From Tricholoma matsutake (Eukaryota > Basidiomycota > Agaricomycetes > Agaricales > Tricholomataceae), in contig AP026550.1 in assembly GCA_026075535.2 (NCBI GenBank), forward strand, positions 1,488,001-1,552,000: a stretch of DNA of 64,000 nt. Direction: 5' to 3'. Below are positions 1-64,000 of the stretch, piece after piece; positions within the stretch are counted from its first letter, which is position 1; every line of letters begins with the position of its first letter. The notes below the pieces were generated by a model. That model saw only the letters and a program-made list of their open reading frames with translations. It ran no database searches and was not told the origin of the DNA. The position numbers and the translations under genes are program-made.

Positions 1-720
1 CTACAAAGCACTGCAAAGTGGTGCAAAGGAGTTCATGCAAATGCAAAGTAATTTTGAAGGGGATAGGAGATGTGGACGATGTTGAAAGGCAATAGTATAT
101 GACAACAATGATATGCAATAGTGGTGATAGACAATGTGGACAATATGCAATAGTTTTGAGAAGCTAATATGATGTTCAAAGAAGTTTGCATTGATTTGCA
201 GAACTTAGCACTAAGATGATTGGCTTAGACTAAAGAGTGAACCTCTTAAATCAACCGATATCAAAAGGGGACAATGATTCTTGTTCTTCAAAAGGTAGAT
301 AGTACAGAGTTATATAAGTTTTAGAGAGATAGTACCAAAAAAGGGAAAGTGGCCATGAGGTCAACATGAGGCTGAACATAAGGCAGTGAAGCTGAATCAC
401 AAAATAAATGAGAAATGATATGAGAGAGTCATAATATATCAAAGGGACTTGTCTTGTTGTTGTAATAAATCATGAAGTTATCACAAAACACCTCGTTGTG
501 TCCTAAACAATTGAATGCCTTGTCTCCATGTGTCCTGGGTGCTTGGGCTGCATCGGCTAAAGGTGTGGAGGCTGTGGTGCACATGTCCAAAGGTCGGTAG
601 GGTGAGGGAACAGCAGCCAGATACATTCAAAGTGTTACAAAGTAGTTCGAAGCATTGCAAAGTGATTCAAAGAGTTTTAAAGGCATTTTGTGGGTTCATA
701 GGTATTTGTACATGTTTGAA
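1..720. repeat. AT-rich degenerate repeat region, no gene
   Basis: The ends of this stretch (about 1-60 and 625-700) are built from loosely repeated GCAAAGTG/TTCAAAG-type words. No reading frame in it has recognisable protein motifs. I see no RNA gene or clear transposon terminus here. Confidence 0.4.
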
Positions 721-730
721 GCATTGGTAG

Positions 731-868
731 TGGAGACGTGCCAGGAGTCTCCTCTATAGCTAGGCCATGGATGCACGGATAGTGATAGGATGTGTGACTA
801 TGACAGGTGTGACTCTCTACTAACTACATGGTCATGTGACTACAAGAGTAGGTGTGCCGACACACTAC
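731..868. repeat. Dispersed repeat, copy A (empty insertion site)
   Basis: This segment is nearly identical to 4359-4450 joined to 5787-5840. Copy A is uninterrupted, and its CTCTACTA at 815-822 occurs once. In copy B the same 8 bases flank a 1.3-kb insertion. Copy A therefore shows the sequence before insertion. Confidence 0.8.
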
Positions 869-1345
869 TCCATCTGCCCACATCCAAAAAGGTGACATCC
901 TCATCACCACAGAAAGGAGAAAAGACAAAACAATAAGTAATAATAATATAGACAAAAGAACTCTATGGTTGATATTAAAATAAAGTAAAGAAGAACTCAG
1001 CAAGGTGGTGTCCATCCCAAAGCATGAAGAGCACAGCTTAGATCCACCAGTCAAGGGTCTTCATCCCAGTCAAGTTGTGGTACCATCATGTTCTGAGCAA
1101 CTCATGTTTGAGCCTGGGTACCTGATGGGATCATGACAGTAGGTTTTCCAGGTGCAATACCAGAAGGATGTTGACATGTAACAACATTGGGTCTTGAGTA
1201 AACAGCACTCCAGTCAATGGTATGAGTGCAAGATGGGTAGAATTGTTGAATGATAGGGATATGTTGACGTGAGCGGTGCTCTAACGTGACAAAGGGGTGA
1301 ATGGTAGCCGAGCATAACACAGAGAGATCTCACAGGGGTGGCTTG

Positions 1346-2172
1346 TAGTGTTTGCAGGTCCAGTCCATAGGACCGAAAAAAAGACTGAAACTGGACTGAA
1401 TTGGGCTGGAAATGACTGGACCAGAGGTCTATTTATGGACTGGTCTTTTGCAGTCCAGTTGCTGGTCTTTCATTTTAAAAGATATAGTAGGACCGATGAA
1501 AAACCAGTTAAAACCAGTTGCAACCAGTTTTTTGTCCCAAGGTGTGTTTGACCTTGCTCCCACACATATTTACTTCATTTTTGGTCCCTGGATCATCAAA
1601 AATGGTTAAGAATTGATTGAGATATGACCAAAAACATTTTTGTACAAGTATTTTGTTGTATCAGAGCATTGCTTAGTACCTGAGCTATGATTTTTTTTGT
1701 ACAGCTATAGGACATCATAAATATAACAACAACACACTGAACCATCTGTACCATGTGGTTTTATTGATTCAACAGCCCAAATGAGTTGTGACTACAAACT
1801 ACAAATTACAAATTACAAACCACAACTTGAATGCATGTCCTTTCGGTTTTGGCCATATCTCAGTCAAATCTTGGTGGAATTTCTTAAAAGTTAGACCAGT
1901 CTATGGGGAATTACAATATCTATCCATTAGTTTAATATATGTAAGGTATTGATTATAATTATTGAGATAAATATGGGTTATTTCCTATAAAAAGTTTTAC
2001 AACAAAAGACTGGTATGAACCAGTCTTTTTTTGGTCCATGGACCAATTAGGACCGGTCCTAAATGGTCCAGTTGCAGTCCCAAAATGTCTGGGTCAGTCC
2101 TAGACTGGTTGCGGTTGCCGGTTGTCCCATTTGGAAGTCAAAAACTGGACCAGACTGGACCTTTAAACACTA
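1346..2172. mobile_element. hAT-like non-autonomous DNA transposon (827 bp)
   Basis: The element starts TAGTGTTTGCAGGTCCAGTCC and ends in the inverted form (GGACCTTTAAACACTA). It is flanked by the perfect 8-bp direct repeat GTGGCTTG at 1338-1345 and 2173-2180. An 8-bp duplication with TAGTG-type inverted termini is characteristic of the hAT superfamily. Subterminal ACTGGTCC/GGACCAGT words are abundant at both ends. No transposase is encoded, so it must be mobilised in trans. Related termini occur at 4451, 12075, 50401/51194, 52665/53109 and 53792. Confidence 0.85.
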
Positions 2173-2336
2173 GTGGCTTGGACACAATGGGTATGGATTC
2201 AGCATCTTCTGCCCAGTCAAACTGTACCGGGGGTGGTATGGCTGTCAATGTTGGAGATGTTTGGGTAATGACAGGACCCATTGGTGGTGATTTGAGCATC
2301 TCATCATGTAGAAGCAAAGAGTGAGAGCCTTGGAAC

Positions 2337-4222
2337 TCACACTGAGGGTCTGCAATGATGGCAGGGGTTGAGAGTGTTGTCAGTCTGGGTATTGGGATCA
2401 ATGATATCTGTGTTATCCTTGGTCTGGGTGCAGGAGTCAATGTGGACAGTGGGTGTCAGTGACAGGGGTGTGGTGACATCGACGGGGGGCTGACAGAGTC
2501 TGTCCATTGACCAGACGACACTTTTTGACAAATGTATTTGCTCATCGTCTCGTGAATTGGCTTGCCAGGCTGTAGATAGTTGATCCTGGTTGCTTACTGC
2601 CTCACTAACAGTCTCCAGGGTGTCAGCGGCCATCTGGGTGCTAGACAGGGCCCAGGTTGTCATTCTGTGGATGGTTGCAATGGTTTTCATTGCCATTGTT
2701 GGCTGTGGCATGGCAGCAAAATGGCAGGGCTCAGGGCATGAACTGAGAGGCTGGGGACTGTGCTGGGGGACTGTAGATCAACTTGGCAGTGTGTGCCATT
2801 GTTTGCAAGGTGTTTGGGGCTGGTTTGGGGCAGGGGAAGGCATGGTGGTGGTGGTTAACGACAATGTTGGCATTGTTGATGGCAGTGACAATGTGGCTGA
2901 TGGGGGCCGTGTGGGCATCATCAACAGACATGGCAGCATTGGCCGGGAAGGGGGGGCTGGTAATGAGAGCAGTGGGCTCATCCTCAGTTTGGGTGACTGT
3001 CTTGATGGTGGTGGGGGAGGTAGGTGTCGTCTGGATGTCAATGTTGGTGGTGGTGATGGCATCAGTCTGGGTGCTAGAGTCATTCTGGGTAGTTAGTTTG
3101 GCCTCCTTCAATACTATGGCCTTCACAACTTCTGTTACAACCATCAGATGCCCTTTCTTGACTGGTACACAGTGGCCATAGCCATGTTTCCAGGTGTCCA
3201 TCTCCTTCAATCTGTCATCTTCCTCGCTCTTTTCCATCTCTTTGGTATGTCGTTGTGCCGATACACACATCCCAGGCCCATGTCCTTCCACTAGCCACTT
3301 CACTCTCTCTTCATGCTCTCCTAGCTGTATTCCCTGCTCTATTCCCTTTTGCTGACCATCTTTCCATTTTCTCTCCATCTCTTTGACACCTGTTTCTTTC
3401 CTGTTTTGTAGCCTTTGTCCATTCCTTTTGCATATTTGGCCTCTTGAGCTTCCTTCTCTTCTTCTTCTCTAAGCATCTTGAATATATTGTCATCTCTCGG
3501 CACACCATCTTCAAGTCCTCTCTCATACCCTTTGTCAAATCCATCATCTTCTCCTTCCTCATACCTCCTTTGTCCATTCTCAAGCTCCTTCCTCTTCTCC
3601 ATCTTCAATCCTTCCTCAAATCCTTTTTGCCATCCTTCAAGCTGTGCATCATCTAGAAGTTGCTGTACCTCCTCATGCATGTAAGTAAACGGCTGTGGTT
3701 GTGAGGATACATCATTTGTTGGTGACGTGGCTGTGGCTACAGCTTGTGACTCATCAGTTGCTGTGTTGGTAACTGTGTTTGCCGTAGCAGTTGCTATTGT
3801 AGTAGGTTGTGTAGCTGTGTATGAGCTTTCTTGTGCCATTTTGTCTGTGGGCTCAGCTGCCATAGTAAAGGCACTATGTGCTGATGTTGCTAGAGCTGCA
3901 GTAGTAACCATGCTAGGTGGCAACATTGTTGGTATGGCCATTGTTGGAGCTGTTGGAGCTGATGTGCTCAATGCTGTTTGTATGGTGTTTATGGCCGCTA
4001 TGCTTGCATTCATGTTGAATGCATTCTCATGCCACTTTTTTTTGTGGCTTCATTTGCCTTAACCTGGGCCTGGCATGCTGAGTGTGAGAACTGAGTGAAA
4101 GACTGAGAGACTGGTGCTGGTTCTGTGTAGCTGGTTCTGTGGTTCTGGTAACTGGTTCTGGTTCTGTGAGCTAAGAGCTGATTCTGTGAGATTAGGGCTA
4201 GGGACTCAAACTGGAGACTCAA
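2337..4222 (-). pseudogene. Degraded repeat-associated gene, function unknown
   Basis: Three minus-strand open stretches in different frames (4013-3339, 3378-2731, 2711-2337) overlap or abut as if one gene had been frameshifted. The upstream part is Ala/Thr/Ser-rich (4013 to about 3700). It is followed by a highly charged Lys/Glu/Gly segment with repeated EGLK, GFDKGYERG and KGYKTGK words, probably helical. The downstream parts contain repeated TQTD/TQTE motifs and a His run. I recognise no family. Position between hAT-like insertions and the low complexity suggest a transposon-carried or decayed gene rather than a host housekeeping gene. Confidence 0.35.
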
Positions 4223-4672
4223 GAGCTAGAGATTCTGAACGAAACTAGACGTAAAGTTGCATGTTGTGACATCACATGTGAGGCTGAAAAAAAGCAAGTG
4301 TGAACCAGAAGAAAGCAAAAGCAGTTGCATGTGTCCAATCACACTCTCATCACCAAGATGGAGATGTGCCAGGAGTCTCCTCTATAGCTAGGCCGTGGAT
4401 GCACAGATAGTGATAGGATGTGTGATTCCAACAGGCATGACTCTCTACTAGTGTTTTAAGGTTTGGTTTGGTCCAGTTTTTCAACCTCTGAGAGGGTAAC
4501 CGTAACCATGACTGGTCTAGACCAGCACCCCAAGTCAGTTGGACCATAACCAAACTGATTGAGACCGGTCCTATCAGTTCAGTTATGGTCCAAAAAACTG
4601 GTTTTGACTGGTTTTCCCCCCATTTTTTCACACTAACTAAATTTAATTATGTATACAAAATAAAATAAACAG

Positions 4673-4692
4673 GTGCGAGCAGTTGCTCACAG
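4673..4692. repeat. Tetraloop hairpin motif (family copy)
   Basis: GTGCGAGC, loop AGTT, GCTCACAG. It is one of about ten copies in this window of an 8-9 bp inverted repeat with a 4-base loop. Confidence 0.6.
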
Positions 4693-5219
4693 CGGTGCAG
4701 TGTAGCTACTTAGACAATGAAAAACAAAAGAGAACAAAAAAGTAAAAGAAAAAAGAACAGCCCCACCATCTCGCATTTGTAGCGAGGGTGGGGTCTTGCT
4801 GCCATTTGTTGGCCTGGTTCCCTCTGTTCATTGTTCCCTGCTGTTCATCACCTGTGCTGTTTGTCTTCATTCCCCACCATTCATCACCCACGCTGTTCAT
4901 CTTCTTTCCCTGCCATTCGTCACCCATGTTCATCTTCATTCCCCGTTCATCTTTGTTCCCCACTGTTTGTCACCCACGCTGTTTGTCTTCATTCCCTGCT
5001 ATTCATCGTTCCCCACCATCATTGTTCCCTGCCATTCATCATCTGTTGTTCATTGGCCTGGCCCCATTCATTGTTCCCTGCTATTCATCATCCATGCTAC
5101 CCATCATTGTCAGCACCTTTGTATCCCCCTACAAGCAGTGGCTCGCAGGCGGGGTGGTGGCACTGTGTGATGTGGCAGCTCCATGTTGTCATTGTCCAGA
5201 AATGGGGCACATTGCAACC

Positions 5220-5239
5220 CTGTGAGCAGAGGCTCACAG
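5220..5239. repeat. Tetraloop hairpin motif (perfect copy)
   Basis: CTGTGAGC, loop AGAG, GCTCACAG, with a perfect 8-bp stem. The downstream GCGGTGGC resembles the GGGTGG that follows other copies. Confidence 0.7.
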
Positions 5240-5343
5240 CGGTGGCATAGGGCACAGGTGGGGGTCGCAAGAAACTAAAAATAACAAATAGTAGTTAGTT
5301 CATTAGTAAAAGAAAGAAATCAAATAAAAGGAACATACCCAGA

Positions 5344-5377
5344 GGGCCCAAACAACGAATTAACGTTGTTTGGGCCC
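5344..5377. repeat. Palindrome with 14-bp arms
   Basis: GGGCCCAAACAACG, spacer AATTAA, CGTTGTTTGGGCCC. The arms match perfectly. It lies inside the hAT-like insertion. A similar GGGCCCAACAAAC word occurs near 15986. Confidence 0.8.
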
Positions 5378-5982
5378 CTGCTTTGTGTTTGTTGGAAGTT
5401 TGTGGTCATGGTGATGCAGCATCTCGCAAATGGTGCCACTTGGTGTAAACAAACACGTCAACACATGATGCAAAGAATGTGTACGTGTTTGTTTACTGTG
5501 AACAAACATGTACAACTACTACAACATATGTAAACCCCACCAATTTGCATGGCATCTCCCCTTGTAGTTAGCTTATTATATATCATATGTACATTAGTTT
5601 ATCATTTTATAGGCTATGTAATCTAAGTGTACAAAGACTGGTTACAACCAGTTCAAACCAGTTTTCTGACAGTTTTTGAATGGTTTTGAAATAATTTAAC
5701 CAGTAACCAAACTGCAGTTCGGTTACTCACTATTTTCAGAAAATTTAACCAGACTGAAGCATGGACCATGGTTCAGTCTGGTTCAGCTCTACTAACTACA
5801 TGGTCACGTGACTACAGGAGTAGGTGTGCCCACACACACTACTTCAGTGGGGAAGTGTGGCAGTGTGTCAGAATGTTCTCAGCACTCTAAGTAGACCTAT
5901 CAATGTACCACATCACCCCCACCACCACATCACTGCTAACACCCCCTCCCTCATAAATGATGCAGCACCCACCTCCCCTGCT

Positions 5983-5998
5983 ACAAGCCACTGCTTGT
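5983..5998. repeat. Tetraloop hairpin motif (covarying copy)
   Basis: ACAAGC, loop CACT, GCTTGT. Compared with CTGTGAGC/GCTCACAG, both arms have changed and pairing is preserved. A weaker copy lies at about 6064-6081. Confidence 0.5.
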
Positions 5999-6184
5999 GG
6001 GGGGGATTGCAGGTGTTAACAACAACATCATTGGACAATGATGCAGCACCCAGCCCAGCCCTCCAAGCCTGTGCTCGTAGGGTGGATTGCAGGTGCATTT
6101 TTTCTTTTATTAGTACTTTTGTTTTGTTTTTGTAGTTGGTATATATTTCTAATAGTACTAATAGTAATAAGTAGTAGTATTAAT

Positions 6185-6458
6185 TGTTGAAATTAATCCC
6201 AGTGATGCATGCTGTATACATGAGGCAATACATGCAGCATACGCATGTTACTGAGCTTACTGTGCATACATGCGGTAAACACACTCCTGAGTCATGTGAC
6301 ATCCTTATTATTATGTATATAAGGAGAACCTGTACCATAGTAGGAATACAGTGTTCTTACCTCTGCTAACCCTAGCTGTAAGTCTAAGTAAACCCCAGGT
6401 AGGTTGTAAGGAACGTGTTGTCTCTTCCACTGTGCAGCGTATATAGTCTGCTCCAACA
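6185..6458 (+). repeat. 5' LTR of copia element
   Basis: The LTR begins TGTTGAAATTAATCCC and ends CTGCTCCAACA, with TG...CA termini. It is about 98% identical to the 3' LTR at 11594-11867. The differences I counted are near 6243, 6262, 6282, 6413 and 6439, all transitions. Confidence 0.95.
6316..6323 (+). promoter_or_regulatory. Probable LTR TATA box
   Basis: TATATAAG sits about 130 bp into the 5' LTR, and the 3' LTR carries the same octamer. The position suits a promoter that starts genomic RNA within the LTR. This is inferred from sequence only. Confidence 0.55.
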
Positions 6459-6473
6459 GGTTATGGGCCCTGC
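6459..6473 (+). promoter_or_regulatory. Primer-binding site (half-tRNA type, initiator tRNA-Met)
   Basis: GGTTATGGGCCCTGC follows the LTR with no gap. Its complement is the anticodon arm and loop of initiator tRNA-Met (GCAGGGCUCAUAACC in yeast): 14 Watson-Crick pairs and one G-U. It does not match the 3' end of that tRNA. Priming from an internally cut initiator tRNA is known for Drosophila copia and yeast Ty5; its use here is inferred from complementarity. Confidence 0.7.
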
Positions 6474-6707
6474 TGGGCACATCGCAAACGCGCCTTAATT
6501 GGCTGCGAACGACGTTGACTTCATCGTCTCCAAATTATAACCTTGCGCTCTTCGTGAGCTGCATTGTGCTCCCTGTGAGCTGCACATAAAACCTAGGTTG
6601 ACTAGGGTTAACCACTCTGAAGGAGTGTTTTCTCCTGAGAACGTTAAACATGTTTTATTGAGTAAAAAGACTGATTGAGCACTTTTAACAGCTGCCACCA
6701 CAAAATC

Positions 6708-9700
6708 ATGTCTTCAACTCTTGAGAAACTCGTTCAAACTTTCGACGGATCAAATTACATTCAATGGGCTGACTCAATGAAGGCATGGCTCAGGTCTCAG
6801 GGCCTCTGGCAAATAACTAGCGGGGCGGAGCAAAAACCGCCCCCGGCGACGAACGCTACTTTGGTAGCGGATGCTAATGCCAAGCTCCAGACCTGGAGCA
6901 ACAAAAATGACCAGGCCATTGGTAGCCTAGTGCTCCGCCTGGCCCCCTCCATTCAGCAGCGTGCCAACTCAAAGGACACTGCTGAGGAGGTGTGGGATCT
7001 CATCCGCACTGATTATGGTGTGGACGGCCCCTCCCAAGTCTTCGCGGACTTTAGGTCCGCAATAGCGATCAAGATCCTGGCTGCGAACCCCGCACCAGAG
7101 ATTGCTAGAATGGCAGACAAATTTGAGCGCCTTATGGCTGCTAACGTCGCCATCCCCGAGCTAGTGCAAGCAATGATTCTACTTGCTGCGATGCCGCGCG
7201 AGTACGATTCCTTGTCCGCAACGGTCCTTAACACGACCGCTACTAGCGCCTTGACATTTAAACATGTCAAGGACTCCATTGTCGCTGAAGCCTCAAGGCG
7301 CACAGCAGTAGGAAAGCCCGCTGGCCAGCCTCAGGCCAACAAACTTTCTGCTGTTAAGCGCAAAGGGGGAAACCCCAAATGGCAGCCCAAAGAAGGGCAA
7401 AACAGCAACGGAGACTCGTCCCGAAAGCGTGGACGACGTGGGGACAGAAAGACTAAGGAGGAGAAGCCGAAGGATAAACATACCCACCTCGCCTCCAAAG
7501 CCTATACCACCATAAATGGTAATGGCACCATCATACCGCCGATGCCGCTTATACAGCGCATCGAAAGATGCAAACACACTCCCACAAGGGATCCTCGCCA
7601 CCGACCGCCTGCACAGGCATATACGGGTGCGGCCTCTACCTCTCGTTCAGTTTATGCCGAATATCAGCAAGCTCGAGACACCCTCGAGCAAATGCAACTT
7701 CCGCACAGCGCGAAAAATCTGCGACCGCTGGAAGAGCACCTGACGGTGCGAGAAGGAAAGAGAAGAAGGATAGAACCAGAACCCAAGTCTAGGATCGAGG
7801 AGGTAGAAGACGATACCGTCTCCCTCGGATCTGAACCTCCAGTGTCTGATGAGGAAGTGTGGAAAGCCATCGACGAAATGCTCGTCGATGAACCCCTTAA
7901 TACAGGGGCATATGATGACAGGTCAGTCCTTTTCCCTGCCACAAGCACTAAGATTAATATTCCTATGAATACAGCGAACTTTTCATGTGAAATTTTACCG
8001 CTATTAAATGTATCATGGAATTATTTAGATCTTAATATATGTGCTATGTGTGCAAAGGGAGATTGTAAGAAAGGTGCCGACTGGATCATGGATTCAGGCG
8101 CATCAAAACACTTCACTGGTGAAATAAAAGATTTCGCTTCTTACGAGCCTTTACCGAGAAAGGACTCTACCTTGGTCCAAACGGCCACTGGTACTACTCA
8201 TATAGTAGGAAAAGGAGCAGTCTTCATTAAACACCAGGTAGTATGTCATGGGAAGTCAGAGACATGTGAAACGCGGTTATACCCCATCTACTACATACCC
8301 GACATTAATACTCGATTGATGTCAATGGGGGTCTTTTTACAAGACGGAAGTGATGTGCGTGGTTCCTCCGCACACATTTCATTTATCAAGCATGGAAACC
8401 CAATCATGCATTGTGTCCCTCTAAGGAGGAATGACACGATCTATTGGGCTCGGACTCATATATTGAGCACCAAAAAGGTTAATGTCGCGACCATTTATGT
8501 CGCTGACTACTTGACTTGGCATAAGCGACTTGGACACCCATCCAAAGAGGTGCTAGGGAAAATGCCTAAAAGCACCATAAAATTCCCAAGGAATTTAATT
8601 ATTCCTAAAGACAAAATTATATGTCCAGGGTGTGCAGAAGGGAAAATGACCTCAAAATCTTTTCCCGAGTCAGACTCACGAGCTGACAAATCCTTTGAAT
8701 TAATACATTCCGACCTAAAGGAACTCCCGGTACTATTGTACCACAAACATAAATACTTCATTGTATTTCTGGATGACAAAACGTCACATATTTGGGTCCA
8801 ATGTCTCAGAAAGAAATCTGATGCTGCTGCAGCGATTAGACAATTTCAAGCGATGGCTAAAACCCAATATGGCGCTACAATCAAGCGCTGGCGTGTCGAT
8901 CCAGGGGGGGAGTTCAAGGATCGTGAGCTACAAAAACAGCTCAAGGACTTAGGCATCAAAATAGAGATGTCTGCACCCCACGTTCATCAACAGAATGGGC
9001 GCGCAGAGCGCGCCATAAGGACAATAATGGAAAAGTTGCAAACCTTGCGATTCACCGCTTGTCTACCACAATCATGGTGGGAATTTTGCATAGAACATGC
9101 AACACATTTATACAACCGAACCCCAATAAGGCACCTGAAATGGCTGACACCTTTTGAGGACCTGACAAAGGTCCGCCCAGATCTAAACAATCTGAAGGTC
9201 TTCGGTTGTGGTGCTTATGTCTATCTACCAAAGGAAAAACGTCCAACAACATTATCTCCTCGATCGGAGTTAATGACGTACCTTGGAGTAGAAGATGGCA
9301 TTAAAGCATATTGTTTCATGCGACAAAATGGCACAATATTCATTGGTGCCATGGCACTATTTGATGAAACGATGTTCCCATGCTGTCCCAGAGCTAAAAC
9401 TCCTGCCAAGACAGACCTTGGTGATTTTCCACCTCCAGAACCAGAAGATGACGACCACTCATCTGGAACGGATGGCGATGACCCTATACCGCCACAAAAT
9501 CCGCCCCTTCCTCCATCATTAGAAGATGATGATGATGATTTACCAAGCGAGCAAAAGGCGCATGACGATGCGACTAACGCTCCTCCTCCGCCGCCTCCAG
9601 TTAACACTGAGGACTTTCATCCAAGACGTGAAGATCAACAGGAATGGCAGCAATTGCCCCATCGATCAGGCAGGCAGAGGAAAATCCCAAACCGTCCCGG

Positions 9701-11561
9701 CAATACCTATGGAGAACAGCGACTCCCCTCTGACATAGAGAGAGACATTGCGCGTGATCGATATTGGAAGAAGTCTGTGGGTCAAGATTTGGATCATAAC
9801 CGAACATGACCACGACCTCAACAGCAAGAACCGGTTACTGGACCGAGTTCGGCACCCCACGAGAGTGTGCCCGATTCCAATAATCAAGAACATGATTACC
9901 CAATGGGGGAACCGGATGAAGCAGGTTATATTAAAAAGATAACCAAGGAAGGTGGAGATGAGCTTATCCGCTGGCTGTTATCAAAAGCAGTCATACCATC
10001 AAGCGGAAAAAGCCTAGTTCCAAACCAATTTCGTGATATTGCGCGCCTACCCCGGCAGCAGCAACTTGAGTGGAAACAGGCTTGTCGTGAAGAGTTAGAG
10101 GCTCTTCACAAGCGACAAGTCTATGATATCGTCGATCTTCCACATGATCGGAAAACGATCAAAAATAGATGGGTTTTCTCCGTGAAATCGGACGGAAGAA
10201 AACGAGCCAGACTCGTGGCCAAAGGCTTTTCACAAGTCGAAGGCGTTGACTTTGATGAGATTTTCTCACCAGTAGTCCGCTACGAGACCGTACGCCTCAT
10301 GTTTGCCCTTGCGTCTCTAGAAGGCATGTATATGACCGGTCTAGATGTAAAAACTGCATTTTTATATGGCAAACTTGATGAGGAGATCTATATGGATCAA
10401 CCCGAGGGTTTCAGACTCGAGGGTAAAGAGCGCAAAGTAATGCGCTTACGCCGAGCATTGTATGGCCTTAAACAGGCTTCACTAGCATGGTGGAAAGAGC
10501 TAGAGGCATTTATGCGCACCATTGGGTTTGTGCACGCCAGCTCCGATGCCGGCATCTTCATACACAAGGATCCTAAGACAGGCAGCATCATTATTGCGCT
10601 AGTCTATGTTGACAATGGCTTGTTCATGGGCAAGAACAAGAAACTTGTGGATGAAAAGAAGAATGCTTGCCTGAAGCATTGGGAGTGCCGTAGTACTGAA
10701 AAAGTCATGGAATTCTTAGGCATGCGCGTCACCCAGACCGCTACAAAAGTCAAACTCGATCAAACAGAATATCTCGCCAAAGTGCTCGAGAGGTTCAAGA
10801 TGACAAATGCCAAAGTTGCCCCCACTCCACTCCTGACTGGCTACAAACCATCGGAGAACACAGCGATGCCAAACGCGGCGCTTAGATCGAAATATCAGTC
10901 TGTGATCGGATCTTTATTGTATCTGATGCTCAGAACGTGACCTGATATTGCTTATGCGGTAATCAAGATGTCACAATTCTCGGCTAATCCTAGCCAAGAA
11001 CATCTAGACAAAGCAATGTACATAATGCGCTATCTGGTGGGAACCCAGAAGTACAGTATAGTCTATGATGGAGAGAAATCCGAGGGGCTGCAGGCCTTCA
11101 CAGATTCTGATTGGGCAGCTGACACTGTCAAGCGCCGATCTATAACGGGTTACTTTGCTACTCTGGCGAGTGGCATTGTGTGCTGGCAGTCCCGTTTACA
11201 AAAAACTGTAGCACTGTCATCCACAGAAGCCGAATATATGGCTCTCTCCGACACTTGTCAGCAGATAGTGTGGATAGAGTCCTTATTCCAGGAACTTGGA
11301 TATACACTGAAGCACGTACCAATCTGCGCTGATAATCAGGGATCCATCTTTATTGGATCAAATCCAGTTCAGGAAAGAAGGACCAAACATATAGACATTC
11401 GCTACCACTACACCCGCGAATGCATAGAAAATGACAAAGTCACAGTCGTTTTCATTCCTGGAAGTGATAATCTGGCTGACATGTTCACAAAGAACCTTGG
11501 CGCCGTCCTATTCAGGAAATTTAGAGACTCTCTCGGAATTACTTTCGAGATTCAAACTTAG
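6708..11561 (+). pseudogene. Copia gag-pol polyprotein, two in-frame stops
   Basis: The start is taken as the ATG at 6708 (MSSTLEKL); the open frame extends 33 bases upstream only by a non-ATG codon. Gag occupies roughly residues 1-270 and ends in a basic tail without a zinc knuckle. Protease has the DSGAS active site at about residue 462 (8091). Integrase has the HKRLGH...CPGC zinc motif (8518-8635) and an NGRAERA region with the catalytic Glu. RT has RWVFSVK and LDVKTAFLYG, but the catalytic box reads YVDN, with Asn at 10614-10616, instead of YVDD. RNase H has TDSDWAAD, STEAEYMAL and ADNQG. TGA stops at 9807-9809 and 10938-10940 are in frame; the second falls in the conserved TRPDIAYAV motif at the Arg, so CGA has become TGA. 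The polyprotein cannot be made in full and the RT would be dead. Confidence 0.93.
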
Positions 11562-11584
11562 CTGCTTAGAGCGCTGTACAGTTT

Positions 11585-11593
11585 GAGGGGGGG
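11585..11593 (+). other. Polypurine tract
   Basis: GAGGGGGGG lies directly before the 3' LTR, the normal place for plus-strand priming. Confidence 0.8.
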
Positions 11594-11867
11594 TGTTGAA
11601 ATTAATCCCAGTGATGCATGCTGTATACATGAGGCAATACATGCAGCATACACATGTTACTGAGCTTACTGCGCATACATGCGGTAAACACATTCCTGAG
11701 TCATGTGACATCCTTATTATTATGTATATAAGGAGAACCTGTACCATAGTAGGAATACAGTGTTCTTACCTCTGCTAACCCTAGCTGTAAGTCTAAGTAA
11801 ACCCCAGGTAGGTTGTAAGGAATGTGTTGTCTCTTCCACTGTGCAGCATATATAGTCTGCTCCAACA
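11594..11867 (+). repeat. 3' LTR of copia element
   Basis: Same 274-bp length as the 5' LTR, TG...CA ends, followed by the target duplication TTAAT (11868-11872). Confidence 0.95.
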
Positions 11868-11872
11868 TTAAT

Positions 11873-12075
11873 AGTGATAAGTAATCAGTCCTGACCAGTC
11901 GAGGTTGAGACCAGTTGTAACTGGTCTCATAACTGAGTTGTAACTGTGTTGCCCAGTTGTAACCTGGACCAGTGATGGTTACAACCAAAATTGAGAAATA
12001 TAATAACCAGTTCTGGTCACCGGTTACAGCCCGAGGGGCCAAAAAACCATGACCGAATTGGACCTCAAAGCACTA
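11873..12075. mobile_element. Right-end remnant of a hAT-like element
   Basis: The sequence is rich in CCAGTTGTAACTGG-like words and ends GGACCTCAAAGCACTA, the standard right terminus of this family. The left end should lie before 6180 but I found none, so the element is truncated. Confidence 0.55.
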
Positions 12076-12150
12076 GTTGACCCACATTCATAGGTTGGCT
12101 GTACCAGCAGAGGTGCCATTACTCTTGATGGAATTGTTAAACAGAAAAGA

Positions 12151-12224
12151 TGACCAGACTGGGGATTGAACCCAGGCCCTCCTGGACATATACCAGATGC
12201 TCTGACCAACTGAGCTATCAGGTC
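12151..12224 (-). tRNA. tRNA-like sequence, probably a pseudogene or SINE head
   Basis: On the minus strand this folds as a cloverleaf of 74 bases: acceptor GACCTGA/TCTGGTC (one mismatch), D-arm GCTC...GAGC, anticodon stem TCTGG/CCAGG, T-arm CTGGG-TTCAATC-CCCAG. Box A is TAGCTCAGTTGG and box B is GGTTCAATCCC, both near consensus, and a TTTT terminator follows. The anticodon loop is TATATGT. Position 33 is A rather than the near-universal U, and the implied anticodon TAT would be an Ile(AUA) reader. That defect and the repeat setting favour a decayed tRNA or a tRNA-derived retroelement. Confidence 0.5.
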
Positions 12225-12689
12225 TTATAGGGTTCAACAGAACAAGGATACCATATAACCAGACATGGATTGCTACAACTATCACATCACTTGTGTGTTT
12301 GTGCAAACTATGGTCTGTTAAGCACTGATTAAGCAGTGACAGATTATATAATCCAACAGGAATGAGTGCTTCTTGCAGTGCAAAAAAGGTCAGAAGGGAG
12401 CCATCTTGCTTCCACCTCAGTGTAAGCTCACCTTGGATAGAGCTGAGCTTCACTGAGTCAGACAAGACAGAATAGGACCAGAATATAGAGGATAAGGAGA
12501 AGTACAGCAGTAGGCAAAGGTGAATGTGAGTGGGAGAAAAGGAAGGAAGAAGAATAATCTTGAGCCAGTAGGTATATATGGGGAAAGTGACAGGTGTGCA
12601 AATATGAGTAACAGATGAGTAAGCTCTAGGATTACACTCAGTTTATCTTGACCTGCAATCATGCATTCATGCAGTGCCTTACAAGGTGT

Positions 12690-13080
12690 GATCATGTTGT
12701 ATATCTAAGGCTTTGGGGCCATCCATGCCAACACATACTTCCTCGTCACAGTCAGGGCAAAAATGTGTACTCTCTGGTGTGTATTCCAGCTCATCTGCCC
12801 TTCTGATTTTCAGAGTTTAGGCATCATTTGGCAGTACCACATTTGCTCACCTCTTCTTCAGCCATTTTGCTTAGATGTTGAGGGTGGGCATGAAATTCTA
12901 GCTCATATTAGAGCATATTTGCAGCTGGGTTCAAATTTTTGATGATGGAGCCCAAATTTTTCTTGACCACATTTGGCACCCTTGCTCAGACTTGTTCTAG
13001 TTGGGCCATGGCTGTGCCTGGCATGTACAAGTCCTCTGAATCAATCATCTTCTTTATCACAGACATCAGGAGAACCCAAA
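12690..13080 (-). pseudogene. Decayed transposon-type ORF fragment
   Basis: Read on the minus strand, this stretch gives a continuous but stop-broken frame with a Cys-containing end, roughly FLPxCDEEVCVGMDGPKAL, preceded by acidic and hydrophobic helical sequence. Most breaks are TGA. I cannot assign the family. The flanks 12225-12690 and 13081-13360 contain nothing I can identify. Confidence 0.25.
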
Positions 13081-13369
13081 AATGCAAATGCATATTTTTG
13101 TATGTTCAGTAGAAATAAGATATCTTAGTTTTCCCTTTGCAAGCTTGTAGATAGGGGGTGTACAGGCCCTGATAATCTCTACTTGTCCATAACATTCACA
13201 GATGTGGAATCCAGCAATTCCAGTTGGACTCTGGGGATTCTGGTTGGAATAACCAGATTCCAGGTACTTGACAAAAGTATACCATATTGGATAGTCAAAT
13301 TTGATATATTCAAGTTCCAAGCTCTTTGAAACTTCATGAAGTGCCTACAAAATAAATTTGTGTGAAGGA

Positions 13370-13445
13370 AAGACTGAACTCAAGACCTTTTAATGGTATG
13401 ATCACACTGTACAAGTGTGCTCAACTAGTTGAGCCACAGGAGATT
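13370..13445 (-). tRNA. Degenerate tRNA-like sequence
   Basis: On the minus strand there is a box A-like TGGCTCAACTAG with a D-stem GCTC/GAGC, then an anticodon arm CACAC-TTGTACA-GTGTG with a perfect 5-bp stem, U33 and anticodon GTA. The T-arm (GAGTTCAGTC) is too degenerate to pair. A tRNA-derived SINE head is as likely as a dead tRNA. Confidence 0.3.
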
Positions 13446-14030
13446 ACTAGTAATAACTATAAGGTTTGTTTATGACACTCACACTCAAAACTCTATTTTC
13501 ATCTTCCTCGAGGGAGGTGCTTGTCACATAATCAAGATCAAAAAATTGATTAACTACATCCCTCGCACAAGATGTGAGGAGGGAGTACTACAATTATATA
13601 CAAACCCCTCGCCCACGCAAAATGCAGGGGAGGGGCATTAAAACAAAAACAAAAACATCCCCACCCCACACAAAATGCGAGGGAGAGGGGGATGTGGTCC
13701 TGTGCATTGGCGCCAGTGTGTCAGCCTCATGGATGTATCATCTTGGTGGTGCGTAGTGCATGGGTCCCACTCCCATTGTCCCTGGCCGCCGTCCCTAGTG
13801 GTTGGGGGTGCTATGGTGGTAGCTGTTGTCGTCATCTTGTTCTCCTCCCTGTCTCTTGCTGTTGCCATCCCTGTGCCTGGTTGTCCTGTAGTCCGGCCTG
13901 GTCTTTGTCCCCGCCATCTTTTCGTCGTCACTGCTATCTGCCTCCTCATTGTCATTGTCCCCATAGCCCCCATCCTCGCTGTGTTGGTCGGCCTTTCTTG
14001 CTTGTTGTCGTCCTTGCCATTGTTAGTGAT

Positions 14031-14150
14031 TGTCATGGGTATTGAAACCTGCACGGGTATTAGCCATGGGTAGTTGCGGGTGCAGGTACGGGTATGAAAT
14101 TTGTGACCCTCTACAAACCCGTACCCACAGCGTGGGTTGCCGGGTTTTGT
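14031..14150. repeat. GGGTA-rich MITE-like segment
   Basis: Repeated CACGGGTA, CAGGTACGGGTATG and CCCGTACCC words occur in both orientations. The same words make up the MITE at 26996-27244 and the segment at 15050-15165. Confidence 0.45.
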
Positions 14151-14666
14151 TAGCACTCAGTTCTGCATTTTGCATTTGTTATCTATTTACAACATAGCAT
14201 ATCTAGTAGTATTTACTACTACTTATGAAACGGGGGACATGCCTAGGATGCGATGGACAAAAGTGGGGGTTATACATTGTTGAGTGTGCACATATTTGTT
14301 CAGTGTAAACAGTCGAAAATGTGTCAACAACAGAAAACATGTGACTCCATTGACTCAACAACACGTCAATCAACTACCACCACAGGCTCGACAACAGCGG
14401 TAACAACATGGGCAATGCAACAGCAGCAACAACAATGGAAACTGGGGCTCGAGGCCCAGGTATGTTTTTCTTTCTTTGCTAACTTGCTAACCACGACACA
14501 AGGCCCAGATGACTACAAACATTGTCTGGGTTCTAGGTAAGTTGTTTTTCATGTTCCTTTCTAGTTATCTTCAACTAACTAATCTTTTCTTTTGATTTTT
14601 AGGTTATACAGTAATGATGTCACAGCTCCCGAGGCAGTGCAACCTATGGCCACCCACACCACAGCT

Positions 14667-14682
14667 GCAAGCCTCTGCTTGC
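14667..14682. repeat. Tetraloop hairpin motif
   Basis: GCAAGC, loop CTCT, GCTTGC; the stem is perfect and differs on both arms from the GAGC/GCTC copies. Confidence 0.5.
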
Positions 14683-14733
14683 TGGGTGGATGACAGAGCA
14701 ACAAGGACAAACAATGCAGTACCTGCCCCCAGC

Positions 14734-14755
14734 CCTGCGAGCCACTGCTCACAGG
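14734..14755. repeat. Tetraloop hairpin motif
   Basis: CCTGCGAGC, loop CACT, GCTCACAGG; one C/A mismatch in 9 pairs, followed by GTGGG. Confidence 0.6.
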
Positions 14756-14977
14756 GTGGGTCATGGGTGCTAACAGCCGACAATGAGGGATGATGGGATG
14801 GAGATGACAGGAGCAGGGAGACCCAAGAAGTGGGATACCCACCAGGTACGCACCCTACACCTGTAATCAGCCATGTCAATGCTAACACCACCTATCCCCA
14901 CCAAAACAGAATCAGCAGCATCTTGACACAATGTGGCTGAAAAGGGGACCCACCATGACCACAGCTCCCCTCCATGG

Positions 14978-14997
14978 CTGTGAGCACCTGCTCGCAG
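14978..14997. repeat. Tetraloop hairpin motif
   Basis: CTGTGAGC, loop ACCT, GCTCGCAG; one T-G pair in 8, followed by GGTGGG. Confidence 0.6.
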
Positions 14998-15049
14998 GGT
15001 GGGTCGAGCTGATGGCCAGTGATGGACAACAAGACCCATCATACCTGCG

Positions 15050-15165
15050 CTGTACCCTTGACCCTTACCTACCCTTACCCTTACCCTTCATTCACAGGTA
15101 CGGGTATGCATGGGTAAGGGTACGGGTCAGATTTTTTTACCCCAGGGTTACCTGGGTTATTCACT
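15050..15165. repeat. GGGTA/TACCC-rich MITE-like segment
   Basis: Several TTACCC/TACCCT units are followed by CAGGTACGGGTATGCATGGG. The arrangement matches the GGGTA family at 14031 and 26996 rather than a telomere. Confidence 0.45.
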
Positions 15166-15313
15166 AGCCATTGTCAGTCCCTCAGTTTTGGTGGCAGTGG
15201 TGGTGGCAGTGGGTTCAGGAATTCCAGTTGTTGTCATCAGTAGTTTGAGTTTGTAGTACCTAAAAAGTTGTGTTAGTAATAAGAAAATGAAATGAAAGAG
15301 AAAAAAACATATT

Positions 15314-15343
15314 ACAGGCCCAAGAGACGTCTCTTGGGCCTGT
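15314..15343. repeat. Perfect 30-bp palindrome
   Basis: Two 15-base arms (ACAGGCCCAAGAGAC and its exact complement) meet with no spacer. A related half-copy, GCCCAAGAGAC, is at about 15672. It lies in an otherwise gene-free repeat block. Confidence 0.85.
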
Positions 15344-15840
15344 TTTGTCATTGTATGGGCCATCTCTGTCTCCTGTGCCTTCCTTGTGTGCCATTGTTGT
15401 CCCACCCTGGTCGCTGCTGCTGCTGTTTTCATTTTGGTTGTGTCATCCCCCTGTCATCGTCCTGGGAGTTGTTGTTGTTGTTGTCCCCATTGTTGCTGTG
15501 CCTTCACCATGATTGTCATCATTCTCCCATGTTCCTTGCTGTCCTTGCTGTCATCATTGTTGTCCTGGTTTGGTGCTGGGTCAGGGTTGTCATTGTTGTC
15601 CATAGTTAATACCTAGAAACTTTGTTAGCACCAAAAAAAATGAAATGAATAAGAAAAAAACTTAACTACAGCCCAAGAGACATTGGTGACGCCTTTTGGA
15701 CCCTTTTTGTTGTACAGTGCTGCATCCTTTGCCTGCACTTCCCTCTCGTCCCATCCTCATCATCCCCCTCGTTGTCCGCCACAGTCGCTATTTTTGTTGT
15801 GTCATCATCCCCATCCCTGTGTCATAATCCATTATCTACC

Positions 15841-15860
15841 CTGCGAGCAGATGCTCACAG
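15841..15860. repeat. Tetraloop hairpin motif
   Basis: CTGCGAGC, loop AGAT, GCTCACAG; one mismatch. Confidence 0.6.
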
Positions 15861-16439
15861 CAGTGGTGCACGTGTGGATCTGCTGTCTTGGCGCCATCTC
15901 ATGATAATAGAACTTAAAGATCAAATTAGAACATTAGTTAGTTGAAAAGAAAATAAAAGAAAAGAACTTGAAAACCATTACTTAGGGCCCAACAAACAAC
16001 TCTTTTGCACGTACATCGTGCTGCTAAGCTTTTTGAGGAAGCATGACTCAATGTGACAGTTTCCTTTTTCATTCAAAATCCGTGTGTCCATAAAACCCGC
16101 TGAGTGTGAAAGTCTATAAGGGGCTGAGTTGGACTGACTTCAAAATATAAGCCTGTCTTCAGACGGTGTTGAAACTCCAACATCTGCCGAGCAGCCGTCA
16201 GACTTAACGTATCAGGTTAAAAAGACAAGTCCTCGTACCTCAGACTTGTAACTTTCCTGAGAAACCACTCTCCTCCTGCAACATATTTCTGGTGGACAAT
16301 TTGCACGCAGTACTTGTGAATTACTCAAACATTGTATATGCAGCAAAGAGCTAACAATAATATACAGTGGGGGAACTTGTAGGTGGTACACAACTTGTGT
16401 TGATTTTGTGCTCTTACACTGGCTGCACAGCAAGATACT

Positions 16440-16680
16440 TCTGAGAGGGTATGATGTCAGTATTCTGGAAGTACTCCTAATACTGCCACCATACTCACCA
16501 AGGGATATTTTGCCAGTATGCATACCAATCTAGAATACTACTTCAGTATCTTCAGTACTATCAAAATATAGTACAATACTGTCAAAATACCTCTAGTGAA
16601 GTATGTTGACAATATTAAGAATACTGTCAGGATACTTTCACAGTACTTCTCAGGCAGTATTGTGTCTTGCACCCAGTGTT
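16440..16680. repeat. AGTATT/AGTACT-rich repeat
   Basis: Degenerate AGTATTCT, AATACTG and AGTACTTC words repeat about every 15-25 bases in both orientations. No gene is visible. The flanks 15906-16440 and 16680-16935 are likewise empty, apart from GACAGCTTGCTTGCT words at about 16758-16850 that recur upstream of the second aminotransferase gene. Confidence 0.5.
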
Positions 16681-16935
16681 ACTCGTTTTGGTGTGTGTGA
16701 ATTTCTGATTTGTCAATGTCACGGGCGTCTCTCCGTTTTGATCCGGCACGAAGTGTGCCCGACAGCTTGCTTGCTCGATGCTTGAAAGCTTGACAGCTTG
16801 ACATCTTGCTTGGCTGTTTGTTTGGTGGCTGACAGCTTGCTTGCTGCCAGCACGGTGACTGGGTGCCTGCCTTAAATATGAAATAGCTGAAAGTACTTAA
16901 GTTAAAAGAAAACTATTAACCTCCGAGATATTCAA

Positions 16936-18690
16936 ATGAACAAGGTAGCCAGGTTAGACATTGGCAAGCTTTACACACAAGAACCCCCTGCTTTCGGGCA
17001 TGTGATGCTCCGATACTTCGCCTTAGATCCAGATTATGTGAACTTGAATCATGGTACGCACATATGTTTGTTTGCTATTCCGAAACATCATTCAAGATTG
17101 ACCGTTCTAGGATCTTTTGGCTCTACCCCTTTGCCAGTTTTGGCTACTGTACATCAGATGAGCGTGGAGTTCGAGGCGAATCCAGATTTATTCCATCGCA
17201 TCACGTATCTACCTCTTCTCGTCGAGGTTCGCGAACAGCTCGCACAAATGATCGGCGCAGACACCAATGAGTGCGTCCTGGTTACCAACGCGGCTACAGG
17301 TATCAACACCGTCTTGAGGAACTTCGATTGGAGCGAAGACGATATCATCGTGTCGTGTAAGCCCGGACCTCTTCGCGCATGGTTACCCCGTCTTTTAAGT
17401 CAGCTAATCGATGCCGTACCAAGTCAATACCACGTATAGGGCAATGGATAAAACTGCGCAATATCTCTCCGATGTATATCCACTCCCAAGGAGGTCCATA
17501 TTCATTATGCTCTTCCCGTCCAAGCATGACAAGATCCTTGCTGATTTCGAAGAACACATTCGTGCGCTTCGGGAGAAGAATAAGAGAAAGATCGTTGTTA
17601 TTATTGACAGCATCGTATCTAATCCGGGTGTCATTTTACCCTGGAAGCAGATGGTTAAGATCTGCAAACAATATCGTGTGTGGAGTGTCGTTGATGCAAC
17701 TCATTCTATCGGGCAAGAGTTGGACATCAATCTGAGCCGAGACCAGCCTGACTTTTGGGTCTCTGTAAGGTCTTCACTTTCTTCTCGGAGAAAAGAATAT
17801 TGATAAGCATCACAGAACTGCCACACATGGCTGTACGCGAAACGTACCTGTTCGATCTTGTATGTTCCCAAGCGGTCAGCACTTTGTTCCAATCAGGGAT
17901 GTCTCTTTGCTCATGTTTTCCTGTCTGTACTCGGCACAGTAACCTGCATATTATGAAATCGTCTCTCCCAACGTCCTATAAATATATAACCCCGCAAGAG
18001 AAGACCGTAGATAACCTCAACTTTATCGCTCAGCATGAATGTACGAGTGCATAATTGGATTTAGATCATTCTAACTTGGTTTGTTGGCAGGGGTTGGAAC
18101 CATTGATTTCTCTCCGTATCTTACTGTCTCCTCAGGTAGCTGTCCCTTGCTTGTACTTGATCTAGAGTTGTCCGACTGATAGATAGATCACGGTAGCCCT
18201 AAGATTTAGGGAATGGATTGGTGGCGAAGCCAAGATCAATGCTTATTGCCACGATATGGCGATGAGAGGCGGTAAACGACTTGCGGAGATTTTTGGCACC
18301 CGTGTGATGGATCCGGAGGGCGATTTGACTGCCAACATGGTTTGTTTGACGCCGCCTCCCTTCCGTGCTTCGGCTGATCACTCGGTCTGTTGGCAGGTAA
18401 ATGTGGAACTGCCCATTCCTGTTAGTGTCCAATTCAATCGAGCATTAGAGCAGCAATTCGACCACGAGCTGCTGGTCAAGCACAAGGTATATTCTGCGTA
18501 TTTTCAGCATAATAAGATTTGGTGGACCCGATGCAGTGCGCAAGTCTTCACTGAGGTTTGTGCTACGGTCACTTTGTTTCTGAGAATGTTAGCTTGTTGA
18601 TGATTGTACATCTAGATGCAAGATTTTGAGATACTAGGAAAAGCCTGGTTACATCTCATTCGTGAGGTGACGGCAAAAGTCGCGATTTGA
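16936..18690 (+). CDS. PLP-dependent class V aminotransferase-fold protein, paralog 1 (active-site Lys replaced)
   Basis: The gene has eight exons: 16936-17053, 17111-17356, 17424-17764, 17816-17874, 17940-18040, 18091-18135, 18197-18555 and 18616-18690. Together they give 447 residues, normal for this family, which includes isopenicillin-N epimerase-like proteins and hercynylcysteine sulfoxide lyases. Visible motifs are NLNHGSFGSTPLPVL near the N terminus, VTNAATGINTVLRNFDW (cofactor phosphate region), SNPGVILPWKQM, VVDATHSIGQ (the Asp contacts the pyridine ring) and GTIDFSPYLTV. The family signature NCHKWLYA reads NCHTWLYA here: codon 239 is ACA (Thr), where the lysine that forms the Schiff base is expected. 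All introns are GT-AG, 50-67 bp, and the frame is intact. The paralog at 44116-45855 has the same intron positions and keeps the lysine. The substrate is unknown; a non-enzymatic or altered role is possible. Confidence 0.88.
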
Positions 18691-20090
18691 CAATCTTTGC
18701 TCTGAAGATAACTTACATAATCATTTCTTTTCACATACATACTCAAACTTTTGTTACTCCGAAAATCCACACATACTTACAGCTGGGCCTATGCTCGTCT
18801 TCGATTTTCATCTTTGATCAGCAAATAGTATTTTAGGGTAACATGCGATCAAGTGTACTGATGCGCTGCCCATGGATATCAGGACATACAGTGGGGAAGT
18901 CGGTCGATGTGGGAAGGGGCCCTAGTCGTGGAACAGAATCAATGACGCAGAAAATCCCCTCCTGGGAAGCAAATTAAACTGATCACTATGAACGAGTTGG
19001 AATCAAAGGCGCATAGGACTGAAGATGAATATCAAGCTCCCAGTGCCGTGGAGCCAGTTCATATGGAGGAAGTGGCACAGCTTCTAGGATGACAGGGGCG
19101 AATAGTCATTAGTCACTGAAGTCTCTCCTAAGACTTCTAAGAAGGAATGTAAACGCGGTGTGGTACTCCAACGTTTTGCAAGGACTCTTGTGCACCCTGC
19201 TCCTCATTCCTAAGGCTCCAACCGTTTAGTTTATGTATACTCCTCAAAGGCCACATACATAAACAGTTGTCTAAAACATATAACCATCTATATACTGTTT
19301 GATAAACAGATATACACTTGATATACACAGTTGAAAGACTAACATTATCGTTTCCACATAACGGCTGAAAACAATAATTATACTAGGTGTCATTGAGCCA
19401 CCAAATGGGTTCTATAGACATGTAAATTATGAAAAATGGCTTTGCTTGGGCATGATTCACTGAGGATGATTGTAGAATAGCCCCTGAACCAATAGAAACT
19501 GTAGATTTACTGAAAATGTGTGTTATGCTGCTAAGAAGGTTGCCAAGGGAAGTGGTTGACATGTCATCAGCAAGTTGGGTATGATGTGGCATGGTTTCTT
19601 GTCAATATTGTGTCAACACATACAAAATATTGAAGTTGCCAGTGTTACATGGGTTCAAAATCACAGCTAGCCTAGTAAGAAGCATAGGAATTGCATGCAA
19701 GGAAGTCTGTATACTATACAGCGATGAAATTTTCTGTGAAATTTGCTTGGGAAAAAGAACTGCACGTGATGGGAAATTACCATATATGGCAGAAAGAGGT
19801 CAACCAAGGGGCCGAGAAAAAAAATGCAAGTGGATATGTGTTTTTCCTGTTCTGCCACCCCTTGTGACATCCTTGTATTCATTATTGCCATTGATCATAA
19901 TAGGCAAACTGTTTAACCATCTATATACTGTATAACTACTGTGTACACCACCTTGAGGCCCAAGCCCTATACATAAACATAAACATATACAGTATAAACC
20001 GTATAAGATGGTTATATAGATAGAACAGTTGGAGCCTTACTCATTCCAAGGCCCATAGGAAAGTTGCTGTGAACAGTGGGGTCTATAGAA
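18691..20090. repeat. Non-coding region with an inverted-repeat-bounded segment
   Basis: CCTAAGGCTCCAACCGTTTA near 19209 and the reverse form (GAACAGTTGGAGCCTTACTC) near 20025 face each other, as do CCATCTATATACTG words at 19285 and 19918/20010. This suggests a decayed terminal-inverted-repeat element of roughly 0.85 kb. No convincing coding frame is present. Confidence 0.35.
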
Positions 20091-20099
20091 AATCAATCC

Positions 20100-20330
20100 T
20101 AGCATAATCAGAGTCTAACTCAGTCTCTGTACAAGTGACTATAAATAATACAAGTACTGTACCTAGCGTAATCTACTAACTATAGGTACAGTAAGTAATG
20201 ATCCATAATTGAGTGATAACAAATGCAGTCACCTCAGTCTCTGTACAAGTGACTGAGGTGAACGATTGACTGTCTACTCTATATATATGTGAGGCCAGCT
20301 ACACAAAGAATGAAAGGAATAAACAGCACA
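20100..20330 (+). repeat. LTR-like dispersed repeat
   Basis: It contains CACCTCAGTC...GACTGAGGTG inverted arms, GGTACAGTAAGTAATGATC and a TATATATATGTGAGG box. A similar sequence lies in reverse orientation at about 46960-47180. Solo LTRs of one old element are a reasonable reading, but the ends are not defined. From 20330 to 21400 I see no gene. Confidence 0.4.
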
Positions 20331-21400
20331 AAGGTACCTACGAAACGACGCATCAAAGAGATAAGCTATAAATAGTACACGCATCAGAGGCATGATTGTG
20401 TACGCTCACATGGGCATTCTCAACAGGGTCATCATCGCCACAGAAGCACCAGCTCGCTGTGCACCCTCAGAAACCCACATATGCTGCAGAGGATCGATAC
20501 ATGACAGGGCACATCAGGAGCTGATTGGGTGTGTTACAATGCCATCCTTCGTTGCTTTCTTGCTGCCTACATAATCAATTCTGCTTGATTATTTTGTGCA
20601 GGCATGATTCGTCAGTCGTACACCATAGCGCAACCCAAAAAAATTGTCCAAGCCAGGCTGACAAGCGCTGAAGACGGCATGAATGTTAATGAGGCGCAGG
20701 ACGTAATTTTGCCCGAACGCTGTCAAGTTTGCGATGAAAGTCAGCGGTATCGGATCTCTACAAGCATGTCACGTTGTTCGATGGTCGATGTCACCCTCCG
20801 TTGGGTTGAATAGGTGTAGATTCGAGCTGCAAACGGCACACGGCGCGCCTGGGTGACGTGAAGGAAATCATACAGGTGATTCAGAACAGTCTGACAGCAC
20901 CATATCTCCGGCTAGTGCCAGTGGGCTCCCATGAACAAATGATGCTCGGTTTATTCATCAAATGCCCTAAACGGGGGGTGTGGAGATTCCATGAGGCGAT
21001 GTTACTTGTTCTCTTTTGCTGTATAAATATTCCTTACTTCTAGGCATAATAATGCCGAAAATGAGCTGTCAGTAGTGCTGGACTCACTTGTGGCACCGTG
21101 CTGCTGTTTTGAGGGTAAGAGGAGTGTGCTCCTCAATTTAGGGCAGGCTGCCAGTGGCTCAGGTAGAGGGGGTACCGAGTGAGTCGGAGGACAGCATGAT
21201 ATATCCTGTCTTTGACTTCCCGGGGGAACAAATGGGAACAAGAGGACAAAGGACCGAAGAATGAAAGAAGAGCTTCCGAGTAGCAGTGTCAATATGAAAG
21301 TTTCGTACCTAAAAAGAGGCATAACTACGTAACCAAGTAGCCATGAAGAGTGCCTAAACATGAAGAGTACGGGGTAGATCATAAGAGGAGCATAGAATAA

Positions 21401-23420
21401 CTAGAGAGGGATGGTCCCAGACCGTGCCTTGGAGTCCTCATGCCCGTGGACAGTCCCCGACTTGTTTATAATTCTCATCTGTTTACCTCTGCTCAGATAC
21501 GGCCCATCGTCGTGGCTGCGAATGTAGTATGCCCAGTCCGCAGTGTCGTCAGATTCAGTCTGTGAGAAGCCATTGCCCAAATATGCAAACCGATTGCCAG
21601 AATAGGCGATATTCCAGTCATCATACCGTACTTCCGAGATCGCTTCCATGTAATGCAAAGTGCTTCCCGGCCATAGAGCAGTGACTTTCCCAGAACTGCT
21701 GTTTTTGTACCACGACCGACAATCCTGTTCCCAAACTGTATTCTTCATGAATTGGTCTTTATGGACAATGAAATCTTCAACTGCTTCCATCTTGGGCGAG
21801 AAGCTATGGATGTTTTCTGTCTGCCACCGGTTGGCCATCTTGAGTATATAGCCAATTTGTGCTTCTGAAGATGTAGATGATTATAAAAGCTTTACGACAA
21901 ATTTAACATGATGAACTTACCGATGGCACATAAAAGGGGCCCGTTTCCGGTTGGACTATTAGGGCCGATAACGACGAAGTAGTTTGGGAATTCTGGGACT
22001 GCCAATCCGAAATAGCTTTTCGCCTCGTCAGCCCATACTTCATCCAAGCCTCTTCCATTGGCGCCGATTAAAGGGAAGCGCGGCTTGTATGAGGTATCAA
22101 ACCCAGTGGCGCATATCAGAACATCTAGAGGATATTCCTTCCCATTGGCGGCCAGGCATCCCCTTTCCGTGATTCTTTCAATCTCACCGTAGACGACTTC
22201 AACATTATCGGCTCCCAAAGTCTCGAGGTAGTTCACTCCGGGCGTAAATCGTCGGCAACCCACTCCAAATTGTGGTATTAACTTGGCTTCCAAATCATCA
22301 TTTTGCAACTTCTCTTTCATCTGCGCGTGCATGGTGCTACGTATGATTGACTGCGCCTCCGTATCCAGTTTGAACATTGGGAAAAGGGCGTTTATATTCT
22401 CCTCCTGCCTCTTTCTATATTGTAAATGGACTTCAGGATTCGTTTTGAACTCCTCGCGATCTTCCTCGCTGTAGAGACGTTGCTCAAATCCTTGAACAGG
22501 AGCAACCCAAGTTCCCCGACGAACAAAAGTTGTGATCTTCGAAACCACTGGATGAATCGCTGGGAGTGTTTGAATGGCAGAAGAGCTGCACAGTACTCTA
22601 CATGAACATCGATGAAGGCAATCATAGAAGACGTACCCATTGCCAATTATACCGACGTGCTTACCCTTTAAATCGGTGGTCCTATCGTAATTAGCCGTGT
22701 GCAAGAGGACTCCTTTAAAATCGTTAAGTCCAGGTATCGATGGCCATTTCCAGGAATTTAATACGCCTCCTGCATTAATAAAAATGTCGCACTGATCGTG
22801 GAATGTGGAACCAGTGTTCAAGTCAATAATTTGGATATCCCAGCCGCCGGTCGATTCGTTCCACCTTGCTCCCGAGACCATATGCTTCGTTTTACAGTAC
22901 TTGAACAAGTCGTACTTGGTTGCGAACGCATCGAAGTAGCCCCAAATTTCGTCAGAACTAGCATACACGGCGGACCAATCAGGGTTGGGTTCGAAACTCC
23001 ATGTATACATATGTGCCGGGACGTCACAGGCGCAACTACAGTGACTTTGTCAGCGTATAGTGTATAGCAAACGCGAACAACTGCTTGCCCAGGATATTTG
23101 TTCTCATACCAGGTTCCACCGATTTGGTCATTCTTTTCATACAAGACGAGGCTGAAATTATTGAAAGAACGTTGGAGTTTGTATGCCAACAGAAGTCCGG
23201 ACGCTCCCGCGCCGATACAGATGATTTTCATATGACGTTCCTTGCAGATGTGGTCCTGCAGACGGAGGCTCTCATGGTGGTGTACTGCTGCAGCACTGAT
23301 TGCCTCGCTAGTGAGAACGGGAGAGATATAGTCGTTCGCCATTTTGCACAGTTGTTGGTCAGTCGGAGCGATTGAGTTCAAGGGGGGCGGAAGGAATCCG
23401 AAGTACCCGTCTGCACGCAT
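21401..23420 (-). CDS. Flavin-containing monooxygenase (Baeyer-Villiger / HAPMO-like)
   Basis: Four exons, in transcript order 23420-23089, 23035-22637, 22585-21921 and 21864-21401, give 619 residues. The FAD Rossmann motif GAGASG is at residues 70-75 and GGTWYENKYPG at 101-111. A second (NADPH) Rossmann motif, IGNGSSAIQ, is assembled across intron 2. ATGFDTSYKPRFP and FPNYFVVIGPNSPTGNGP are typical of this group. The Baeyer-Villiger fingerprint is degenerate (FKGVLLHTANYD), so ketone oxygenation versus another oxidation cannot be decided. Intron 1 (23036-23088) has a GC donor, GG|GCAAGC, and a TAG acceptor. Using it restores the conserved PGCACDVPAHMYTWSF junction in frame. The intron 3 acceptor could lie 3 bases further on. 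It is the nearest protein gene to aminotransferase paralog 1; a shared pathway is possible but unproven. Confidence 0.9.
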
Positions 23421-24156
23421 GAGAACATATGTATTGGATTTCCCGCGGCATCGGACTAGTGTATGTAGAATATGGGGATGCTAGTGGAGTTCGAAGCGTC
23501 AGATATCAATGTGATACATGGAGGTATAAGTCGCACGTGAAAAACGATTAGTAGTGCCTGGTCAACTCCACGAAGAAAAGAAGAAGAAAAAACAGACAAA
23601 AAACAATGCGACCCAAACTTGATATACTTGCATGCAGATGAAAATCAATAATCAAATGGATGAAGCCTGTTGATAATTGTTAGACCTCACTAGTATGAGA
23701 AAGAATCATACACACGCTAGCAGCGTTCGTGTAGTACAACTTTATTTTCGGTCGAATCTCCGATTGATGCCATGCGAACGCTGAGCGGACGATAGCAGCC
23801 GTCCTAGATGTCCATGATTCGCACGAGTAAAGGGTTTCAGCTGCTACTTTTATAGCCAGAGGGAAAATACCATTTTTGTAGCAGGCTGTAGTTTTGCTTC
23901 CGTCTGTAGCTGCTAGGCTTTGTAATCGTCAACACGCGTCAATTGTCCTTGGTTATGTAAATGAAACATCAATGAAACAGCACAAAATAATATTTCGACT
24001 TGATTTCAGTTTCGATGTCCACCTCCTTGCTCCCGTCAGGAACTTGAATTCGAAATAGAATGGTTCAAAAATGGTAGTGGTAGGTATAAGCCTATACCAG
24101 TGCATTGCTTGCTGGGTGATGTGTATATTATATATAATGGCCACGGGAGTTATAAT
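23421..24156. other. Intergenic, no gene seen
   Basis: Upstream region of the monooxygenase, with no conserved protein motif in either direction. Confidence 0.4.
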
Positions 24157-24230
24157 GGCCGACTAGCTCAGTTGGTTAGAGCGTCGTACTAATAATGCGA
24201 AGGTCTTGGGTTCGATCCCCACGTTGGCCA
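24157..24230 (+). tRNA. tRNA-Ile (AAT)
   Basis: The cloverleaf is complete: acceptor GGCCGAC/GTTGGCC with one G-T pair, box A TAGCTCAGTTGG, D-stem GCTC/GAGC, anticodon stem TCGTA/TGCGA, loop CTAATAA with U33 and anticodon AAT (read as IAU), T-arm TGGG-TTCGATC-CCCA, discriminator A. Box B is GGTTCGATCCC. A TTTT terminator follows at 24234-24237. There is no intron. The CCA after the discriminator is probably chance. Confidence 0.95.
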
Positions 24231-24320
24231 CCACTTTTACTCTGACTTGCAGTATGCAACTCTGAGAATCTCACTATGTCAGAGGCAATGTAGACTCGTG
24301 GCCACTCCCCATCCCCCAAA

Positions 24321-24373
24321 GGTAACTATTCCGCATGAGGGAGGATGACGGATGCGGATTTGGAATAGTTACC
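24321..24373. repeat. Inverted repeat downstream of tRNA-Ile
   Basis: GGTAACTATTCC at 24321-24332 pairs with GGAATAGTTACC at 24362-24373, and CCGCAT/ATGCGG pair inside. It could be a small MITE; no function is evident. Confidence 0.55.
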
Positions 24374-24566
24374 ATTATTGTAAGTAATATGGCCCTGCAT
24401 TTGCATGCTTACAATATTGGATGGTAAAGAGCCTAAGACGGCATGTAGGAATCCTCAATTAATTCTGCCTACTTTATGGTGCTGTGTGCTTAATCACCAC
24501 TATTTTTTGGTACTCAGCTTTAAAAAATGGTCTGATTTCTCATTCCTCTAGCCAAAATGCTTGTTT

Positions 24567-25249
24567 TTAATGAGGGGAACAAATCCCCAAGAGAGATTTA
24601 GAAAAATTCTCAAAATTGATAGAGATATTATTATTGCTCCTGCCCAATTCTGCTGCTATTATGTAAACCTGCCTAAAAAGGTAATTTATGTGTTCAACAT
24701 GCTCAGGAACCCTTTTGTGAGACATGTAGTGTTTGGAACTGAACTTTTTGACCTGTATTTGTGCATCTTTTGCCCCCAAGCCATCCCTATAAGCCTCCAT
24801 TTCACACAACAATCGGTGGCACCTGATTTGCATTTCACACCTGATCCATCTTTGTTCTTCTTGCATTGCATAACAAGGCAATTCTTCCACAGACCCCACT
24901 TGACAGGGACTTGATACATTTCCTTTGGCTGCCCAGGAAACTCTGGGTGACCAGCATGAAAACACATCTCTTGGGTGATTTGCTTGCCATGCATGATGTA
25001 CCACCCATCCTGCATCTTTGCCTGTTTGCCACCTGGTCTCATGTTTGATATAATGGTCCATGAGCCCTTTTGAAAGCAGGTATAATCCTCTTGATCAGCT
25101 GTATAGTTTGAAGTCAGATGAGTTATATAAGAATGTCTGAGACAGACCTGTTTGACAAAGGGTTCTCTATTCCAATACCCATCATATTTTTTGCCATATT
25201 CAAGGGTTTGATTGGGATATTTGAGCCATCTGAATGTGGAACATATCAT
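24567..25249 (-). pseudogene. Tc1/mariner-like transposase, internally deleted
   Basis: The minus-strand frame from 25249 has EYGKKYDGYWNREPF, GHPEFPGQPKEMYQVPV and CKSGATDCCVKW, which precede the DDE core in agaricomycete transposases of this kind. Right after that, a second frame picks up MEAYRDGLGAKDAQIQVK, the C-terminal tail also present at 51475-51540. The whole catalytic DDE segment is missing at the junction (about 24790-24830). It is an internal-deletion derivative that cannot transpose itself. Confidence 0.7.
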
Positions 25250-25257
25250 GTCTGTTA

Positions 25258-25390
25258 GGAAACAGCCCCATCACATAATAAAATTGCATTTTTATTTACT
25301 ATGTTGAATTACACTGAATTATGCTACATGAGTGATGCACAAGAATTTTATTTCACATGCATCAATATATATGTGCATGTACGCATGAAC
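25258..25390. repeat. Dispersed repeat, empty site for the Tc1-like element
   Basis: GGAAACAGCCCCAT...GAATTATGCTACATGAG...CATGCATCAATAT also occurs, reversed and split, at 50090-50155 and 51820-51895. The split point corresponds to the TA at 25325-25326, so this copy shows the target before insertion. Confidence 0.7.
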
Positions 25391-25952
25391 ATGAGGCAAA
25401 AGATATGAGTTAAAACACGAGGCCAAAAGGAGACTGGAATCTGAACAAGAAAGAGATATTTCATGTGATGAAGGAGTAATAAAGGGTATAGAACTAAAAA
25501 GAGACTGTCCTTTGTGTATAAACCATGCTAAGTCTCACAATAATCCATCCAGGAGGTTCTGTATGTGATAGGGACTTGAAACAAGGCTGACCTACTATCA
25601 GCAGGTTTGAGCATGAGTTGGAATACTTCCTGGCGCATGGTATTCCACCATTTAGATAATGAATGTGGTGCCCGATGTTGCTTGCAGTCTCTCAATATCG
25701 ATCAATAACACTCAACAATGATCGACAATGTTCGATTGTGGTCATGGTAGTTTGAAGTTGATTGGAGATGTTTGATGTCATTCAGAGGGATCTTAGGGGC
25801 TTTCGAGGTAGTCCTAAGGTTGTGTGATGTGGTCTCTCAGTATGATCAATGTCGCTGGTGATGTTTTGATGCGGTCGATATGATATCGCGATCGATAGAC
25901 TGGGTCATGCTGCGTCTGGGACATTGTAGGAGTTAGCCGATGTGATTCAAAT
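25391..25952. repeat. Degenerate repeat, no gene
   Basis: Loose ATCGATCAAT/TCGATATGATC words recur between about 25680 and 25900. The upstream RT part of the DIRS-like element is not recognisable here. Confidence 0.35.
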
Positions 25953-26909
25953 GTGGTTGAAATGGTGAATCGGCCTTTGAGCCAAGGAGACAACCTATCA
26001 ATGGGATCCTTGTTTCACTTTGACTATGACCACACTTCTGCTCTGGAGTGTATCACTCACCTGGGGATCCCTTGGCACAAGCAGAAAGGACAGGATTTTG
26101 TGGTGTCCTTCAATTTTCTGGGCTTTGTCTTCTCTTTGGCAGAGCAAACAGTTTCAATTTTAGAGCCTAAACAGATCAAGAACAAAGGTCACATCGACTC
26201 AGCTCTGGCTTCATTCTCGACATCTTGGATGACTTTATGAGATACCCAGAAGCTCTTTAGAGTGCTATCCCATCTATCATTTGTCCATGTACATATGCAG
26301 ACTTTCCTGCTGCCTCTCTTGGTTTTTATATTGTCCTTTCATGAGAATCCCTTTGCTAGTCGATATCCTCCTCCCTCTGTATTATTGTCACTGCAAGCTT
26401 GGTCCCTGACCCTCTCTGATGGCTCCTTCAAACGATCTCTTATACTGAAGGGTACTCCAATTGATATTGGCCTTTGGGTCAATGCATCTATGGCATGGGG
26501 TATTGGTATTGTTCTAGGGGAACACTGGGCTGCTTTTAGATTGAAGCCAGTTTGGAAGGGGGTGGGTTGTGATATCGGGTGGCTGGAAACAGTGGCTGTG
26601 GAAGTGGTGGCTCTGATCCTCATCAATCTCAGATACTATGACTCTCACATTTTGCTCCATTCAGAAAATCAAGGAGTGATAGTGGCTCACCAGTGAGGAC
26701 AGAGTCACAATTTCATGTCAAATTTGTCAATTTGTTGGGCTGGGATTGTCTGCATGGTGGCAAACATATCCTTGGCACCGGTTTATGTTGAGTCTGCTAT
26801 AAACAAGGCAGATGCCATCTCTTGGGGTATCTTGCCAGATGCTCATTTATGTATTGTTCATACTGTGACACTAGATGAGCTTGGCTTGTACTTGACCCCT
26901 GTAAAATAA
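25953..26909 (+). pseudogene. DIRS-like RT/RNase H, C-terminal part, stop-broken
   Basis: One frame runs through two TGA stops (26238-26240 and 26694-26696). It matches the end of RT and the RNase H domain of agaricomycete tyrosine-recombinase retrotransposons: THLGIPWHKQKGQDF, FNFLGF, NPFASRYPPPSV, WGIGIVLGEHWAAFRL, IGWLETVAVE, NQGVI and YVESAINKADAISWG. The usual catalytic VDAS of RNase H reads VNAS (26478-26489). The two stops and this Asn all fit CpG-to-TpG/CpA changes. The recombinase gene follows in the same orientation after a MITE insertion. Confidence 0.75.
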
Positions 26910-26987
26910 ATATTTCACTCCTATTGTGAGGCCTTGTCTTATACTCCCTGACTACATCCATGATCTGAAAATCATGAGAGGGAGACA

Positions 26988-27252
26988 ACTATAATTAGGG
27001 ATCTGCATGGGTTTTGTGTACCCATATGGGTTACAGGTATGGGTACATGTGAATATGGGTACGGGTCACAATAGTCCTACCCATGAGCTACAAAACGCAC
27101 CAAAAATCAAGCAAAACGGTCGAGAATTGCTTGATTTTTGGTGCATTTTGTAGCTCAGACCAGTGGGTTTATGGGTAAAACCTGTTACAGGTATGGGTAC
27201 AGGTACAGCATGAAATACCCATGGGTTACCCATGCAGATCCCTAACTATAAT
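26988..27252. mobile_element. MITE with 8-bp target duplication (hAT-like)
   Basis: The element is 26996-27244 (249 bp), with ends TAGGGATCTGCATGGGT and its complement, and the direct repeat ACTATAAT at 26988-26995 and 27245-27252. The middle is a hairpin with about 25-base arms (GAGCTACAAAACGCACC... against ...GGTGCATTTTGTAGCTC). It is too small to encode protein. It inserted between the RT/RNase H and recombinase parts of the DIRS-like element. Confidence 0.9.
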
Positions 27253-27289
27253 GTATCTCCATACAGGCCACAGGTCACTGCTTCTTTAT

Positions 27290-28362
27290 GTTTATCGTCC
27301 TGGACGACACCATTTGTGGAAGAAGGACAGACTTTGACAACCCAGCTGGTGGGATCTTAAGCTTATGGACAACTACTGGATGTCTCCATCGCTAGTTTAG
27401 CACTGAATACCCAGTGTTCTTATGCTTCAGGTCCTCTTCACTTTACACAATTCTGTGATAGTCATGAGGTCTCTGAAGAGCTTCAAATGCCAGCCTCCAG
27501 TGAATTGCTGGCAGCATTCCTAGCAAATGTCACAGCTCACTGAGTGTCTTATGACTGTGCAAAAATTGGATGTCTGGTTTACAGTTCTGGCACTCCCTTC
27601 ACAGAGCACCTTGGAATGGAAATACTTCTCAGGTTGAAATTGTGTGTAAAGGGGTCAAAAAACTTGTGCCAGCCACTTCCCATCATGCACCTACTACTAC
27701 CTAGGTCTCCAGTCACTATGCAGCACATGTACACATTATGACATCAGCTCTCTACATCTAATTCAAAGGATGTTGCTTTCCTGGCCCTGGCAGAAGCCAC
27801 TTTTTGGGGTACTTGTTGGTTAGGCAAAACAACTCCCCCATCTATGCAGTCATTTAATTCCAAATATCATGTAATGAAAGGGACATCAGTTTCAGGGAAA
27901 TTGATGAGAAGTGATGTGCCATACACAGTATTTCACATCCCTTGGTCCAAAACTACCGGTGTACCATATTCAAGGTGTGGACATTTTTCTTATATCCCGA
28001 GAGGATTTCAGCAATCCTATATAGTCATTTGCTTGGCACTGAATGGTTAATGCATCTGTACCAGACGAGGCACCACTGTTTTACCACTGTTTGCATATAC
28101 CACAGGAGATGGCTGCTGGGAGGCTTAGACTCAGGATGATATGCTGAGTGCATGCAATGGAATTTGGGTGCAGGTTGGACTGGAGTCTGTATTAGGGCAC
28201 TCCTTTTGGATTGGCAACATGACAGAGTTGCTTCTGCAGGGAATTAGTCCAGACATTGTCGCAGCTCAGGGATGATGGAAGTCACAGGCCAGCTTCCTTC
28301 AATATTGGTGGAGAATTGATGTGATACTACCAACTTTCCTGGGAGTCCTCCCTGTTTACTAA
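27290..28362 (+). pseudogene. Tyrosine recombinase of DIRS-like element, degraded
   Basis: Despite frameshifts and stops, conserved segments remain in order: GLHFTQFCDSHEV, MPASSELLAAFLANV, the FHIPWSKTT core, and the C-terminal catalytic block VLGHSFWIGNMTELLLQGISPDIVAAQG then WKS...QYWW. The usual HxxR motif of tyrosine recombinases (HSFRIGG) has Trp for Arg here, one CGG-to-TGG change. A TGA at 28273-28275 sits where Arg would fit (CGA). The frame ends at the TAA at 28360-28362. RT/RNase H plus recombinase is the layout of DIRS-type elements, which integrate without a DDE integrase. Confidence 0.72.
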
Positions 28363-28526
28363 TGTCTGTACATGCATCTCTGCTGGCCTTCAAACGTAAT
28401 GCTAGCCTGTCTGTCTAGCTTACAAGTAATAGTTATTACAAATGAGCAGCTTGTCTTGGGTTGATCATCTCTTTGACATGACCATTGTTACTGCGCTTCT
28501 ATGGTAGGTCTTGTGTCATTTCTCAA

Positions 28527-28718
28527 TGGACTACAAACACTCAAAGAGGCTGATAATAAGTGTCGGCTCTTTTCCCCAAAAAATCTGGAATGAGGTAATT
28601 CTAGATCCACATGAAAATAGTTATCGATGGACTACAAACACTCAAAGAGGCTGATAATAAGTGTTTCCCCAAAAAATCTGGATTGAGGTAATTCCAGATC
28701 CACGTGAAAATAGTTACG
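28527..28718. repeat. Two-copy tandem repeat, period 101 bp
   Basis: The unit beginning TGGACTACAAACACTCAAAG starts at 28527 and 28628. The second copy lacks an 8-base CGGCTCTT stretch. No gene is visible from 28719 to 29597; GCAAATGGGAT at 29258 and ATCCCATTTGC at 29374 form an inverted pair. Confidence 0.8.
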
Positions 28719-29597
28719 AGCACAAAAATTGAAAGATTTCCATTGTCACGTGATGGCTTCTGCAGGCTTTGTAAATTACTAATTACCTTGCTTGCAAGGT
28801 CTCTCCACCTCAAAATGTTAAGGTTCATTGATTTTTCAACATGCGCAAACATCCCATGCCACCTCACCTCCATCTGCCTCTTTTTTCGCGTCAATGAGTT
28901 GGCTGGTTGATCTTTCCTCTGTTTGTCAATTTTGTTTGCTGTGCTCTTTTCTGCAATGTGTCTACCTGATGCGACCACTTTGACCATTAACAAACCCTTT
29001 GACCCAATGATTTGCACGACACTTGCTTTCAACATAAGTTACACGATTTTTGTTTATCCTTCTGACTAGCACATTTGATTTTTTCCTTTACACTTTTGTT
29101 TGTTATTCAGCTGACTATAACTTGTGATTAGCACAATTAAGTTTTTCCTTTACATTTTAGTTTGTTGTTCAGCTGACTATAACTTTCGTTTCTCTTTATG
29201 AGGTTACCACAACTTTTTGACAAGGGCTGCTCCAGCCTGCCCGTCTACTCCTCCTCATGCAAATGGGATCTGAGACTGCATGGGAGGTATGAGGGAGCCC
29301 TGGGAGTGGGGCCACCATGAGGTAAGGACCTTTTTCTGCATCGTGGCCTCCCCAAATTCACGAAAAATAAGATGGCATCCCATTTGCCATGGTGAGCTAC
29401 TGTGCATGGCACTTGTGTTCAACATAAGTTACTCGACATTCCAGCTCTTCGTCAACAAGAACGACAGGCATGGGTAAAGGGTTGACGCACCCAGGTGGGG
29501 GCGGAATTCACTTTTTTTCGGTCTAATTATCCATAAGCTTTTCAACAATACAAAATCTGAACGTATGTATTTATGGGTGGCGATATGTTGAAAATTT

Positions 29598-32500
29598 CTA
29601 TGTCAGATACCAATTTCTTTGCTCTGTTTCATGCATCAGTTTGCAGAGTTGCTGGTCTTCCTCATACAACATCTCAGATGGGTGCGTCGTCAGCAGTGCA
29701 TTGTCGAAATCTCTCAACAGCCTGATCATTTGCCGTCCTCTGCTACAAGATAGTGCCACATACGCTCCAAAAGGTGTGATGTTCCCTGTGGGTGGCTTTG
29801 CTAAATCCACTACCACGCACTCCAATGTCTGACCTTGTGCTTTGTAATCTGTAAAGGCATATCCTCCCGTCAGCGCAATTTGTCACCTGGTCACCCTGAA
29901 CTTGTTGCCTCGCAGACCCTTTACTGTAAAACTTCATTCTGTTGGAAAGATAGGTATGAGCCCCTCTTGCAAACCTGTGAATGCAGGCACACTGCTCTTG
30001 GCTGGCTGGAAGATGATTACCGTGGGTGGGTACTGCAATTGGACTCTCCCCTCAGGTGCAAACCCAAACGGACCGACAGTCTCTCTAGGGTCCAGGACAA
30101 TGTCTCGGATCTCCCCACGTGTCCCGTTCATGTTGATGATCACCATCGCTTTCATTCCGACTGCAAGTTCCATGGTCTGCTCTAACTTTTCAGTGTCCTT
30201 GGGCTTCATGCCTGCAACTATCACCCATGCTTCTAGGCTCAGTTTTGCCCGGTCGGTACCTGTAGTGTCCTCTGCAGGTGCAATAAAGAGTGTCCTGCCT
30301 GAATTGACACAATGCCGCTGCAAAGCCGCACTGTTCCACCTTGTCCAAACAGAATGAGGTGGCATCACTAACTGCCTCTGACCATGGCAATTTGGTAAAA
30401 TCAGGCACCTCACATTCTTCACTCATTAACACCAGCTTCCTCACCTCTTTCACGTCTTCTGCCATACATTCTCCTTCTTGTTGCCTCGCGAGCAGCTCTA
30501 CCCATTGTGTGTCTTGCACCCTGATCTGCTCACGCAGATCAACAACCACATTGAACTGCTCAAAAAGGTGGCGGCCTACTTGCTGCCTTTGAGATTTGTG
30601 TTCGGTGCAGTACAGCGCTCCGGTAGTGTTTCCAACAGGGGGGAACTGGTGAAAATCCCCGAAAAGAATAATGTTCATTCCCCCAAATGGAGTAGTAGCA
30701 TCCACACCATCTGTGTCATTACGCTCATTCCCCAGTACCTCTGATAGAAAAGTGGTGACTTCCTTCATTAGCATTGAGTGTTCATCAATGATTAGGCACC
30801 ACTTCCCCTTAACATTCACCATTCTGCTTGTTCGCGTCTTCTTGCTGGCATTCTGAGTGCTTCTCCCATTTCGAGGGATGCCTGCCCATGCATGCAATGT
30901 CATTCCTTGGATCAGGCTGGCTGTGATTCCCGTGGTCACTGTTTTTGCCAACATGTGTCCAGCGTGCAGTGTTTCAAATGTTTTAGTGATTTGTTCTATT
31001 AGCATTGACTTGCCTGTTCCCCCTGCACCTTGTATGATCATTAAAAGCTGAACAGGTTGTTGACCTGCGAGGTGGGCTTCCAAGTGGTGCACAACAATAT
31101 CATGCGCCCGTCGTTGGTCAGGTTTCAACAACCCCAGACTCATGTCGGGCTGCGTAGGCAGTGATGGCTCTGCTGTTGCATTTGCAGCTGACTCCTTCTC
31201 GCCCCCCAACATTGTTCCGAAGCTCTCTGCTACTCTTGTGCCCATCGTGTCTTGTGCACTCCAGGTTATGCTATGCAGCTTATGCTCCCATTCTTGATAA
31301 ACTTCCAGGTCCTCAACTGTCGCCCTTTCAGCTGGTGCCCTGAACGTGGTGCTCACTGGGCCTGTCAGAAAAATCCCACACTCCTCTGCAATCAACATCG
31401 CGGCATCTGCATACCATATGTCGCGCTTGTCCCACACCAATGCTTGTGCTAATTGGACATCCTCCTCTGAAAGCACAGGTTCGGAAGGAGGGGTTTCATC
31501 ATTTACTCCTTCTTCATCTTGGGTGTCTCCCACTTCAAGCCCTGTGAGTGACCCTGCCTCATTTTCTTGTCAGTGTTTGCCAGCGCAGTTTGAACATTCG
31601 TAGTGGTACTGGATGTTGTCCACAATGTATAGCGCTTTCAGTGTTGCAAGGCAGAGGAATTGGGCAAGAGCTTCTGTGAAACTCTCTCTCTCACCCCTCA
31701 AATCCTGAAGTGTTTTCCAAGGTTGAAGAAGCACTAACATACTCGCAGCATACAACTCTTCATGGTCACCATCATCTTTGCTTGGGAACCACTGGCCCAC
31801 AAAATTAGGCAACATCTTGTGGCCCTCTGACATATGATATGACAATGCTCCTGTTGCCCACTCTCCTCAGTGTATGGAACATGACCACTCCGCAGTCTGC
31901 CCCTTCTCTGTTCAGTATATGCTTCAGGTTTGTTCTGGACTGGGGTGTCACCTTCGTATGTGTCCACAAAGAAATCCAACAAGGAGTGACTGGCGAGAGC
32001 CTCCCCACAGTCTGAGTAATCTTTGAGTTGGTCCTGTAACACCAGCTTATCGCCTAGCAGCGACAATCAAATATTGTCCCCCTGTAAAAACCATCAGGTG
32101 CCACTTCGGGGAGCAGTGAGACCACCTCTTACTGTGATGTTGGCTGTGGTGTCCTGTTCAGGGGTTACCAAAGGCATAGTGAAGGGTCTGCAAATGTTGT
32201 GAGTGCGGGATCTGAGTGTGCTGTGTCGGCTTACCATCTCGGGTTTAACTCTGGGAATGCTGTCTTCACTGCATGGAGGATGGTGTCCCAATAAATGTCA
32301 ACATAATTGTGTGACAGGAAACGGTCTCCCCAACCCATCAAGTAGTTCATGACTTCCGGGGCACTAAATTCCTGTTGATGGGTCAATGTGTTTGTGCACC
32401 TCTGAATGAGTTTCTTGTTTACGTCTATGCAATTTGTGTTGTGCCTCTCCTGTTTAACATGGTATGCTAACCGGGTGGCCAACAGTGCAGACGTGTTCGA

Positions 32501-35374
32501 AGATTTAGTCTGTTTTTTGGTAGTGTAGTTCGTGATGTAAAATGACAGGTTGTTGGTGTCTTCTCCATTTGTGATCAGTTTCACATCATGGTTGGCCCAT
32601 AGACAGTGTAGTAAAGCTGGGTTCCAGTTGTTCAAATACCCATAAGAACGACATGGTCCCCATTGTCCTGTGGCATCAATCCAATCCTCCATTGCTGTGG
32701 GGAACGGAGCCTGCCTCTTGCATTGTTGGCGACTATTTTTCACCACCAGACAGTTGTCCAAAGAACACTGGTGGATCTGGACTGCTCGAGCCAAATGTCG
32801 TTCGATCTGCTTCAAACTTTCCTCTGCATCCCTGGCTCATGGATCTGCTGGTTGGGCATATGTAACCGCTTTCTTTTTCTCTATCTTCAGCACCTCTGCT
32901 GCTCCCATGCCATCCAGATCTGCACGAATGGTGGTTTGGATATACATCTTAACTTGCTGTCTAAAGTTATTATCCCCCAGTGACTCCTTCATTTTGGTAG
33001 CACACGGCGCGCCTTCTATCCATAAGATCATGTGGAGATGGAGGGTTCCCCACCCTTGGGCTTCTACAGTGCCTATGTAGGCACCAATTTTACCGAATAT
33101 ACCTTCCTTGTGCCTGATCCTCTGTCTCTTTGCCCCAGCATCGATCCCAAAAAGAGCCTGCAACACCAAATTGATAGTGAAGTGGAAAAACTTTGCAGCT
33201 GCATAGGGGTCTGCGGCGATCGTAAGTACCCATTGTGTAGTGTCTGGGCCACTAGTGGCTGCAAAAGTGTCCATGTCGATCTCCTCTCCTGCAAAAACTT
33301 GCACCACTGGATCATGAGTGTCTGATGGATTGATAGTGATCCACAAGGATGGAGGACCTTTCATCACAGCTGTTGACCATATCTTCGACCTAATTTGTGT
33401 CTGGGACTCATCTGTTCCCATGACGTTTGCTCAAACAGCCGTGAGTTGTGACCTCAGTGCTTTGACACTTGGGTTGGAGAATGGCACTCTGCGACTTTCT
33501 TCAGCACTCACCCGTTTCAAATCTGAGCTGGTCACTTTGGCAATGACCGGTTCCAATGCCCGGAAGCTGCTGCGATTGATTTGAAGGGCAGCCGAGCAAC
33601 ATACTTGATGCTTTTGTATCACACCAAAAACCTGAAAGATGAAATGCAGGTCCTTTCTGAACCTGCAATCTGCGTAATGCAGTGCCCAGCATACATGCTT
33701 CTCATAAGGTACCACTGTTTCTCGCCCAACTTCAAACCCCCCTTTGCCAAATGGGAACAGAACAGGGAATGCACCTAACAAGTGATTTGGGTCACATGGT
33801 CCCCCATCACTTCGTTCACCCATTAGCGGATTAACTCGTGGATACTCATTCACAAAGGCACTGCTCCACTGGATGGTGAAGTCTGGGATAGGCACATTCA
33901 CCGTGTTTGAAAAAGTGTGCGCAAGAATGTCGCTGTGTGGTATATTGGCTCCTGCAACATCTACCACACCCATGGCTTGGAAGGCAATGATCACAGGATC
34001 TGTTAACAGTTTTGTAGGATTGTCAATCATTTGCTCAATAGACTAACCTTTTGCAACCTCATCCTGCAGCTCTGCATGTGGTTGCAGATCCAGGTCCATC
34101 ACTCCTACGTACAACACAACTGTTTTCAAGTTTAGGCTAGCGGTGTAGTGAATTCACCTACCTGCTGCCCCTGCTGCCAACACAAACTCTGTGCTGTCCT
34201 CATCGTCCTGTGGAATGTATGAAGCATGCTCCTGTGCAAGCAAACTGGTGTCATTGGACACCTTGGTTACAGCGAGCAGCTCCTCCGGAATACCATCAAT
34301 TGGTAGTTGGTCGAGCCTTTCATTTGTGACTGTGATGTCAGCATATAAAGGATTGTTGCCTTTTAGCCATAGCAGGGCGTCTAGCACCTGCTGTCTCCAC
34401 ACCCAGAAAAAATCTGGAAGGGTACGCTCTTGGAAGCCTGTAGGGCCTGCAAATGTGATTCCTATTGTCGCTGCAAGGATCTGAGCAGGAGGTGGCATGA
34501 TTGCACCTGTGACCATATCACCAAGATCGCTGATGTTGAGTTTGTACATGGATACATTCCCTCTCAAACCACTCTTCATCATTTTCTTGTCCCAGAAGCA
34601 AGCACCCTTCTTCTTTGGAAACATTTTGACAATGTAAGCCGCCAGAAAATATCTGGCGATCAGCATTCATTCTGGCAAAGTCAAGACTGACAACTGGAAA
34701 GGCACCTCACCTACCCACATGCCATTTGCCAAGGCTAACGGGGGCTTTTTTTGGGACTTCAAGTGGCATTCACATTCGTGGCACAAATGCCCTTTCCTTT
34801 CCTCGTCAATTGCCAGGTGGTAAAGCAACATCCCATCTGTCAAGTGGTGTGAATGGTGAGTCTCTGTGGGTACCAGCAAGTGGGTGTTCGACAACCCTGC
34901 CAATGCACATGGTGATGCCTCTCCCTTCAAAAACTCCTGTGTGCAAACTATGCATATGATCTGTTGGAGGGCTTCGTTAGACATCCCTTCAATGTATTGT
35001 GTAATACAGTCATGGATTGTCAACATGGATGGCACTCTGAGGAAGCCCTCTGCTGGCCCCTGAAATGGTTCACATCCTCCCTCCTCCCCTGACTGCAGGA
35101 ATGGCCAGACATTTCTTGACTCTGGCTTCCTTGGAGCCTTCCACTTTTTATTGAATGGTAGAGCTTGCATAAGGGCTTCTTTGGAGACCTCTGATGTATG
35201 CTTAAGTTGAAACGCAAGCAGCTGCCTCGTTCTTTTGCATGGTGGAGGCAACATGGTAATTGCATTGCAAATACTGAACACTTTGGCTAAAGTCATGGAC
35301 GAGACTACATGGTCGATCTCTTCATTGCTAACACGTGTGGAGGCCATGTCCATACCATCACTCATGAAAAACAA
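29598..35374 (-). mobile_element. Helitron, nearly complete Rep/helicase gene, inactivated
   Basis: The domains run in the right order on the minus strand. At 35374-34670 is the N-terminal Helitron region, with a CHEC motif and ALANGMWVGEVP. It continues to 34154, after a TGA in the LTLPE/LIARYF junction at 34667-34669. At 34030-32837 is the Rep (Helitron-like N) domain with HLLGAFPVLFPFG, WITINPSDTHDP, the HUH motif GWGTLHLHMILW and a Tyr in KMYIQTTIRADL. At 32815-31570 is the linker, with WNPALLHCLWANHDVK and NFVGQWFP. At 31533-29598 is a PIF1-type helicase with Walker A GAGGTGKS, LIIDEHSML, FGDFHQFPPV and PFGAYVALSCSRGR. An intron GTAGGTG...ACGTAG fits near 34100-34160. Further TGA stops are at 33431-33433 and 32837-32839, with a few frameshifts in the helicase. 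I could not define the TC and CTRR termini. Confidence 0.88.
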
Positions 35375-36013
35375 GCTTCTCCTAATGTATGACTACAGAA
35401 ATTGAGCAGATGTGTGGATATGCAACTGCCTGCCCACAGATCGACCCCTTATACTCTGATGCTACTTTAGTCTCACAGCCGCAGATGTCTCCCTTGGTCT
35501 ATAAATGCAATACATAGTCTATGAAGGCCTCTGGGGACGTCCTACCCCTATGTCAGCTGGTGCGAGGCCTGGAGCGTGTTCCCACTCACCAAGCAATGTC
35601 TGTAAATATTAACAAGGAAATGTATTCCGACCCTCTGCCCTGAGCACTATATGCTAAGACTGCCAGTACTGTAAGTGTCTGTGGATTAAAAAGGGTTGCA
35701 GAATCTGGCCAGACCTACAACAATCATTGTTCTGCAAGAATTCACTGGGGGAAAAAGGGCAAGACTGCTCGTCAGGAGTAAAACCGCAGACAACGAGGAC
35801 AAAGACGGTGCAAACAGGACATTTACACTGACTGGTTAAGTTACTTTATGTTTCTCTGCATGTCAGCTGGCTTACTCACCGATCTCATGGCTTCCCAACA
35901 GCTTGGCTGAAACCGTTGGCAAAAAGTTTTTTGTGTCGAAGAGGTGAGACATCCTTGCCGCAGTCTTCAGACAGTCGCCTGTTGGGACCCCTCTGCAGCT
36001 CTATTGGGGTTGT

Positions 36014-37031
36014 GTGAGTGTATATAAGTATTGTGACAGGAAGGCGTCATACTGTACCAAACCATCCTCTGAACAGAACATGCTTGATATTGCTACTCTC
36101 TGTGCACGCCTGCTTGCCACACCTTCGTATGTTGCAAGTACTGGTTTTTTTTCCAAAGTCAGTTGGAAAAGACATGGCACTGGCCATGTTTTAGTGACCA
36201 AGGACAATGGCGCAGAAGTTGTCTGTGTTATAGTGGGTGAGGTTATCGATGACCGCCTTTGCTGCGGTCCTTTGGGAAATTACAACGACAAATATCCTAA
36301 ACCTTTACAAGACACCAAAAACACTTTTGTACTGACACACCCTCAACATGCTGGCCTGGCTGAGGACTTCGACCGCTTTCTAAAAACCACACTCACCGTC
36401 CAGGGAAATATCATGTCAACGAAGGATGACAGATTTTTCATAGGATCGACTGTGCAAGACATGTCAGCGTGTTTTGCGGTACCTGCATGGGTTAAAAGGG
36501 TAATTTTCATTATTTTTTTGGGAGGAGGGCATTTAAAGTATGACTTGTCTGTAGCATAAGCGCCTGCTCACTCCCACTCTCACGTCTACCACTGCATCCA
36601 CATTTGACACAGACTGTGAAGAAGGTTAGCATTGCATCAGTTTAGTTGTAGATGTGGTGAATGAAGAGGGATCAGTTGATGATGAGACTCTGAAGTGGCC
36701 CTACCCTGTGGAACACCTGGAGGCTCACAATCAGCTGATTCATACACATCAGTTCTCACCCCTTCCTATCTATGACGAGCGTGGTTCTTTTGTTGAATGC
36801 TCCGAGGCCAATGAGCTGCTTCTCGGCGCATTGGTCAAAGTGCACTACATCCTCAAACATCACCACATCAAGAGGGAAGGTTATGACTCCTTTTCAGCCA
36901 TCCCTCAACAAGTGATGGTCCTTAAATGTCATGCTACGGTGTCTACTCATCAGGATATCAGGGCTGGCCCTGTGCCACTTCCCACCTCGACCACTTTGGT
37001 AGTAAACCAATGTATGTTGTCTCTCCTATGA
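36014..37031 (+). pseudogene. Unrecognised protein-coding remnant with an intron
   Basis: The frame 36014-36505 (LLATPSYVASTGFF, GTGHVLVTKDNGAEVV, LTHPQHAGLAEDFDRFL, IGSTVQDMSACFAVP) appears to join to 36557-37031 through an intron with a GTAATTTT donor after WVKR. The second part has WPYPVEHLEAHNQLIHTHQ and LLLGALVKVHYILKHHHIK. The balanced amino-acid composition differs from the shadow frames around it. I know no family for it. It lies between two divergent Helitrons and may be captured cargo or part of the second one. Confidence 0.35.
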
Positions 37032-38045
37032 GCCAATCACATTTGTGACATTGCTGCAGCAGGGACTTCTGTTCGCGAAGGGCCACAAGCCATCTCCTCC
37101 AACACTTTACAAGTCGGTTTGCAAACTGCTCCGCTCTCCATGCCTCACCATGAGTTGCTTGACCATGTTATCTTCTATGCCCTTTGCTGTTCCTGACATG
37201 TTGCAGAGTCTGCTGTGGCCCCTCGGGAGATTGTTGCCTGTGCAGATTTAAGTGGGGTTATTCCAAACTCAATGGTCATACAAGTTCATGATAACCAAGG
37301 CACGTGGCTCATTATATATGATATGGGGAGATTGCAGAACTGATTTGGCATTACTGTAGCCATGCATACGGTTTTGCTGGCAAATGCTGACTTGGCAACC
37401 ACAATCGTCCACAATGTTAGGATCACTGCTGCTGGGAAACATGCCTTGGAGGACGGTGAGCATTCTGTGGCAAAAAAAGTGCGGAAGACAGTGGGAGCTC
37501 CCATCAAAGATTTGATTGACAAGGGTCCTGCAGAAGAGATTTCTGAGGGTATCTAGCAGTTTCTTGGTGTAAATGTCATATAGGAGTTCCATCCTGCCAC
37601 TGGTATATATTCTCCAGCTGTATATATAGATGTTTTGTCACTGCAGGTTGTTCACAATTTGGGTTGATGTATGATTCTCCATGAGAAACACCTCCTCTCC
37701 ATATAAGTGGCAAGTTCATTTAGAGCTAATTATGAGAGCACGACCATCAAACTTTCCATAGGTGTAGGGGTTTTCTAGAAGCATTGGTTTCGAATGTGGC
37801 ACGCAGCGGACAGTCAGACAACGTTTCATAACAGGTCTAGGGGTTTTTTTCTGTTGCTTCACAGGGGAACATTCTATTGGCATTCTGTAACAAGGCTTTC
37901 AACGGTGCGGGAGGATAAGAAATTGCCCCAAGTCAGCTTTCATGTATACTGAACTCCTGTGGTTGCTGGCGAAGGAATGCCACCACTATTGCCACTCGTG
38001 AACATACCACAAATCTCCATGATCGTTCGACAATAGGAGCAAAAA

Positions 38046-38648
38046 GTGGGTATATATCTGACATGCCTGTTCCTGTGCTATAAATGTGGTTGTTCTGACT
38101 TCGACAACCCATCGAGTCACTCTGCTCTTCTTGGTTACACCACAGATGAATTCCAGTACCATATCACTTCGATGTGCAAAGGTGTTGACTGCGTCACCAG
38201 TGAGTGTGCTTCATCAGCTTACCAAGCCTGGATCTGGAGCCTTTGCCAGCCAGTGTCAATGACGTTTCAAGGGTTGCTCTTTGGAACTCAATCTTCGACA
38301 ACACATTTCGTGCCGGTGCCTCTCGAAGTCAGGCCTTCAGCTATTGTGGCTGTTAGAGATTTGCATACAGATCTCTGGTTGTATGAGCATGACGAAGAGG
38401 GGGTTTGCGATAACTTGCCTTACTATCACGAGACAGTAACTCTCTTCCCTGGCAGCGACACCTTCCACTTCTTCTTCCAGCCGCAAGATGATGTTTGTGC
38501 TGTGCATAACCATTGCATCAAGAAGCTGTCACTTTTGATGGCACCTGTCATTGGTGAAGTGCTGGCACTCAAAACACAGGCACATATAGGGGTTGCCAAC
38601 ATCGAGGAGCGGGATAGAGCTCTGGTAGAATACCTGTTACATGAGTAA
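38046..38648 (+). pseudogene. Unrecognised coding remnant
   Basis: A 200-residue open frame has natural-looking composition: CGCSDFDNPSSHSALLGY, FVPVPLEVRPSAIVAVRDL, FPGSDTFHFFF and IGEVLALKTQAHIGVANIE. It may continue the region 36014-37031, but the DNA between is broken by stops. The function is unknown. Confidence 0.3.
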
Positions 38649-39228
38649 GCGAGCCTGCATCCCCCATGAGATTTCTTGAATAGCTAACAATGTTACATAG
38701 GATAATCCACCAGTCAAGGCACTTCAATTGTAGAAAAAGGCACCAACTGCACAAGCTCACGAGTGTCTAGGGTAGAGATTCTTTACAGAGAATGTATAAA
38801 TTGTGGCTGACAAGACTGCTAAGTGTCGATGCTGGTCGTGAAGCAGTGACAGATCTTGTTACTGAGACAGAAGTGCTAGAACGAGCGGCAGGTCATCAAG
38901 CGAATTTGGAATAACATTGTTAGCACTGGCCATTTTTAAAACCACTACATTGCAATCGTTGGAGGTGGGGGCACTCAAAGAAAAAAGTAAATTCGCATCC
39001 TAAACTATGACTGACCTCGGAATGAAGCGTAAATGGATGCCAATAAATTGAGAGATCGTGAATGTTTGCCTCGAAAGGGGCCTGTGTCCCAAAAAAAAAC
39101 AGCTACCAAAAAAGAAAGAGGGGGTAGGGAGGGGCTCACATTTAAAGGGGCCTATATCCCAAAAAAGAGCCCACAAAAGAACAGCCCGGGCACAAAAGGA
39201 GTACAGGAAACAAGTTGTGCCAGCAGTC

Positions 39229-40010
39229 ATGACTCCCCTAACTCAACCCACCGAATCTGAACAGGCTAGAAGATGGAAGAACGCTGCTACGTTTGTCAAG
39301 GAAATGGCTCATACGAAGGGGTTCTTTGCTTGCGCAGTATGTGCTCACACTTTTGGGCTGTATGAATTGCAAACCATCAGCCTGGTCGACCTCACCTCCT
39401 GCGGATCACTGGGGCCGTTGCCAGAGAGTAAATTGTGAGGTGACACATTGTCAGAAGGGATGATGCTCTGCCACAATGGTTTGACAGCACAAGATGGTAT
39501 TCAAAGTGCAAGGGTCTGCAAGGAGTGTTTAGATCAGTTACACGAAGGACATGCCCCTGGGGCGGCACTCAACGGCAACCACAACATTGGCACAGTTCCT
39601 AATGCACTCCAGGGCCTCACTTTTCTCAAGACACTGTACATAGCGCTGTGCTTACCTCTGGAGTACATTGTCTCATTTTCTGACTCAGGAACAGCAATGC
39701 TGTCATTGAAGATTACTCCCAGAGCCCAAATGTGCGCCATCACACACTGCACACTGCCTTTGAGAAACCACGATGTCCAGCATGTGGTGCTTCTTGATTG
39801 GCATCTGTAAAAGTCAATGACACTGCCCAGTCTTATGTGACTCACTATCCGGAAAGCACGTGTGGTTGAAGCACTCGAGTGGCTGCAATCAAACAACCCT
39901 TTTTATGAAAATGTGGCACTGGATGCTGACAGGGTGCAGCAACTGCCAGAAGATGGTCTGCCAGACTGGATTGCACAGCAGGTGGAAGAGAGAGCTGGTG
40001 ATTGACAGTG
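39229..40010 (+). pseudogene. Second Helitron, N-terminal remnant
   Basis: Frames at 39229-39438, 39448-39810 and 39830-40005 resemble the N-terminal region of Helitron Rep/helicase proteins. There is FFACAVCAHTFG, then a spacer, ARVCKECLDQL, ALNGNHNIGTVPNALQGLTF and LYIALCLPLEYIV, then ARVVEALEWLQSNNPFYENV with LPEDGLPDWI. The same elements occur in the same order in the Helitron at 35374-34154 (LLWLKGNNPLYADI, LPIDGIPEELL). It is on the opposite strand and points away from that copy. Confidence 0.6.
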
Positions 40011-41650
40011 TTACTAATAACCAAGTTGCTTACTAACTAAGACCTTTAGAAACACTGTTGCTCAACGGAGCATTCGACCATTACAAAGATTGTAAGTAAT
40101 GATGGGCATAATTTGACAAAGACTAATGAACCAACAGTCCCTCTGGTTGACAACGACACTTTTGCCAAAGCATTCCCTCACATTTTCCCTCACGGCCATG
40201 TGCCATTCAAGCTGGCGGCCACAGGAGGAGCACGAGAAATGGGAAAGTGGGCGGCCACTCACAACAGTAAACGTTTTGACAACCAACCAGGATTTTTCCA
40301 TTTGCTGTTGGAGATGTGTCAGCGTGACGAGGTAGCTATGGTGGCTGCATGAATACCTGGACAGGTGGAAGGCACATGCTGGGGAGTACGCCTCAAGTAC
40401 CTAAATGTGCTGTTGGCAAAGGTGATAGGAGCAGACGTCACAGGAGCTGTGCTCCGCAGCAAAGCAGACAGGATCTCTGCGAGGGTCAGTCAACCAGACC
40501 CCTGTTGGGCCTGGAGTCGGGCAAGAACATCCCAATTGATACAACATGAGGGGCGGCTGCATACAGCGAGTACCTGCACAACATCACAGGCATGTTCCAC
40601 AGCTCCTGTTTGGACGAGAGCCCGTGTACGGCGGCATGCAATTTTCACCGCGCTTCCAGAACAGTGGTTTCTCATTTGCTCAACTTCTATAATTCACAAG
40701 CTGGGATGTTCAGGAAAACCCTGGCTTTCTTGGCAACCATGGAGCACAGGGTTGCAAACATGTTGGCTCTTAGGATGGTGCTATGGACAGACAATGTGCA
40801 GCACCCTACGACAATGGGTTGCGACGTGAGAGCAGTGTACAACAGGGTTTACAGTGGTGAAGAGTGCAACAGGAAATCGAGAATGGGAACATACCAAAAC
40901 ATTGCACTACAGAGTGTGCATCACATTTGTTCGAGTGGCGTCCAATGGGATCAGCTGAGATGCTGCTTGTCCAACATGAACAAGAGATATTTTACAGCGC
41001 TCTCCAAGGGTCGTACACTGCCAAGATTGCACTGGCTATGACGACCCTCAACTATTTCGAGCCTGCGAACTGGCAGGAGAAGATTGTGGCAGCAGCGAGA
41101 TGCATCGTCAGATCAAGGTCGTGGAGCGAGGCCAAACAAGTGAGGATGCTCTGTTTTGGAGGAGATGGGTACCAGTCGCACGAGTTTCACACCTTGGACA
41201 TGGAAGGACTGGAATCTGTGTTAACTGCAGTACACCAGTTGGTCTACTTCACATCATAGTAAATTGTGAGCTAACATTTGGGGCCACACAGCTTAACACA
41301 TTCCAAGGAATCAGAACAGGTGATGGCATACATGCAACGAGATGTAGGCTTCAAGAAGTGGAATTTTTTGGAATTCACCTTGGTGGCAGCGGAGGGGAGG
41401 CATGAAGGACTGTTGAGGTCGGTAGATGTGAACACGCTCATGCCAAGGCTGACTGGGGGATTGTCATCTAAAGATGGTTCAAGCACGAAAGGGGTGGCAC
41501 GGCGTCTAGGGCTGTTGAAGCCTTGGACGACGGTGAAAAGCTTGCGGGGAGACCAACCTACCTGGCGCTTGGCATGGGACTCCTTTGAAATGGTAGAGTT
41601 GAGAGGAACGACCGCAGCCGAGCTGTGGACGTAACTACCGTACACCTACG
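40011..41650 (+). pseudogene. Degraded coding region downstream of second Helitron
   Basis: NDTFAKAFPHIFPHG near 40155 resembles the FPxLFPYG motif that precedes the Rep domain. Beyond it, open stretches to about 41634 (ALAMTTLNYFEPANWQEK, GFKKWNFLEFTLVAAEGRHEGL) are not Helitron motifs that I know. No HUH motif was found, so the Rep core is lost or replaced. Confidence 0.35.
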
Positions 41651-41869
41651 TATTACAACGCCATAATGAAACATGGGAGTAGATTATCAGCCTGGGAATG
41701 ATAAGCAAGGTTTCTGCCGGCGCTCGCGGCGGCACCTAGTACTTACGTAGTTGACTGATTGTGAAATCGGCAATTGCCGGACTTCTAATCCCGCTGGGAC
41801 TCTATAGTAAACTTCGTGTTCTCACATTTTCGGCAATCCTCGACACCTCAAGAGCATCCGTCTCAAAAA

Positions 41870-43160
41870 ATGGTAAGCGTTCGTTGTTGGGCGCCGACGA
41901 GCTCTAGATTCATCGGTTCTATATCTCGAGAATCGTTAAACAACGAGATGGATGCCATGTTTTTCATCTGGATGACCTTTCGGTTTTCAAACTTACGCTT
42001 GGTGGTTTCTACCGCCGCAGAAAGATTTTTCTTCCTACAACGCTTGGCACTCTTGAAGCCATGATGTGCGTTGTATGCTGGGTTGTGCACACTTCGGTGT
42101 CTCACGACGCTAGAGCTCCGAGGCGCAGTGTCAACTACAACCTAGTTACCATTGCTAACCAAACCTCGTCTCAATGACCAGCCTCCCAAGTCCAAGACCG
42201 GATCCAGCAAGAAGCCTGCTGCTGCGCCTTTTGGTGCCAGCAAGGCCACGAAGACCAAGAAAAACCCTCTCTTTGAGGGCAACGCCAAGAACTTCGGTAT
42301 CGGTATGTGATTATTTTTCTCGTTTTCTTTTCAAGTTCATGCAACGTCGACGACAATTAGGTCAGGATATTCAGCCGACGAGGGACATGACTCGTTTCGT
42401 CAAATGGCCCGAATACGTTCGCCTCCAGCGCCAGAAGGTTATTCTGAACCAACGCCTGAAGGTCCCGCCTGCGATTGCACAATTCTCGCACACCTTGGAC
42501 AAGAACACCGCCACGCAGCTTTTCAAGCTTCTGAACAAGTACCGCCCGGAATCGAAGCAGGAGAAGAAGACCCGTCTCGAGGCTACTGCTGCCGCCACTG
42601 CCGAGGACAAGGAGAAGGACGTCAAGGTTCGTTCCTTACTCCTTGTGTTTATTCACGCTTCTAGACTGACATATTTGCAGGACTCCAAGAAGCCCCTGTT
42701 TGCCAAGTATGGACTGAACCATGTCGTTGCCCTCGTCGAGGCGAAGAAAGCTGAGCTCGTTGTCATCGCCCACGATGTGGACCCTATCGAGCTCGTAGTC
42801 TTCCTTCCCGCTCTGTGCCGCAAGATGGGTGTACCCTATGTCATTGTGAAGGGCAAGGCTCGTCTCGGCACTGTCGTGCACAAGAAGACGGCTGCAGTCG
42901 TGGCCATCCAGGAGGTGAAGAGCGAGGACCAGAGGGAGCTGGGAACGCTAGTGAGCGCTGCCAAGGCCAATTTGTACGTGCTCTGGTGTTCTGGTATTGA
43001 ATGAAAAGTATTGATTTCGTGTCGTAGCTCTGACAAATATGAAGAGCAGAGGCGCCAGTGGGGTGGAGGTGTTCGTGGCAATAAGTCGACTGCTATGCTT
43101 CGTAAGCGTGCGAAGGCTGCTGGGCAGAATCATACTGCTGCTCACCTTGGCAAGCTCTGA
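41870..43160 (+). CDS. RPL8: 60S ribosomal protein eL8 (L7Ae family)
   Basis: Five coding exons: 41870-41872 (only the ATG), 42182-42302, 42361-42626, 42681-42973 and 43028-43160, 271 residues. The protein begins [15 protein letters not shown] and contains [69 protein letters not shown] (the L7Ae/L30e core), [18 protein letters not shown] and the C-terminal basic stretch. It binds 28S rRNA in the large subunit. Intron 1 follows the start codon directly and is 309 bp, much longer than the other three (54-58 bp); long first introns are common in fungal ribosomal protein genes. No stops or shifts. Confidence 0.97.
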
Positions 43161-44115
43161 TCGGATCCTGCCTTTGGGTCATAGGGATCAGGATGCAGCT
43201 TGGATGAATGTGGTATTTGTGTTTTCATCATCGCTACCATGTTATGCAGATAGGATCACTCATCGTATACCGTATATGATGGTTTTTATTGAATCTGTCA
43301 CTTTGGATGCTTACTGGAAGACAAGTCGTCGCGATCCTGGTGTCTTTACGCCGACGTAAGTACAGTAACGAGACTGAGTTATGCAATGTTTGGTACAAAA
43401 TCCAGAAAGGAGTTGACTTTCTTCTGTCTGCACGCCTCTCTATGACATGCCCTCGATGTGACATGACACGAATTCACGTCAGCATGAGCCAATTAACCGC
43501 TGTCAGTTCGAGTTGCAGGTTCTGCCGCTGGCCTGGACTCATGTTTACACTCTGTCTGCGCACAGCACTCTTGCCGCTCATTCTCACTATACCAAAGCAG
43601 GTACTTCTATACACTAAAGCCTTGTTTTCCGTATGGAATGAGAAGATGGCTCAGACCTATTGTTGGAGGTGGTGGCGGTTCGGTTTGTTGAGGATGGGTG
43701 GGACTAGCAAACAGAGGAAGCTTAGATCGGTTATGCCGGTAACAAAACGTCCGAAACTTCTGCCCAAATCCAAGGCGTAGTATTTGAGCGTAAATTTGCG
43801 TAAATTCATAGGCCAAGTGGCCGAAGAAATGATGAGCTAGATCTTCCAATCATAATAATTTTCTACTTGGTCCAACAATGTCTCACACATATGATAATCA
43901 TGTTGTACTCAAAAATTGCCAATCCGCGGATCAAACACACAGATCGAAGGTAAGTAAGTATATTAAACTATCCATAGACTAAGGAGCGTGTAGGAACTTT
44001 TAACAAAGTCTAATTAAAAAGGAATGGCTAGACAAATCCCGATAATTTTAGCACGAGGGAGAGAGCTCTGCTTGAAGCAGTTATTCCACCGACAATCTTC
44101 GTGTCCACGCAGAGA
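43161..44115. other. Intergenic region between eL8 and aminotransferase 2
   Basis: The two flanking genes converge here. An open frame at 43289-43780 ends in a basic tail but matches no family that I recognise, and I do not call it a gene. Confidence 0.4.
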
Positions 44116-45855
44116 TCACCCAATTTCGAGCCCTCCCAATACCTCCTCGATTGCTTCTAACCATGCTTTCCCGAGTTTATCGAAATCTTCGATCTAAACA
44201 ATGATCAGCCTTCCAAACAAGCTAAGAAACAAAGTGACAGAGCACAAACCTCAGTGAAGACTTGCGCACTGCATCGGGTCCACCAAACCCCATTATGTTG
44301 GAAGAACGCGGAATAGGCCTTGCGCTTGATGAGCATCTCTTCATTCAATTTTCGGTCCAAATTGTTACTGAATTGGGTAGTGTCAGGAATCGGCAGTTGC
44401 ACATTTACCTGCCAACAGAGCAAATCATAAGCCGATGCATCGAAAGGAGGTAACACCAAATGAACCATGTTGAGAGTCAACTCTCCATCCGGATCCATTA
44501 CACGGGTGCCGAAAATCTCCGCAAGTCGTTTACCGCCTCGGATTGCTAGATCGTGGCAATAAGCATTGATCTTCTCTTCGCCACCAAGCCACTCTCTGAA
44601 TCGAAGCGCTGTCTGACGTGTCAGTCGACCAACGGCATATCAAATACGAACAAGAGATGATACCTGAGGGGACAGTAAGATACGGAGAGAAATCAATGGT
44701 TCCAACCCCTGCCAACAAACCTAGTCAGAACAATCCAAATCAAACTATGCACTCGTACATTCATGCTGAACAATAAAGTTCAGGTCATCCTTGCCAGGGT
44801 CGTGCGACGAGATATATTTGTAGGACGTTGGGAGGGACGATTTCATAATATGAAGGTGACTGTGCCAAGTACAGGACAAGATCAGCAAAGAAACAAGTTC
44901 ACTGATTGAAACAAAATTCTGACCGCTTGGGAACATATAAAATGGAACAAGTACGTCGCGCGTAGAGCCATTTATGACAGTTCTAACACCATCATCAGTA
45001 TTATTTCCTCCGAGAACAAGGTCTAAATCTTACAGAGACCCAGAAGTCTGGCTTGGCTTCGCTCAGATTGATGTTCAACTCTTGCCCAACAGAATGAGCT
45101 GCGTCAATGATGCTCCACACGCGATATTGTTTGCAAATCGCAACCATCTCTTTCCAAGGTAAAGGAACACCAGGATTGGATATGATGGCGTCGATAATAA
45201 CAATGATCTTTTTCTTGTTCTTCTTCCGAAGCTTACGAATGTGCTTCTCGAAATCAGCGAGGATTTGCGCATGAGTGCATGGAAAGAGAAGAGTGATTAT
45301 GGACCTTGCTGGGCGTGGATGTACATCGGACATATATTGCGCGCTTTTATCCATTGACTTGTAAGTGGTGTTGACTTGATACGAATCAATTAGCATGGAC
45401 TCAGACGGGGTGATCATGCGCGAAGATACTTACAAGTCACTATGACATCCTCTTTGTTCCAATCGAAGTTCCTCAAGACGGTGTTGATGGCTGTAGCGGC
45501 GTTGGTAACGAGGACACACTCGTCGGTCTCTGCACCGATCATTTTTGCGAGCTGTTCGCGAACCGTGCGGAGACGAGGCAGATACGTGATGCGATGGAAT
45601 AAATCCGGATTTGACTCGAACTCTACGCTCATCTTGTGTACGTCGATCAAAACTGGTAAAGGGGTAGCGCCGAAAGATCCTACAGAAGTCAATCTTGAAC
45701 GATGCTTCGGAATGGCAAAACAAAAAGATAGGCGTACCATGATTCAAGTTCACAAACTCTGGATCTATGGCGAAGTATTGTAGCATCTGATGCCCAAAAG
45801 GAGGCGGATCCTGCTTGTAAACCTCATCAAGGTCTAACCTGGCTACCTTGTTCAT
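44116..45855 (-). CDS. PLP-dependent class V aminotransferase-fold protein, paralog 2
   Basis: Eight exons in transcript order: 45855-45738, 45679-45434, 45374-45034, 44982-44924, 44859-44759, 44708-44664, 44608-44250 and 44193-44116. They give 448 residues. Exons 1-7 have exactly the same lengths as in the paralog at 16936-18690, so one is a duplicate of the other. Motifs: NLNHGSFGATPLPVL, VTNAATAINTVLRNFDW, SNPGVPLPWKEM, IIDAAHSVGQ, NCHKWLYARR with the PLP lysine at residue 239, and GTIDFSPYLTV. This copy should be catalytically competent. The closest described families are isopenicillin-N epimerase-like and hercynylcysteine sulfoxide lyase proteins; the substrate is not known. Upstream GCAAGCAAGCTGTCAG words (45960-46060) mirror those upstream of paralog 1. 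Confidence 0.9.
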
Positions 45856-46959
45856 CTGAAAATCCTGGAGGTTGGTTGATGCGGCTGTAATCGCTTTACA
45901 AGTCAGGTATTTAAGGCTGGCGTCCCGTCACGTTTACAAGTCATTCCGATGCCTTAGCAGCAAGCAAGCTGTCAGCCAGCTAGCAAACAAGTCTGACAAA
46001 AAAGCCAGCCGACATGCGAGCTGTCAAGCATCCGGCAAGCAAGCTGTCAAGCATCCTGCGATCACAAGAAATACCAAAGTTGAACATTGAACATTCGCTC
46101 TAGGGCAAAACGGAGATTCGAGTGCCGAAGTCAGACTCTTCACCCCGTCCTGGACGATGATGACATGTACTCCCTATGTGCCATCTTGCTCACCTTCACT
46201 GGGAGCGTCGTATTCGCGTTCAGTACCATGCGCGTCCGATTCTGTACTCGTTCACGATGATCAGTTTATTCTTCCCAGGAGGGAACCTCCAGTCCGGTGG
46301 TTTTCATTAGGCTAGACGCGTCTCGGAGATCACTGATAGAAACCCAAGGCGGATATACTGGCTTTTTCGGCTGGGCGCCCCCTGGCAGACGCGTCTCGGA
46401 GATAAGGTTTCCATCACTGATAGACTTGTCCAATCGGGCCATGGCTAAAGCCTGGCATGAACGAGTCCTCCATTTTAGAGTAATGAGTGATACAAACAGA
46501 AAAATTCAGTCAGTCGGTGTGGAACATATTCCAGTATTTCTATAAGAAGTTATTATTATAATTGTTATTGTGTTTGGTCAGGCACTCAGCCAGACCAGTG
46601 TTGTTACTGACCTGGGTTTTTACCATTTGGGTCAGTGAGGGTCAATCCAAGATTGAAATGACTGTCTCTGACCTAGTGTCAGGAAAATCCTAAACGGTAA
46701 AATTTACATCAATGAACCAAATGGTACGAAATGTTGCAAATGAACCAAAAAAGTAGTTTATTTTGATCACAATAGGTTCATTCGTCATTTTTGTATTCTT
46801 CTGTAATTATGTAAATGTAACTTGCAAAAATTAACAAAATGTTGAGATCTGCACCGTGAATGGCGCGTTTGCGCCCCTTTGATGCGGTGTGCTAATTATA
46901 GAACATTGTATGATGCGAAGTTTCCCCTTGTTATTTCTCCCTTTCTAACTATCCCTTTA
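45856..46959. other. Intergenic, no gene seen
   Basis: The proximal 200 bp hold the GCTTGC/GCAAGC words shared with paralog 1. A CAGACGCGTCTCGGAGAT word near 46312 recurs near 46387. No convincing coding frame. Confidence 0.4.
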
Positions 46960-47180
46960 TCTTATTCTCATTGTCAGTCACTTAGTATATATATCCACAT
47001 ATACTTACCGAACACCTCAGTCTGTTATACACTGACTGAGGTGAGTAGACTATATTGCTCGATCCATATACTCGATCACTTACTGTAGTACTATTTATAG
47101 TTTACGCGTGTATCGCTTAGGTACAGTAGTGATCAATTTAGTCTGTTATACACTGACTGAGTTTACGCATGTATCACTTA
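46960..47180 (-). repeat. LTR-like dispersed repeat, reverse copy
   Basis: It contains CACCTCAGTC/GACTGAGGTG arms around TGTTATACACT (47011-47042) and TTTAGTCTGTTATACACTGACTG at about 47138. Reversed, it lines up with 20100-20330. It is probably an old solo LTR. Confidence 0.4.
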
Positions 47181-49700
47181 GGTTGAATCTCTATACAAAA
47201 TATTCGGTATGAATGTCTCTCCATAAAGTCATTGACAAAGAAAGTGTTACAAAGGTCCAGGACATTGCTACTGGTCCAGTCCTGTGGTGCAGACAGGCTG
47301 AATCTGGGAAGAAGATGACTGCTGTGGCATATGTTCATGAGTGGGATATCACTGCAGATAGGACCACCATTTCGGTCTCGAAGAGATCTTGTACAGGAGA
47401 TGATACTTTGACTTTGGACTTTTTGTCCTTTCAAGACTTTTACTTTTGGACTTTTGACTGTCGGGACCTCAGCTTTGGACTAAGGGGGTGGTGGGACAGG
47501 AATTTTTCATATGATGTCAGTTTTTTTTTTCATGGCTTGCCAAGACCCTCCCCCCTCTTACCATATATGGTATGTTCTCATCACGTGCACATGTTATTCT
47601 CTGAATTATTGATCAAAAATATTACCTAACAGTAATCTTTGAGTTCCACAAACTTGATGTCGACCACTACCCATAGTATGTTCTCTTAGCAATGGACAAT
47701 GGGATGCGACGGGGATGCGACAACAAATGGGATGTGACAGGGACACCAAACCACAGCAGACAATAATGAACGATACACAGTGACAGGGACAGGGAATGAC
47801 TTGAACGAACAATGAACAATGAACAACAGGATGCGACAGGGATGGCAGACAACACCAGACGACAATGAACAGCAGGACCGACAGGGAAGGGCAACAACAA
47901 CAAATAACCTGGACCCCACCCAGGGACTGGGACAACAATGAACAATGGGATGATGCAGGGGTGGGAGATGGCAATGGACAAGATGCAAGCCTTGGGAGAC
48001 CTGAGCACCAGGTGTGTCCCATATCCCTACCTCTGCCTGCCCTGACTCACACCCTGATGAACCACAAACCAAGGACACTCCTCAGTGAAAGGACCTTCTG
48101 ACAACATCCTCCATGACCTCCCACCTTTCACCCCCTGCACAAGGGGGACACTGCTGGTTGAACAGATCCATGGTGCCCTTTGCACAAGGGGGAGGTTTGG
48201 GATTCCCATCCCACCACCCCCTTGTTCAAGACTCTTACTTTTTGCATTCACACCTTCATCAGCAAACTCAGATCTTTCCCACAGCAAACCATACTTAGCA
48301 AATAGCAATGACAAGTTGTCAAGCAGTATTTACCCCTTTAGTATTTTCTAGGGACCAGAAAAAATTGTCACAATCCACCAAGTCTGACAGACCTGTTGTT
48401 TCAACATCAACCTCTCATGGTTATGATTCTGCAGAAATCACTGATCCCAGGAAAGACTGGTTAGTATAATTGTTTACTTCAAGTGATTTTGGCCCACCCT
48501 CAACACATCACATGACAAATGTTGAAATTTGTGATGTGTCAACAACCGGACGATGCTGCTCCTTCCCTCCCACCTCTACCTCTACCTCTACCTCTACCAC
48601 CATCACCACTCTGTCAACCACCATTACTCCCACACCTGCTCCCACACCAGCAAGAGCCACCACTTGCCCCAAACAACCCATTTGGATGCTATGCGAGCCC
48701 AAACAACAACTGGGCAAGTTTTTTTTGTTCATTTTGTGTATATGAACTATTTTTTTAGAGGTTCTGAATGGTAATGAGTGGCACCAACACAAGATAGGCC
48801 ATGCCCACCCCCAACCATGCTATTCCCCTCCCCATCAAATGGGATGTGAGGCTCTCAACAATGGATAGGAGATGGCAGAGAGGTGCTGGGAGACCTGTGG
48901 AGTGGGATACCCACCAGGTAAACACCTACAAATCCCCTAGCTGTGCCATGTCACTAACTCCCCAAAGCAGGAAATAACACCAACACAATGTGAAGATGTC
49001 CCAAACCAACAATGCACATGCCCCATGCCTATGAGCCACTGCTCGTAGGGTGGAGGGCAAGTGCGAGCTGTGACACTCCCACACAAGGACTGGTACTGGC
49101 TGCAAATGAGCCATTTTGGATGCAACATGGCCCAAACGATGGCTGACTGTAGGTAAGTTTTTTTCTTTCATTTTTGAAGGTCTGGACTGCTACTAACAAG
49201 GGCACTGCTGCGATACAACCAACACCCAACCACCAGGGTGCAAACCAGGGCTGGTGATGGCTGCAAAACCAAGGACTGCATTAGCAATAGATGGGGATGG
49301 CAGCATCACTCACACCAGGTAAGAACCAACCATCATCCATCTACCAACTCCATTGATGGCCCTAGCCTCTCTGGGAACCCAGCACCCAGCACCACCATGA
49401 TGGGATGCCACCAACACCAGGGGAGATCAGTTTGACAGGAACCAGGGCATGAAGATGGAGTCATGGGCCACAGGGACATGAACAATGAGCTTCTGGAAGT
49501 CTGTTCCTGGTTGTCAGGGGATGGACTACACTAAATGGAGAAGGGAGGGAGGAATCAGGAGGTTACTCACTATCTGACCACATGAAGGGGAATGATAGGA
49601 CAACAATGTGATATTAAGGATGAATCTCTCTAGAGAAGGAGGGGGGGAGAATTTGGGGAAAAGGAAGAAGGAACAGAGAAAAGGTGAGAGGCTATTTAAA
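47181..49700. repeat. Low-complexity repeat block, no gene
   Basis: GACAATGAACAACAGGATGCGACAGGG-like units (47690-47960) are the reverse of the units in 4800-5110. A short CCTCTA microsatellite lies at 48578-48599. The segment 48840-49170 matches 14600-15050. Several long frames are compositional. 47213-47629 is open but unrecognised. Confidence 0.5.
49028..49049. repeat. Tetraloop hairpin motif
   Basis: CCTATGAGC, loop CACT, GCTCGTAGG; one mismatch in 9, followed by GTGG as in the copies 34 kb away. Confidence 0.6.
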
Positions 49701-50400
49701 TACTAATGGAGATGGCCAAGCATAAACAATACTGCCATTGTTATTTTATTATCACTTCTTCACAGATATTTCTGTAAAATGACTCAAATGTTCACTTTTG
49801 CTCCATTTAATTTGAGACATGTGAAACAAGTATCTCCCAAGGATCCTGTGAGGGCAACAACCACTATCTGCTAGCTAAGACTGTGCAGGTTCTCTCTACA
49901 AGAAGGGGGTGGGATGTGCATGTGTGATGGAGAAATTGATGGTTTTGATGCAAGGGGTTATTAATAGAATAGTTGGTTGAGAAAGGTGTTTTGCACCACA
50001 AGTATAGGTGAAATACCTAAGAGAACACAACTGCAGTCCCCTAGGTGTGTATTCAAGGTTTATATATTACATTATATATATTGTACATTGTTGCTAACAA
50101 TGTGCACATTCATATTGATGCATGCAAAATAAAATTCTCATGCTAGCAATGTGTATGGAACGGGTCACCTAGTGGCTGCTACTTTTGTATAGCCACCAAT
50201 CTGACTGGCCAATTTTTTTTTAAAGTATGACTGAAAATGAGCATGAGAAGACTATATAAGAACATTACAAGATTCAATTATGTAGATTTTGTAGCCAAAA
50301 AATGGTCAGGAGTACAGGCTGGTGGCGTTGACTAGTAATCAGGGGCTGCAGCAACATTGAAAATTTGAACACAACAAATCTATGGCCCAACCAAAGAAAC

Positions 50401-51194
50401 TAGTGCTTAAAAGTCCAGTCCAATGGACTGAAAAAAGACTGGGAACCAAACTGGACCTTAACCGATGTAACTGGACTTTTGGTCCTGGTTCAACCACTTC
50501 CTGAAGCAGTCCAGTCCTCGGTTTTTATTCTTGTCAACACTTACTAGGACTGTCAAGGACTGGTTTAGACCAGTTCTCGACTAGACTTATGGTCCCTAAG
50601 TTAGAATGTAACAAATATATAACTATATACAACAGTATAACTATGTACATATCTAGTAATTAAAAAGATGGGGCATACCCAAATGAAAAGAGCAAAAAGT
50701 GAGGTGTTTAAATAGCAAAACTGGTTAACACTGGTTTTGAACCAAACCATCAGTCTACCTGATCACGAGAACAAAACCCACAAGTCAGGTCACCATGAAG
50801 TGTGGGGTCCTTTCCCATGATGATATATCCCATGCCTCAGGGCACCATGAGGTGCAGGTTTCTTATTTCTGTAATAATTTTGTATCTTTTCAACAAATTA
50901 TCACAGAAATGAGAAACCCGCACCTCATGGTGACTCATGGGTTTTTCCTGCAATCAGGTAGTCAGTTTTCAACAAATTATTACAGAAATGAGAAATCCAC
51001 ACCTTGTGTACTAATTACTCTATAGTACAGTTATTGTTATAACCAGTCTGGTTCATGCCCCACTGGCTACATGAACTGATTATATGCAGTTTGGTTCAGT
51101 TTTGGCAAGATTTGGAGAAACTATGGACCAGTTGCAGTTTTGGTTCTTCAGATTTTGGGCTAAAAACTGAACTGAACCGGACCTTAAAGCACTA
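50401..51194. mobile_element. hAT-like non-autonomous segment, no target duplication seen
   Basis: The left end is TAGTGCTTAAAAGTCCAGTCC-like and the right end GGACCTTAAAGCACTA, inverted. The flanking octamers AAAGAAAC and GCAACCAC differ, so deletion or recombination followed insertion. GAGAAACCCGCACCTCATGG-like direct and inverted words repeat inside (50795-51005). Confidence 0.6.
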
Positions 51195-51199
51195 GCAAC

Positions 51200-51605
51200 C
51201 ACTTGTTGTGCAACACATATACTTGATTTACAGCTCAACTTCAAGGAACAATGCTCCTTGGTACAAGAGGTCATTGCACAGGCTGGTCATCTTTGCATCT
51301 TCCTTCCTAAATTTCATAGTGAACTCAACTTCATTGAGTTTTTCTGGGGAGCAGTGAAGAAATATCTATGAGATCACTGTGACTACACATTTAACATGCT
51401 ACAGGCAAATATGCTGATCACGCTCGCATCTGTGGAGCTCAGCACAATACTCAAGTGGGAACATCAGATGGTTCAGTGGATGGAGGCCTACAAATCCAGT
51501 CTTGGAGCTAAGGATGCTCAAGTTTGAGTCAAAGTGTCCAGCTCAAAGATGTACAAGTCTCATCGTCATGTTCCAGAGACTCTTGCATGGCAATTTGATG
51601 CTTAG
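51200..51605 (+). pseudogene. Tc1/mariner-like transposase, C-terminal half
   Basis: A single frame reads CSLVQEVIAQAGHLCIFLP, KFHSELNFIEFFWGAVKKYL (catalytic Glu of the DDE triad in ELNFIE), DHCDYTFNMLQANML and MEAYKSSLGAKDAQV, ending at a TAG. TGA stops at 51369-51371 and 51525-51527 stand where Arg codons fit (KKYL-R-DHCDY and AQV-R-VK). The deleted copy at 24567-25249 has the opposite, N-terminal part. Confidence 0.75.
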
Positions 51606-52047
51606 TAATACATAGGTACCATCCAAATATGGTAATCTGCCAATTCTGTTGTGGTCAAAAAAATAACTCAGTCAATTTTGAGTTTTGTGACTATTGCTCT
51701 AGCCAATCTTATCCTAACCACAAATGGAGCATTTTGGCTAAACAAATAAGAAAAAGGGTGAGAATTATAGGCTGAGTTTCCACTATACAAAAGTAGCGGC
51801 CACTAGGTGACCCACTCCATAGCATAATTCAGCATAATTTAGTATAACTTGATATAATAAAATAAAAATGAAAATTTATTAAGTAATGGGGCTGTTTCCC
51901 CCCTCTTATGCCTTGACTTCCAGGCTAGAAAATATTGTATCTGTCCCCTCCATGAAATTTTGGTAAGGCTGGAATTTCATCCCCTCATACACCATTCTCG
52001 CAATGCGACATGGAGCATTTAAAGAATTGGGTAATTGTGTTATGTGC

Positions 52048-52664
52048 TCACTTACAATTCTCTTTGGGTTCCCATGAATTGTTTTTGTCAGTATAGTTCT
52101 TCCACTTTATTAAGAACTCCAATTTATTTTGTCAAAGACATGAGTCTAGAATTTCTTCGACTACATATTCTGGAGCACCTTCTACTATTATTGGAGCTTG
52201 TGGAGTGGTTTGTTGGCCAGGAATAGTGGGTGGGCAGTAGGGGCATAGGCAAGAAATGTTAATCTCAGGATCAATCTTGAATGATTGAGGTAATTTTAGC
52301 ACTACTGCATTAGGTGAAATTACTTTGGAGATCACATATGGGCCAACTTGTTGCTCTGTGAGTTTCCTAGAAGGTCATGGAATATTAAGGTCCTTGGTAC
52401 TTAGCCATACCAAGTCACCAACATTGTACTCTGGAGCAGGAGCTCAAGTACAATCTGTGTGTCACATCATATCATCATGTGCTTTCATCAATGCTGCCTC
52501 CACCTCTTCCTGTACCTTTTGCATCTTAGATACAAAGTCTTCTACTGATTGTACCTTAATTTCCCTTCAGGGTTCTATTCCCATGTGGGGATGATACCCA
52601 TAATTAGCAAGGACTAGTGCCTCTTCTTCCATGGTTGCATTCCAGCGAAACCTGTGAGCAATGT
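52048..52664 (-). pseudogene. Ty3/gypsy chromovirus, integrase C-terminus and chromodomain
   Basis: On the minus strand: VEDFVSKMQKVQEEVEAAL, YNVGDLVWLSTKDLNIP, QVGPYVISKVISPNAVVLKLP, INISCLCPYCPP, then the chromodomain EYVVEEILDSCL and LEFLIKWKNYTDKNNSWEP, ending at a TGA. Gypsy elements with this tail are chromoviruses, whose chromodomain directs integration to heterochromatin. Several in-frame TGA and Cys codons replace Arg codons that the family has (for example the ISRLRPYRPP-like segment reads with Cys). The 5' part is cut by the MITE at 52665. Confidence 0.8.
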
Positions 52665-53109
52665 TAGTGTTTGAATGTCCAGTCCATGGTTATATAACAG
52701 TCTTTTGGAATTTTGAGATGTAATCTGCTTGTTAAAGCCATACAACTTATCCTGGCATTTCAGGACTTTTTTGAATGCAATGTCAAGATAGGACCAAAAA
52801 GGTTTTGTCATTATGCCTCAATGGTTTTTACCAAATTAAACATATTAAACACAAAACAATTTTTCCAGTTCATACACTTTTTTCAAAACCTTGGAAAATG
52901 TATAGACTGGAAAATTTGTTTTATGTTTAATATGTTTAATTCTGTAAAAACCACTGAGGCATAAGGACAAAACCTTTTCAATCATATATTGACATTGTGT
53001 ACAAAAAGTCCTGAAATGCCAAGATAAGTTGTAAGGCTTTGACAAGCAGATTACATCTCAAAATTCCAAAAGACTGTTACATAACCATGGACTGGACCTT
53101 CAAACACTA
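52665..53109. mobile_element. Foldback MITE, 445 bp, arms of about 215 bp
   Basis: The left half (52665 to about 52880) is nearly the exact reverse complement of the right half (about 52895-53109). The ends are TAGTGTTTGAATGTCCAGTCC and its complement, the hAT-like terminus. Flanks GTGAGCAA(TGT) and GTGAGCAT look like a damaged 8-bp target duplication. The transcript would form a long hairpin. No protein is encoded. Confidence 0.85.
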
Positions 53110-53680
53110 GTGAGCATGTTTTTGGTGAAGCACAACAGGTTGTCAAGGACTTTACTCTCCTTGATTTCACCTACATGATCCCAAAATTGCAGATTTGACT
53201 TCATCAGGCCATTCTCCATGCACTTGCCTCAGATCCTAAAGCACATGCCAGTGGCTATTGTCACACATATTTTGACCACACCAACATTGACCTTCAAGCT
53301 CTTGCATCATACCCATCTGATGATGAAGTCACTAAAGCTGCATGAGAGGCTGCACAAGAACCAGATAGTCTCATTGCATTGCTAGGTATTGTTCCAGGCC
53401 AATTACACCATCTCCAAGGTGCTACTGAAGTGTCTTCCAACCATCCTTTCATTACTTGCAGGCCTGCAAGATGAGAAAGCTGAGGATGATGATGTGCAAT
53501 CAATTACTGACACAGAAATGGATACTGAAAGCATTTCAGAAGTGCAGGAGCTCCAAAATCTTATTGATGGTGAAGAGGATATCAATGTTCCATGGACAAG
53601 GGAGCAAGATGAGAAGATGCTAAACCTAACATGTGCAGCATTTGCCATTACCACTGATGAAATGATGAATGTGTAAGTTT
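53110..53680 (+). pseudogene. Transposon-associated protein fragment
   Basis: One frame reads EHVFGEAQQVVKDFTLLDF, YMIPKLQI, SGYCHTYFDHTNIDLQALA and EEPDSLIALLGIVPGQLHHLQ-like sequence, then an acidic tail (DEKAEDDDVQSITDTEMD) and WTREQDEKMLNLTCAAFAI. TGA stops after KLQI and after TKAA are where Arg fits. I know such sequences from agaricomycete repeats but cannot name the family. A solitary hAT-like right end closes at 53792. Confidence 0.45.
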
Positions 53681-54122
53681 TATGTGTTATTTAATATCAT
53701 TGTGCTCAAAGCTCAGTATGTTATATTTCAGTCAAGAGTTGGCCCAGTTAGATGATGAACTTTGGTCCATAGGACCAGACCTTAAAACACTATGAACACA
53801 GCCTAACTGATCTTTGCCGCACAAAGACCACCCATACATTGTGACCTGAAACCCAAGCTCAAGTGTATGGCAATAAAGTATGACCTTGATACTCTCTGTT
53901 GTAAATATCAGGGAACTTGTAACTGTTAAGACCATGTGTAGTCTGAACATTAGGTCATTCTGTGGACAACCGCTGGCAGTGGAACTTCCCAGGCTTCAGG
54001 CTTAATGCAGAATATACTGATGAGTCAAATGCATGTCCTGGTGCCAATGTTGCAGTTGTCATGACCAAAGTTACATGATTAGATAGCCTTTTAGGAAGGA
54101 TTGCAGCCTAGTGATATGGTAG

Positions 54123-54815
54123 TCAAAAATCTATGCTCCAGGGAACCAGGACATGAGCTTCATCAATACTGTAGACCACAAGATTCTTCTGAAAGGTCTC
54201 ATTGTGCACCACTGCATCGAGCTCTTTGGATGCAAGCCTCTCTGCAGAAAGAAGTACCACAGACCATTGGCAAAGGCAAATCTCTTTGAATAGATTGCGC
54301 CCTTCACAGGAAGCTGCACTCAAGCTTTCGGCACTTAGAGACACAGCTTTGAGGCCTACTGCTTCAATTTCTGGTACCTGGTATGCCCGTAAAAATAAAA
54401 CCTGTGTTATCCTGGTTAAAAAAAACTTACATGATTATTTCCAAGCTCTATAAGTTACAATTAATGCAATTGGGTGGGAGGGTGGTTGGGGTATTCCAGC
54501 AACTGGGTTCTGGAGGAGATGTTCCATAACCAGCAGTGGAGCATAGAAGGCAGCAGTTTTGCCAGAGCCAGTGGATGCAATAAGTACAATCTTGTCCAAT
54601 GTGTGAGCCCAAGATTCAAGCTGGTATGAGCGGGGGCCATTGGTCCATTGTGAGATGTGCTGCTCAATAATGTGTGTGCACCCTTCCATAGATCGCCAGG
54701 AGTGCGGCTCGGGCTCGGGATGCATGCTTGTGTTTCCCTTTCGGCAAGTTTTCGGACTAGGTTTGTAACATGAATTAATGACAAAGCACATGATGGCTGC
54801 CCGGCACCTCGGCAA
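54123..54815 (-). pseudogene. RecQ-like DEAH helicase, N-terminal fragment
   Basis: The minus strand has a Q-type motif RSYQLESWAHTLD, Walker A ASTGSGKTAAFYAPLL and HPIALIVT (54815-54435), then after a 1-base frameshift and a short intron, LKAVSLSAESL-like sequence, SVVLLSAERLASKELDAVV and the DEAH box YSIDEAHVLVPWSIDF (54344-54123). The gene stops before motif III. Such RecQ-type fragments are dispersed in agaricomycete genomes, probably carried by transposons. Confidence 0.7.
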
Positions 54816-56437
54816 TTTCAGCTTTGATTGTCCGATTTGTTCTATGTATTCACCTCAATAAACGCTTACAGGTGAGGCACCGGATCACCCACTATTATAC
54901 TCTATTATAAAGCTGGGTTTGTGGGAAGATCAGGTGGTGATGACCCTGCAACAACATTCAATGCAGGTCACTTAGCTATCACTGGTCACAATGAGGATGG
55001 ACAAACGTGGGGAAGCCCAAAAGCGTCCAAAAAAGGCAACTTGGGCGCTTTTCTGACGCCCAGGTCACAAAGTTTTTTGTTCACACCGCCTGACGAACTG
55101 ATTGCGTTGGGTAGGCCTCAAGCTTCCTCTCTGGTGTGCCACGAGAGGCATAGGAAACACATTCCCTTTGGTCACTCAAGGTTCTCATGTCGGCTTGCAT
55201 GAAATATACCTGCTTTGTACACCAGAAGACAAGTATTACACGTTTAGTTAGTAAATTATGATGTGTTCGCTAGGCATGCTGCCCCTCTCCCCCGGTGATA
55301 GGAATCAGATAGGAATTTTCGGAAGACAAAGGATCGTGAAAGACCTTTGACAAGGGCCTATGAAACACGGGGCCTGAGTATCCACGAAGCATACAACACA
55401 CTTGTTTCCATGGAGCCAGTCAGAGGATGGAAAGAGCATCCTAGAAGCAACTATCAATAGGTCGAGAGCGAGAGAGGACACGTAAAGTACTTACGGACCA
55501 TACGGTGACGTGTTATAGAAGCCAACGCCACAGCATGTTCGATAGTGCTCAAAAAATGCCCTATATGACACCGCATTGGCATATCTTTTCGTACTATAGA
55601 CTGTAACTTAGACAAAGTTTTCAGTGTCAGACAAACATCCCGAGAATCGCGGTATTAGCTAGCGGAAGGAGTTCAGCGTGGAACAGAGCACGATTGGAAA
55701 AACATTACATGGGGAAACGACTTCGCTTTGTCCCAGGCATGCTTTAATATCAAGGGTTGACGTCGAGATGCGCGTGGTCTCACGCAGTCATCATGTTGTT
55801 TTGTCGCGAAAAATATCAAGGGTTGACGTCGAGATGCGCGTGGTCCTCTCACGCGGTCATCATGTTGTTTTGTCACGTGCCGTTCCGATCAGCATGACTT
55901 GTCCCAATTTGGTGTCGATTCGCTTCTGTTTCTCGACTTTTCTGTCGAAACCGAGGAATCGTAGCGCATGCCAGGACTGTATTCGATGATCATACAATCC
56001 CTGATAAATAAACTCTGATGCGATATGCAAGACAGCCATTCTAGCGCGGGATGTTCTTGAACATATCCCCGTCTTGCTGTTGTTTTCTTGCTGCAGTAGT
56101 GCTTAAGTCAAAACCGGGCTCGAGGAAGGTTACGGACCTGGCCTTCAAAAGATTTCTCGGAGATGTGTGCAACGGTGTGCACAGTTTTTTTACGCTCATC
56201 TCATCAAACACTACCCCAAAACGCAGAGGCTTCGGTTCTAGCTTCCGATGTCGCGGATCCCAGCAGGTCAGGGCAGTTTTCGGAGCTTCTAGTTCCTCTT
56301 TTGAGTTTCCTGATCTTCCATGGATCACTTCTCTCGTCCTTCGCTCAGCCTTTTTACGGGAGACCTGCGCGGAAAATATTCAATCCACTCTTTCGAATTC
56401 CCCACTCCTTTGTTCCCTTCAGTGAAAAGGCCTTCTT
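54816..56437. other. Intergenic, no gene called
   Basis: AAAAGCGTCC/GGGCGCTTTT at 55019-55060 form an inverted pair, and a 66-bp tandem repeat lies at 55749-55880. The frame 56051-56425 is open but unrecognised. Confidence 0.4.
55749..55880. repeat. Two-copy 66-bp tandem repeat with CRE-like sites
   Basis: Copies starting ATCAAGGGTTGACGTCGAGA at 55749 and 55815. Each contains TGACGTCG, close to a bZIP (CRE) site, and an inverted GCGTGG...CACGC pair. Confidence 0.75.
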
Positions 56438-58683
56438 ATGTCGGCGCTTGTCCTAGATAACACGTTAGTGGATCTGAAAGGTTTTGGACCCACCGACGAT
56501 TCATGACTGTCTCTTCGTTCCAGCTTGGGCGCTGCCCTAGTAGGCGTAGTCGCTGCCGGAGAGTGTGTTCCGAGTTGATTCTATCCTTTTTTTTCACTAA
56601 TAGGTGATCGAATGGACAGACTTCACGGAGGTGGATCTACTTGCACATCTGGTTTATGATCGATTATGACCATTTTGAACAACAGTTTCCTGCGTCCAGG
56701 CCTGGTACTACTTCACTCACCAAAACGATTCATGGCCGCTCAAATTACTAGTAAGTCGCATGAGAATTTGGTGCACTAATAGCTTACGTACAATCCGTCG
56801 TAAGGTTTCTGCTGTGATGGCGTTCGACACCATTCACCAAATTTTGATATCTCATACCGGTAAGTTATGATTCTGATAATCAGGGCTCTACGAACGGTTC
56901 GATAGTTTACACCTATGTCATCACGAACTACGACAACCCCTCACAACTAAACGACCTAGTCTGGTATGTACAACTACACTTGGTGTCCAAAAAGCATCGC
57001 TCTGATGGTTCCACATACCTTCACTCTACAGGAGCCTGGTCGTGAGTTGTTAAATCGTTTTCAGGGTGAATGGCCTTCTTGATACTTCCGCTCGCACAGG
57101 TGGAGGTACTTTTCAATGTACGATGCTTGCTAGTCCAATTCTCCTAAACCTAATACATTCGTTGCCACTTCAGGGATTCACCGCGGTGCTTGTTCAAGGG
57201 TGCGATCTCCATCTTCATCTGCATTTAAGTTTTAAAATCGCTAACTTGAATCTGATGGTGGATTCTTTTTTTCTAGCTTTCTAGCCTTGCGGGTGTGGCG
57301 ATGTGAGTAGCGGAGCTTCTTATTTTACGTCTTCTTTCCTTTACACCCATTTCGACCTAGTGAGCAATCGAAACCCGTGGCTCACCGGAGCTGTTGTGTG
57401 TATCTATCCACTCCCTCGAGCGGAGCTCATTGACGGCTTGTTTTATACAGATTCTGCTCATCTTGAGTGAATTCGGTACGATCCCAACGAATCGGAATGT
57501 TTCCTCCGTGCTGACCACACTACGGCAGGTTGCGTCATCGGTCAGTCCCCGTAGCATCTGAGGTCTATTCATCTCACCTTTCACGCCTTCGTAGCTTACG
57601 CTACATTATCGTACGCTCATTTCGGATGCTCAATTCCAGAAATCTCAACTTTTGGTATCTTAGACTACATTTCACCACGTTTGCTGAGCTAGGCAAGCTC
57701 AAGGTACACATGACTTCACCCTCTCCGTAATTATCGCTGATCAATCCCGACCAGTACCTTTCAATCATGGTCAATGCCCTAGCCGCAGCCGGTGACGTTC
57801 TGATTGCCGGGATACTTTGCACTCTGCTTCACCGATCTAGAACTGGCTTTCAACGGTACTGTTATTTGACTTTTCTTCTGTGGCACTGACTGAATGTATC
57901 TTTCCAGATCGGATACGATGATAAATAAACTGGTAGGCTCCATTTGACGGCTGAGCCTATTTCTTGTTCTTTGCTGAGATGAGACAGATTTTGTTCGCTG
58001 TGAACACTGGTGTTCTCACGAGGTTGGTACATACCCATCTCGGTGCATTCTTCAATCTCACCATATTCAAACCGAAGCCTCTGCGCAATTGCTTCTTTGA
58101 TATCGGCAAGTCCGACTTCTGTCCCTTTCCCGATCAGGTTTCTCACTATCCTAATAGATTACTGTGGCAGACAAGACATTCCTGTACATTGCCTTCTTCT
58201 TCTGCCTCGGCCGTCGTACGTACCATGTCGTTGCTTCAAAAATTGATGACATGACGCTCTACCTGCCAAGTCTATACAAATTCCCTTCTTGCAACTCTCA
58301 ATGCGCGCAAAATGATCCGCGGCTCTGGAGATAATATCCACAGCACCAGCGACAATTTTTCGCTGTCCCTTCGGGAGCTTCCTAAAAATGGGAATATCGC
58401 GTCGAGGGTAACTAATCCAGGTAATTTATTTTTATGCGAGACCGCTCAACTGATGTAATTCCAGCGCCCAACGAACATCTCCATAAAAATCAATACTACC
58501 AAAGAGTTTGCAACCGATTCCGACCATGGTCATGATGGCGAGAAGGAAGAATCTGATCTTGTGAGTCTAGACTCTCTCCGTCCTTCTGATCGTTTCTTTC
58601 TTTTCCTGATGGACGTTGTTCTATCCAAGTCCTCCGGCTCCATGATTGGTACTTTCAAGGAGGAAGTGGTTGAAGTGGCGTGA
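56438..58683 (+). CDS. DUF6534-type multi-pass membrane protein
   Basis: The start is ATG 56438 and the stop TGA 58681-58683. The coding sequence is split by at least ten short introns. Recognisable exon segments in order: MSALVLDNT-LGAALVGVVAAG, SCVQAWYYFTHQNDSWPLKLL, VSAVMAFDTIHQILISHT-VYTYVITNYDNPSQLNDLVW, GFTAVLVQ, FLALRVWR, SNRNPWLTGAV, ILLILSEFG, YLSIMVNALAAAGDVLIAGILCTLLHRSRTGF, LFAVNTGVLT, YIAFFFCLGR, NARKMIRGSGDNIHS and a hydrophilic tail ending GTFKEEVVEVA. This is the pattern of the fungal DUF6534 family, with seven predicted membrane spans and an unknown role. Splice sites near 56570-56700 and 57030-57260 are uncertain; the last intron (58561-58629) is clear. The next stretch, 58684-59477, holds no gene that I can see. 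Confidence 0.78.
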
Positions 58684-59477
58684 ATCCTAAACCTGGCCGT
58701 GCTGGTCCCTCAGCGTGTTGTTCCTCGAAGCATGCAGTGCATGCTCACGACGTAAAAATGTTGTCGCTCGGAAAAAAAGAAGTGCAAATTTCTTGGACGT
58801 AACTATATATCAATGTATTTTTGGCTCAAGCATCGTGAGTAGTGTAGGTCCTAGGCTGGGCTCAGGAACCTGGAGTGCAGGTTAGGGACGTACGAAGGAA
58901 CAGGATACCCACATCGTATTTGTATTGCAGTTTCCATAAATAATGGGACTGCGAAAAAAAAGAAAGTTCTGGAGTTATACAAGTTCAGAGTTGCCTGGCA
59001 TCGTCTTAAGTGGTTTTCCTAGTCACGACCGTCACTGTGCATGGTTAAATATTTCATCACTGGTACCAAGACCTCTGATGGGCGAATCCTGCAGTTGCTT
59101 CAACAAACCCTGATCTCATCCAGTTCGTTCAATCGCGCCTGAAAAAGTTTCCTTGGGCCTTGGAAAGGGTAAGCACTCCTACGCAACTCAACTAGAAGGC
59201 CAGACAAACAGACAAAAGAATCCGACAATGGTAGGCAAGCTAGAAAGTACCGCCCTGATTTTACCTTGTCCTTAGGACTGTCACTCAAAGTCGCGAACTC
59301 AGCAGTCTGGCGACTATCTGTTTGCTATGTAGTACTATAAAAATTAGAGCGATTCCTACACGGTTATGGGTAGTCGTGATATTCTGTAGATTCAAAGCAT
59401 CCAAACAGATACGTCCAAAAATTCTGAACATGAGATATTCAATAGTACTGTCTGGTTCGCAGCGCGTCTTCAGATGT

Positions 59478-60416
59478 TTATCCTTCCTCCATAGTGTTCT
59501 CCTCCTCTTGTGTTGCACCGTTCCACCATACAACTGGTCCGAGACCCTGCTCGGCTATGGAACACTACGATACAAATCATTAAATCCATCCCAAAGGCTG
59601 TGGCCGAATAGTACTTACAATGATATTATAAGGTGCCCGCTTCACTTCCCTCAGTACCTGTACACCATCCGCCATCTTGGGTGGACCAGGCTCATCGTCA
59701 AAGAAATCGTCTGCCTCTACACGGACACGGACAACCTCTCCTTGGTCGATATACATGCGATCAGTAACGGGTGTTTCGAGCATTTCGTGTGTGGTTGTGA
59801 GTTCGGAGTCTGGAAGCCAGAAGTGGGCGCGTTCGTTCGGGTCGCTGTGAAGGGAGGGGCGTTAAATCCGATTACGAGCAATTGAATTGACGGGACGGAC
59901 AAGGCGCTGGGTTGGGGCAGATACGAAGCAGGGATGTAGATGTCGTCGAAGAATCCGACAGTTACTATGTGGATCGGGAGATATCAGTGAGATGAAACAA
60001 AGACGATGGGCCGACGCACGTCTTATACTCTCTTGGTCGGAGGATTTGACTTTCGCAACAATCACTTCGGAGGCGAAAGGTCGGAATACGACCATACGAA
60101 ATACAACTGAGAGGATAAGATTCAACAGCACACACATTATGAATCAGAACGGAAACTAACCTCTGTACCACAAAAAACCATCGCCATACCGAACCTTACC
60201 TTCTCCCGCTTGACTCAGGTCAAATACGCAGATACATAGACCAGTCTCATGAAGAACACGATTTGCGTATTTCTTATTCAATTCTGCAATCAAAGCTTGT
60301 TCAACTGGCGCTCCAAAGTTCGAAGGATGAATTGCAACGGTGTCCTTGTTCATTCCAGTCAAATGCGGCAAGATTTAAAGCCTTAAGCTTACCTTGAGAA
60401 TTGAGAGAGCGAACAT
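59478..60416 (-). CDS. RPC25: RNA polymerase III subunit RPC25/RPC8 (Rpb7 family)
   Basis: Six exons in transcript order: 60416-60393, 60344-60161, 60106-60020, 59964-59901, 59844-59619 and 59564-59478; 223 residues, against 212 in yeast Rpc25. The N-terminal Rpb7-type domain reads MFALSILK-DTVAIHPSNFG, LNKKYANRVLHETGLCICVFDL and GDGFLWYR. The S1/OB domain has FRPFASEVIVAKVKSS, GFFDDIYIPASYL, FWLPDSEL, GEVVRVRVEADDFFDD, APYNII and a closing GLGPVVWW. With RPC17 it forms the stalk of Pol III, which is needed for initiation on tRNA and 5S genes. Introns are 48-56 bp. It is divergent from the carrier gene at 60658, with 241 bp between the start codons. Confidence 0.92.
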
Positions 60417-60657
60417 GGTAATATAGTGTGAAGTAGGGGTTATATACCTCCCCTTCTATGTTTCGATACGATTATAAGTACATGAGCGCGTTGTGCTCGA
60501 GATGTTTTCAGAACGGAATCGTCGCGTTGACACGTGATCGGGTAACAAAAGTCTTGCCACCTCCGAGGCTCCGATTCTCCACAACCTAGGAACTCGCTGG
60601 CCACAACGACGAGATTATACCTTGTGTAGTCCCCTTGGACTAGACAGGAAACTGTAT
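60417..60657. promoter_or_regulatory. Shared divergent promoter region
   Basis: Only 241 bp separate the start codons of RPC25 (minus) and the mitochondrial carrier (plus), so promoters and 5' UTRs must share it. It has no clear TATA box. ACACGTGATC at about 60530 is an E-box-like CACGTG. Confidence 0.5.
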
Positions 60658-61823
60658 ATGCCTGATAAACCCCTCTCACAAACCGGTTTCCTCCCTGCCA
60701 AGTCATGGCAGCACTTCGTAGCTGGAGGGTTAGTGTCTTATGTTCTGTGTTTGTCTCGTTATAATATTCTAAATGATGCATGCATGGATCAATAGTCTGG
60801 GAGGAATGTGCGGTGCAATTGTGACGAGCCCATTCGATGTTGTGAAAACGCGGCTACAGTCGAGTCTTTTTCGAGAAAAAAGTACTTCGGTAGGTCTTAT
60901 GGGAAGTGGGGGAAGTGTCGTGGTAGGTGCACCTAGATCCAATGGTCTATTATGGAACTTTGTGGAAACGGGACATATACTACGGTACGTTCATCTCACA
61001 AGTCCGAGTCCGAGTGGCATTATGTCTAATAGCAGATTACAGTGATATCTACCGGGAAGAATCACCACGCGCTCTTTTTAAAGGCCTTGGCCCAACACTT
61101 GTCGGTGTCGTCCCCGCGCGCTCAATAAATTTCTACACATATGGGAACGGCAAGCAAATAATTGCCAACCATTTCAACAACGGGCAAGAAAACACGTATG
61201 TTCACTTGTCAGCTGCAGCAATTGCGGGTATCGTCACTGGGACCGCTACGAACCCTATCTGGGTCGTCAAAACGAGGCTGCAGCTATCTGCATCAAATCA
61301 CAAGGACATGGCAGGGCAACGGGTCATTGGCAGCAGTTGGAACACGATAAAGCTCATCATGAGAGAAGGTGGTATTCGAGGATTTTACAAGGGCCTCAGT
61401 GCGAGCTATTTGGGTGTGACGGAAGGGACTATTCAATGGGTTCTTTATGAACGACTGAAGAAACTCACTGCGAACGCGGAGGGCAAAGGTGGCGCACAGG
61501 AGTGGCTAGGGATGCTGGGGAGTGCCGGAACGGCAAAGTGTGTGGCCAGTCTGATAACCTACCCTCATGAAGTGCGTATCGTGTTGTCTGGAATGTCAGC
61601 GTCAATATTGAATTCGTCACAGGTATTGCGGACACGACTAAGGCAGCCCAGCGTTAATGGCGTTCTCAAATACACCGGACTGGTGCAGACGCTGCGACTG
61701 GTCATTGCAGAAGAAGGCGCACGATCGTTATACGGTGGCTTGAGCGCACACCTGATGCGAGTCGTCCCCAATGCAGCTGTCATGTACTCGATATACGAAG
61801 GGATCCTCCGCTGGGGCAAATAA
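60658..61823 (+). CDS. RIM2: Mitochondrial carrier, RIM2 / pyrimidine nucleotide type
   Basis: Four exons: 60658-60728, 60796-60984, 61043-61571 and 61623-61823; 329 residues. The start is ATG 60658 (MPDKPLSQTGF), in frame with the conserved SWQHFVAGGLGGMCGAIVTSP, which crosses intron 1. The three carrier repeats each have the PxDxxKxR-type signature: SPFDVVKTRLQ, NPIWVVKTRLQ and YPHEVLRTRLR. The Trp in repeat 2 and the HEV in repeat 3 are typical of the RIM2/SLC25A33/36 subfamily. These proteins exchange pyrimidine nucleotides across the inner mitochondrial membrane and support mtDNA maintenance. Other matches are YKGLSASYLGVTEGTIQW and YGGLSAHLMRVVPNAAVMY. The exact substrate is by homology. 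Confidence 0.92.
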
Positions 61824-62720
61824 TCGGACACCTTCCACGCTGTAGCACTCCCTTCCAGTCTTTTTCCACCAGCCGCTCGTTACCAGCCCGGTGCACTCAG
61901 AGTCTAAATCTAAACTCTTCTTGTGGATGACGCTGTCCCGTTTCATTGCCACATGATAAAAGTAACATGCCCCCCCCGCCTCCTACATTATGCTACTACT
62001 CATGTGGTGTTCCTCAGGCACCGATTAATCATACAGTTTAATTACTCTCTGCTTGCCACCTGTATTCTTCTATAAATGATCTCCGCATACACATCGCTCA
62101 GTCGTCTACGGATTCTCAGGCTCCTCTCTTTCACCGCAGCAATATCATCTCTTATTTTAATAGAAGAGGGTATCAGTCTCTGTTCAATCATAAATCTACA
62201 CGAACAAATCAGGGTCGTTATCGAGGATGAAAATTTACTACGCAGTTGGGCCCCTATCGCGTGCCGAGGCTGGCCAGAGACATCAGTCGGCCAACCCATC
62301 ATCAAGGAAACGCACGGTTCAAGACCGTAGTAAGTTGTCCTGTGCGCTCCGCATTTGTGTAGCGCTTATCCCACAACCTCCAAAACAGACATCCGATGGC
62401 ATCCATCACCGTGACTAAGGAAAGAAGGCTTCGCGAATGAAGAAATCTATTACACCTCAAAGTTGTCCCAGTTCCACAACCAATAGCGGAGATGTTGGCC
62501 TGGAACTTGAAGCCTCTGACGATGGAGGGGGAATAGCTGAGCTAGAAGCGAGAGTGCGGGAACCCCCTCGAATATATATAAATTCCATCCAAAATCCACT
62601 ACCAACGTACAAAATCCGTAACGAATAATAATTTAGTGATCCCTTCATCCACTACAAACGAAACAGAACGAATACAACAATTCCACAACACAAACCACAC
62701 CAAAAAATTCTCCTACCCTC
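61824..62720. other. Intergenic, no gene seen
   Basis: Region between the converging ends of the carrier and WD40 genes. Short open frames on both strands show no family motif. Confidence 0.45.
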
Positions 62721-64000
62721 TCACCCCTCTCTAGGCCTAAAGCTCCAAATCTCCATAACCGTCTTCCCGGCCCTCTTCCCCATAACAGCACACGTCCCAT
62801 CTTTCGTATACCCCACCTTCCACACGCACTCCCCCTCCTCACTCAACTCCCTCACATACCTCCCACTCCCCGTCTCAAATAACCTAACACGCCCATCGTT
62901 TCCCCCCGTCACCAAAAACCGCCCATCAAATTGCAACGCAGTCACACTCGAATCGTGCGCTGCCAGTCGGTGTAGTGGGAGGTAGGTCGATAGTGAGAAT
63001 GTGATCACGCGTCCGTCAGACCCCCCGGTGGCGAGTAGTGAGTGTGAGGGGGAGAGTTGGAGTTGGCAGACGAGGGCGGTGTGGCCTTGCAGGAGGGCGG
63101 TGCATTGTCTGGATGGAAGGAAGGTTAGTGTGCTTTGGTAGGTGGGAGGAGATAGATAATTTACCCAGTCTCGGCGTCCCAGATGCGGACGGTAGTATCG
63201 AGACCTCCGGAAGCGACACGTACACCATCAAATGCGACAGAGTATATCTGCGAAAAATGGCCTCGCAGGTCGTGTAAACACTCTCCCGTATCAATGTTCC
63301 ACAACTAGAATCAACAAACATCAGCTTCACCGTCCACCAAAAGGATGAAAAACTCACCCGACAAGTCATATCATAGCTCCCGCTAACAGCTCTCTTCCCA
63401 TTCACATCCAAACACCTAACACTCCCCCCATGGCCCCTCAAACACCTCACCGCCCTACCCCTCTGCACGTCCCACACTCTCACCGTCCCGTCCCTCGATC
63501 CCGTCACCGCGATCGGCCGTCCATGCAACACACGCATGCACCGGATCGTCGAGGTGTGCCCCGGAAGCGTGTATATACAGTACCTGCATGTACGTGGTGA
63601 GCAAGATATCAATCATAGGAAGACGAAGACGACAACGGCGTACCCAGATTTAACATCCCATACCCTGACGACTTTGTCGCAACCCCCACTAACGACGAGT
63701 GCGTTTGGTTGTCCCCACCCTTCCGAGGCGAAGCAAGGATCACTCTGTCGGTCTGGGACGTACGCAGGCGTAGCAGGACAAGGGCCTACATCGACGAACA
63801 TTAAAACGAGAGAACCAGAAAAAAAGCAAATAACAAAAAAGCAAACCTGCTTCGTCCTCTGCATCCTCATCAACTACACCTCTTCCCCCTACTCCTTGTT
63901 GTTCTCGTTCTCGTCCTTCTTCTACCGCACCATCTCCCTCTCCTTTGCCCTCCGGACCCAACCCAAGCGCGATCCGCAAATTCGGGGACACAAGATAATC
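62721..64000 (-). CDS. WD40-repeat protein, Cdc4/Fbw7-like, C-terminal part (cut by window edge)
   Basis: Exons on the minus strand: from beyond the window to 63847, then 63785-63644, 63583-63358, 63304-63165 and 63108-62721. WD repeats are clear: [119 protein letters not shown] and FLVTGGNDGRVRLFETGSG. The protein ends IWSFRPREG. The spacing, the acidic DEDAEDEAG linker and the wording of the repeats resemble the substrate-binding propeller of Cdc4-type SCF ubiquitin ligase subunits. The F-box would lie outside the window, so the Cdc4 assignment is an inference. Confidence 0.82.

What the first reader, a model, noticed from the sequence alone, without database searches (positions are those of the whole stretch)
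16936..18690. Aminotransferase paralog 1 lacks the PLP-binding lysine but has an intact frame
Codon 239 is ACA (Thr) in NCHTWLYA, where the paralog at 44116-45855 has AAA (Lys) in NCHKWLYA. Class V aminotransferases form the cofactor Schiff base on this lysine. Eight exons, all splice sites and the rest of the active-site motifs are preserved, so this looks like a retained pseudoenzyme or a very recent loss rather than an old pseudogene.
Basis: partly seen in the sequence, partly recalled or inferred. Interest (0 to 1): 0.75.

Follow-up and report, generated by a model that had tools for sequence, protein, structure and literature searches.

The report
Matsutake enzyme copy without cofactor lysine
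The matsutake mushroom carries an intact-looking spare copy of a vitamin-B6-dependent enzyme whose cofactor-holding lysine has become threonine, so it can hardly work as that enzyme, and it is either a recently disabled duplicate or a protein kept for a non-enzymatic job.

Summary
The core observation holds. Copy 1 (16936-18690, +) is an intact gene of 9 exons (not 8), 428 aa; codon 239 is ACA (Thr) where copy 2 has AAA (Lys). The window matches the Tricholoma matsutake HiFi assembly. The proteins belong to the fungal Egt2/LolT family (C-S lyase / Mannich cyclase). Of 240 homologs examined, 238 have Lys there and 2 lack the segment. These two are the only copy-1-specific changes at 136 conserved positions. 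An old pseudogene is rejected: more than about 0.02-0.03 neutral substitutions per site since the loss does not fit. A recent loss and a retained pseudoenzyme both fit; I lean slightly to recent loss in a redundant family (copy 3, C13:1596678-1598418, and copy 4 on C3 keep the lysine). dN/dS is model-dependent: copy 1 omega 0.34 with a clock constraint, 1.1-1.65 without. Expression and population frequency are unknown.

The parts
16936..18690 (+). Copy 1 gene, 9 exons: 16936-17053, 17111-17356, 17424-17764, 17816-17874, 17940-18040, 18091-18135, 18197-18339, 18397-18555, 18616-18690; 428 aa
   Evidence: spliced by homology, all introns GT-AG, no stop; Pfam Aminotran_5 2.2e-14
17825..17827 (+). 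Codon 239, ACA (Thr) in place of the PLP Schiff-base lysine
17699..17701 (+). Codon 214, ACT (Thr) in place of the ring-packing alanine
   Evidence: role of Ala182 in MsEgtE, PMC10805701
44116..45855 (-). Copy 2 gene, 9 exons: 45855-45738, 45679-45434, 45374-45034, 44982-44924, 44859-44759, 44708-44664, 44608-44466, 44408-44250, 44193-44116; 429 aa; Lys239 and Ala214 present
   Evidence: Pfam Aminotran_5 7e-16
44971..44973 (-). Copy 2 codon 239, AAA (Lys)
16761..16935 (+). About 175 bp upstream of copy 1 that align with the upstream region of copies 2 and 3 (limit of the duplicated unit)
   Evidence: 78% over 1926 columns between copies 1 and 2

Best explanation
Copy 1 is a duplicate of a fungal Egt2/LolT-type, fold-type I PLP enzyme that kept its coding frame but lost the residue that holds the cofactor covalently (Lys239 to Thr) and the alanine that packs on the PLP ring (Ala214 to Thr). 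Shown: the sequence changes and the intact gene. Inferred from close precedents: it cannot form the internal aldimine and so cannot do the family's chemistry, though it probably still folds, may bind PLP weakly and may pair with copies 2 and 3. Most likely reading: the loss is recent on the scale of the duplication, tolerated because three lysine-bearing relatives remain, and little drift has followed. Maintenance as a non-catalytic subunit is the close runner-up.
For: Thr at 239 against Lys in 238 of 240 homologs, the other 2 lacking the segment. K203A of the related MsEgtE loses activity while keeping some PLP binding (PMC10805701, section 7). Redundancy: copy 2 in the window, copy 3 at C13:1596678-1598418 (94.9% identical to copy 2) and copy 4 on C3, all with Lys. 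Recent on the duplication scale: 2 of 136 conserved positions changed specifically in copy 1, both in the pocket, none of the other 129; neutral drift over 10% of its branch fits with P 0.02-0.05, over 15% with P 0.0005-0.006. The cis PLP contacts Y126, D212, H215, N236 and H238 are still in place, as expected if the loss is young. Best database hit to copy 1 is 73% identical (proteins of about 235-749 aa), and nothing closer appeared among shorter ones (about 108-345 aa).
Against: Both copy-1-specific conserved-site changes fall among the 7 pocket positions (hypergeometric P 0.002 to 0.014 by conservation threshold; 0.044 to 0.11 for the second given the first), which hints at a directed change of the pocket rather than random decay. 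Under a clock constraint copy 1 has omega 0.34 and omega = 1 is rejected (LRT 34.9). Absence of a protein record is weak evidence, since genes of this assembly were transferred from an older annotation. No expression, read or population data.
Confidence: 0.5

Rival explanations
1. Retained pseudoenzyme: copy 1 is kept by selection as a non-catalytic subunit. Because the active sites of this family take residues from both subunits of a dimer, it would pair with copy 2 or 3, lend trans residues (probably Thr292, the counterpart of Egt2 Thr307) to the partner's active site and tune it, as LCB1 does for LCB2 or the dead deoxyhypusine synthase paralog does for its partner.
For: Clock-constrained omega 0.34, omega = 1 rejected (LRT 34.9). 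Protein rate not clearly raised: 56 v 41 polarised differences, 2 ties, P 0.15; branch 0.177 v 0.207 for copy 2. T292 and R396 are retained, as is the stretch 286-312 with 2 differences in 27 from copy 2. Two pocket substitutions and no other copy-1-specific conserved-site hit. Precedents: PMC3794620 (passages), PMC3663545 (abstract).
Against: Without the clock constraint copy 1 omega is 1.1-1.65, higher than the other branches (LRT 10.5) and not different from 1 (LRT 0.2). With single outgroups copy 1 has slightly more unique changes than copy 2 (mean 27.0 v 24.6; in 73 of 119 outgroups). Five cis PLP contacts that a PLP-free subunit would not need are still there. No protein record found. 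Heterodimerisation was not tested.
Confidence: 0.33
2. Altered or residual chemistry: copy 1 binds PLP or PMP non-covalently and works without the lysine, as a carrier, sensor or slow catalyst.
For: MsEgtE K203A still binds some PLP. Asp212, His215, Tyr126, Asn236 and His238 are retained in copy 1.
Against: MsEgtE K203A is inactive. The pocket also lost the ring-packing Ala. Thr cannot make a Schiff base (established chemistry). The only lysine of residues 205-260 that copy 1 has and copy 2 lacks is K244, the family consensus there.
Confidence: 0.08
3. Base error in the assembly, or an allele of only one of the two nuclei of the dikaryon.
For: Single base difference; the sequenced sporocarps gave 1.05% heterozygosity and two sets of phased contigs (PMC10211490). 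No reads were available here.
Against: PacBio HiFi assembly; a second, independent base change (A214T) lies in the same pocket.
Confidence: 0.09

Closest known systems
Egt2, hercynylcysteine sulfoxide lyase (Neurospora crassa, PDB 5uts/5v12/5v1x)
   Same: Best sequence match of copy 2 in the PDB (E 3e-72) and best fold match of P0001, the close relative of copies 2/3 (E 4e-40, TM 0.87). Tyr134, Asp221, Asn244, His246, Thr307 and Arg438 have identical counterparts in copy 1 (Y126, D212, N236, H238, T292, R396; mapping through the alignment).
   Different: Copy 1 lacks the Schiff-base Lys (K247) and Ala223; all four T. matsutake copies have His where Egt2 has Gln224; only 32-33% identity to P0001, so the substrate is not established.
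LolT, PLP-dependent Mannich cyclase (PDB 8dl5)
   Same: Next-best relative (E 1e-70; TM 0.86); same A-H-S motif after the pyridine Asp as copies 2-4.
   Different: LolT has the lysine (DCHKW) and the Ala; copy 1 has neither.
LCB1/SPTLC1, lysine-less subunit of serine palmitoyltransferase
   Same: A homologous subunit without the PLP lysine paired with one that has it (PMC3794620, passages).
   Different: Another fold-type I subfamily, with an established complex; for copy 1 pairing and need are unknown and most other pocket residues remain.
Catalytically dead deoxyhypusine synthase paralog of trypanosomatids
   Same: A dead paralog of a metabolic enzyme; there heterotetramer formation with it raises activity 3000-fold (PMC3663545, abstract).
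   Different: Not a PLP enzyme and not of this fold (recalled); analogy only.

Membership tests
Fungal Egt2/LolT-like class V family (Aminotran_5) | Full-length sequence and profile similarity | tested here: met
   PF00266 2.2e-14 for copy 1; 523 homologs at E <= 0.001, 120 listed
Fungal Egt2/LolT-like class V family (Aminotran_5) | Egt2/LolT fold | tested here: inconclusive
   Met for the close relative P0001 (pLDDT 94.0); the spliced copy 1 protein itself was not folded because of the tool's input rule
Fungal Egt2/LolT-like class V family (Aminotran_5) | Schiff-base lysine in N/D-C-H-K-W | tested here: not met
   Thr in copy 1; so it is a homolog of the family, not a functional PLP enzyme of it
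Egt2 (ergothioneine C-S lyase) | Cleavage of hercynylcysteine sulfoxide | not testable with these tools
   No assay; even copies 2-4 are not assigned a substrate
Pseudoenzyme (retained catalytically dead paralog) | Loss of an essential catalytic residue in an intact gene | tested here: met
Pseudoenzyme (retained catalytically dead paralog) | Purifying selection after the loss | tested here: inconclusive
   Clock-constrained omega 0.34 but unconstrained 1.1-1.65; neither dates the loss
Pseudoenzyme (retained catalytically dead paralog) | Expressed protein with a function | not testable with these tools
   No RNA data; no close copy-1 entry in the protein collection
Pseudogene | Stops, frameshifts, splice-site loss | tested here: not met
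   None in 9 exons and 8 introns

The most novel reading that the evidence does not exclude
Copy 1 is a lysine-less member of the Egt2/LolT family, the only one I saw with a substitution at that site: a PLP-free partner that forms obligate or regulatory heterodimers with copy 2/3 and gates C-S lyase or Mannich-type chemistry in matsutake, an independent invention of the LCB1/LCB2 arrangement caught at an early stage.
Probability: 0.2. Interest if true: 0.65.

Novelty: new member of a known kind. Interest (0 to 1): 0.38.

Why it matters
The classic lysine-less PLP paralog, LCB1, is known only long after the event (recalled). Here the loss is caught with almost nothing else changed at conserved sites, beside two close lysine-bearing sister copies within about 94 kb, so one can test whether a pseudoenzyme starts as a neutral null or as a useful partner. 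If copy 1 proves unexpressed or polymorphic, it is an ordinary young null allele of a redundant gene.

Tried and rejected
Old pseudogene: rejected (intact frame and splice sites; simulation). Compensating lysine near the pocket: among residues 205-260 copy 1 has one lysine that copy 2 lacks, K244, which is the family consensus. Another copy of the Thr form in the genome: none found (the tool calls its counts lower bounds). Copy 1 or pieces of it in the protein collection: nothing above 73% identity; a search with residues 99-295 returned 35 hits, the top one 49% identical over 82%. Unconstrained branch codon model: copy 1 omega 1.1-1.65, but it splits the synonymous distance as 0.063 on copy 1 against 0.33 on the copy 2/3 stem with a saturated outgroup (dS about 1.7), so I do not lean on it; the clock-constrained version costs 3.0 in twice lnL. 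The clustering statistic is post hoc, because Lys239 was the reason for looking; P 0.002-0.014, or 0.044-0.11 for the second change given the first. My first mapping of the two phosphate contacts (residues 101 and 102) was one residue off; with 100 and 101 the counts and P values are unchanged, since neither is 85% conserved. Neighbouring genes as a biosynthetic cluster: nothing convincing; 20 of 56 listed ORFs were scanned with Pfam. Paper searches for a lysine-less member of this family, judged by listing only: one search gave 0 papers, one (a B. subtilis survey), 13 (12 listed, none with such a title), 0.

Full report
What is there. Copy 1 lies at 16936-18690 on the + strand, copy 2 at 45855-44116 on the - strand. 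Both resolve into nine exons and eight GT-AG introns of matching phase, 428 and 429 codons, no stop; 315 residues are identical (alignment, gene models). Codon 239 is ACA in copy 1 (17825-17827) and AAA in copy 2.

Where it is. The own-genome search places the window at C13:1488001-1552000 of an assembly of 161,040,721 bases in 13 contigs. The Tricholoma matsutake telomere-to-telomere paper describes 13 sequences spanning 161.0 Mb from PacBio HiFi reads of two sporocarps, heterozygosity 1.05% (PMC10211490; part 1 of 3 and passages seen). Protein P0001, named as T. matsutake, differs from copy 2 at 3 of 429 residues. Genes in that assembly were transferred from an older annotation, which may be why copy 1 has no protein record: the best hit to copy 1 in a collection of 5.8 billion sequences is P0001 at 73% (120 of 523 hits listed), and a search with residues 99-295 for shorter entries gave 35 hits, the top one 49% identical over 82% of the query.

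Family in this genome. Two protein searches of the assembly show four genes, by the tool's note a lower bound: copies 1 and 2; copy 3 at C13:1596678-1598418 (+), 94.9% identical to copy 2 in protein; and copy 4 on C3 near 9279539-9281126 (-). All but copy 1 have NCHKW and DAAHS. Copy 4 is 99.8% identical to P0017, an unnamed 'lgn' protein whose longest contig is 1850 bases; a 438-aa frame on so short a contig suggests, as an inference, a spliced transcript. I saw no such entry for copy 1, nor for copies 2 and 3 (P0001 has only ncbi/nr as sources). The general PF00266 search of the genome did not complete (14 tries, listed in Tried and rejected).

What kind of protein. PDB sequence search with copy 2: Egt2 of Neurospora (5uts, E 3.2e-72) and 8dl5 (E 1e-70), which the fold library names LolT, a PLP-dependent Mannich cyclase. 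The AlphaFold2 model of P0001 (pLDDT 94.0, pTM 0.93) matches Egt2 (E 4e-40, TM 0.87) and LolT (E 1.7e-39, TM 0.86), far ahead of the next group, led by the cysteine desulfurase SufS (E 2.7e-19). Substrate and reaction of the T. matsutake copies remain unassigned.

The pocket. Passages and section 7 of the MsEgtE paper (PMC10805701) list PLP contacts and their NcEgt2 counterparts: Lys203/247 Schiff base, Asp180/221, Gln183/224, Tyr106/134, Ser200/Asn244, Arg202/His246, Ser82/Ala106, Asn83/Thr107; the ring is sandwiched between Tyr106 and Ala182; K203A is inactive but keeps some PLP binding. Mapped through the alignment (A223 of Egt2 for Ala182 is my mapping), copy 1 keeps Y126, D212, H215, N236 and H238 and has lost K239 and A214, both to Thr. 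Copies 1-3 share Ala at 101, where 117 of 119 homologs have Ser or Thr. Lys239: 120 of 120 homologs and 118 of 120 in a second set seeded with LolT; the two others, P0215 and P0270 from Penicillium griseofulvum-type genomes, lack the KWLYTPR stretch. Ala214: 119 of 120 and 120 of 120. T292 and R396, counterparts of Egt2 Thr307 and Arg438, are present in copy 1.

Has copy 1 decayed? Of 136 positions at least 85% conserved among 119 homologs (P0001 dropped), copy 1 alone differs at two, 214 and 239; four more differ in copies 1 and 2 alike; copies 2 and 3 together differ at seven others. Of 99 residues at which copy 1 differs from an agreed copy 2/3 state, the homologs assign 56 changes to copy 1 and 41 to copies 2/3, 2 ties (P 0.15); against single outgroups copy 1 has more unique changes in 73 of 119. 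In the tree of 41 sequences the copy 1 branch is 0.177 and the copy 2 branch 0.207. Neutral simulation with the clock-based branch (0.22 synonymous substitutions per site): drift over 10% of the branch leaves two or fewer conserved hits and no stop with probability 0.022 (136 positions) or 0.048 (107 positions); over 15%, 0.0005 or 0.006. So no more than about 0.02-0.03 neutral substitutions per site can have followed the loss, some two to three times the reported heterozygosity: an old pseudogene is out, a loss of about allele age is not.

dN/dS. Pairwise copy 1-copy 2: dN 0.167, dS 0.440, ratio 0.38; introns differ by 0.28 (JC). On the four-copy tree the unconstrained models give copy 1 a ratio of 1.1-1.65, above the other branches (LRT 10.5) and not different from 1 (LRT 0.2); but they put 0.063 synonymous substitutions on copy 1 and 0.33 on the sister stem, which two lineages of one genome should not show. 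With equal synonymous depth imposed (cost 3.0 in twice lnL, not significant at 5%), copy 1 has 0.34 and 1 is rejected (LRT 34.9); its ratio does not differ from that of the sister stem (LRT 1.3). Selection over most of the life of copy 1 is therefore likely but model-dependent, and none of this says what happened after the lysine was lost.

How it would work. Without Lys239 no internal aldimine can form, and the transaldimination steps that load substrate and release product are lost (established PLP chemistry). The protein probably still folds and may dimerise; the family's active sites take residues from both subunits. If copy 1 meets copy 2 or 3, mixed dimers would hold one lysine-bearing and one dead site. 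LCB1, which lacks the lysine, works that way with LCB2 (PMC3794620, passages), and a dead paralog raises deoxyhypusine synthase activity 3000-fold in trypanosomatids (PMC3663545, abstract). Pairing of copy 1 is inference only.

Verdict. Dead as a PLP enzyme: about 0.9 by my judgement. Recent loss in a redundant family is slightly favoured over a retained pseudoenzyme because the other cis PLP contacts are untouched and no record of its product was found; the pocket-only pattern of change keeps the pseudoenzyme reading open. As a kind, dead paralogs of PLP enzymes are known; within the Egt2/LolT family I saw no other residue at this lysine in 240 homologs, and the paper searches, judged by their listings, showed no paper describing one.

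Noticed in passing
G000:C13:1596678-1598418 (L009): Third copy of the gene outside the window, 94.9% identical in protein to copy 2, lysine present; homology to the copy 2 region spans about 2.5 kb at 94%.
   Followed up: yes
window copies 1 and 2, codon 101, and copy 3: Copies 1-3 share Ala at the counterpart of Egt2 Thr107, a PLP-phosphate contact, where 117 of 119 homologs have Ser or Thr; so the lineage had probably altered its pocket before copy 1 lost the lysine.
   Followed up: no
P0215 and P0270 (Penicillium griseofulvum-type proteins): Both lack the lysine loop KWLYTPR (NCH directly followed by NCAV); perhaps a false intron in the gene model, perhaps other lysine-less members.
   Followed up: partly
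window 18080-18140 and 44660-44720: Exon 6 and the adjoining intron end are almost identical between copies 1 and 2 (1 of 15 codons differs) although the genes differ by about 22%; strong constraint or gene conversion.
   Followed up: no
P0001 (annotated T. matsutake protein): Differs from copy 2 at 3 residues, each time showing the copy 3 state, which suggests conversion between the copies or a collapsed older assembly.
   Followed up: no
window 6675-10937 (+): Copia-type LTR retrotransposon: gag, integrase and reverse transcriptase domains.
   Followed up: no
window 30193-35374 (-): PIF1-like helicase ORF and, further upstream, an ORF with the start of DUF6570; perhaps a Helitron-type element (Pfam; the Helitron label is recalled).
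   Followed up: no
window 21895-23420 (-): FMO-like and NAD-binding ORFs of a probable flavin monooxygenase gene between copies 1 and 2.
   Followed up: no
window 42174-43001 (+), 60927-61820 (+), 63019-63612 (-): ORFs with L7Ae-type, mitochondrial-carrier and WD40 domains, probably ordinary housekeeping genes.
   Followed up: no
P0002 (Lanmaoa asiatica, 671 aa): One annotated protein seems to hold one complete and one partial family domain in tandem; probably two fused neighbouring genes (sequence seen).
   Followed up: no
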